The translations under genes were made by a program, and so were the position numbers. DNA of 45,642 bases from Chitinispirillia bacterium (GTDB lineage: Bacteria > Fibrobacterota > Chitinivibrionia > Chitinivibrionales > Chitinispirillaceae): assembly GCA_009786575.1 (NCBI GenBank), contig WQRV01000003.1:1-45642 (forward strand), written 5' to 3'. The notes under the pieces were generated by a model that saw only the letters and a program-made list of their open reading frames with translations, made no database searches and was not told the origin of the DNA. This document shows positions 1 through 45,642 of this stretch, piece after piece. Numbering within the stretch: the first letter of the stretch is position 1; the number at the start of each line of letters is the position of its first letter.

Positions 1-143
1 CCCCCCACACACACACAAACACATACTCATATAACAATATAATAAAACATATATATGTTATATTATATATATTTAAATATACCGGTTATTATACTGCACG
101 CTGCCGCATCTTGAAAGCCAATCGGCGGATGGAGGTGGTGTAA

Positions 144-1364
144 ATGAACGATAATAAGTTTTTGTCAGGGCAAGTTGATTTAAGAAACTGCAATATATGC
201 AATTTCAAAACGGAAACCGTCTATAAACTGAAGTTTATGGATATATTCGGGATGATAAGAGGGGAGTATGAACAAAAAATAAATATCTGCCCGAATTGCG
301 GATTCATCTACACTTTGAATCCATTTGGAGAGGAGGCACTGGCAAACCGGTATAAAAACTGGTCAAAATTTGAATATGATGAAAATGATGTCTTTAACGC
401 TAATGTTCCATATATGAGGCAGTGTGAGAGGCAGTACGATTTTATTAAGAATACGGTAGGGAGAACCGGGTCGGTATTTGAAGTAGGCAGCTCATCCGGT
501 TTTAATCTCAGTATCTATGCGCGGGACGGCGTTGATGTATTTGGCGTAGAGCCGTCGAAGAGTAATGTTATATCGTGCAAACAGAGGTATGGAATTGATA
601 TGTTCAACGGAACTTTTCGTGAATATATGGAATCGGATGCCAACAAAGGCCCGTATGAACTGATTTTCCTCTCGCATGTACTTGAGCATATTATAAATCC
701 GTATAACTTTATTTCCGCACTGTCCGGAATAAACAGCCGTTATATGTTTATAGAAGTGCCCAGCTTTGATTACAAGTTTTGTGACGAACCTTTTGGAATG
801 TTTGCCGAAGAGCATGTGAATTATTTTACAGTGGATAATCTCAGAAACCTGATGAGGAAGGCAGGCTACGGCGTTATTGATGTAAATATGCATTTCTCTC
901 TTTACAGAGACATTCCGGCCGGATGCCCGGTAATCTCCACATTATGGGAAAAGGCCGGTTTTGAAAAGGATAGATCGCTGACCGCAGACAGAGAACCGGT
1001 TTTGTCGTCCAAAAAGTTGTTGATGAGCTATATAGGGAAATCAATTGAGTGTGATAAGAAAATTATAATGGCAATTGACGGAATTAACGGCGATATAAGG
1101 CTCGCGGTATGGGGAACCGGCCACCATACATCGAGGCTGCTTGGGATGACAAGCCTGAAAGATAAAAATATCATAAAATTTTACGATTCGGATATCAAAA
1201 AACAGGGTATAGAGTATCACGGCAGAAAGATACTGCCGTTTGACCCGGCGGATGTGGAGAGCGGAGAAGTTGATATGATATTGATTTCATCTTATGTGGC
1301 GCAGAGAGCTATTGAGGAGATATTGACAAGTTACGGAATACACAATTATATCAAACTGTACTAA
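144..1364 (+). CDS. SAM-dependent sugar C-methyltransferase-like protein (N-terminal Cys-rich zinc domain, methyltransferase core, C-terminal domain)
   Basis: CNIC...CPNCG N-terminal motif, VFEVGSSSGFNLS SAM motif, LSHVLEHI, C-terminal LAVWGTGHHTSRLL; ORF intact. Confidence 0.8.
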   Translation: MNDNKFLSGQVDLRNCNICNFKTETVYKLKFMDIFGMIRGEYEQKINICPNCGFIYTLNPFGEEALANRYKNWSKFEYDENDVFNANVPYMRQCERQYDFIKNTVGRTGSVFEVGSSSGFNLSIYARDGVDVFGVEPSKSNVISCKQRYGIDMFNGTFREYMESDANKGPYELIFLSHVLEHIINPYNFISALSGINSRYMFIEVPSFDYKFCDEPFGMFAEEHVNYFTVDNLRNLMRKAGYGVIDVNMHFSLYRDIPAGCPVISTLWEKAGFEKDRSLTADREPVLSSKKLLMSYIGKSIECDKKIIMAIDGINGDIRLAVWGTGHHTSRLLGMTSLKDKNIIKFYDSDIKKQGIEYHGRKILPFDPADVESGEVDMILISSYVAQRAIEEILTSYGIHNYIKLY

Positions 1365-1423
1365 AAACTGCCCATAACCCGGCTGCTTGAGTGCGGATTA
1401 ATTTTAAATTTGAGGCTGGGGGC

Positions 1424-1453
1424 TTGACGAATGATGCCGGCATAAACTATATT
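1424..1453 (+). promoter_or_regulatory. Candidate sigma70-type promoter TTGACG-N18-TATATT upstream of the gtrA-like gene
   Basis: Read directly: TTGACG 1424-1429, TATATT 1448-1453. Confidence 0.5.
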
Positions 1454-1511
1454 AGTGCAGATGCAGTCCTGTATAGCCTTGAAACCTTTAAGAGAGCGCA
1501 CTTAGCCTACG

Positions 1512-1970
1512 ATGAGACAATTTACCGGCACAATTGCCCAGTTTTTCAAGTTCTGCGTAGTAGGGCTGTCTAATACGCTGATATCCTATGCCGTCTACGC
1601 ACTGCTTGTGTATCTCGGTGCCCATTACATCATCGCCAACGTAGCGGGTTTTATTATCGGCGTAGCCAACTCCTTTTTTTGGAGCCATAAGTTCGTTTTT
1701 AAGGATGAGACCGGCGGCAGACGCAATCTGCTGCATGCTCTCCTAAAGGCTTATGCGTCTTATGCCTTCAGCGGATTTGTGGTTTCCAGTGTCTTATTGT
1801 ATGTCTTTATTGATGCTTTTGGAGCATCGGAATACATCGCGCCGTTTTTATTATTGCCAGTTACGGTGCCGTTAAATTATATTCTAAATAAGAAATGGGC
1901 GTTTAAACCGGCAAAACGGAGCGAGGAAAGGCCAAATGAAAAAGATCAGCATACTGATACCGTGCTATAA
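1512..1970 (+). CDS. GtrA-family membrane protein
   Basis: FCVVGLSNTLISYAVYALLVY...ANVAGFIIGVANSFFWSHKFVF typical of GtrA/DPMS1-like proteins. Confidence 0.85.
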   Translation: MRQFTGTIAQFFKFCVVGLSNTLISYAVYALLVYLGAHYIIANVAGFIIGVANSFFWSHKFVFKDETGGRRNLLHALLKAYASYAFSGFVVSSVLLYVFIDAFGASEYIAPFLLLPVTVPLNYILNKKWAFKPAKRSEERPNEKDQHTDTVL

Positions 1971-2907
1971 CGAGGAGGGCAATGTAGTTCCCCTCAGCGG
2001 CGAGATTGTCAAAATTTTCGAGTCGGAGCTCGCGTCCTACGACTACGAGGTCGTTTTCATAGATAATTGCTCTACCGATGGCACAAGGCCGCTTCTGCGG
2101 GAAATCTGCCGGCAAAATCCCAGGATAAAGGCGATATTTAATGTCAAAAACTTCGGGCAGGTCAACTCCCCCTACCACGGGTTGTGCCAGACAACCGGCG
2201 ACTGTACCATCGGCATGTGCGCTGATTTTCAAGATCCGCCCGAGGTCATCCCGGCGCTCGTCAGGGAGTGGGAAAACGGGTATAAGATAGTATCCTGCAT
2301 AAAAACGAAGAGCCGTGAGAACCCGGTTATGCGGTTCATCCGGACCTGCTACTACAAGGCCATCAAAAAGATGTCGGCAGTAGAGCAGATAGAGCATTTT
2401 ACTGGCTTTGGGCTCTATGACAGATCATTTATCAACATCCTGAAAGATTTGCAGGAACCGCAGCCGCTGCTTCGCAGCCTTGTTGCCGAGCTGGGCTTTC
2501 AGCGCAAGGAGGTTTGCTATGAGCAGGCGAAGAGGAAGGCCGGAAAGACCAAAAATAACTGGTATACCCTGTACGATTTGGCGATGCTCACTTTCACCTC
2601 CTACACGAAGACCGGGCTTCGGCTTGCCACGCTGGCCGGGTTCATGCTGGGCGGACTGACCTTTCTTGTGGCGCTGGTGTACTTTATCTACAAGCTGCTC
2701 TACTGGGACAGCTTCGACGCCGGTATAGCCCCGTTGGTCATAGGTGTATTTTTAATTGGCTCCGTGCAGCTGTTTTTTATTGGTTTCATAGGCGAGTACG
2801 TGATGGCCATAAACACGCGGCTGCGGCTCATGAACCGGCCGCTTGTGATAGAGGAGGAGCGGATCAACTTCGGAGACTCCCAAATTGAGCGCAATCTCCG
2901 AGAATAA
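1936..2907 (+). CDS. Family 2 glycosyltransferase, GtrB/DPM-like, with C-terminal TM helices
   Basis: ISILIPCYNEEGNV...FIDNCSTDGT...DFQDPPEVIP; two C-terminal TM segments; overlaps gtrA-like gene by 35 nt. Confidence 0.9.
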   Translation: MKKISILIPCYNEEGNVVPLSGEIVKIFESELASYDYEVVFIDNCSTDGTRPLLREICRQNPRIKAIFNVKNFGQVNSPYHGLCQTTGDCTIGMCADFQDPPEVIPALVREWENGYKIVSCIKTKSRENPVMRFIRTCYYKAIKKMSAVEQIEHFTGFGLYDRSFINILKDLQEPQPLLRSLVAELGFQRKEVCYEQAKRKAGKTKNNWYTLYDLAMLTFTSYTKTGLRLATLAGFMLGGLTFLVALVYFIYKLLYWDSFDAGIAPLVIGVFLIGSVQLFFIGFIGEYVMAINTRLRLMNRPLVIEEERINFGDSQIERNLRE

Positions 2908-4432
2908 CAGGAAGATCGTAAAAAACACCCTCGCGCTCTATTTCCGCCAGATAATTACTATGGCCGTGGCCCTGTTTACGTCGCGGATCGTTTTGCAGGC
3001 GCTTGGTGTTACCGATTACGGGATAAACAACGTGGTTGGCGGCGTGGTGGCGATGCTGTCGTTTATGACGAGTGCCCTCTCGGGGACGACGCAACGGTTT
3101 TTGTCCGTGGAATTGGGAAAGAACGATCTTGTACGGTTGAAGCAGATCTTTGCGAACGCTCTCTCTCTGCACGTTATCCTTATATTTCTGACGGTGATCA
3201 TTGCCGAGACGGCTGGGCTGTGGTTCCTTCAGAATAAACTCGTTATTCCGCAGGAGAGGGTTGCCGCCGCGTTTTGGGTTTACCAGTTTTCGGTAATACT
3301 GTTTGCGGCGGGTATTTTTTTCGCTCCGTTCGAGGGGGCTATCAGAGCCCGCGAAAGATTCGATTTTTACGCGAAGATGAGCATCTTCGATGTGGTTATG
3401 AAACTTGTTACCGTCTATTTGCTTGTAGTACTGCCCTACGATAAACTCGCGGCGCTGGCCTTTATGTGGCTGTGCGTGGGGCTTATCGGGAAAATAATTG
3501 TATACGTCTACTGCCACAGGAATTTTGAGGAGTGCAGGGCCGGATTATCGTGGACAAAAGATTCTGTCAGGCAGCTGCTGGGGTACAATGCCTATACGGT
3601 CATAGGCTCTATTTCTTATATTATCAGGTTTCAGGTGCTTAATATAATATTGAATTTATATTACGGCCCGGTTATGAACGCCGCGCAGGGGATAGCGAAT
3701 ACCGTGTATATGGCCGTATCTTCATTCTCCGATAACGCGGCGCTGGCGACCCAGCCGCAAATTGTTATGAGCTATGCCCAAAACGACAGGCAGAGGCTGT
3801 GGAGCCTCATAACGAAATCGTCGCGGATCTATTTTTACGTACTTTTGATTTTGGCGCTCCCGGTTATTCTGGAGATAGACACCGCTCTTTATATCTGGCT
3901 TGGGGATTACGCCGAATATGCCCCGGTTTTTGCACAACTGTTTTTGCTGGAGGCCCTGCAAAGAGTTTTGTGGCTACCTATAATGACTGCGAATTCGGCG
4001 GTTGGAAAGCTGGGTGCGGTTACTGTAAGCAGCATCGTTTGCCGGCTGTTTATTTTGGTATGCGCGGTTTACGTAGGCCTGCGCGGGTTGTCCCCGGTAT
4101 ATATCTACGCCGCCGCGCTCGTTTTGCAGGGTATTGCGTACCTTATCTCTCTGATAATCGTGTTAAAAATGCAGCTCTGCTTTTCAATCCGCAGATATCT
4201 GGCGGATGTTGTATGGCCGGTGGCAATAACGGCCCTTATTTCCGCTTCGCTTCCGGTTGCTGCACACTGCCTCTTCTCAAAAACGCTGTTGTCTTCCTGC
4301 GGGGTAGGGATTTTTTCTTTGGCCTGGTGCGCGGCAGCGGTTTTTTGCGTGGGTCTTAACAGGAATGAGAGGCAGATGGTTATAAATAAACTGCCTCTTA
4401 TCCTAAGGCAAATAGTATTTTTTAAAAGATAG
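2885..4432 (+). CDS. Wzx-like oligosaccharide flippase (polysaccharide export, MATE/PST superfamily)
   Basis: Polytopic 515 aa; RQIITMAVALFTSRIVLQALGVTDYGINNVVGGVVAML. Confidence 0.85.
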   Translation: MSAISENNRKIVKNTLALYFRQIITMAVALFTSRIVLQALGVTDYGINNVVGGVVAMLSFMTSALSGTTQRFLSVELGKNDLVRLKQIFANALSLHVILIFLTVIIAETAGLWFLQNKLVIPQERVAAAFWVYQFSVILFAAGIFFAPFEGAIRARERFDFYAKMSIFDVVMKLVTVYLLVVLPYDKLAALAFMWLCVGLIGKIIVYVYCHRNFEECRAGLSWTKDSVRQLLGYNAYTVIGSISYIIRFQVLNIILNLYYGPVMNAAQGIANTVYMAVSSFSDNAALATQPQIVMSYAQNDRQRLWSLITKSSRIYFYVLLILALPVILEIDTALYIWLGDYAEYAPVFAQLFLLEALQRVLWLPIMTANSAVGKLGAVTVSSIVCRLFILVCAVYVGLRGLSPVYIYAAALVLQGIAYLISLIIVLKMQLCFSIRRYLADVVWPVAITALISASLPVAAHCLFSKTLLSSCGVGIFSLAWCAAAVFCVGLNRNERQMVINKLPLILRQIVFFKR

Positions 4433-4497
4433 GCCTGGGGAAAGATAGTGGCGGATAAAGGGGAAACAGGCGGATATTTACGCGGGAAACTGTAATT

Positions 4498-5769
4498 ATG
4501 AAGATATTAATCATCAACACATACGACATAACCGGAGGCGCCGCCAGGGCTACGTTCCGGCTGCGCGAGGCTTTGGTACGAAGCGGCGCAGACGCCCAAA
4601 TGCTTGTGGCGCGCAAACGGGGAGATGCCGATAGCGTCGTTACGCTGGCCGATAGCAGAATTGCTGATACTATGACAACTGTGCGCATGATCTATGACCG
4701 TTTGCCTGTCAGGAAATACAGGAAGACGATGGACAGAAGATGGGGGCCGTTTTCGGCCGCTCGCGTCAGAAATAAAAAGCTGGTCAATGCGATAAATTCG
4801 TCCGGCGCGGATATTATTCATTTGTGCTGGATTGCCCACGGCATGATTGCGGTCGAGGATTTGGCCGAAATCAAAGCGCCGGTTGTGTGGAGGCTGCCGG
4901 ACATGTGGGCGTTTACCGGAGGGTGCCACTACGCTTGCGATGTTGACGGCGATGTTACCGCAATGTGTGATAAATATATGGGCGGATGCTGCAATTGCGG
5001 CATCCTCGGCAGCGGGGTTGAGCGGGATCTGAGCTATCGGATATTTGAGCGGAAAAGAAAAGGGTTTGCCGGAATTAAGGATATGACGGTGATTGGCGTC
5101 AGTAAATGGCTGGCGGATTGCGCAAAGAAAAGTGTGCTGTTTGCGGGGAGGGATGTCGTCTGCCTGCCCAACCCGTTAGACACAAATATCTTTAAGCCTG
5201 ACGATAAGCAGGCAGCACGGGAGAGATGGAATTTGCCCGGTGATAAAAAACTGATACTTTTCGGAGCGGCAGACGCCGCGTCAACGCCATATAAGGGGTA
5301 TGATCTGTTGATCGAATCGTTAAAAAAGATATCATCAACGAATGTAGAATGTGTGGTCTTTGGGGCGGATGAGCCGGATGTACGTCCGGATCTGCCGTTT
5401 AATGTCCGTTATGTCGGACACTTGAGTGATGATACCGGCCTGGCGTCACTATACAGCGCCTGCGATGTGATGGTCGTCCCGAGCAGGCGGGAGGCGTTTG
5501 GGCAGACGGCGTCGGAATCGCTGTCGTGCGGAACCCCGGTAGCCGCGTTTGGGATCGGCGGATTGTTGGACATCGTAGATCATAAGAAAAACGGTTATCT
5601 GGCCAGGCCGTTTGACACGGGGGATTTGGCCTGCGGCATCGATTGGGTGCTCAGTTACGGAGAACCGGAAAAATTATCCCGAAGCGCGCGGGAGAAGGCG
5701 GTTGGCGAGTATGATTACGGAGTTGTCGCCAAAAGATATATCGACCTTTACAGGCAGGTTTTGAGATGA
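4498..5769 (+). CDS. Family 4 glycosyltransferase
   Basis: GGAARATFRL N-terminus, VVPSRREAFGQTASESLSCGTPVAAFGIGG donor-site motif. Confidence 0.85.
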   Translation: MKILIINTYDITGGAARATFRLREALVRSGADAQMLVARKRGDADSVVTLADSRIADTMTTVRMIYDRLPVRKYRKTMDRRWGPFSAARVRNKKLVNAINSSGADIIHLCWIAHGMIAVEDLAEIKAPVVWRLPDMWAFTGGCHYACDVDGDVTAMCDKYMGGCCNCGILGSGVERDLSYRIFERKRKGFAGIKDMTVIGVSKWLADCAKKSVLFAGRDVVCLPNPLDTNIFKPDDKQAARERWNLPGDKKLILFGAADAASTPYKGYDLLIESLKKISSTNVECVVFGADEPDVRPDLPFNVRYVGHLSDDTGLASLYSACDVMVVPSRREAFGQTASESLSCGTPVAAFGIGGLLDIVDHKKNGYLARPFDTGDLACGIDWVLSYGEPEKLSRSAREKAVGEYDYGVVAKRYIDLYRQVLR

Positions 5770-6563
5770 CGCCGGGATTATCGATAATCACCGTAAACTT
5801 CAATAATAAAGACGGTTTTATCAAGACCGCCGATAGTGTTATCGCCCAGACCTGGGGTGACTACGAGTGGATAATTATTGACGGCGGCTCGACAGACGGA
5901 AGCGCTGAGGTTATTCGGGAATACGCAGAAAAATCAGGCAAGGTTGCTTTCTGGTGCAGTGAGAGGGACGGCGGGATTTACGAAGGGATGAACAAGGGGA
6001 TCGCGGCGGCGTCGGGCCGGTATCTTTATTTCCTCAACTCCGGCGACTATTTGCGTGAGCCTGCGTCGCTGGAGGGGATTTTTGCGTTTGATTTTGACGA
6101 GGATATAGTCTTTGGGGATATGATGCTGGAGGGGGATGATGGCGGGTATGTTATATGGAGATACAAAAACAGGCTCCATCCGTCCGATCTGCTCTACGGT
6201 TTCCTGCCGCACCAGAATATGTTTATCAAGGCGCGCCTGTTTGGGGGCGGCGGTTACAGGACGGATCTTCGCCTCGTTTCTGACTGGGCGCACTATACTG
6301 CGGCGATATGCCGGGGTAATGCCTCGTACAGGCATATCCATACTGTACTCGCGGTAAATCAGCGCGGCGGGGTCAGCGGCAGCGCGGGCCACTGGTATAT
6401 TCAAAAAGCGGAGCGGAGGATGGCGGTAAGAGAGATATTCACGCCGCTGCAGCGTTTCTGCTATATTTTCACCGTGGCGTCGCTCAGAAACAAAATTTAC
6501 AAGGTCTCGCTCCGCCTGAAAAAGTTATCAGAAAAACTGAACCGCCGGGGAGCGGGGGAATGA
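5766..6563 (+). CDS. Family 2 glycosyltransferase (WcaE-like)
   Basis: LSIITVNFNNKDGFIKTADSVIAQTW...IDGGSTDGS...SERDGGIYEGMNKGI. Confidence 0.85.
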   Translation: MTPGLSIITVNFNNKDGFIKTADSVIAQTWGDYEWIIIDGGSTDGSAEVIREYAEKSGKVAFWCSERDGGIYEGMNKGIAAASGRYLYFLNSGDYLREPASLEGIFAFDFDEDIVFGDMMLEGDDGGYVIWRYKNRLHPSDLLYGFLPHQNMFIKARLFGGGGYRTDLRLVSDWAHYTAAICRGNASYRHIHTVLAVNQRGGVSGSAGHWYIQKAERRMAVREIFTPLQRFCYIFTVASLRNKIYKVSLRLKKLSEKLNRRGAGE

Positions 6564-7639
6564 AAAAAACTGTAGCGATAGTCTGCTCCGACATAACACA
6601 GCTTGGCGGGATAGAGAGGGCGGTGTGCGGCTTCTCCGAAAGCCTTATCAGGTATGGCGGATACGGCGTGGTGATAATAAGCGTCAATTCGGGCGGAGGG
6701 GATCCTTACTATAAACTGCCGACGGAAGCGTCGGTTGTGCACTTAGGCATAAAAAATTCGGCAAACCTGCCCGCCCGCTGTATTTCTTATGTTGGGATGG
6801 TCAGGAAGATCGCACAAATTTGCCGCGAATTAGGTGTTGATATAGTCATAGGTACGCACGTCAGGCTGAACATCCTGCTGCGATTTACCGGAGGGAAGAA
6901 GTTGATAAGGATAGCGTGCGAGCACAATAGCTACAATTACGCCACGCCCTACACGTCTCTGGCCCGCAGGCTCACATACCAAAAACTTGACGCCGTAGTC
7001 CTTCTGACCAAAAATGACGCTGCCAAATACGGCTTTTGCAAAAATATAAGAGTAATCCCAAACGCCGCCCCATTCTTCGCGCCGCGTCTCTCGGATTTGA
7101 AGCGCAACGTGGTAATTTCCGCCGGCCGCCTCGAAAAGATTAAGGGGTTCGATATCTTGATAAAAGCCGTTTCGCTGATAAAGGGCGAATGCGCCGGCTG
7201 GAAGTTCAAAATTTTCGGGGAGGGGAGCGAGAGGGAGCGTCTGTTGAGATTGATCGTCGAAAACAGGCTGGAAGATACCGTCGAGATACTACCCGCTTCC
7301 CGGGATATCGAAAACGAATATTTCAATTCAGGCATATATGTACTTCCGTCGAGGATGGAGTCGTTTGGCATGGTCCTTCTGGAGGCGAAATCATGCGGCC
7401 TGCCTGTGGTATCATTTGACTGCCCAAACGGCCCCGCCGGTATCGTCAGAGACGGGGTTGACGGGGTTTTGGTCGAAAACGGAAATGTATCGGCGCTGGC
7501 GCAGGCGCTGCTCAAGCTGATCAAAGAACCGGATATTAGAGAAAAATACGGCTGTGAAGCCGCAAAAGATATTGAACGGTTCTCGTCGAAATGTATTTTT
7601 GAGATGTGGGAAGAACTTTTAACCGGATTGACGAGGTAA
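6560..7639 (+). CDS. Family 4 glycosyltransferase
   Basis: VISAGRLEKIKGFDILIKA...VLPSRMESFGMVLLEAKSCGLPVVSFDCPNGP. Confidence 0.9.
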   Translation: MKKTVAIVCSDITQLGGIERAVCGFSESLIRYGGYGVVIISVNSGGGDPYYKLPTEASVVHLGIKNSANLPARCISYVGMVRKIAQICRELGVDIVIGTHVRLNILLRFTGGKKLIRIACEHNSYNYATPYTSLARRLTYQKLDAVVLLTKNDAAKYGFCKNIRVIPNAAPFFAPRLSDLKRNVVISAGRLEKIKGFDILIKAVSLIKGECAGWKFKIFGEGSERERLLRLIVENRLEDTVEILPASRDIENEYFNSGIYVLPSRMESFGMVLLEAKSCGLPVVSFDCPNGPAGIVRDGVDGVLVENGNVSALAQALLKLIKEPDIREKYGCEAAKDIERFSSKCIFEMWEELLTGLTR

Positions 7640-7647
7640 CGGCGGCT

Positions 7648-8640
7648 ATGTTCTCTATAATAATACCGGTATATAATGTAGAAAAATACCTTGATAAATG
7701 CCTGCAGAGCGCTATCCGGCAAACATACTGCGATATCGAAATAGTTGTAGTAAACGACGGCAGTACCGATAAATCTGCTGAGATCATCGAAAAATACCGT
7801 TCGCAAGACGCCAGAATAAAGGTTGTCACACAGGAAAATGCCGGGCCTGGCGCGGCCAGAAACAGCGGTTTGAAAGCCGCCGGGAAAGAGTATGTGATGT
7901 TTGTCGACAGTGACGATTTTATTGAGGATAATGCCTGTGAGCGGCTGGCGGAGTATATAAAAGAAGACAGGTGCGATGTATACGTCTTCGGCCTGTACTA
8001 TGATGCTGGTAATAAAAAAAACGCGGGGCGGCAGAGCCTGCATCACAAAAAATACCTGGACGGAAGAGAGTATATGGAGGCCGCCCTCATAAACAGCAGC
8101 TTCAGGACGTTTGCTCACAGTAAACTCTTCAGGCGCGAAATGCTTACGGCAAACGGGGAAGAGGTCAAATTTGTTGAAGGGCTGCTATACGAAGACATGC
8201 TCTTTATCGTACAGGCGCTCTGTAAAGCTAAGTCGGTCTCAACCATTCCGGAATGTTTGTATCACTACGTTCAGCATCAAAGCGGACGGATTACCGTACG
8301 GCACAACAATAAGGATCTTGATGTTCTGACATTTGTTGATATGCTGAACAGGGGATATTACAAAACCGGAGAGATAAATAAAATTATATACGCTGTACTG
8401 ACTTTCAGATGGGTATCTTCCTGTCTGATCCGCAAGTACATCGGCAGGTATTTTTCCGACAGCTTGGCGAAAGAGGTCATAAATACGGTGATAAATGACC
8501 CAAATTTCGCGGAGACTGTGAGGCTGTGCGCTAAAATACGAGGGATTCCCAAGAGAGACAAATATCCGGCATTGCTCCTGACTGTGAGCCCGTTTCTCTA
8601 CAAACTCGCTGTTTACTGCATCGTGCGGTTGAGAGGATGA
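7648..8640 (+). CDS. Family 2 glycosyltransferase
   Basis: MFSIIIPVYNVEKYLDKCLQS...VNDGSTDKS...FVDSDDF; start trimmed to 7648 because the motif begins there. Confidence 0.88.
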   Translation: MFSIIIPVYNVEKYLDKCLQSAIRQTYCDIEIVVVNDGSTDKSAEIIEKYRSQDARIKVVTQENAGPGAARNSGLKAAGKEYVMFVDSDDFIEDNACERLAEYIKEDRCDVYVFGLYYDAGNKKNAGRQSLHHKKYLDGREYMEAALINSSFRTFAHSKLFRREMLTANGEEVKFVEGLLYEDMLFIVQALCKAKSVSTIPECLYHYVQHQSGRITVRHNNKDLDVLTFVDMLNRGYYKTGEINKIIYAVLTFRWVSSCLIRKYIGRYFSDSLAKEVINTVINDPNFAETVRLCAKIRGIPKRDKYPALLLTVSPFLYKLAVYCIVRLRG

Positions 8641-9962
8641 TGGCCATGAAAACACGCGAGTTTGGCATTTTTGAGTCCGGGAGGCTGAATACCTTCGACA
8701 AGTTCTACGTGGTGTCGCTTTTTTTCTATTGTTTCCTGCTCTTCTCGCCAACTGTCTACGCGATAGTTCCGTTCTCCTCCGCGCTGGCATTTGCCGTTCG
8801 TATCTTTATTGCCGCAGCGCTGACAATATACACGGCAGAGCAGGCTGTACGGCGGGGGAGTGTAAAAATAAACAAGGGGCTGCTTTGCATATCATTCGCG
8901 TTTGTGCTGCTGTCGCTGATACCTACGGCGTACCATAAGACCGCGTACCTGCTGGTCAACGAGTTCGTCAGTTTCTATCTTGTCTACATGTTTTTCCTTT
9001 TTTATAAGAAAAAATATTTGCAGCCGCTGGTGAGTCTCGCTACGCCCTTTATGTTTCTGATGCTCGCGCTCTCGATAACCGGGTTTGCCTATGCGTTTCT
9101 CGGCTTCCCGCCCATAGCGTCCGGGACGGTATCGGCGGGCAGCGCTACGCGGATGTACTACTGGTACCTTACGACGGGCGCGGTCGATAACGGCATATTC
9201 GGCAGCATAATCCGACCGCAGGCGATATTCGACGAGCCCGGCGGTTTCTCGTTCTTCATTTGCACACTCTGTTTCCTGCGGGTTCTGGCGAAGAGGCGCG
9301 AATCAGCCACGTTTATCCTGCTGCTACTCGGCAACATCACTTTCAGCATGATACACGCAATGATCTTCGTCCTCTATATCTGCCATTTGGCGGTAACGTA
9401 TACAGCGAAAAAAAGGTTTGCCGTTTACGCTGCCGCTGTCGTGACGATGATGTTTTTGGCGTACCTGCCGTTGAAGAAACAGGTGGATGAGCTGCTCTTC
9501 GCGCGGTTCGTGATAAATCAGAGTACCGGGCATTTTGATGGTAACAACAGGGCCTACTTGCTCGAAAACGCCGTGAACGCCGTAAAACAGGACAACTCCG
9601 TGCTGATCTGGGGAATGCAGCGGGATGCCGACGGGCTTACTGTTATGGACAAAATGTGGGGCTACGGCGAAAATCCGCTGGCACCGGCGCTAAAATTTGG
9701 GATATTTATAGCATGGCTCTACTACTTTTACTTGGCGTTCTTCGCAATGTGCGCCGCCGCAGACAGAAAAAGAGCCTTCATATATCTGGCGGTCATACTG
9801 ATGTTCATGCAAAGGCCGGAATTCTACAGGGGAGGGCCGGCCGCCAACGTTCTGGTACTCTTCTTCACCAGCTGGGAAATAGTAAAATACCGTATCGCTA
9901 AATACAGGATGACGGCCCGCGGATCACCGCCGCAGGTATCGCCGGAACCGCGGGGCCTGTAA
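8637..9962 (+). CDS. O-antigen polymerase/ligase-like polytopic membrane protein (Wzy candidate)
   Basis: Many hydrophobic segments; only plausible polymerase in the cluster; ATGA overlap with upstream GT2. Confidence 0.6.
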   Translation: MMAMKTREFGIFESGRLNTFDKFYVVSLFFYCFLLFSPTVYAIVPFSSALAFAVRIFIAAALTIYTAEQAVRRGSVKINKGLLCISFAFVLLSLIPTAYHKTAYLLVNEFVSFYLVYMFFLFYKKKYLQPLVSLATPFMFLMLALSITGFAYAFLGFPPIASGTVSAGSATRMYYWYLTTGAVDNGIFGSIIRPQAIFDEPGGFSFFICTLCFLRVLAKRRESATFILLLLGNITFSMIHAMIFVLYICHLAVTYTAKKRFAVYAAAVVTMMFLAYLPLKKQVDELLFARFVINQSTGHFDGNNRAYLLENAVNAVKQDNSVLIWGMQRDADGLTVMDKMWGYGENPLAPALKFGIFIAWLYYFYLAFFAMCAAADRKRAFIYLAVILMFMQRPEFYRGGPAANVLVLFFTSWEIVKYRIAKYRMTARGSPPQVSPEPRGL

Positions 9963-9963
9963 A

Positions 9964-11079
9964 TCACGGCAAAGTTGACGCGAGCGATAACGCCGCCTCA
10001 ACCGTATCATCCATATCCAAATATCTGTACGTCCCCAGCCGCCCGCCGAAAATTACTTTGGACAGGGATTTTGCGAGGGCGTGATATTTGTTGTATAGTG
10101 ATGTGTTGGCGTCGTCATTAACCGGATAATACGGCTCGCATCCGGGAGTATATTCCGCCGGGAACTCCTTGGTGATGACCGTTGACGGTTGGGTTCCGAA
10201 TTCAAAATGTTTGTGCTCGATGATTCTAGTATACGGCGTTTCGGAATCGGTATAGTTGATGACCGCGTTGCCTTGATAGTTTGGGATGGCGAGGGATTCG
10301 TGTTCGAAGCGTAAGGTACGGTATGCGAGTTTTCCGAATCGGCAGCCGAAGAATTCGTCGATCATCCCGGTAAAGATAATTTTGTCGGCGCAGTTATCAA
10401 GCGCGTCTTTGTCAGTGAAATAATCACAATTCAGGCGGACTTCCGTGCCGGCGAGCATTTTATCAATCATCCTGGTATACCCGCCGGCAGGGATGCCCTG
10501 ATATCTGTCATCGTAGTAATTATTATCATAGATAAAGCGGACAGGGATCCTCTTGATGATTGATGCCGGGAGGTCAACACAACTGCGCCCCCACTGTTTT
10601 TCGGTGTATCCCTTGATCAGCAGTTCATAAATATCCCGCCCGACGAGCGATACCGCCTGTTCTTCGAGATTTTGCGGGGTAGCGGTGATTTCCTGAGATT
10701 GTTCGGCGATACGTTCTCTGGCTTGTGATGGGGTGACGACACCGGGCCATATCCTGCAAAACGTATTCATGTTAAACGGCAGGTTGTAGAGGCGGCCGTT
10801 GAAATTGGCGATGGGGGAGTTAATGTATTTGTTGAAGTCAGCGAATTTATTGACGAAGCTCCACACGTCACGGTTATCGGTATGAAAGATATGTGCGCCG
10901 TAGGTGTGGATATTAATCCCGTCCTGTTCTCCTGTAAAGCAATTCCCGGCGATATGATTTCTCCGGTCAATAATCAGGCACCGCTTCCCGCGCCCTGTCA
11001 GCACATTGGCAGCGGTTGCGGAGAAGAACCCCGCGCCAACAAAGAGATAATCGTAATCAGCACCGCTTCGCGTACTCAT
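9964..11079 (-). CDS. glf: UDP-galactopyranose mutase
   Basis: YLFVGAGFFSATAANVLTGRGKRCLIIDRRNHIAGNCFT...HIFHTDNRDVWSFVNKF...EKQWG...RIPVRFIYDNNYYDDRYQGIPAGGYTRM. Confidence 0.95.
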   Translation of the reverse strand: MSTRSGADYDYLFVGAGFFSATAANVLTGRGKRCLIIDRRNHIAGNCFTGEQDGINIHTYGAHIFHTDNRDVWSFVNKFADFNKYINSPIANFNGRLYNLPFNMNTFCRIWPGVVTPSQARERIAEQSQEITATPQNLEEQAVSLVGRDIYELLIKGYTEKQWGRSCVDLPASIIKRIPVRFIYDNNYYDDRYQGIPAGGYTRMIDKMLAGTEVRLNCDYFTDKDALDNCADKIIFTGMIDEFFGCRFGKLAYRTLRFEHESLAIPNYQGNAVINYTDSETPYTRIIEHKHFEFGTQPSTVITKEFPAEYTPGCEPYYPVNDDANTSLYNKYHALAKSLSKVIFGGRLGTYRYLDMDDTVEAALSLASTLP

Positions 11080-11722
11080 AGGCCTTATTTATCGCCGTGC
11101 GGTTCTTCTCTATCATCGCGCCCATCTTTTCGAACTTGCTTTTCACAGCCTCGTCAAGCGCGGCTGACGTTCCCGATGCCACAATCTTCGTTTTTCCGCT
11201 GAACCGCTCCTCGACCGCTGTCATCACGGCATTCAGGTCAACAAGCGTGTCGTCAAGCCCGCAGAGGGCGCCGAGCATCGTCATGTTCATCGACAGATCG
11301 GAGCCGGTAAATTCAACGGATAACTTTGTTGCAGGCACGTAGACTACTTTTGCTTTGATATTGTCAAGAACCGCCTTGTCCCTGTCATGAATGACAGGGT
11401 CGGCGGAGTTGACGAGGATCAGCCCGCCATCCTTAAGCCCGGCGTGAAAAGGCAGCGTGTGCGATTTGCCTATCGTTATCACCTGCGGATCGAATACCAT
11501 AACGATGTTCGGGTACATTACCTCGCCGCGGTCGTAGATTTTTTCGGATGATATCCGCACGTAGCTTTCGGTTGGCGCGAGACGCTTTTCCGCGCCGAAG
11601 AACGGGTTGACGACAGCGTACTTACCCGTGGCCACAACGGCGGTGCCGAGGATGTGGGCGGCGGTGACTACGCCCTGTCCGCCGAGGCCGGCCATCCTTA
11701 TGTCAAGATTCGATCTTTTCAT
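11057..11722 (-). CDS. 2-oxoacid:ferredoxin oxidoreductase, gamma subunit
   Basis: IRMAGLGGQGVVTAAHILGTAVV...VNPFFGAEKR. Confidence 0.85.
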   Translation of the reverse strand: MKRSNLDIRMAGLGGQGVVTAAHILGTAVVATGKYAVVNPFFGAEKRLAPTESYVRISSEKIYDRGEVMYPNIVMVFDPQVITIGKSHTLPFHAGLKDGGLILVNSADPVIHDRDKAVLDNIKAKVVYVPATKLSVEFTGSDLSMNMTMLGALCGLDDTLVDLNAVMTAVEERFSGKTKIVASGTSAALDEAVKSKFEKMGAMIEKNRTAINKAYEYAKRC

Positions 11723-11725
11723 GGT

Positions 11726-12592
11726 CTATTTAGCCTCCTTTAATTCACCGATACGGCTAAGATACGCGGATGCCTCTTCCGTCATGTACTCTTCGTATTG
11801 ATAATAGGTTTTCTCAACGTCTTTAGCGGCTTCCAGCGTCTTGCCGGGAGAGAATTTCAGGTTCGTCGGGCACGGTGTGTAGACCTGTACGTACGTCGGC
11901 CCTACCTCACGCGCTATCAACACCGCCCGTCTGACCGCCGTCCCGAATTTCTTTGGGCTTGCGACAGTCGTCCTCACTGCGTATGCGCAGCCGGCAACTT
12001 TTGCCATCTCGAACACCGGGATCTTCGGGAACTTCTTGCCGGTCGGGGCCATGTTGAGAACCTTGCCCTCAACCGTCATGCCGCTCTCCTGCCCGCCCGT
12101 GTTGCCGTATACCTCGTTGTCGAGCATCACCGTGGCTATGTTTTCTCCGCGGAACCACGAGTGCAGCGTGTAGTCCAAGCCTATGTCCGCCACGCCGCCG
12201 TCGCCAACCATCACAAGCACATCCTTAACTTTGCCGGGATGACGGATTTTCAGCATCCTCTTAAGCCCGGTGGCTACAGAGTTTTGATTGCCGAATGCGG
12301 TGCAGGAGTAGCACAGCGCCGATTGCGTCAGCGCAAAGTAGGCGCAGCCGGGGGTGCCGATGATTATAGTGTTTTCGGGCGACGGCAAACTCGCAAGGCC
12401 AAGCCTGATCCCCAGCGACACCCCGCATCCGGCGCAGTGCGGGTGCGGCTCGGTGATCTCCCGAAAACTCCCCAGGTCGTCAACAGTACCGGGCGCTGAT
12501 CTGTTATAAGGGCCGTTGGCGACGAGGTCCTTATAGCCGGGGGTCAGCACATCCTCAAACTCTTTTGTTGGCGTTATGATATTTTTTGACAT
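11726..12592 (-). CDS. 2-oxoacid:ferredoxin oxidoreductase, beta (TPP-binding) subunit
   Basis: HPHCAGCGVSLGIRL...GDGGVADIGLDYTLHSWFRGENIATVMLDNEVYGNTGGQESGMT. Confidence 0.9.
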   Translation of the reverse strand: MSKNIITPTKEFEDVLTPGYKDLVANGPYNRSAPGTVDDLGSFREITEPHPHCAGCGVSLGIRLGLASLPSPENTIIIGTPGCAYFALTQSALCYSCTAFGNQNSVATGLKRMLKIRHPGKVKDVLVMVGDGGVADIGLDYTLHSWFRGENIATVMLDNEVYGNTGGQESGMTVEGKVLNMAPTGKKFPKIPVFEMAKVAGCAYAVRTTVASPKKFGTAVRRAVLIAREVGPTYVQVYTPCPTNLKFSPGKTLEAAKDVEKTYYQYEEYMTEEASAYLSRIGELKEAK

Positions 12593-12595
12593 GGA

Positions 12596-13780
12596 TTACC
12601 TCGCAGCCTTTTTGATAACGTCAATAATAACCTCGCCCGGCAGCGACATACCGCCAAACACCCTTGGGCCCGCGATTACGCGGCTGTTATTGTCAATTGT
12701 CCCCATAACTTCCCGCGCGAGCCAGCCGCCGGCGTTGAACTCGGGGATGACGATAGCCGACGCGCGGGCAGTGGCCTGCGCTATTTCGGCTGCGGGGAAC
12801 GGGCGGATGGATTTTACCTTTATGAGCCCTGCCGTTATCCCGTCCCGCTCCGCCATCGTCCTTATCGCATCGCGGCTTTGGGATACCGCGATGCCCGAGG
12901 CGATTATCATTATATCTGCGCCGGGATTTTCGACTTCTATCAGGCCGCCCATATATTTGTTGATATGCTTGCGCGCGCGCTCCGCGGCGGCCAGAACCTC
13001 CTGATGCCAGCTCGCGCTCGCGGCGTACGACACGAAGTTGCACTTGTTAAGCAGCGGGTCCCTCACCATCTGCATCGGCGCGTGCTCCATGTCGAACGGA
13101 GGTATCGGAGCGATATCCGGATTGTATTCGCCGAGTTTGATATTGTCGGGAGGCAGCATGATGACCTCGCGCGTGTGCGTGACGAAGAAACCGTCCGCGA
13201 AAACTCCAACCGGAAGGTGGACCTCTGACTGTTCGGCTATGGCGTACCCCGCCAGAATAAAATCAAAGAAGTCCTGCGAGTTCTCGGCGTGGAACATTAT
13301 CATCCCCGTGTCAAGCAGGAAAGCCATCTCGATATTTTCGGGCTGTATGGATGGCGGCAGCGCCACGCCCCTGCACATGAACGCGCAGACGATCGGCTGG
13401 CGCGAGCCCGCCCACACGGGGAACATCTCCATTGCCCGCAGCGTGCCGGGGCCGCTTGTCGCCGTGAACACGCGCCCGCCGCCAAGCGACGCCCCGTGAA
13501 CCGCCGCCATTACCGCAAACTCGTTCTCCGCGCGGTAGTAATCCTTTATGTAACCCTGCGCGAACAGATCTCCCGTCAGGTGCATGCTCTCGCTCTGCGG
13601 CGTGATCGGGTAGGCGATCGCCATATCGATCCCGGCGCGCCTGACGGCCTCGGCGACCGCCTCGCTGCCGGTCATGAAGGCTCGCTCCCGCGGGGCTTTT
13701 AAAAGCAGTTCTTCCGGGCTGACGGCTTTCTGGTTCGGCCCGGCGCTGGCTGCGGCATTGATATTTGCTGACATTGACAT
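12596..13780 (-). CDS. 2-oxoacid:ferredoxin oxidoreductase, alpha subunit
   Basis: MTGSEAVAEAVRRAGIDMAIAYPITPQSE...ATSGPGTL; start set at MSMSANINA (13780) so it does not overlap the upstream ferredoxin. Confidence 0.88.
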   Translation of the reverse strand: MSMSANINAAASAGPNQKAVSPEELLLKAPRERAFMTGSEAVAEAVRRAGIDMAIAYPITPQSESMHLTGDLFAQGYIKDYYRAENEFAVMAAVHGASLGGGRVFTATSGPGTLRAMEMFPVWAGSRQPIVCAFMCRGVALPPSIQPENIEMAFLLDTGMIMFHAENSQDFFDFILAGYAIAEQSEVHLPVGVFADGFFVTHTREVIMLPPDNIKLGEYNPDIAPIPPFDMEHAPMQMVRDPLLNKCNFVSYAASASWHQEVLAAAERARKHINKYMGGLIEVENPGADIMIIASGIAVSQSRDAIRTMAERDGITAGLIKVKSIRPFPAAEIAQATARASAIVIPEFNAGGWLAREVMGTIDNNSRVIAGPRVFGGMSLPGEVIIDVIKKAAR

Positions 13781-13784
13781 TATA

Positions 13785-13970
13785 TCAATCCTCTGAGTTG
13801 ATTGCTTTTTTGGGGCAGACGGCCGCGCACAGCAGGCACGCCTTGCAGAATATTTTGTTGATGACGACTTTTTTGCCGCCGTCCCCGCGCTTAATAACGT
13901 TCGGTTCGGGGCAGGCCTTAATGCAGATCCCGCAGCCGGTGCACGTTTCCTGATTGACAACTACCGCCAT
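13785..13970 (-). CDS. 2[4Fe-4S] ferredoxin subunit (delta) of the oxidoreductase
   Basis: CTGCGICIKACP and CKACLLCAAVCP motifs; start MAVVVNQETC at 13970. Confidence 0.9.
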   Translation of the reverse strand: MAVVVNQETCTGCGICIKACPEPNVIKRGDGGKKVVINKIFCKACLLCAAVCPKKAINSED

Positions 13971-13971
13971 C

Positions 13972-14553
13972 TTATACCCCCCCTTTTGAGATCGATTTGA
14001 CCTTTGCGGTAATGGCGCCGATCTTCGCCGCGTCCACATCCCTGAGCGATATCATAGCCTCGTCCGACGCCGCGTAATCGCTCAGGCAAATCGTATAGCA
14101 GCCTGTCCCAGCGCGAATCATCCTCAATGCAAAGTTGGCATAGTGAGAATGCACGCCGACGAATACGCACACGTCTATACCGTTATGCTGGATCGTAATG
14201 TTAGGATGGTTGACGCTGATCTCTATTTCCGGGTTGATCCGCGGGCTTTTGGCCCGGTAGTCGGGCATGGGGTAGATTTTCGCCCCGCACGCTGCGGCGA
14301 GCTCTCTCACGGCGGCCGCTTTGGGCCCGGCGCCCCCGTTCCACTGCCACATCAAAAGCGGCCCCGGGCAGACCGCCGGCCTCTTTGCGGAGGCGAGCTT
14401 CTCCGCAATCATCCCCAAAGCGTCATTTTCGGGGATGATGCCGCCCTCAACGAACGCGCCGCCCTCATCCGGCAGCACGACGCCCATAAGCGCCGCCGTA
14501 ACGGGCACAAACCCCTCCGGGCCGGGCAGGATCCTGTATTTTTCCGAAATCAT
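13972..14553 (-). CDS. Accessory protein of the oxidoreductase operon; resembles proteins annotated as CO dehydrogenase beta-subunit family / TPP-enzyme middle-domain-like
   Basis: First gene of the operon, tightly coupled to ferredoxin; PGPLLMWQWN, VFVGVHSHYANFALRMIRAGTGCYTICLSDYAA; family recalled, not searched; start MISEKYR chosen for its G-rich SD. Confidence 0.5.
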   Translation of the reverse strand: MISEKYRILPGPEGFVPVTAALMGVVLPDEGGAFVEGGIIPENDALGMIAEKLASAKRPAVCPGPLLMWQWNGGAGPKAAAVRELAAACGAKIYPMPDYRAKSPRINPEIEISVNHPNITIQHNGIDVCVFVGVHSHYANFALRMIRAGTGCYTICLSDYAASDEAMISLRDVDAAKIGAITAKVKSISKGGV

Positions 14554-14649
14554 CAAAATATCCCCCGTTATAGATTGTCCATAAATATACAAAATGCCGC
14601 CTGATAATTTTGGGATTTTTTAAATCTGAAAAAAAACTTATAAATAATC

Positions 14650-14678
14650 TTGACTCCATCACTAAAATATACTATATT
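14650..14678 (+). promoter_or_regulatory. Candidate promoter TTGACT-N17-TATATT upstream of the lipoprotein
   Basis: Boxes and 17-nt spacing read directly. Confidence 0.6.
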
Positions 14679-14698
14679 AATATCAACAATCCCGCGGC

Positions 14699-14723
14699 GC
14701 GGCGTACTGTTCTGGTACGCCGC
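14699..14723 (+). promoter_or_regulatory. Perfect 9-bp hairpin GCGGCGTAC-TGTTCTG-GTACGCCGC near the predicted 5' end of the lipoprotein transcript
   Basis: Inverted repeat read directly, about 20 nt downstream of the predicted -10. Confidence 0.6.
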
Positions 14724-14860
14724 TCTCGTTGTACAATTTTCAGGTTCTTCTCTTACATCTCTATAGTTACTCCGTAAACGGCAGTTTCCGCTGCCCGCAG
14801 TGCCCTTGTTTTACCCAAATTATTTAACCAAAACCTTTAATCCCCAAACAGGAGGAGAAG

Positions 14861-16387
14861 ATGAAGTTATTGTACGGATTGTTTTTTGTTGCCGCGGCCC
14901 TTGTGTCCGTGGCCGCCCTAAGCCTTTCCGGCGGATGTGCTGAGGTACCGGGCGACAGGATGCCGGATCCTGTCGTTGATACGGTTGTCGTAGTTGATAC
15001 GTTAGTGTTTGACGACACGGTCGTGGTTTGCCGGACGGCCGTCATCGGCGGCAGCGCGGCGCCGTCAGTCTGTGATACGGTCGTCCTCGGCGATATCGAG
15101 GTCCCGTTTATCGTTACGCGGGTCGATGAATCGGTCAACAGCTACTGCCTGTACCCGATAACGTTCACGGCGTTCCCGGCAGCGGAGGATTTGCGGCATA
15201 TTGAGGCGGTATACCTGGACTTGGATCTGGCGGCGGAGGGGACGGAACCCGTGGAACTGGTGCCGCCTACCTGGTCGGCGGTGTTCAGCTACGCCGATAC
15301 CGGGGGGCATATTGCGCGGATGCGGGTCGTGATGCATGGGAGCGAATTCGTGCTTACGGAGGAGTTTGAGGTACGGACGGCGGTGCGGTTCGACATTCCG
15401 CCGGTCAGCATATCGGTGGAAGACACGGGCTCGTTTCATACCTTCAGGGCGGGCGGATACAGGCATCGTGATGCCTGTTGGGTGTGGGACTTGACTAATA
15501 TAGGAGGTAGAGTTATAAAAACATTTACGGACACGGTATCGGCATTTGTCCGTGGTGAGCATGATACCGCGGTTACCGTTTACCAGGAGGACAGTTCGGG
15601 CCGGCGGACGCCGGGTGTGGATGTCGGATTTAAGTCGGTTATAGGCACGATGTACTCCGTTACGGTGGAGGTTGGGGGGGCCGGCGCGGCGGATATATCG
15701 CCGAGGAGGGAGTTTTTGGTGCCTTACAGGGGCGAGGTGTCGGTTACGGTGCGGGCGCTTGTGAACACCAAGATTGCCTCCGTGTCGGTCAACGGGGCGC
15801 CGCGGTACGTATTTGACGGCCTTTTGGTGCGCGATACGGCGCTTACATTTGCGGGGATCACTTCCAACACCCGCATATTGGTGTCGTTGGCGGAGATCGA
15901 CACCGTCATGCCGGATGTGAAGATAGTCTGGCCGGTGATCGGTACGGGGGACAGGTCGGTAGTGCCTGGGATCTGCCTCGGCGGCGTGTTTGCCTACAGG
16001 CTCAACAAGCGGATGGCGTCCGGGGTTGCCAGGTGGTTGGACCTTGACAACATCTACAATGCGGACAAGGACTCTCTGCGGAGCGTGAGGATTCCGGGGG
16101 ATATATTCGATGCTCCCCATAATCTTGCCGAATTGATAACCAAGGCCCCCGTTATCTACGAGTCGCCGAAGCAGTATCTGGAGGAGGGGCTCCAAAGGTT
16201 TAACTTCGAGATCAGCCCTGTGGCGGCCAAGCGGTATACTCATGGAGCCGGCCGCCTCTACAGGCTGGAACTGCAGTTCGCCGATTCTCTGGGGAATTTG
16301 TCCGCCGTGGAGAGCCGGATAGTGAATACAAGGGCTGACGGCCGTTCCTGTGAAGATGCTATAAATGAGTGGCTGAGGGCCGAATAA
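14861..16387 (+). CDS. Secreted lipoprotein with Asp-Thr-Val-rich linker; function unknown
   Basis: Signal peptide with lipobox LSGGC, AGGAGG SD, DTVVVVDTLVFDDTVVV linker. Confidence 0.75.
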   Translation: MKLLYGLFFVAAALVSVAALSLSGGCAEVPGDRMPDPVVDTVVVVDTLVFDDTVVVCRTAVIGGSAAPSVCDTVVLGDIEVPFIVTRVDESVNSYCLYPITFTAFPAAEDLRHIEAVYLDLDLAAEGTEPVELVPPTWSAVFSYADTGGHIARMRVVMHGSEFVLTEEFEVRTAVRFDIPPVSISVEDTGSFHTFRAGGYRHRDACWVWDLTNIGGRVIKTFTDTVSAFVRGEHDTAVTVYQEDSSGRRTPGVDVGFKSVIGTMYSVTVEVGGAGAADISPRREFLVPYRGEVSVTVRALVNTKIASVSVNGAPRYVFDGLLVRDTALTFAGITSNTRILVSLAEIDTVMPDVKIVWPVIGTGDRSVVPGICLGGVFAYRLNKRMASGVARWLDLDNIYNADKDSLRSVRIPGDIFDAPHNLAELITKAPVIYESPKQYLEEGLQRFNFEISPVAAKRYTHGAGRLYRLELQFADSLGNLSAVESRIVNTRADGRSCEDAINEWLRAE

Positions 16388-16436
16388 AAATAATTTTACA
16401 GTTGCGCGGCGTTATTGCCGTATATTATATTGTGTT

Positions 16437-16463
16437 GACGCCTGGTGCGGGTGTACCGGCGTC
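16437..16463 (+). promoter_or_regulatory. Inverted repeat GACGCC-T-GGT...ACC-GGCGTC upstream of the clpP-like gene
   Basis: 6 bp + 3 bp stem with one bulged T; lies after candidate TTGCGC-N18-TATATT (16402-16431). Confidence 0.5.
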
Positions 16464-16496
16464 GGCACATATAATATAGAATATAGGGACGTACAG

Positions 16497-17081
16497 ATGG
16501 CCAAGGGCAAAGATACCGATTTTTTGGCGGGCATGAAGGCGGCGCTCGTGGGCTCCGAGATGGAGGAGCAGTTCCTCAAGCGCCGGGAGATCTTCCTTTG
16601 GGGTGAGGTGAGCGACCGCAGCGCCGAGGAGGTTGTGAAGAAGATACTCTTCCTCGACGGGGCTGGCGAGGGGGATATTACGATGTTCATCAACAGCCCG
16701 GGCGGCGTGATCTCCTCGGGGCTCGCGATCTACGATGCCATGTGCAGCGTGAAGAGCGATGTGGCTACAGTGGTGATGGGGCAGGCCGCAAGCATGGGCG
16801 CGGTGCTGCTGTGTGCGGGAGCCGCGGGCAAACGTGCCGCATGGCCGCACGCGCGGGTGCTAATCCACCAGCCGCTGATCTCCGGGAACATGTACGGCCC
16901 GGCCAGCGACATCCAGATCCAGGCCGAGGAGATGCTGCGCACGAGGGAAAATTTGAATAAAATCCTGGCGTCGCACACCGGCCAGACCCTCAAAAAGATA
17001 ACTGAGGATACCGACCGCGACTACTTTATGTCTGCCGAAGAGGCCAAAAAGTACGGTATTGTGGACAAAATAACCCAATAA
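16497..17081 (+). CDS. clpP: ClpP-family ATP-dependent protease proteolytic subunit
   Basis: FINSPGGVISSGLAIYDAM, GQAASMGAVLL (Ser), RVLIHQPL (His), DTDRDYFMSAEEAKKYGIVDKI (Asp). Confidence 0.92.
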   Translation: MAKGKDTDFLAGMKAALVGSEMEEQFLKRREIFLWGEVSDRSAEEVVKKILFLDGAGEGDITMFINSPGGVISSGLAIYDAMCSVKSDVATVVMGQAASMGAVLLCAGAAGKRAAWPHARVLIHQPLISGNMYGPASDIQIQAEEMLRTRENLNKILASHTGQTLKKITEDTDRDYFMSAEEAKKYGIVDKITQ

Positions 17082-17170
17082 GCCGTTTTTTTGGGGGATA
17101 ACGGCGGCACCGGGGCCCCCTGATCTACCGCTCCGGCAAAACATAATTCAAAAAAAAATAAAAAAATGTA

Positions 17171-17199
17171 TTGACACCGTCAATACCATATATTATTTT
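17171..17199 (+). promoter_or_regulatory. Candidate promoter TTGACA-N17-TATTTT for the tRNA cluster
   Basis: Boxes read directly, upstream of tRNA-Tyr. Confidence 0.6.
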
Positions 17200-17249
17200 T
17201 GATAAGTTTTCCCCCAAAATTTGGGTAAAACAGAAAAAAACAGTAATTT

Positions 17250-17332
17250 GGGTAGGTGCCCGAGTGGCTAAAGGGGATGGACTGTAAATCCATTGGCTCC
17301 GGCCTACGGTGGTTCGAAACCACCCCTGCCCA
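17250..17332 (+). tRNA. tRNA-Tyr (GTA)
   Basis: Acceptor GGGTAGG/CCTGCCC, long variable arm, anticodon loop CTGTAAA. Confidence 0.93.
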
Positions 17333-17372
17333 CTTTAAATATTGGTGTGCCGGACATATTTTGCGGAATTCG

Positions 17373-17445
17373 GCCGGTATAGCTCAGTTGATAGAGCTTC
17401 CGACTTGTAATCGGAGGGTCGGGGGTTTGAGTCCCTCTGCCGGCA
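17373..17445 (+). tRNA. tRNA-Thr (TGT)
   Basis: GCCGGTATAGCTCAGTTGATAGAGC, anticodon loop CTTGTAA, closing TGCCGGCA. Confidence 0.93.
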
Positions 17446-17465
17446 TTAAGGTTGTCGCGGTTTTT

Positions 17466-17538
17466 GCGGGTATAGCTCAATTGGTAGAGCTCCACCCTTC
17501 CAAGGTGGCTGTTGTGAGTTCGAGTCTCATTGCCCGCT
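17466..17538 (+). tRNA. tRNA-Gly (TCC)
   Basis: GCGGGTATAGCTCAATTGGTAGAGC, anticodon loop CTTCCAA, closing TGCCCGCT. Confidence 0.93.
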
Positions 17539-17552
17539 TGGACAGTGCAGTC

Positions 17553-17626
17553 GCCCAGGTAGCTCAGTAGGTAGAGCACATCCTTGGTAAGGATGAGGTT
17601 CACGGGTTCGAGCCCCGTCCTGGGCT
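17553..17626 (+). tRNA. tRNA-Thr (GGT)
   Basis: GCCCAGGTAGCTCAGTAGGTAGAGC, anticodon loop TTGGTAA, closing CCTGGGCT. Confidence 0.92.
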
Positions 17627-17707
17627 GTATTTTTGTGGTTTGGCGCGGATGTTTGGTAGCGGCGGCAGGTATCGCCGGACGGGGGGCAGATTTTTTTGGT
17701 TAAAAAT

Positions 17708-17736
17708 TTGACTTGATCCGTGCCATATACTATTTT
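17708..17736 (+). promoter_or_regulatory. Candidate tuf promoter TTGACT-N17-TATTTT
   Basis: Boxes read directly, about 75 nt upstream of the tuf start. Confidence 0.6.
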
Positions 17737-17810
17737 CCAAAGACTGTACCGAAAAGTGACTATGTCAATAAAAAATATAAACAATTCACCATATCTCCGG
17801 AGAGGTTTTC

Positions 17811-19022
17811 ATGTCAAAGGAAAAATTTGACCGCGGTGGTAAGCCGCACGTTAATGTTGGAACGATCGGGCACGTCGACCATGGTAAAACTACGCTGACT
17901 GCCGCGATTACGCGTGTCATGTCCACCAAGGGGCTCGCCAACTACGTCCCTTACGACTCTGTAGCCAAGGCATCCGAGTCCCAGGGCCGCCGCGACGAGA
18001 CCAAGATCCTCACGATCGCCACGTCGCACGTCGAGTACGCGACCGAGAACCGCCATTATGCCCACGTTGACTGCCCGGGCCACGCGGACTACGTCAAGAA
18101 CATGATCACAGGCGCCGCCCAGATGGACGGGGCGATCCTGGTTGTCAGCGCCGCCGACGGTCCCATGCCGCAGACCCGCGAACACATTCTGCTCGCCCGC
18201 CAGGTCGGTGTGCCCTACATTGTCGTATTCCTTAATAAGGTAGACGTCGTAGACGACCCCGAGCTCCTCGACCTCGTAGAGATGGAAGTCCGCGAACTCC
18301 TGAGCAAGTACGACTTCCCCGGCGACGACACGCCCATCGTCCGCGGCAGCGCCATAGGCGCCCTGACCAACCCCGAGGATCCCGACAAGGCGAAGTGTAT
18401 CCTCGACCTCATGGCCGCGGTGGACAGCTACGTCCCCACGCCGGAGCGCGAAGTAGACAAGCCCTTCCTCATGTCGGTCGAAGACGTCTTCTCCATCACC
18501 GGCCGCGGCACCGTTGCCACGGGCCGTGTTGAGCGCGGTACGGTCAAGGTCGGCGACGAAGTCGAGCGCGTCGGTTTGAGCGACGAGAAGAAGAAGACCG
18601 TCGTCACCGGCGTCGAGATGTTCCGCAAGCTGATGGACAAGGCCGAAGCCGGCGACAATATCGGTATGCTCCTGCGCGGTATGGACAAAAACGAGATTGA
18701 GCGCGGTATGGTTCTGGCCAAGCCCGGCTCCATTACCCCGCACAAGAAGTTCAAGGCCGAGGTGGTCGTGCTCTCCAAGGATGAGGGCGGCCGTCACACG
18801 CCGTTCTTCAGCAACTACCGTCCGCAGTTCTACTTCCGCACCACCGACGTGACCGGCGCGATCAAGCTGGCTGAGGGTGTGGAGATGATCATGCCCGGTG
18901 ACAACGCAGAGATCGAGGTAGACCTCATTGCGTCCGTCGCTATGGAGAAGGGGCTCAAGTTCGCGATCCGTGAAGGCGGCCGTACGGTCGGCGCCGGCAT
19001 CGTGACGAATATTATTGAATAG
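17811..19022 (+). CDS. tuf: Elongation factor Tu, noncanonical switch I
   Basis: [70 protein letters not shown]. Confidence 0.97.
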
Positions 19023-19034
19023 TAAGGCATGGCG

Positions 19035-19070
19035 GGAAGAGCGTGCAGCCAATGTGCGCTCTTCCTTATT
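19035..19070 (+). terminator. Candidate intrinsic terminator after tuf
   Basis: GGAAGAGCG...CGCTCTTCC 9-bp stem followed by TTATT. Confidence 0.65.
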
Positions 19071-19195
19071 AGTATGCGCGGGGGGCAATATCAGGCGTGT
19101 TCGCCGTAAGTACGGGAAGTTAATAACGTGGATGTGCCGGGAACCGGCGCTTTCACACATTCGGTACAAAATATCAATAACATGGATGTGGTATT

Positions 19196-19348
19196 ATGCC
19201 CAGAGAAAGAATAACGCTTGAGTGCACGTCGTGCAAGCAGCGTAATTATGAGACGACCAAGAACAAGCGCAAGCATTCCGCTCGCGTTGAGTTCATAAAG
19301 TTTTGCCCTTTTGAGCGGAAGCGCACTCCGCACAAAGAGTCAAAATAA
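19196..19348 (+). CDS. rpmG: Ribosomal protein L33 (not in supplied ORF list)
   Basis: MPRERITLECTSCKQRNYETTKNKRKHSARVEFIKFCPFERKRTPHKESK translated by eye; followed by tRNA-Trp/secE. Confidence 0.9.
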   Translation: MPRERITLECTSCKQRNYETTKNKRKHSARVEFIKFCPFERKRTPHKESK

Positions 19349-19360
19349 GGTAAAAATCAT

Positions 19361-19433
19361 AGGTCCGTAGCTCAATTGGTAGAGTAGCGGTCTCCAAAAC
19401 CGCCTGCTGGGGGTTCGAGTCCCTCCGGGCCTG
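19361..19433 (+). tRNA. tRNA-Trp (CCA)
   Basis: AGGTCCGTAGCTCAATTGGTAGAG, anticodon loop CTCCAAA, closing CGGGCCTG. Confidence 0.93.
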
Positions 19434-19453
19434 TAGATAAACGGGAATTTTAT

Positions 19454-19642
19454 ATGAACAAGATTATGCAGTATCTGAAAGATGTGAAGGCCGAGATGAT
19501 CAAGGTCAACTGGCCTACGCAGAAGGATGTGACCGCTGCCACGACTCTGGTCATCTGCCTGAGCATAGTAATGGCGGGATACATTTTTGCGTGCGATCAG
19601 GGCCTTCAGGCTGTGATGCGCTTATTTTTGGGGCGTCAGTAA
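19454..19642 (+). CDS. secE: Preprotein translocase subunit SecE
   Basis: YLKDVKAEMIKVNWPTQKDV plus one TM; between trnW and nusG. Confidence 0.92.
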   Translation: MNKIMQYLKDVKAEMIKVNWPTQKDVTAATTLVICLSIVMAGYIFACDQGLQAVMRLFLGRQ

Positions 19643-20196
19643 TGGCGGCGAGTGAGAAAAATGTAGAGCCAAAGTGGTATGTGGTGCATACCTATTCGGG
19701 CCAGGAGGCCAAGGTCTTCGACTATCTGAACGGCCTCGTCGAGTCCGGCGAGTACGGCGATCTGATAAAGTCGGTTCTCATGCCCACGCGCGACGTGGTG
19801 CAGGTGAAGAACGGCAAAAAGATCAAAACCACGCGCCGCGACTACCCGTCGTACGTACTCGTTGAGATGGCGCTCACGAAGGAGACCATGCACATCGTGA
19901 CCGACGCCGCGGGGGTCAGCGGGTTTGTAGGCGGCCAGAAGCCGCAGCCGATCCGCGAGGAGGAGGCGCGCAGGATTTTGGGCCAGGCGGCCGACAAGGG
20001 CGCGCGTTCGCAGATTTCGGAGGTGCCGTTTGAGATCGGTGATGCGGTTAAGATCAAGGAAGGCCCGTTCAAGGATTTCGACGGCGTGGTTGACAAGGTC
20101 TATCCCGAAAAGGGCAAGGTAAACGTGATGGTAAGCGTCTTCGGCAGGTCTACGCCGGTCGAAGTCGATTTCGTTCACGTTGCGCCTATAAGTTGA
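19642..20196 (+). CDS. nusG: Transcription termination/antitermination factor NusG
   Basis: KWYVVHTYSGQEAKVFDYL...GDAVKIKEGPFKDFDGVVDKV; TAATG overlap with secE. Confidence 0.95.
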   Translation: MAASEKNVEPKWYVVHTYSGQEAKVFDYLNGLVESGEYGDLIKSVLMPTRDVVQVKNGKKIKTTRRDYPSYVLVEMALTKETMHIVTDAAGVSGFVGGQKPQPIREEEARRILGQAADKGARSQISEVPFEIGDAVKIKEGPFKDFDGVVDKVYPEKGKVNVMVSVFGRSTPVEVDFVHVAPIS

Positions 20197-20213
20197 TAAT
20201 TGGGTTGGATGTT

Positions 20214-20321
20214 ACCGGTGTTGTCAAGGGCATCGGTTAATATAGATGGAAAGATCGTTGATGTTGTCAAGGGCATCAAATGATACGGAAATGGGCCGGT
20301 GGTGTTGGTGGCATCAACCGG
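20214..20321 (+). promoter_or_regulatory. Three tandem hairpins in the nusG-rplK spacer; first two share loop TTGTCAAGGG
   Basis: Stems 20214-20237, 20258-20279, 20296-20321 read by eye; 16-nt exact repeat TGTTGTCAAGGGCATC at 20219-20234 and 20262-20277. Confidence 0.7.
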
Positions 20322-20372
20322 TGCAGGTGATGTAACGGTGATATATTGAATGGTAAAAAAGGAGCATATAAA

Positions 20373-20795
20373 GTGGCTAAAAAGGTAGTAGGGCAGGTTA
20401 AATTGCAGATCAAGGGCGGTGCGGCGACGCCGGCTCCCCCTGTGGGGCCCGCGCTCGGTCAGCAGGGCGTCAATATAATGGAGTTTTGCAAAGCGTTCAA
20501 CGCCAAGACCAAAGATTCCGGCGGGATGACCATTCCTGTCATTATCACGGTCTATTCTGACCGCTCGTTCACTTTCATCACAAAGACGCCGCCAGCGGCT
20601 GTCCTCATAATGAAAGAGATCGGCAAAGACAAGGGTTCGGGCGTCCCAAACAAGGAGAAGGTCGGGTCTATGTCGAAGGAGCAGCTGAAGAAGATCGCCG
20701 AGATGAAGATGGCGGACCTCAATGCTGCAAGTGTAGAAGCGGCTATGAATATCATAGCCGGGACCGCCCGCAGCATGGGCGTTACCATAGATTAA
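20373..20795 (+). CDS. rplK: Ribosomal protein L11 (GTG start)
   Basis: [52 protein letters not shown] before 20373. Confidence 0.96.
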
Positions 20796-20814
20796 TGAAT
20801 GGAGCGATATAGAA

Positions 20815-21510
20815 ATGAAGCACGGTAAGAAATACAATGCTGTTTACGCGAAGGTAGACAAACTTAAGGAGTACGGCGCGGCTGAGGCTATTGATTTTTT
20901 GAAAGCCAACTCGACGGTCAAGTTTGACGAGACGGTTGAAATTGCCATTCGTCTCGGCGTAGACCCACGGAAGAGCGATCAGGCTGTCCGCGGCGCAGCC
21001 GTATTGCCGCACGGTTTGGGCAAGACGGTACGCGTTCTCGTTTTCGCGCAGGGCGACAAAGAGGCCGAGGCGAAGGAAGCCGGGGCCGACTACACCGGCG
21101 CCGACGATATCGCCGAGAAGATTCAGGGCGGCTGGCTCGATTTCGACGCGGTCGTCGCGACGCCCGACATGATGAAGGTCGTCGGTAAGCTCGGTAAGAT
21201 CCTCGGTACCAGGGGCCTCATGCCTAACCCCAAAGTGGGCACGGTCACCCCGGATGTGGGCAAGGCGGTTCGTGAACTCAAAAAGGGTAAGGCAGAGTTC
21301 CGCGTAGACAAGGGCGCGATCATCCACGCCCCCATCGGCAAGCTCTCGTTCGACCCCCAGAAGCTGCTCGACAACGCCCGCGCCCTCATGGACGCGGTCG
21401 TCAAGGCCAAGCCGGCGACGGCTAAGGGCCAGTACCTGAAGAAGGTAACGCTTACGAGTACTATGGGCCAGGGGCTGAAGATCAACGCGAATGATTTGAA
21501 AGCGGTGTAA
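20815..21510 (+). CDS. rplA: Ribosomal protein L1
   Basis: [33 protein letters not shown]...[14 protein letters not shown]. Confidence 0.97.
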
Positions 21511-21616
21511 TTCTGAATTAATGCTCCTTGCCGTTTTGTTGACGCATAGTCATTAAGATATGTATCGGCCGGATGTGACAGGGTGCGGAATATAAACAAT
21601 AAGAAGGTGTGTGAAG

Positions 21617-22141
21617 ATGTCAACACGTGCAGAGAGAACTGCGGTAATCGAAGAGCTCGAGAAGGAGTTCAAAAACGCGGCGGGTATCTACGTCACCGAT
21701 AATCACAAGATTACGGTTGAGGTGGTAACGCGCCTGCGTACTGAACTGCGTAAGAGCGGCGTTCGGTATATCGTAGTAAAAAACACGTTGGCGAAGGAGG
21801 CGTGCAAGCGGGTGGGTATAGATACCCTCAACCCGTACTTTAAGGGCCCTACGGCGGTAGCCGTTGCCCAAAAGGACAGCACTGTTCCTGCGAAAATTTT
21901 ACGCGACTTCCGCAAGGAGCTCAAGGATCAGCTTGAGCTTAGGGCCGCTTATGTGGACGGTTCCACGTTCACAGGCGCGCAGGCGGAGAAACTGGCGGAT
22001 CTGCCGGGCCGCGATGTGCTTCTGGCGCAGCTGCTTGGCGTGCTGAAGGCGCCTATCGGCAATATGGCCGGCGTGCTGAACGGCATACTTTCGACATTTG
22101 TCGGAACGCTGGAGGCTGTCAAGGAGAAAAAGGGCGCGTAA
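21617..22141 (+). CDS. rplJ: Ribosomal protein L10
   Basis: [15 protein letters not shown]...[10 protein letters not shown]; start [10 protein letters not shown]. Confidence 0.95.
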
Positions 22142-22157
22142 TTTGCAAAGATGGTAC

Positions 22158-22241
22158 GATGATGATGCTTTGGATGTATCGTCATCAAAAAATAAAACAG
22201 GTTATACCGTGGTGATAAGTCAATAAAGATAATCATCGCGG
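22158..22241 (+). promoter_or_regulatory. Two hairpins in the rplJ-rplL spacer
   Basis: GATGATGATGC/GTATCGTCATC (11 bp with GU, 22158-22186) and CCGTGGTGAT/ATCATCGCGG (10 bp with GU, 22207-22241). Confidence 0.6.
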
Positions 22242-22287
22242 CAAAAACGAAACTATTAACAATTACAATAATTTATGGAGGTAAGTT

Positions 22288-22674
22288 GTGGCTACTCTAA
22301 CAAAAGATCAATTCGTTGAAGCAATCGGTAACATGACCGTACTTGAGCTTTCCGACCTTATCAAGGCTATCGAGGAGAAGTTTGACGTCAAGGCTGCGGC
22401 CCCTGTGGCTATGGCGGCCATGCCCGCCGGCGGCGGCGCTACGGCTGCGGCTGAGGAAGAGAAGACCGAGTTCGACGCGGTCCTTGAAAGCTTCGGCGCC
22501 GAAAAAATCAAGGTGATCAAGGTCGTCCGTGAGATTACCGGGTTAGGCCTTGCGGAAGCCAAGACGTTGGTCGAAGGCGCTCCTAAGCCGATCAAGGAAG
22601 CTTGCTCAAAGGACGAAGCCGAGTCGATCAAGAAGAAGATTGAGGAAGTCGGCGGAAAAGTCGTCATTAAGTAA
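22288..22674 (+). CDS. rplL: Ribosomal protein L7/L12 (GTG start)
   Basis: [32 protein letters not shown]...[30 protein letters not shown]. Confidence 0.97.
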
Positions 22675-22704
22675 CGCGTCGTGCGGTGGATGCCGCACAG
22701 TATC

Positions 22705-22770
22705 GAAAGACGGCACAGAATGCTTTGGTGACGAAGCGTTCTGTGTCTTTCGCCGTCTGTAACAGGCGGT
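22705..22770 (+). promoter_or_regulatory. Strong hairpins with mutually exclusive pairings in the rplL-rpoB spacer (attenuator or RNase III site candidate)
   Basis: GAAAGAC-ggc-ACAGAATGCTT...AAGCGTTCTGT-GTCTTTC; GCCGTCT can pair upstream (AGACGGC) or downstream (CAGGCGGT). Confidence 0.6.
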
Positions 22771-22883
22771 GCGGTAATGCTGAGTGATTAGACGCGCCAT
22801 TTGAGCGCAAGCGTGACGGTGAAAATCAATACCGTCCCGCATATAAACGGTGTCAGAGGCATCAACCAAAAAGGATCGTCTTA

Positions 22884-25800
22884 ATGACAGATAGAAAGAC
22901 TTATTCTCGTATCAAACGGGTAACGGATCTGCCCAACCTGTTGGAGATTCAAACCAAATCTTACGAGACTTTTCTCCAGCCGGATACGCCGCGTCAGCGC
23001 AAGAAAGAGGGGCTTCACGGAGCGTTTCAGAGCCTTTTTCCGGTCAACGACGTCAAGGGGTACTACGAGCTGCAGTACGACGGCTACAAGCTCGGTATCC
23101 CTAAGTATAACCTGAGAGAGTGTAAGGAGCGCGGGATGACCTATGCCGCTCCGCTCAAGGTTGACATGTCGCTTGTTGTGTACGAGCCGGACGGGGATGC
23201 CAGGAAATTTGTTGAGAAGATATCCAACGAGGTGTACATCGGCGAGATCCCGCTGATGACGGAGCGCGGCACGTTCGTGATAAACGGCGCCGAGCGCGTG
23301 ATTGTCAGCCAGCTGCACAGATCGCCGGGTATCACGTTCGACGAAGTTGTCCACCTGAACGGCAAAAAGCTGCTTACGGCGAGGATTATCCCCCAGCGCG
23401 GGTCATGGGTGGAAATACTGCTCGATGTAGACGATGTGCTCACCGTCAACATCGACAGGCGCAAGAAAATGCCGGCGACGGTGCTCTTGCGCGCGCTTGG
23501 ATACTCCACAAACGAAGAGATTATCACCCTGTTCTACGAGAAAGAGACCGCAGCGGTCGATAAACAGAACAGCGAGGCTGTTTTGGGCCGTGTGGCCGGC
23601 AGGGAGGTCGTTGATGAAGAGACAGGCGAGATCATCATCGACGCGTCCGAGGTTATTACCGAAGAGAAGTTCAAGGCCCTTGTGGAGAAGGGGATTGCGG
23701 AGATTGAGGTTTTGGCCGGCGATCTCGACAGTGACGAAAACAGGATTATCCTCGAAACGCTCAAGCAGGATTCGACCAAGAGCGAAGAGGATGCGCTGTT
23801 CCATATATACGCGACGATGCGTTTGGGTGACCCTCCTACGGTAGAGGTTGCGAGGAACCTCGTGCAGCGCGCATTTTTTGATGACAAGCGGTACGACCTT
23901 GGCAGTGTTGGGCGCTACCGTGTTAATACCCGTCTTAATGTTACTCCTCCCGAAGATGTCAAGAATACGCTCACGAAGGAAGACTTTGTTGAGGCGTACA
24001 AGTACATGATCAAGCTGAACGCTGGGGACGGATTTATCGACGACATCGACCATCTCGGCAACCGCCGCGTCAGATCGGTGGGCGAACTTTTGGCTGCACA
24101 GTTTACGGTGGGTCTTACGAGGATGGTGAGGACGATTCGGGAGAGGTTGAGCCTGCGTGATACCGAGAACATCACTCCGCAGGACCTGATCAACGCCCGT
24201 ACGGTATCAACGGTGGTGCAGGCGTTCTTTGGATCCAGCCAGCTGTCGCAGTTTTTGGATCAGACGAATCCGCTCTCCGAACTCACGCACAAGCGCCGCG
24301 TCAGCGCGCTCGGTCCCGGCGGTCTTACCAGAGAGCGCGCCGGCTTTGAGGTCCGTGACGTTCACCACACGCACTACGGCCGCTTGTGCCCGATTGAAAC
24401 GCCTGAAGGCCCGAACATTGGCCTTATAGCGTCGCTCAGCACATTTGCGCGCGTCAACGAGTTCGGTTTTATTGAGACCCCGTATCAGAAAATTGAAAAC
24501 GGTGTCGTTACCGGCAAGATCGAGTATCTTACCGCCGATCAGGAAGACAACTACATCATCGCGCAGGCCAACACCCCGCGCGACCCCGGGACCGGCAGGA
24601 TTACCGAGAGCATGCTCTTCGCCCGCTACAGGGGCGATTTCCCGGTCGTCAAGCCAGAAGAGGTGACGTACATGGACGTATCGCCGATGCAGCTTGTGAG
24701 CATTGCCGCCGGCCTCATCCCGTTTTTGGAGCACGACGACGCGAACCGTGCGCTGATGGGCTCCAACATGCAGCGCCAGGCGGTGCCGCTGCTTTGTACC
24801 GAAGCGCCGTTTGTGGGAACCGGTTTAGAGGGGCGTGCCGCTGTAGACTCCGGCTGTATGATTATCGCCAAGAACGCAGGCATAATCGAAAAGGTCGATG
24901 CTACAAAGATCGTCATCCGCAAGACCGACCGGGATGCCAACGATATTCTGGGGCTAACCGAATTCGACACCTACGAACTGGTTAAGTTCGAGCGGTCGAA
25001 TCAGGACACGACCATCAACCAGAAAGTTTGCGTTAAGGCCGGGCAGCAGGTTGAGCCCGGAACGGTTCTGGCCGACGGCCACGCGACAAGCAAAGGCGAA
25101 CTCGCTCTGGGCAGAAACGTGATGGTGGCGTTCATGCCGTGGCGCGGCTATAACTTCGAAGACGCGATCATCATCTCCGAAAAACTTGTTGCCGAAGACG
25201 TTTATACATCGGTACACATCGAAGTTTTTGAGACGGAAGTGCGCGATACCAAGCGCGGGCCCGAAGAGCTAACGCGCGAGATACCCAATGTCAGCGACGA
25301 AGCGTTGCGCAACCTCGACGAAAACGGTGTCATCAGGATCGGCACCGAGGTAGAGCCGGGCGATATCCTCGTAGGTAAAGTAACGCCCAAGGGCGAAACG
25401 GAATTGTCCCCGGAGGAGAGGCTTTTAAGAGCCATCTTCGGCGATAAGGCCGGCGATGTCCGCGACTCATCGCTCAAAGCCCCGCCGGGCCTCAAGGGTG
25501 TTGTTATTGATACGCGCGTATACTTCCGCAAGGAGCGCGACAAGCGTTCCAAGAAGAAGGATAAGAAACGCATCGACGAGCTTAAGGAAGAGATAACGCG
25601 CGAGATACTTGAGGTAGAAAAGGTAAGGCTCGACCGTCTGGTTGAGATATTGACAGATACGACGTCGAATGAGATTGCGAATGCCCATACCGGCGAAGTG
25701 CTGGTTTCCGCCGGCAAGAAATGGTCGAGGCTTAACCTGTCCAAACTGGATTTTATGGCGATATCCTTTAAGGACGGGCTCTGTCAGGACCCGGAAAAGA

Positions 25801-26660
25801 ACAAGCTGGCCGAAGAGGTTCTTTACAAAGCGAACGATTTGATAGTTCAGAAAGAGGACAAGCTCGACAAGGAGATCGACAAGGTCGTCCGCGGGGATGA
25901 GCTCAAGCCGGGCGTCCTTCAGCTGGTGAAGATCTACGTAGCCAAGAAACGCAAACTTTCGGTCGGCGACAAAATGGCCGGGCGCCACGGGAACAAGGGG
26001 GTTATCTCCAAGATTCTTCCTGTGGAAGAGCTCCCGTATCTGCCCGACGGTACGCCTATCGACATTATCCTCAACCCGCTGGGCGTTCCTTCCCGAATGA
26101 ACGTGGGGCAGATTTTGGAAACCCACATGGGCTGGGCCGCAGCGAAGCTTGGGATGAAGATTGCCACGCCTGTGTTCGACGGCGCAAGTTACGAAGACGT
26201 CGTCTCGCTGCTTCGGGAAGCCAAACTTCCAGAGAGCGGAAAGATACGGCTCAGAGACGGCCGTACCGGCGAGCCGTTCGACCACGAGATCACGGTGGGA
26301 CCTATCTACATGCTGAAGCTCTGCCACTTGGTTGACGACAAAATCCACGCCCGTTCCATCGGCCCCTACTCGCTCGTTACGCAGCAGCCCCTCGGCGGCA
26401 AGTCGCAGTTCGGCGGCCAGCGTTTCGGTGAGATGGAGGTGTGGGCGCTTGAGGCTTACGGCGCGGCGTATACGTTGCAGCAAATTCTTACGGTAAAGAG
26501 CGACGATCTGGCCGGCCGCTCCAAGATATACGAGGCGATTGTCAAGGGGGAAAACGCCCCGCCCGCCGGTATACCCGAATCGTTTAAGGTTTTGGTCAGG
26601 GAAATTAAAGCACTCGCACTTGATTTTGACATGGTTCTCGAAGAGGACGGAGGTGTATAA
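22884..26660 (+). CDS. rpoB: RNA polymerase beta subunit
   Basis: [66 protein letters not shown]. Confidence 0.99.
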
Positions 26661-29600
26661 ATGTCCGATATCGGTCAGTTAGACAGAAAGACGCAGGAGA
26701 TTACGGGTATCTCGATCAAACTTGCGTCCCACGAAACTATCCGCAACTGGTCGTTCGGCGAGGTTACAAAGCCGGAGACGATCAACTACCGCTCTTTCAA
26801 ACCGGAGCGGGACGGCTTGTTTTGCGAGAAGATATTTGGGCCGGTCCGCAACTGGGAGTGTAATTGCGGCAAGTACAAGCGCATCCGCTACAGGGGCGTA
26901 GTGTGCGACCGCTGCGGCGTTGAGGTCACGCACTCCAAGGTGAGGCGCGAGCGCATGGGGCACATTGAACTCGCGGTGCCTATTGTCCATATATGGTTCC
27001 TGAAGAGCGTACCGTCGCACATCAGCAACCTGCTGAACCTGCAAAGCACCACGCTTGAGCGTATTATCTATTATGAATCCTACGTGGTAATTGATCCGGG
27101 CAACACAAGCCTGAAGCGCGGTCAGCTCCTTACGGAAGACGAGTACTTCGAATTGCAGGAACAGGGCAAGCAGTTCGACGCGCAGATGGGCGGCAAGGCG
27201 ATCCTTGAATTGCTCGGCGCTCTTGACGTAGAGGAATTAGTTTATGATCTGCGTTCGAAGATAAAGTTTGAAGCTTCCGAGCAGCGCCGTCAGGAACATC
27301 TTAAGCGTTTGAGGATAGCCGAAGCTTTCAACAGGTCCAAGAATGATCCGCGCAACATGGTATTGCAGGTGTTGCCGGTATTGCCGCCGGATCTGCGGCC
27401 GCTGGTGCCGCTTGAGGGCGGGCGTTTCGCTACGTCCGACCTGAACGACCTTTACCGCCGTGTCATCAACAGGAATAACCGTTTAAAGAAACTGATAGAG
27501 ATCAAGGCGCCTGATGTTATCCTTCGTAACGAGATGAGGATGCTTCAGGAAGCGGTTGATACGCTGTTTGATAACGGCCGCCGCTCATTCTCGGTTAAGG
27601 GCGAGGGCAAGCGTCCGCTCAAATCATTGAGTGATTTGCTTAAGGGCAAGCAGGGGCGTTTCCGTCAGAACCTGCTCGGTAAGCGTGTTGACTATTCAGG
27701 CCGCAGCGTTATCGTCGTCGGCCCCGAATTAAAAATACATCAGTGCGGATTGCCGAAGTTGATGGCTTTGGAACTGTTCAAGCCGTTTGTCATTCAAAAA
27801 CTCGAAGAGAAGGGTTTGGTACAGACGGTAAAGAGCGCTAAGAAATTTGTAGAGAAGGAGCGCCCGGAGGTTTGGGATATTCTTGAGGAGGTTATCAAGG
27901 ACCATCCAGTTCTCCTCAACCGTGCGCCTACGCTTCACCGTCTCGGTATCCAGGCGTTTTTCCCTGTCCTCGTGGAAGGCAAGGCGATTCGTCTGCACCC
28001 GCTCGTCTGCTCGGCTTTCAATGCTGACTTCGACGGCGACCAGATGGCCGTACACGTGCCGCTGTCGTTCGAATCGCAGCTTGAGTGCCGTCTGCTCATG
28101 CTTTCGGCGAACAATCTGCTCAGTCCGGCGTCGGGCCATCCGGTGATGACGCCCACTCAGGACATTGTTCTCGGCATCTACTATCTTACGAAGATGTCGA
28201 TTGACCGCAAGGGCCAGGGCCGCGCGTTCAGCGATACCGCCGAGGTGTTGCACGCCCTTGCCGACAAGCAGCTCGACATTCACGCGAAAATCAAACTGCG
28301 CCATAATGGCCAGCTTATCGAGACGACTCCGGGCCGTGTCATATTCAATACCGTAGTTCCCAAAGAGATTGAATTTGTAAACGACCTGCTTAACAAGAAG
28401 CGTATGCAGCAGCTTGTGCAGCGCATTTATGACGCTACGGGGACCAAGGCGACGTGCGCGTTCCTCGACAGCATCAAGGCGCTGGGCTACGAATACGCGA
28501 CCAGGGCCGGTATTACGTTTGGTGCCGAGGACCTGGTTATTCCCGATGAGAAGAAAGAGATCATCGACGAGTCGCAGGAGAAGGTGGCGCATATACGCAA
28601 GCAGTACGACCGCGGTATCATCACCGAGGGCGAGCGTTACAACAAGCTGATTGACTTGTGGACGCATACTACGAGCAAGATCGCCGATAGAATGCACGAG
28701 CGCCTTGCGAATGACAAGAACGGTTTTAATCCGGTCTATATTATGATGGACTCGCAGGCGAGGGGCAGCAAAGACCAGATCAAGCAGCTCGCCGGCATGC
28801 GCGGCCTCATGCAGAAGCCGCAGAAGAAGATTACCGGTGCGGTGGGTGAAATTATTGAGAACCCGATTATCTCCAACTTTAAGGACGGGCTGACGGTTCT
28901 TGAATACTTCATCTCCACGCACGGCGCGCGTAAAGGTTTGGCTGATACGGCGCTCAAAACTGCCGACGCCGGGTATCTCACGCGCCGTCTTGTTGATGTC
29001 GTGCATGACGTTGTTATATCGGAGGGTGATTGCGGGACATCGAAGGGTATAGATATTGAGGCGCTTAAAGAGGGTGATGATGTTATGGAGTCGCTGGCGT
29101 CGCGCCTTCTCGGCCGCGTTACTCAGGAAGATGTCTACGACCCCGTCAACGAAGAGCTGATCTGCGCCGCTAATACGCTTATCGACGAGAATATGGCGAA
29201 GAAGATCGAGTCCGCCGGCATTGAGGTTGTAAAGATCAGGTCGGTGCTTACCTGCGATTCCGGTTTCGGCGTTTGCCAGCTTTGCTACGGCCGCAACCTT
29301 GCCACCGGTAAATTGGTTGACATCGGGGAAGCGGTAGGCACTATGGCAGCTCAGAGCATTGGTGAGCCCGGTACGCAGCTTACGCTCCGTACGTTCCACA
29401 TCGGCGGCACGGCGTCGCGCCTTATCGCCCAGTCTGAGGAAAAGGCCAGAATCGACGGTACCGTCAAGCTGATAAATGTGGAGACCGTGGAGCACCAGAC
29501 CGGCAGCGTGGTGATGAACCGCGTAGGTGAGGTCGTCGTTTTAGACGACGCCGAGCGCGAGCGCCACCGCTACAACATTCCTTACGGCGCTTTTGCCAAG

Positions 29601-30728
29601 GTTGTTGACGGCGAAAAGATCTCCAAGGGCCAGGTGCTGTTTACCTGGGACCCGTACAACAATGTCATTCTCACGCCGCGCGCCGGTACGATAAGGTTCT
29701 CGGATATTATCGAAGACGAGACGCTTGAGGAGCGCTACGACGACCGTTCGGGTGTTACGAACTTCGTTGTTATAGAGCACAGGGAGCGCAAGCTGAACCC
29801 GAACATTCAGGTCTACGAGGGGGAGACGCGCGTCGCCAACCTCTCGATACCGGCGGGCAGCTTCCTGCAGCTCAAGGACGGCAGCACGGTCGTGCCGGGC
29901 GATATTCTGGCTAAGATCCCGCGTGAGAGCGCCAAAAGCCGCGACATCACGGGCGGTCTGCCCAGGGTTGCGGAGCTCTTTGAGGCGCGCCGGCCGAAAG
30001 ATCCGGCGGTTGTCTCCGAGATCGACGGCTCAGTCTCGTTCGGCGATACCGAGCGCGGCAACCGTAAGCTCATTGTTAAAGACGAGTACGGCGGGACCAG
30101 GGAGTACCTGATCCCGCTCGGTAAGCACCTGCGCGTCCACGAGAGCGACAGGGTCAAGGCCGGCGACCGCCTCTGCGAGGGTGCGATCGACCCGCACGAC
30201 ATCCTGCGGATCCTCGGTGAAAACGCGGTCCAGGAGTATATGCTCGACGAGATCCAGGCGGTGTACCGCCTGCAGGGCGTTACGATCAACGACAAGCACG
30301 TTGAGGTCATCGTCTCCCAAATGCTGCGCAAGGTGCGGATCAGGGAATCGGGCGGCACGGACTTCCTTGAGGGCGACGACGTCGATCGCAAGGAACTGCG
30401 CAAGGCCAACAAAAAGGTGCAGGACGAGGGCGGCGAGCCGGCGACGTTTACGCCGCTCTTGCTCGGTATCACGAAGGCCTCGCTCACGACCGAATCGTTC
30501 CTGAGCGCCGCGTCGTTCCAGGAGACGACCAAGGTGTTGTCGAAGGCCGCGGTTGAGGGCAAGATCGACGCGCTCACGGGGCTAAAAGAGAACCTGATTA
30601 TGGGCAACCTGATCCCGGCCGGTACGGGGTCGCGGATGTACCGTAAGCTCAAGGTGAAGGACCTCGAGACCGACATGGTGGAGGTCACGGACCATGATAC
30701 CAGCGACGATTTTATAGAATTTGGATGA
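26661..30728 (+). CDS. rpoC: RNA polymerase beta' subunit
   Basis: [23 protein letters not shown] zinc site, [16 protein letters not shown] active site. Confidence 0.99.
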
Positions 30729-30774
30729 TTTTTGCAATATTTTGGAAAAAAATGCAAAAAAAATAATAAAATTC

Positions 30775-30803
30775 TTGTAAAATCGTTTGCGGTGTATTAT
30801 ATT
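30775..30803 (+). promoter_or_regulatory. Candidate promoter TTGTAA-N17-TATATT upstream of rpsL
   Basis: Boxes read directly in the rpoC-rpsL spacer. Confidence 0.5.
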
Positions 30804-30841
30804 AAGGGACTGTCTTTTATATTTTTTGGAGGAGTTAGCAG

Positions 30842-31219
30842 GTGCCAACGATCAGTCAGTTGATTAGAAAAGGGCGTGAAGCCCTCGAAAACCGGAGCAA
30901 ATCGCCCGCTTTGCACAGTTGTCCGCAGCGGCGCGGCGTGTGTACCCGTGTATTCACGACCACCCCGAAAAAGCCGAATTCGGCGCTTCGCAAGGTGGCA
31001 CGCGTCCGTCTGACCAACCACATGGAGGTCAACGCCTATATCCCGGGGGAGGGGCACAACCTGCAGGAGCACTCTATAGTGCTCATCAGGGGCGGCCGTG
31101 TGAAGGACGTGCCCGGTGTGCGCTACCACATCATCCGTGGCGCTCTCGACACTCAGGGCGTCCAGAACCGTAAACGCAGCCGTTCCAAGTACGGCGTTAA
31201 GAGGCCGAAGGCCAAATAG
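30842..31219 (+). CDS. rpsL: Ribosomal protein S12 (GTG start)
   Basis: [13 protein letters not shown]...[18 protein letters not shown]...[17 protein letters not shown]. Confidence 0.98.
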
Positions 31220-31228
31220 GGATAGATT

Positions 31229-31699
31229 ATGTCTAGAAGAAGAAACGCAGAAAAACGTGAAATTACGGCGGATCCGAAGTTCAACAGCGCTTTGGTGACC
31301 CAGTTCATCAACAATGTTACCCGTAGCGGCAAGAAGCGTCTCGCGGAGAACATTTTTTACTCGGCCGTCGAAATGGCCGGGCAGCGCGCCGGGCAGGACG
31401 GTTTGTCCGTCTTCAAAAAGGCGGTTGAGAACGTAAAGCCGGTGCTTGAGGTCAAATCCCGCCGTATCGGCGGCGCCAACTATCAGGTGCCCATTGAGGT
31501 ACCGCCCGAAAGGCGCGTGTCGCTCGCGATCCGTTGGCTGATCACGTACGCCAAGCAACGCTCAGAGAAGAGCATGGCCGAGAAACTGGCGAACGAGTTC
31601 GTTCAGGCTTCCAAGAATGAGGGCGGCGCGATCAGGAAGAAGATCGACACCCACAAGATGGCGGAAGCGAACAAGGCGTTTGCCCACTTCCGTTATTAA
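31229..31699 (+). CDS. rpsG: Ribosomal protein S7
   Basis: MSRRRNAEKREITADPKFNSALVTQFINNVTRSGKK. Confidence 0.98.
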   Translation: MSRRRNAEKREITADPKFNSALVTQFINNVTRSGKKRLAENIFYSAVEMAGQRAGQDGLSVFKKAVENVKPVLEVKSRRIGGANYQVPIEVPPERRVSLAIRWLITYAKQRSEKSMAEKLANEFVQASKNEGGAIRKKIDTHKMAEANKAFAHFRY

Positions 31700-31717
31700 C
31701 AACGGGCGGTTGCGCTG

Positions 31718-33817
31718 ATGGCGGAGGAAGAGAGTAGTAAAAGGTTTGAATTGCCGTTTGTCAGAAATATTGGGATAATGGCCCATATAGACGCCGGCAA
31801 GACGACCACGACAGAAAGAATACTGTTCTATACGGGGATTTTGCACCGTATGGGTGAGGTTCACGACGGTAATACCGTAATGGACTGGATGATACAGGAG
31901 AGGGAGCGGGGGATTACGATAACCTCCGCGGCCATCACTTGTGAATGGAAGGGCCACCGTATCAACATAATAGATACGCCGGGCCACGTAGATTTCACGA
32001 TAGAGGTGGAGCGGTCTTTGAGAGTTCTGGATGGCGCAGTTGCCGTTTTTGATTCCGTTGGAGGCGTAGAACCTCAGTCGGAGACTGTCTGGAGACAGGC
32101 CGACAAATACCACGTTCCGCGGATAGCCTATGTAAACAAGATGGACCGTGTCGGGGCGGATTTCGACGGTTGCATCGGTGGTATGGGCCGCAAGTTTATC
32201 GCCATAAAGGCGGTAGCGGTTCAGATGCCGATGGGGGCCGAAGACAAGTTCGAGGGAGTTATTGACCTTGTCGGGATGAAATCGTACCGGTACGATGAAG
32301 AGACGCAGGGCGCAAAGGTCATAGAAGGGGGGATCCCTTCTCAGTATACGGCCGAAGCGAACCGGCGCAGGGAGGAGATGCTTGAGGCGGTGGTGGATTT
32401 CAATGACGAGCTGATGACGAAAATGCTGGAAGGCGAGGACGCCGGCGAGGAGTTGATCAGGGCCGCTTTGAGGCAGGGGGTGCTGGCAGGCAAGATCTGC
32501 CCCGTCCTCTGCGGGTCGTCCTTCAAAAATAAAGGTATACAGCAGTTGCTTGACGCTGTCATCTACTATCTGCCGTCCCCCACAGACAGGGGAGCGGTTG
32601 TGGGGATGAAGCCCGGTACCGAAGATTCAACCGAGAGGTTACCGGACATAAAGCAGCCCTTTTCGGCCTTGGTGTTCAAAATAGCGTCTGACCAGCATGT
32701 CGGGCGTTTGGCGTACGCGAGGGTTTATTCGGGGAAAGCGGGTTTTAAGGACGCGCTCTACAACCCCCGGCTGAAAACGAAGGAGAGGGCGACGAGGATT
32801 TTCCGCATGCACTCGAACAAGAGGCACGCGGAGCAGTTCATGGAAGCGGGGGACATCGTTGGCCTTGTAGGTCTGAGGGATACGACGACGGGGGACACGA
32901 TATGTAACCTTGACGCTCAGGTGATCTTTGAACAGATGACGTTTCCCGACCCTGTGCTTTCGAGGGCAATAGAGCCCAAGAGTACGGCGGACGAGGAGAA
33001 GCTCAACCAGGCCTTAGAGAGGCTAGTTGACGAAGACCCGACCTGCAGGGTGCGACTTGACAGCGAAACGGGGCAGAGGCTCATCTCCGGTATGGGGGAG
33101 CTTCACGTAGAGATTCTCGTTGACAGGCTGATAAAGGAGTTTAATGTTGGGGTGCACGTCGGAAAGCCGCAGGTGTCGTACAAGGAGACGGTTTTGGGGT
33201 CCGCGGTGCAGGGGTACGAGTTTAACCAGCTGGTCGGCGGTAAGAGCCACCACGGTAATGTAACGATAACAATAGATTCGATCGGGGCGGAAAGAGAGGT
33301 CGAATTTGTTAATAAAGTACCACCGGAAGCGCTTCCTGCCGCTTTGGTCAGTGCGGTCAGGCAGGGGGTTGCGGAAGCGGCCGGCGGCGGGGTGATGTCC
33401 GGGTTTCAGGCGGCCGGTATAAGCGTAACGCTGTCATCCGCTAAGTATGTTGAAGATGCATCGACCGAGATCGGCTTTAAAATAGCGGCCAGCATGGCTT
33501 TTAAGGAGGCGTGCGCGAAAGCGGGCCCGGCAATACTTGAGCCGATAATGAGCGTTGAGATGGTAGTTCCGGCGGAGTACATGGGGTCGGTAATACACGA
33601 CTTCAACAGCCGTCGGGGGAAAGTCTTAGGGATAGATGCCCGCAAGGATGTCCAGGTAGTCAGCGGCGAAGCGCCGCTCTCCGAGATGTTCGGATACGCA
33701 ACTGCTCTAAGGTCGCTCAGTCAGGGGCGGGCTGTTTATACGATGCAGCTCGACAAGTACGAGGCTGCCGGAAAAAATATTCAGGACGAAATCTTGCGCA
33801 GGATAGGGCGCATATAG
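31718..33817 (+). CDS. fusA: Elongation factor G
   Basis: [58 protein letters not shown]. Confidence 0.97.
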
Positions 33818-33983
33818 TATATTAAGAAACTTTCTTTTTTCGGGGATGATGCCAGCCCCGGGATGGAAAAAGGTGCTTAGGAGTGGTGCGGGATTGGCCG
33901 TTTTGCGTTCTGAGAGCGTGGCGGCTTTAGATATGGGATATATACATATTATATAAAAAGAACAAGAAGGGGGGGCATGAGAA

Positions 33984-34292
33984 ATGCCGGGTGAAAGAAT
34001 ACGAATAAGGTTGAAGTCGTTTGATCACAATATCTTAGACAAGTCAGCGTCGGATATTGTCCGTACGGCCAAGGGTACAGGCGCCCGCATTTCCGGCCCG
34101 ATTCCGTTGCCGACGGAGAAGACGATCTATACGGTTCTCCGTTCGCCGCACGTGAACAAAAAGTCTCGCGAGCAGTTCGAGACGCGCGTCCACAAGAGGC
34201 TGATCGACATCCTTGAGTCGACCCCTCAGACGGTTGATTCGCTGATGAAGCTGGATCTGCCGGCCGGCGTCGATGTCGAGATCAAGGTTTAA
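33984..34292 (+). CDS. rpsJ: Ribosomal protein S10
   Basis: [40 protein letters not shown]. Confidence 0.98.
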
Positions 34293-34302
34293 CGCCAGAT
34301 CG

Positions 34303-34338
34303 CAAAGCAAAGGCAAGGCATGCCTTGCCTTTGCTTTG
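34303..34338. repeat. Perfect 36-bp palindrome CAAAGCAAAGGCAAGGCA/TGCCTTGCCTTTGCTTTG in the rpsJ-rplC spacer
   Basis: All 18 base pairs verified position by position. Confidence 0.9.
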
Positions 34339-34375
34339 AGGATATATAATATAGAAATATATGACTGATGTCGGG

Positions 34376-34397
34376 GCCGGATGTCTTAAGGTCCGGC
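34376..34397 (+). promoter_or_regulatory. 7-bp hairpin upstream of rplC
   Basis: GCCGGAT-GTCTTAAG-GTCCGGC (one terminal GU). Confidence 0.5.
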
Positions 34398-34426
34398 GAA
34401 ATCATCAAAAAGAAGACGGGTGTGAT

Positions 34427-35059
34427 ATGCAGGGGTTAATAGGTAAGAAGGTGGGGATGACAAGGATATTCAACGAGACAGGGCGTGTCGTTGGAGTCAC
34501 GGTCATTCAGGTCGGCAACAATGTCGTCGAGCAGATCAAGACCGGCGAGACTGACGGCTACAGTGCCGTGCAGCTCGGCTTCCAGGAGGTCGGGGAGCGT
34601 AAGGTCCGCAAGCCGCAGGCCGGCCATTTCAAGAAGCTTGGCACCGCTCCCATGAAGGTGCTCAAGGAGTTCGATATGGACTGCGCCGAAGACGCTAACC
34701 TCAAGCCGGGGCAGGCTTTGGGCGCTGAAGTTTTCGAAAACGTCAAGTTCGTCAACGCGACGGGCGTTTCCAAGGGGCGCGGCCATGCCGGCACGATTAA
34801 AAAGTACAATTTCCAGCGCGGCCGCGAGTCGCACGGTAACACCAACCACCGCGAACGCGGTTCGTCGGGTGCCGGTTCCTACCCCGCGCGTGTCGTGCCC
34901 GGCCTAAAGATGTCAGGCCACATGGGCGCGGTTCAGGTTACTACCCGCAGGCTGGAAGTCGTAGGCATCGACAAGGATATGGGTCTCGTATTCGTGAAAG
35001 GTTCCGTTCCCGGTCACCGGACCGGTATTGTCTACTTAAAGAAATTTATCGTGAAGTAA
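34427..35059 (+). CDS. rplC: Ribosomal protein L3
   Basis: MQGLIGKKVGMTRIFNETGRVVGVTVI...RGRESHGNTNHRERGSSGAG. Confidence 0.97.
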   Translation: MQGLIGKKVGMTRIFNETGRVVGVTVIQVGNNVVEQIKTGETDGYSAVQLGFQEVGERKVRKPQAGHFKKLGTAPMKVLKEFDMDCAEDANLKPGQALGAEVFENVKFVNATGVSKGRGHAGTIKKYNFQRGRESHGNTNHRERGSSGAGSYPARVVPGLKMSGHMGAVQVTTRRLEVVGIDKDMGLVFVKGSVPGHRTGIVYLKKFIVK

Positions 35060-35074
35060 GGATAGGATATAGCA

Positions 35075-35707
35075 ATGAAGGCGAAACTGTATCAGCAGAA
35101 CGGAACGGTCAAGGGCGATGTAAATCTCCCTGAATCCGTCTTTGGGGCGGAGGTGAACGAACCCCTCCTGCACCAAGTCATAAAGTCGTACCAGGCCAAC
35201 CTGCGCCAGGGAACGGCGAAGACCAAGACCCGCGCGGAGGTGTCCGGCGGCGGCAAGAAGCCTTGGCGGCAGAAGGGTACCGGGCGCGCGCGAGCGGGAT
35301 CCAACGCTTCGCCGATTTGGGCTCGCGGCGGTAAGGCTTTCGGTGCTGTCCCGCGCGACCACTACACCGTTATCCCCGGCAAACTCAAGAAGTTAGCGCT
35401 GGTCTCCGCGCTCTCCTCGAGGGCCAAGGATGACTGTATTTTGGTCGTAGATTCGCTCAGTTTTGACGAGCCTAAGACCAAAGTAATCGCGTCCATGCTC
35501 GAAGCTATGAATTTGGCCGGAAAGAAAAATTTATTAATTATTGATACTGACGGTGTAAAAAATGTATATTTATCCGGCCGAAACATTCGGGATCTTGACG
35601 TCCGCCCCGTTAACGAGATTAACGCGCTGGACATCATAAGTTCCGAAAATATCATTTTCGGGGGCGAGGGTTTAATAGGCAAGGTAGAACAGGCGGTGGC
35701 TAAATGA
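35075..35707 (+). CDS. rplD: Ribosomal protein L4
   Basis: GTAKTKTRAEVSGGGKKPWRQKGTGRARAGS. Confidence 0.97.
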   Translation: MKAKLYQQNGTVKGDVNLPESVFGAEVNEPLLHQVIKSYQANLRQGTAKTKTRAEVSGGGKKPWRQKGTGRARAGSNASPIWARGGKAFGAVPRDHYTVIPGKLKKLALVSALSSRAKDDCILVVDSLSFDEPKTKVIASMLEAMNLAGKKNLLIIDTDGVKNVYLSGRNIRDLDVRPVNEINALDIISSENIIFGGEGLIGKVEQAVAK

Positions 35708-35994
35708 GCAAGTACCATGAAATTATAAGGTATCCGTCTATCACGGAGAAGAACACGAATCTGCGTTCCGGCCAGAACAAGTACGTGTTCGAAGTCGCGC
35801 TCAACGCCACGAAGGCCGACATCAAGGAAGCCGTGCAGAAGTTGTTTGAGGTAGATGTCGAGGCTGTGAATACGATGGTGGTAAAGGGCAAGAAAAAGCG
35901 TATGGGCCGCAATGTCGGGTACCGCCCCGACCGGAAGAAGGCGATCGTCAGGATCAAGGCCGGCCAGAACATCGCCAAGTTTGGGGAAGTGTAG
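35704..35994 (+). CDS. rplW: Ribosomal protein L23
   Basis: IIRYPSITEKNTNLRSGQNKYVFEV; ATGA overlap with rplD. Confidence 0.96.
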   Translation: MSKYHEIIRYPSITEKNTNLRSGQNKYVFEVALNATKADIKEAVQKLFEVDVEAVNTMVVKGKKKRMGRNVGYRPDRKKAIVRIKAGQNIAKFGEV

Positions 35995-36014
35995 CAATAT
36001 ATATAGAATAAGGT

Positions 36015-36106
36015 ATGCGGGAGGACGTTATCTTCCGCGTAGAGTATAAACGTAGCTATGGATGACGCGGTCGTCCGCAAAACGTAGGGCTCGAGTTATC
36101 GTGTCC
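36015..36106 (+). promoter_or_regulatory. Three consecutive hairpins in the rplW-rplB spacer, the first followed by TATAAAC
   Basis: 36015-36040 (9 bp incl. GU, loop GACGTTAT), 36060-36076 (GGATGAC-GCG-GTCGTCC), 36087-36106 (one mismatch, loop AGTTAT). Confidence 0.6.
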
Positions 36107-36125
36107 GCTTTAGGAGTAAGAGGAA

Positions 36126-36956
36126 ATGGCTTTAAAACAGTACAGACCCATGACGCCGACGTTGCGCTACAAGACGACGACGGTGTTTGACCAGATTACG
36201 ACAGATACGCCTCACAAGCCGTTGCTCGTTTCCAAGCACAGCACCGGCGGCCGCAACAACCGCGGCGTTATAACCGTCCGCCACCGCGGCGGCGGCCACA
36301 AGCGTTTTATCCGTATAATAGACTTCAAGCGCGACAAGTTCAATGTGCCGGGTGTTGTCGAAACTATTGAGTACGATCCGAACCGTTCGGCGTTTATCGC
36401 CCTCGTTAAGTATATGGATGGCGACCGCAGGTATATTCTGGCTACCGTCAATATGAAAATAGGCCAGAAGATCATGTCCGGCGACAAGGCGGAGATCGCC
36501 GAAGGTAACTGTATGCTACTGGCGAACATCCCTCTGGGCACCCAGATCCATAACATTGAGCTGAGGGAAAAGAAGGGCGGCCAGATTGCCCGCAGCGCAG
36601 GCGCGTACGCCGAAGTTGTAGCTAAGGAAAACAAGATGGTCCAGTTGAAGTTCCCCTCGTCCGAAGTCCGCAATGTCCGTGAAACGTGCATCGCGACCAT
36701 CGGCCAGGTGAGCAACCACGACCACATGAACATCAGCATCGGTTCGGCCGGCCGCAAGCGCCACATGGGCGTGCGCCCGACAGTCCGCGGTGTCGCAATG
36801 AACCCGGTTGACCACCCGATGGGCGGCGGTGAAGGCAAGACGTCCGGCGGCGGCCACCCCGTTTCGCCGTGGGGGCAGAAAGCGAAGGGCCTCAAGACGA
36901 GGAACAGGAAGAAGCCTTCGAGCAAGTACATTGTGAAGCGGAGAACAAAGAAGTAA
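36126..36956 (+). CDS. rplB: Ribosomal protein L2
   Basis: [31 protein letters not shown]...[30 protein letters not shown]. Confidence 0.98.
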
Positions 36957-36965
36957 GGGTATACC

Positions 36966-37038
36966 GGATGAGCATATCATCCATAATATAATAGAGTGAA
37001 GATACGCGGGGGTGAAGTTATCCCCGTAAAGCATAAAC
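36966..37038 (+). promoter_or_regulatory. Two hairpins in the rplB-rpsS spacer followed by ATAAAC
   Basis: GGATGA-GCATA-TCATCC (36966-36982); CGGGG...GTTAT-CCCCG (37007-37026), ATAAAC 37033-37038. Confidence 0.6.
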
Positions 37039-37055
37039 ATTAAGGGACTGAAGTA

Positions 37056-37340
37056 ATGTCGAGATCAATTAAAAAAGGTCCGTTTGTAGACGGCCACCTG
37101 GTAAAGAAGGTAGAGGACTCGAACAAGTCCGGCCAGAAGAAGGTCATCAAGACCTGGTCGCGCCGTTCCGTCATTCTCCCTGAATTTGTCGGCCAGACGT
37201 TTTCGGTTCACAACGGGAATAAGTTTCTCCCGGTGTACGTAACGGAGAACATGGTAGGTCACCGTCTCGGTGAGTTTGCGCCTACGCGCAACTTCCGCGG
37301 GCACAGCGGCGCGAAAACGGATAAGTCGGCTAAGCGTTAG
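37056..37340 (+). CDS. rpsS: Ribosomal protein S19
   Basis: [15 protein letters not shown]...[22 protein letters not shown]. Confidence 0.98.
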
Positions 37341-37372
37341 GGCGCTGCCGTGATTAATGGGAGGTAGGGTAT

Positions 37373-37762
37373 ATGGCAAAGAAAATTACAAGGAAGCAGA
37401 GGGTAACTCAGCGCAAGGCGCGCGGAGAGGGCTTTGCTGCATTGAGGAATCTGAGGACTACCCCGCGCAAGGCGCGTTTGGTGGCTGACGCTGTTCGCGG
37501 CAAGAATGTGAACGAGGCGCTCAACCTCCTCGATTTCGGCATAAAGAAGGACGTTGCGGTGGATGTCGCGAAGCTGATCCGTTCGGCGCTCGCGAGTTTG
37601 AACAGTAACGCTGAAGCGGGCATTGAGGATGATGCGCTCCGCGTCAAGGAGATTCGGGTAGACGAGGGGCCGGTGATGAAGCGGTTCCGTCCGCGCGCCA
37701 AAGGCAGCGCGTCTTCCGTGCTCAAGCGTATGTGTCACATTTCCGTTACGTTGTCTAATTAA
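37373..37762 (+). CDS. rplV: Ribosomal protein L22
   Basis: LRTTPRKARLVADAVRGKNVNEALNLL...RFRPRAKGSASSVLKRMCHISVTL. Confidence 0.96.
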   Translation: MAKKITRKQRVTQRKARGEGFAALRNLRTTPRKARLVADAVRGKNVNEALNLLDFGIKKDVAVDVAKLIRSALASLNSNAEAGIEDDALRVKEIRVDEGPVMKRFRPRAKGSASSVLKRMCHISVTLSN

Positions 37763-37779
37763 CGAAAGGGAGCTGGTAA

Positions 37780-38457
37780 GTGGGTCAGAAGACTAATCCG
37801 GTGGGCTTGCGTCTGGGAATCACCAGGTCATGGGCGTCGAACTGGTACGCGAAGGAGAAGTTCGCGGACTATTTATACGAAGATATTCTGCTAAGGAACT
37901 ATCTGCGCAAGCGCCTTGAGCACGGCGGCATCAGCGCCCTTGAGATCGAGCGCACCGCCAAGCGCGTAACGGTCGGCATTCACACATCGCGCCCCGGCAT
38001 CGTTATCGGCAAGAAGGGCGAGGAGGTCGAGAGGCTCAAGCTGGAGCTTCAGCACCTTACGCAGAAAGAGATACAGATAAATATACGCGAAGTTAAGAAG
38101 CCCGAGATGGACTCCCAGCTCGTGGCCGACAACATCGCCCGTCAGGTAGAGAAGCGCGTGTCGTACAAAAAGGCGACGAAGAAGGCGATTTCCACGGCGA
38201 TGCGCATGGGCGCGGACGGTATAAAGGTGATGATTTCCGGCCGTCTCAACGGCGCTGAAATCGCCCGTACCGAGACGTTCAAGGAGGGGAGGATCCCTCT
38301 GCATACGTTGCGCGCCGACATAGATTATTCAACGGCGACCGCGCACACGACATACGGGTGCATCGGCGTCAAGGTGTGGATTTGCAAGGGCGAAGTGATA
38401 GCCCGTGCGCAGCAGGCCGTAGCGGCAAAGGCAGCGGCGGAGGGCGCGAAAGCGTAA
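37780..38457 (+). CDS. rpsC: Ribosomal protein S3 (GTG start)
   Basis: [24 protein letters not shown]...[19 protein letters not shown]. Confidence 0.98.
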
Positions 38458-38470
38458 AAAGGGAAAAGAA

Positions 38471-38890
38471 ATGTTATCACCGAAAAAAGTAAAATGGAGA
38501 AAGACCCAGCGCGGCAGGATGCGCGGCGCGGCCACCGTCGGTAACGAGATATCGTTCGGCGAGTTTGGCCTGCAGTCTACGCAGCCCGGCTGGCTCGACA
38601 ACCGTCAGATAGAGGCGGCCCGTATAGCGATGACGCGTTACATCAAGCGCGGCGGCAAGGTGTGGATCCGCATCTTCCCGGATAAGCCGATCACCAAGCA
38701 CCCCGCCGAGTCCCGCATGGGTAAGGGTAAGGGTGCGCCCGAAGGCTGGGTAGCGGTGGTAAGGCCGGGCACGATCATGTTCGAGATCGGCGGCATCAAG
38801 CCTGAGGTTGCCAAAGAGGCCATGAGGCTTGCGGCGCAGAAGTTACCGGTATTGACTCGCTTCGTCGAGTTGGAAAAGCAGGTGGGATAA
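38471..38890 (+). CDS. rplP: Ribosomal protein L16
   Basis: [35 protein letters not shown]. Confidence 0.98.
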
Positions 38891-39090
38891 TGAAAGCAAG
38901 TGAAATAAGGGAAATGCCGGTGGAGGACCTCGTCAAGAAGGTCGATAGCCTTGAGGAAGAGCATTTCAACCTCAGGTTCCAGGCGCGGATGGGGCAATTG
39001 ACCAACCCGATCCAACTGCGCGACGTGAAGAAGGACATCGCGCGTGTAAAGACAATTCTTAACGAGAAAAAGGCCGCCGCCAAGGCGTAA
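38890..39090 (+). CDS. rpmC: Ribosomal protein L29
   Basis: [55 protein letters not shown]. Confidence 0.95.
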   Translation: MKASEIREMPVEDLVKKVDSLEEEHFNLRFQARMGQLTNPIQLRDVKKDIARVKTILNEKKAAAKA

Positions 39091-39100
39091 CGGAGGATAA

Positions 39101-39358
39101 ATGTCGGAAAGAAATTATCGCAAAGAGCGTGTAGGCGTAGTAGTAAGCGACAAGATGGACAAGAGCGTTGTCGTTAAGGTAGAGCGTCAGCTGATGCACC
39201 CGATATACGGCCGTACCGTTAAGAAGCAGAAGCGGTATGTGGCGCATGATGAGAAGAACGATTGCCGTGTCGGCGATACGGTCAAAATCATTGAGACGCG
39301 CCCGTTGTCCAAAACTAAGAGGTGGCGTATTGGTGAGGTTATTGAGAGGGCGAAGTAA
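39101..39358 (+). CDS. rpsQ: Ribosomal protein S17
   Basis: [45 protein letters not shown]. Confidence 0.97.
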
Positions 39359-39378
39359 GTTGCTGTTTGGGTTGGCCG

Positions 39379-39402
39379 GTTGATGGGGGCGGTACCGTCA
39401 AC
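39379..39402 (+). promoter_or_regulatory. 8-bp hairpin in the rpsQ-rplN spacer
   Basis: GTTGATGG...CCGTCAAC (one GU), followed downstream by AAAATAAAC. Confidence 0.5.
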
Positions 39403-39445
39403 AAAGAGCGAAAATAAACTGTTGTATTAATAAAGGTATTGGAAG

Positions 39446-39814
39446 ATGATACAGGTAGAAACAAATCTGATTGTGGCCGATAACTCCGGCGCGAAGAAAG
39501 TACGGTGCATCCGGGTCCTCGGCGGCACGCGCAGGCGTTACGCCCGCGTCGGCGACATTATCATCGTCGCTGTCAAGGACGCGATCCCCAACGGCGCGGT
39601 CAAGAAAGGTACGGTCGCGAGGGCGGTGGTTGTGAGGACGGCGAAAGAGTATGGGCGCAAGGACGGTACGTACATCCGTTTCAGCGATAACGCGGCGGTT
39701 ATCATTAACGAGCAGGGCGAGCCGAAGGGCTCACGTATTTTTGGCCCTGTCGCCCGCGAGCTGCGTGAGAAGAAGTTCACGCGTATCGTGTCTTTAGCCC
39801 CTGAAGTATTGTAA
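39446..39814 (+). CDS. rplN: Ribosomal protein L14
   Basis: [27 protein letters not shown]. Confidence 0.98.
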
Positions 39815-39835
39815 GGGTAGAGGAGATTACAAATC

Positions 39836-40150
39836 ATGGCATTAGGACTTAAAAAAGACGATATCGTTGTGGTGATCTCCGGCGATCACAAGGGGAAGAG
39901 CGGTAAGATCCTCAAGGTCATCCCGGGGAAGGATCGCGCTGTTGTTGAGGGGGTCAATTTTGTCAGGCGCCACACTAAGCCGAGCGTGAAGAATCAGCAG
40001 GGTGGCATTATGGAGAAGGAAGCCGCGCTTCACATCTCCAACCTGATGCTCAAGTGCCCCAAGACCGGCAAGCCCACGCGCCTCGGCGTTAAAGTGCTCG
40101 AGGACGGCAGCCGTGTCAGGTACTCTAAGAAGGCGAAGGAGACGATCTAA
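39836..40150 (+). CDS. rplX: Ribosomal protein L24
   Basis: [45 protein letters not shown]. Confidence 0.97.
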
Positions 40151-40151
40151 G

Positions 40152-40772
40152 GTGAGCAAGGAAGCGAAGCAGAAGAAGGAGTCCGGGGATAAGAAGGATG
40201 CCGCGCCCAAGGCTAAAGGGCCCGTGCCCAAGCCCCGTATGCGCGTAAAGTACGAGAAAGATGTTGTGCCGTCGCTCATGAAGAGGTTCGGCTACAAAAA
40301 CGTCAATCAGGTGCCGCGCCTCGATAAGATAGTCATCAACATGGGTGTTGGTGACGCGGTGTCGGATGCCAAGCTGATTGATGAGGCGGTGAACTGCCTG
40401 CGCGACATCAGCGGCCAGAAGCCGGTGGTTACGCGCTCGAAGAAGGCGATATCGAACTTCAAACTGCGCGAAAACATCCCGATCGGCGCGAAGGTAACGC
40501 TGCGCGGTGTACGCATGTGGGAGTTTTTTGACAGGTTAGTGGCGATAACGATCCCGCGTATCCGCGACTTCCGCGGACTGCCGAGAAAGTCTTTTGACGG
40601 GTTCGGGAACTATACGATGGGGCTCAAGGAGCAGATCGTATTTTTGGAGGTTGACCGCGACAAGATCGCCAAAATCTCCGGTATGGATATCTGTATCAAT
40701 ACGACCGCTTCTAATAATGAAGAGGGTTTTGGCCTGTTGGAAGAGTTGGGGATGCCGTTCCGCAAGCAGTAG
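40152..40772 (+). CDS. rplE: Ribosomal protein L5 (GTG start) with Lys-rich N-terminal extension
   Basis: [39 protein letters not shown] 40152 gives [33 protein letters not shown] extension. Confidence 0.95.
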
Positions 40773-40834
40773 GCAGCGGATGTTTTGATAATGTACCGGC
40801 GGTATCACCGTCATCACCGATAAGGACGACGTAG

Positions 40835-40855
40835 GGGCGACCCTCCGGGTCGCCC
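40835..40855. repeat. Perfect 9-bp palindromic hairpin GGGCGACCC-TCC-GGGTCGCCC (REP/MITE-like candidate)
   Basis: Inverted repeat read directly in the rplE-rpsZ spacer. Confidence 0.75.
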
Positions 40856-40877
40856 GTTTAACGAAGGGGTAGTGCAA

Positions 40878-41063
40878 GTGGCTCGTAAAGCATTGATAGA
40901 AAAGAACCGTAAAAAGCCGAAGTTCAAGGCCCGCGCCTACACCCGTTGTAAGCGCTGCGGCAGGCCTCGCGCTTTTATCCGTGACTTTGGCCTGTGCAGA
41001 TTGTGCTTTCGTGAGATGGCTCTGCGCGGCGAGATCCCCGGCGTGGTCAAGGCCAGCTGGTAA
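40878..41063 (+). CDS. rpsZ: Ribosomal protein S14, zinc-binding (type Z)
   Basis: GTG at 40878: [61 protein letters not shown]; CxxC...CxxC. Confidence 0.95.
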
Positions 41064-41098
41064 GATAAAATTATTAACTGTATAAGGGGTAGTGCAGG

Positions 41099-41494
41099 AT
41101 GTTAACAGACCAGATTGCAGACATGTTCAACAGGATCCGCAACGCCATCCAGGCAAGGAAGCGTACTGTGGACGTACCGGCGAACAAGCTGAAGAAGGAG
41201 ATCACGAGGATCCTCTTCGAGAACCATTTCATCAGCAAGTACGCTTTTGTTGAGGATGAGAAGCAGGGTACGATCAAGATTCTCTTGAAGTACGACGACA
41301 GTATGCGGAACTCTATCCAGGGCCTCAAGCGCGTATCAACGCCGGGCCGCAAGAAGTATTCGGGTGCTACCGGCGTGCCCAAAGTCCTTAACGGGATGGG
41401 TATCGCTATCGTCAGCACGTCTAAGGGCGTTATGACGGACAAAGATTGCCGGAAGATGAATGTGGGCGGTGAAGTAATCGGGTTGATTTGGTAA
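41099..41494 (+). CDS. rpsH: Ribosomal protein S8
   Basis: DQIADMFNRIRNAIQARKRTVDVPANKLKKEI...MGIAIVSTSKGVMTDKDCRKMNVGGEVIGLIW. Confidence 0.97.
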   Translation: MLTDQIADMFNRIRNAIQARKRTVDVPANKLKKEITRILFENHFISKYAFVEDEKQGTIKILLKYDDSMRNSIQGLKRVSTPGRKKYSGATGVPKVLNGMGIAIVSTSKGVMTDKDCRKMNVGGEVIGLIW

Positions 41495-41542
41495 TAACTA
41501 TGGGCGGCGTTGCGCGGCCCGCATATAAAGAGGAGCAGTAAG

Positions 41543-42082
41543 GTGTCACGTATAGGAAAATTGCCTGTCAAGGTCCCAAGCGGTGTGAATGTCTCGATCA
41601 GCGGCCGGAAGGTCGAGGTCAAGGGCGCTAAGGGTACGCTGAACAGAGAGCTTCCGGCTGAACTCAAGGCCGAATTTGCAAACGGTGCCATCACCGTATC
41701 TCCGGCCATGGAAACCGAACAGACGAAGGCCCTGTGGGGCCTTTACCGTGTGTTAATTGACAACATGGTAGTCGGCGTGTCGGCCGGTTATAAGATTGAC
41801 CTTGAGGTCGTGGGCGTGGGTTACAAGTTCGAGATGAAAGGCAAGGACCTGCTTATAGCTGCCGGTCTTTCGGACACGGTGCTCTTCAAGGAACGCCCGG
41901 GCCTGATATACAAGATTGACGGCCCCACGAAGGCGAGTGTTGAGGGCATAGATAAAGAGAAGGTGGGCCAGGCGGCCGCCGATATCCGCCGTATCCGTCC
42001 ACCCGAGCCCTACAAGGGCAAGGGCATCAGGTACGCCGGTGAGCAGATTCGCAGGAAGGCCGGCAAAACGGCCGGTAAGTAA
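41543..42082 (+). CDS. rplF: Ribosomal protein L6 (GTG start)
   Basis: MSRIGKLPVKVPSGVNVSISGRKVEVKGAKGTL...RIRPPEPYKGKGIRYAGEQIRRKAGK. Confidence 0.97.
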   Translation: MSRIGKLPVKVPSGVNVSISGRKVEVKGAKGTLNRELPAELKAEFANGAITVSPAMETEQTKALWGLYRVLIDNMVVGVSAGYKIDLEVVGVGYKFEMKGKDLLIAAGLSDTVLFKERPGLIYKIDGPTKASVEGIDKEKVGQAAADIRRIRPPEPYKGKGIRYAGEQIRRKAGKTAGK

Positions 42083-42161
42083 CAGATAGATATTAATAAA
42101 TAACGGGAGCGGCCTTACGGCCGTCTGCCAAAGTAAGAATAAAGAGGAGTACGCAGGCAGC

Positions 42162-42536
42162 ATGAACAGCGCAAAAAAAAGAAGTGTAGAACGTCAGCGC
42201 CGCGCGGCCCGTGTCCGTAAGTCTATTACGGGTACGACCGAGCGTCCGCGCCTCTGCGTCCGCCGCAGCATCAACCACATCTACGCCCAGATCGTCGATG
42301 ACGTACAGGGCAAGACGATCGCCTTTGCCGGCAGCACCGGCAAGGAGTTTGCCCAGAAGGTGTCGGGCAAGGAGTTGAGCAAGACGGATATTTCGAAGCT
42401 CATCGGCGAGATGGTTGCCGAGAAGGCGATGGAGCAGGGCGTTAAGACGGTAGTGTTTGACAGGAAGGGCTATCTCTACCACGGCCGTGTGAAGGCCCTG
42501 GCTGAGGCCGCTCGCGGCAAGGGTCTTGTTTTCTAA
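42162..42536 (+). CDS. rplR: Ribosomal protein L18
   Basis: [31 protein letters not shown]...[27 protein letters not shown]. Confidence 0.97.
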
Positions 42537-42555
42537 TTTATAGGAGTTTGTCCCT

Positions 42556-43056
42556 TTGAGTAACGAAGAATTGATTGGTGGTGGCGGCGGAGAGTCGCAG
42601 TTTTCGGAGAGGCTGGTAGCAGTCAGCCGTGTCGCGAAGGTCGTCAAGGGCGGCCGCCGTTTCGGTTTCAACGCGCTGGTCGCGATAGGCGACGGCAACG
42701 GGACCGTGGGCATTGGCATGGGCAAGGCCAACGACGTGAGCGAGGCTATGCGCAAAGCCGGCGAAAACGCGAAGAAGAATATACACAGGGTCAGCATCGT
42801 AGAGGGTACGATCCCCCACGATGTAGTGGGCCACTTCGGCGCCGGCAGGATCATTCTTAAGCCGGCCGCGCCCGGTACCGGCGTTATAGCCGGCGGCCCT
42901 GCGCGCGCGGTACTTGAGCTCGCTGGTGTGCGCAATATCCTTACGAAGTGCCTGGGCACAACGAATGCGCACAACGTAGTCAAGGCGACGCTTGACGGGC
43001 TCAAGCAGCTGAAGACGAGGGAACAGATAAGGGCATTGCGCCAGATCGTTGCGTAG
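42556..43056 (+). CDS. rpsE: Ribosomal protein S5 (TTG start)
   Basis: [44 protein letters not shown]. Confidence 0.97.
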
Positions 43057-43102
43057 GTCCAACGTAAATAAATGTGTCATTGAATAGTAAAGGGTATTAA
43101 CG

Positions 43103-43285
43103 ATGAGCAAGAAACTGAAAATTACGCAGGTCAAGAGCGCGATCGGCCGCCTGAAGAACCAGAAGGCGACGATCAAGGCGCTTGGCATCATCAAGATGAA
43201 CAGTTCGGTTATCCACGACGATAACCCTACGATTCGCGGGATGATTGGGGCGGTCAGTCATTTGGTTAAGGTGGAAGAGGTATAA
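43103..43285 (+). CDS. rpmD: Ribosomal protein L30
   Basis: KLKITQVKSAIGRLKNQKATIKALGIIKMNSSVIHDDNPTIRGMIGAVSHLV. Confidence 0.95.
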   Translation: MSKKLKITQVKSAIGRLKNQKATIKALGIIKMNSSVIHDDNPTIRGMIGAVSHLVKVEEV

Positions 43286-43302
43286 TCCTCGGGTATAAAC
43301 GT

Positions 43303-43322
43303 CGCGGCGGTTAATTACCGCG
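43303..43322 (+). promoter_or_regulatory. Hairpin in the rpmD-rplO spacer, preceded by TATAAAC
   Basis: CGCGG...CCGCG (or overlapping GCGGT-TAATT-ACCGC); TATAAAC at 43294-43300. Confidence 0.5.
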
Positions 43323-43350
43323 GCTACATTAAGTATAGATGGAGATTGCA

Positions 43351-43860
43351 ATGCTTAAGATGAACAATTTAAGGCCGGCGCCGGGTTCTCACAGGGAGAC
43401 CAAGAGGCTTGGGCGCGGTACGGGCAGCGGTCAGGGTTCGACCAGCGGCCATGGCAACAACGGCGACAAGGCCAGGAGCGGCGCTTACCAGAAGTTCTAC
43501 TTCGAGGGCGGCCAGACCCCGCTCACGCGCCGTATACCGAAAGTCGGGTTCCACAGCCCGTTCAAGAAGGAGTTTCAGATCGTCAACGTGGGCTCCCTTG
43601 AGGAGGCTGACGTGGGCGGCCGCGAGGTTACCGCGGAGGTGCTGCGTGAGTTCGGCCTGATTCACAATGTGACGGACCCGGTAAAGATGCTGGGTTCTGG
43701 CGAGCTTACGAAGGCGCTGGTTTTCAAGGTTGACGCATTCTCGAAGTCGGCGAAAGAGAAGATCGAAAAAGCCAATGGAAAAGCCGAAGTAATCAATGCG
43801 AAAAACGGAAAAACCAATGGAAAAATCAAAAAAGCCAATGGGAAAGCAGAGGTAGTATAA
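43351..43860 (+). CDS. rplO: Ribosomal protein L15 with repetitive C-terminal tail
   Basis: MLKMNNLRPAPGSHRETKRLGRGTGSGQGSTSGHGNNGDKARSG; tail KANGKAEV...KANGKAEVV. Confidence 0.95.
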   Translation: MLKMNNLRPAPGSHRETKRLGRGTGSGQGSTSGHGNNGDKARSGAYQKFYFEGGQTPLTRRIPKVGFHSPFKKEFQIVNVGSLEEADVGGREVTAEVLREFGLIHNVTDPVKMLGSGELTKALVFKVDAFSKSAKEKIEKANGKAEVINAKNGKTNGKIKKANGKAEVV

Positions 43861-45192
43861 GTGGCAGGTTTAGATACAGCGCGTAATATGTTCAAGATCC
43901 CGGAGCTGAGGAAGAAGATTTTCTTCACTCTGTTGATCATTTTTATCTACAGGCTCGGCGGCCACGTGCCAACGCCGGGCGTGAACGCGGACGTTATTGC
44001 CCGTTTCATCGCGCAGGATGGCGGAGGTCTCTTCAGTCTCTACAATATGTTTGTGGGCGGCAGTTTTGCCCGTTTCGCTGTTTTTGCACAAGGTATTATG
44101 CCGTATATCACGGCCTCTATTATATTGCAGCTCATGGGGACGATATTCCCCTATTTCCATAAATTGCAGCGCGAGGGCGCCGAAGGCCGCAAGAAGCTTA
44201 CCCAGTACACAAGGTACGGCACGGTTCTCTTCGCCGCTATTCAGGCTACCGGCATTTCCATCTTCATCATGAATGTGCAGGTTGACGGCATCTCTGCGGT
44301 GCTGCCCAATATGCCGCACTTCCTGTTCATGGTAACAACCATTATATCGCTGACTACCGGGACAGTGCTCACTATGTGGCTGGGCGAGCAGATAACGGCG
44401 CGGGGCATAGGTAATGGTATTTCGCTTATAATCTTCATAGGTATCGTAGCTGAGATTCCGCTCTCGGTAATGGGTCAGGTTCAGCAGGTTATGGCCGATC
44501 AGGGCCATGTCGTTACGACGCTCATTATACTCGCGATTGTCCTTGTGGCCACCATCGCGGTCGTGATCATGACGCAGGCGATGAGGCGCATCCCTATCCA
44601 GACCCCCAAGAAGGTTGTGGGCACTAAAATGTATCAGGGCCAGAACACGGTTCTCCCGTTGCGCCTCAACATGGCCGGCGTTATCCCCATCATCTTCGCG
44701 TCGTCTATCATGACGTTCCCCGGCATGATCTTCAGCAGCTTTGCCGGCGCGGGCGAGACTTCGGAGTTTGTTGATTCGCTGGTTCGCCTCTTTAGGCCCG
44801 ATGGTATAGTTTACGGCATTTTGTTTGGTTTGCTTATAATATTTTTCACCTATTTTTATACTGCTATCGTATTCAACCCGGTCGATATTGCCGACAATCT
44901 GAAGCGTCAGGGCGGGTTTATCCCCGGCGTTCGTCCCGGCAAGAAGACGGCCGAGTTTATAGAAAATGTACTGACCCGCATAACGCTGCCCGGCTCGGTG
45001 TTTTTGGCCTTGATAGCGGTTCTGCCGATGATGATGATGGGCGGCCTCGGCGGCGGGTTCTATTTTGGCGGTACGAGCATTCTGATCGTGGTGGGTGTTG
45101 CCTTAGATACGCTTCAGCAGCTTGAGTCGCATTTGCAGATGCGTAATTACGAAGGCTTTATGAAGAAGGGCACCCTGCGCGGGAGGAGATAG
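43861..45192 (+). CDS. secY: Preprotein translocase subunit SecY (GTG start)
   Basis: RLGGHVPTPGVN...LLIIFFTYFYTAIVFNPVDIADNLKRQGGFIPGVRPGKKTAEFIENVLTRITLPGS. Confidence 0.98.
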   Translation: MAGLDTARNMFKIPELRKKIFFTLLIIFIYRLGGHVPTPGVNADVIARFIAQDGGGLFSLYNMFVGGSFARFAVFAQGIMPYITASIILQLMGTIFPYFHKLQREGAEGRKKLTQYTRYGTVLFAAIQATGISIFIMNVQVDGISAVLPNMPHFLFMVTTIISLTTGTVLTMWLGEQITARGIGNGISLIIFIGIVAEIPLSVMGQVQQVMADQGHVVTTLIILAIVLVATIAVVIMTQAMRRIPIQTPKKVVGTKMYQGQNTVLPLRLNMAGVIPIIFASSIMTFPGMIFSSFAGAGETSEFVDSLVRLFRPDGIVYGILFGLLIIFFTYFYTAIVFNPVDIADNLKRQGGFIPGVRPGKKTAEFIENVLTRITLPGSVFLALIAVLPMMMMGGLGGGFYFGGTSILIVVGVALDTLQQLESHLQMRNYEGFMKKGTLRGRR

Positions 45193-45195
45193 TTT

Positions 45196-45414
45196 TTGGG
45201 CAAGAACGATTCGATACAGGTCGAGGGGACTATAACGGAGACGTTGCCCAACGCATCTTTTAAGGTGCAGCTTGAAAATAAGCATGAGGTGCTGGCTCAT
45301 ATATCCGGGAAAATGCGGATGAATTACATTCGTATATTGCCGGGGGACAAGGTTCTGGTGGAGTTGTCGCCGTACGATTTGTCTCGGGGCCGGATAGTTT
45401 ATAGGTACAAGTGA
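45196..45414 (+). CDS. infA: Translation initiation factor IF-1 (TTG start)
   Basis: [66 protein letters not shown]. Confidence 0.97.
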
Positions 45415-45418
45415 TGTA

Positions 45419-45474
45419 CGGGCGGATGTTGCCCGCTTAAAAAATGGAAATGTAGGGCGCTGTTTATCGCGCCC
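45419..45474 (+). promoter_or_regulatory. Two hairpins in the infA-rpsK spacer
   Basis: CGGGC-GGATGTT-GCCCG (45419-45435) and GGGCGC-TGTTTATC-GCGCCC (45455-45474) followed by ATAAAA. Confidence 0.65.
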
Positions 45475-45505
45475 ATAAAATGATTAAACAAAGAGGGATT
45501 GCAGG

Positions 45506-45642
45506 ATGAACAAAGAATCGTCAAGCGCGGCGAAGAAAGTGAAGAAAAAGGCACCCGCTGAGGGTGTCGCTCACGTTCGCGCAACGTTCAATAACACGAT
45601 CATCAACGTGACCGACCTTAAGGGTAACGTTGTAGCCTGGCA
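45506..45642 (+). CDS. rpsK: Ribosomal protein S11, truncated by window end
   Basis: [45 protein letters not shown] translated by eye. Confidence 0.93.

Follow-up and report, generated by a model that had tools for sequence, protein, structure and literature searches.

A loop-specific RNA hairpin of the L11-L1 operon in a Chitinispirillaceae genus and its candidate role as an operator

What might two hairpins with one and the same loop be doing between nusG and the genes of ribosomal proteins L11 and L1? The question is raised by contig WQRV01000003.1 of a Chitinispirillia bacterium (assembly GCA_009786575.1), of which a stretch of 45,642 nucleotides, here called the window, was analysed as a whole. 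The cluster in the window comprises tRNAs, tuf, tRNA-Trp, secE, nusG, rplK, rplA, rplJ, rplL, rpoB, rpoC, rpsL, rpsG, fusA and the S10 region, gene names being assigned by order and sequence. Relatives of its L11 belong to the Fibrobacterota, and the closest named genome is that of Chitinispirillum sp. CSBr16_98, with 85% L11 identity. We compared the locus with a genus set of eight genomes (G000-G007, where G000 is the genome of the window and G005 its sister genome) and with a phylum-wide set of 168 genomes. The features of the locus, all on the forward strand, are as follows.

19642-20196, + strand: nusG, the gene upstream of the spacer, with its stop codon at 20194-20196
20197-20372, + strand: nusG-rplK intergenic spacer of 176 nt, which carries the hairpins
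20214-20237, + strand: hairpin 1, 7-bp stem ACCGGUG/CAUCGGU, loop UUGUCAAGGG (20221-20230); G005 counterpart, G005_B
20257-20280, + strand: hairpin 2, 6-bp stem UUGAUG/CAUCAA (20258-20279), same loop as hairpin 1; G005 counterpart, G005_A
20296-20321, + strand: hairpin 3, CCGGU-GGUGUU-GGU-GGCAUC-A-ACCGG, with a different loop; matched once within the operon region of G005
20360-20364, + strand: Shine-Dalgarno AGGAG of rplK, about 8 nt 5' of the GTG start, read from the sequence
20373-20795, + strand: rplK (ribosomal protein L11), GTG start at 20373
20815-21510, + strand: rplA (ribosomal protein L1)

Hairpins of the nusG-rplK spacer

The first-pass annotation had placed here two hairpins with an identical 10-nt loop, and a re-reading of the sequence reproduced their coordinates and loop base for base. 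Hairpin 1 is made up of CCGGTG (20215-20220), the loop TTGTCAAGGG (20221-20230) and CATCGG (20231-20236), and is lengthened to 7 bp by an outer A-U pair (20214/20237); hairpin 2 is made up of TTGATG (20258-20263), the loop (20264-20273) and CATCAA (20274-20279). From one stem to the other two C-G pairs become U-A and one G-U becomes A-U with pairing preserved, exactly as had been claimed. The loop UUGUCAAGGG can close further through two U-G wobbles, which leaves a GUCAAG hexaloop. Local folding yields both hairpins, and when more of the surrounding sequence is included the stem probabilities are about 0.6-1.0; G005_A has a low probability of forming in its wider fold.

The window was scanned for pairs of hairpins with stems of at least 6 bp and identical loops of 6-12 nt, lying at most 200 nt apart. 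Hairpins 1 and 2 are the sole pair that the scan returned, and 60 dinucleotide shuffles of the window gave a mean of 0.05 such pairs, the loop always being shorter than 9 nt. The pair is well beyond chance expectation.

A third hairpin had been described downstream. It is present at 20296-20321 (CCGGT at 20296-20300, GGTG, TTGGTGG, CATC, a bulged A, and ACCGG ending at 20321), but its loop is different, which makes it a companion and not another copy of hairpins 1 and 2. The corresponding G005 hairpin is CCGGUGAUGCCGACGGCGUUAACAGGU (GAUGCC/GAC/GGCGUU), with a 3-nt loop and five pair changes, the upper stem being kept in all. Hairpin 3 comes after hairpin 2 (or G005_A) in both genomes, yet G000 has the overall order 1-2-3 and G005 has 2-3-1, indicating duplication and deletion inside the spacer.

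Covariation and distribution of the hairpin

Across the eight genomes of the genus there are 46 occurrences of the loop TTGTCAAGGG. Stems of 5-7 bp flank six of these occurrences, all six lying in spacers around rplK on the sense strand and reading UUGUCAAGGG in the loop, whereas the remaining 40 have flanking stems of 0-2 bp. The genome of the window carries two copies between nusG and rplK, 43 nt apart; G005 carries two there, 89 nt apart, and one between rplK and rplA; G002 carries one between rplK and rplA. The rplK-rplA spacer of the window, 19 nt long, is without the hairpin that G005 and G002 have at this place.

The six 24-nt hairpins align free of gaps. Nine pairs were aligned, six of them variable and each of the six with two-sided changes, and 94% of the cells are paired. 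The covariation score was 0.637 compared with 0.271 in shuffles (0 of 500 as high), slid registers all scoring far worse, and kinship limits the independence of the copies, the six amounting to some three independent stem types. G002 is decisive, in that a stem unlike GAUG/CAUC, namely UUAGCGA/UCGCUGA, bears the identical loop. A lower helix extending the stem was not accepted into the motif, since only G005_C and G002 (two of the six copies) gave it support in flank shuffles.

As the first-pass annotation had proposed, relatives were searched with a covariance model. Over the 168 phylum genomes the six copies ranked 1 to 6, at 32-36 bits, and no operon copy beyond these six was found. The seventh-ranked match (28.5 bits) lies within a coding-length open frame, as do all seven further family-level matches (G005:C110 among them), which fall on either strand. 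The ten top-ranked matches of a literature search with the loop sequence itself were all unrelated and eukaryotic.

The reading that had been offered, in which selection maintains an RNA shape that has a defined loop, is supported by the unrelated stem of G002, by the two-sided pair changes and by the confinement of stem-flanked copies to the L11-L1 operon. The element is a loop-specific RNA hairpin tied to this operon, with a narrow range, and its six copies in three genomes have what marks a ribosomal-protein leader RNA, a covarying structure 5' of r-protein genes.

The nusG-rplK spacer measures 176 nt here and 206 nt in G005, against 25-26 nt in each of G003, G006 and G007; most other relatives have one of 16-40 nt. 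Longer but unrelated spacers occur in G002, G010 and G019 and in two genomes of one other family (L023, L024). G003, G006 and G007 have the operon without the hairpin, so the element is dispensable, and it is absent from the one assembled spacer of G004. The annotation would have given up its reading had the spacer been unconserved or the repeat a recent duplication without covariation. The first half of this applies, in that most relatives have a short spacer without hairpins; the second does not, since neither a covariation-less recent duplication nor a dispersed repeat was found. A dispersed repeat or MITE (REP-like), which the spacer lengths had first suggested, was rejected on the finding that stem-flanked copies are restricted to L11-operon spacers in the eight genomes. 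In a NusG-L11-L1 tree G002, G000 with G005, and G003 with G006 and G007 form a three-way polytomy, so that the hairpin may have been gained once and lost once, or transferred.

Elements of other kinds occupy further spacers of the operon. Between rplK and rplA, G003, G006 and G007 (L162-L164) have a conserved GAUUAUC-R-GUCC...GGAYGRGGUGGUACC directly 5' of rplA, which would pair across the Shine-Dalgarno region and may be an alternative operator of that sister clade. The same spacer of G010 and G019 (L166, L167) has GGGGAG-stem-GCAGACCC just before rplA, which we take to resemble a classical L1 rRNA-type site. The rplA-rplJ spacer (21511-21616) is 106 nt long, is similar in G005 (GCUCYUUGCCGUUUUGU...GGCCGGAUGUGACAGGGUGCG) and is likely an L10 leader diverged beyond Rfam detection. 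The rplJ-rplL spacer (22142-22287) forms a hairpin GAUGAUGAUGC/GUAUCGUCAUC, of which G005 keeps the stem with a different loop. The rplL-rpoB spacer (22675-22883) forms a long hairpin GGCACAGAAUGC...GCGUUCUGUGUC, possibly a processing or attenuation site; in the genus, Chitinispirillum and AS06 the hairpin of this spacer has GRCACAR/YUGUGUC-like ends and changing arms.

A candidate operator and its alternatives

In other bacteria L1 represses rplK-rplA through a site that resembles its 23S site (PMC10931766). That site lies before rplK in Proteobacteria, before rplA in Actinobacteria and Cyanobacteria, and at both places in Firmicutes, T. thermophilus and T. maritima (PMC10931766). The hairpins described here occupy the positions of a uL1 operator, the rplK leader or the stretch directly 5' of rplA. 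Their position, multiplicity and restriction to the operon fit a feedback operator with L1 as the first candidate. We therefore tentatively favour, at a probability of roughly 0.45, the reading that they serve the L11-L1 part of the operon as a cis-acting RNA operator, peculiar to the genus and acting in feedback, most probably via L1. An RNA-level function and negative feedback both appear likely, and L1 would be the likeliest ligand. The loop is probably the recognised part, because it is kept while the stem varies, the opposite of the hairpins between rplJ and rplL and between rplL and rpoB.

Under the operator reading the stem would merely present the loop UUGUCAAGGG (or only its core, GUCAAG, once the two U-G pairs have formed) to a trans-acting factor, likeliest an operon product that serves as feedback repressor, most probably L1. 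Any L1 in excess of free 23S rRNA would attach to at least one of the hairpins between nusG and rplK, in the relatives also to the one between rplK and rplA, and translation of rplK-rplA would be lowered.

The loop had been said to match no recognised L1 site, and we concur: the 23S L1 stalk (H76-H78) has no loop-like segment on its sense strand, the only strong match being antisense, and by eye the L1 internal-loop motif revealed no mimicry either. A shape unlike the known L1 mimic requires another mode of recognition or another ligand. Such a ligand (NusG, L11, L10-L12, a CsrA-like regulator or an sRNA) would adjust translation or transcription of the downstream genes, a reading that we regard as rather unlikely but that the covariation evidence supports equally. 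Several same-loop hairpins per leader are also typical of CsrA-type or phage put-type sites, and CAAGG in the loop partly fits the CsrA consensus. However, CsrA needs GGA where the loop has GGG, and a global regulator should act at other genes, while the eight genus genomes hold no other stem-flanked copy.

Processing or stability elements at which the mRNA is cut between nusG and rplK, setting the ratio of the products, are improbable. Processing sites should have persisting stems, as do the hairpins of the rplJ-rplL and rplL-rpoB spacers; there, however, the loop varies on a kept stem, and the reverse arrangement here points to recognition of the loop. Stems of 6-7 bp are, moreover, short for RNase III.

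We give slightly less credit to a pairing of UGUCAAGG in the hairpin with 23S rRNA, through which the leader would sense rRNA still without L1 or would tether L1 and rRNA to each other. CCUUGACA, on the strand of the L1 stalk that L1 binds (about 2380-2387 in the 23S of the same-family genome G012, L218), is exactly complementary to UGUCAAGG. No Watson-Crick match in the same-family 23S is better than these 8 nt (9 with G-U), and the stalk reads CCUUGACAUACCACC in all four order members where it was found and UUGAAAUACC in Fibrobacteraceae; an RNA target would also account for a fixed loop on variable stems. Against this, 9% of shuffled loops also reach 8 nt somewhere in 23S and the L1 stalk was singled out post hoc, and for these two reasons the complementarity is to be taken as a lead only. 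The 23S compared is that of family and order relatives, that of the hairpin-bearing genus not being assembled; the rRNA strand is itself structured and, in ribosomes, lies under L1; and we know of no precedent for such a pairing between a leader loop and 23S. That the loop pairs with the L1-binding strand (CCUUGACA) and thereby couples L11-L1 synthesis to L1-free rRNA, with or without L1 protein, seems to us very unlikely.

Chance or drift, that is, a small locally duplicated palindrome without function in a growing spacer, is strongly disfavoured: spacer lengths in the genus vary widely, with unrelated long inserts in G002, G010 and G019, and the differing hairpin order of G000 and G005 shows that the spacer duplicates and deletes, but the 10-nt loop is unchanged across species, once on a wholly different stem, such hairpins are found nowhere else, and pairing is kept by two-sided changes.

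Other candidates were set aside. A repeated peptide or small ORF was rejected, since neither 43 nor 89 nt, the distances between hairpins, is divisible by three. A DNA operator is unlikely, because G002 has entirely different half-sites (the stem) around the unchanged middle, and because every copy points the same way. For a promoter with TTGTCA as -35, inspection by eye gave no consistent -10 at the usual spacing. An L11 mimic of H43-H44 would share only GAUGUUG with the rRNA, and the closing pairs do not fit an anticodon-like loop UUGUCAA (Asp GUC).

Comparison with known leader elements

The favoured L1 operator shares with known L1 (uL1) operators the operon, the positions and a stem-loop in intergenic or leader RNA. 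Known L1 sites are mimics of the 23S site, with an irregular stem and an internal bulge (PMC10931766). In the hairpins described here the conservation lies instead in the terminal loop, the stem beneath it being variable, and a spacer has at most two copies in tandem. Rfam, searched at E up to 5, gave no family at gathering score in the nusG-rplK spacer and only tRNAs in the window, together with one chance snoRNA match inside the spacer (E 0.8). The L10 leader of rplJ-rplL (RF00557) is comparable as an r-protein leader in the adjoining part of the operon, but differs in that the nusG-rplK spacer does not match it at gathering score. L10 reads a kink-turn. CsrA/RsmA sites resemble the hairpins in their number per leader and in a purine-rich loop motif, whereas here GGA is missing from the loop in all six copies and the hairpins are confined to one operon.

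A further likeness is to lineage-specific ribosomal leaders, small covarying structures 5' of r-protein genes in narrow taxa (e.g. PMC7247131, whose main text makes no mention of L11, rplK, rplA or Fibrobacter). Feedback leaders of r-proteins arise anew in many lineages, each showing different RNA shapes under the same control. At this locus the usual layout is inverted, with a fixed loop, a free stem and several copies, at a place where L1 control is expected and without the known L1 mimic, and the hairpin is a compact RNA that lends itself to tests, from a phylum that has received little study.
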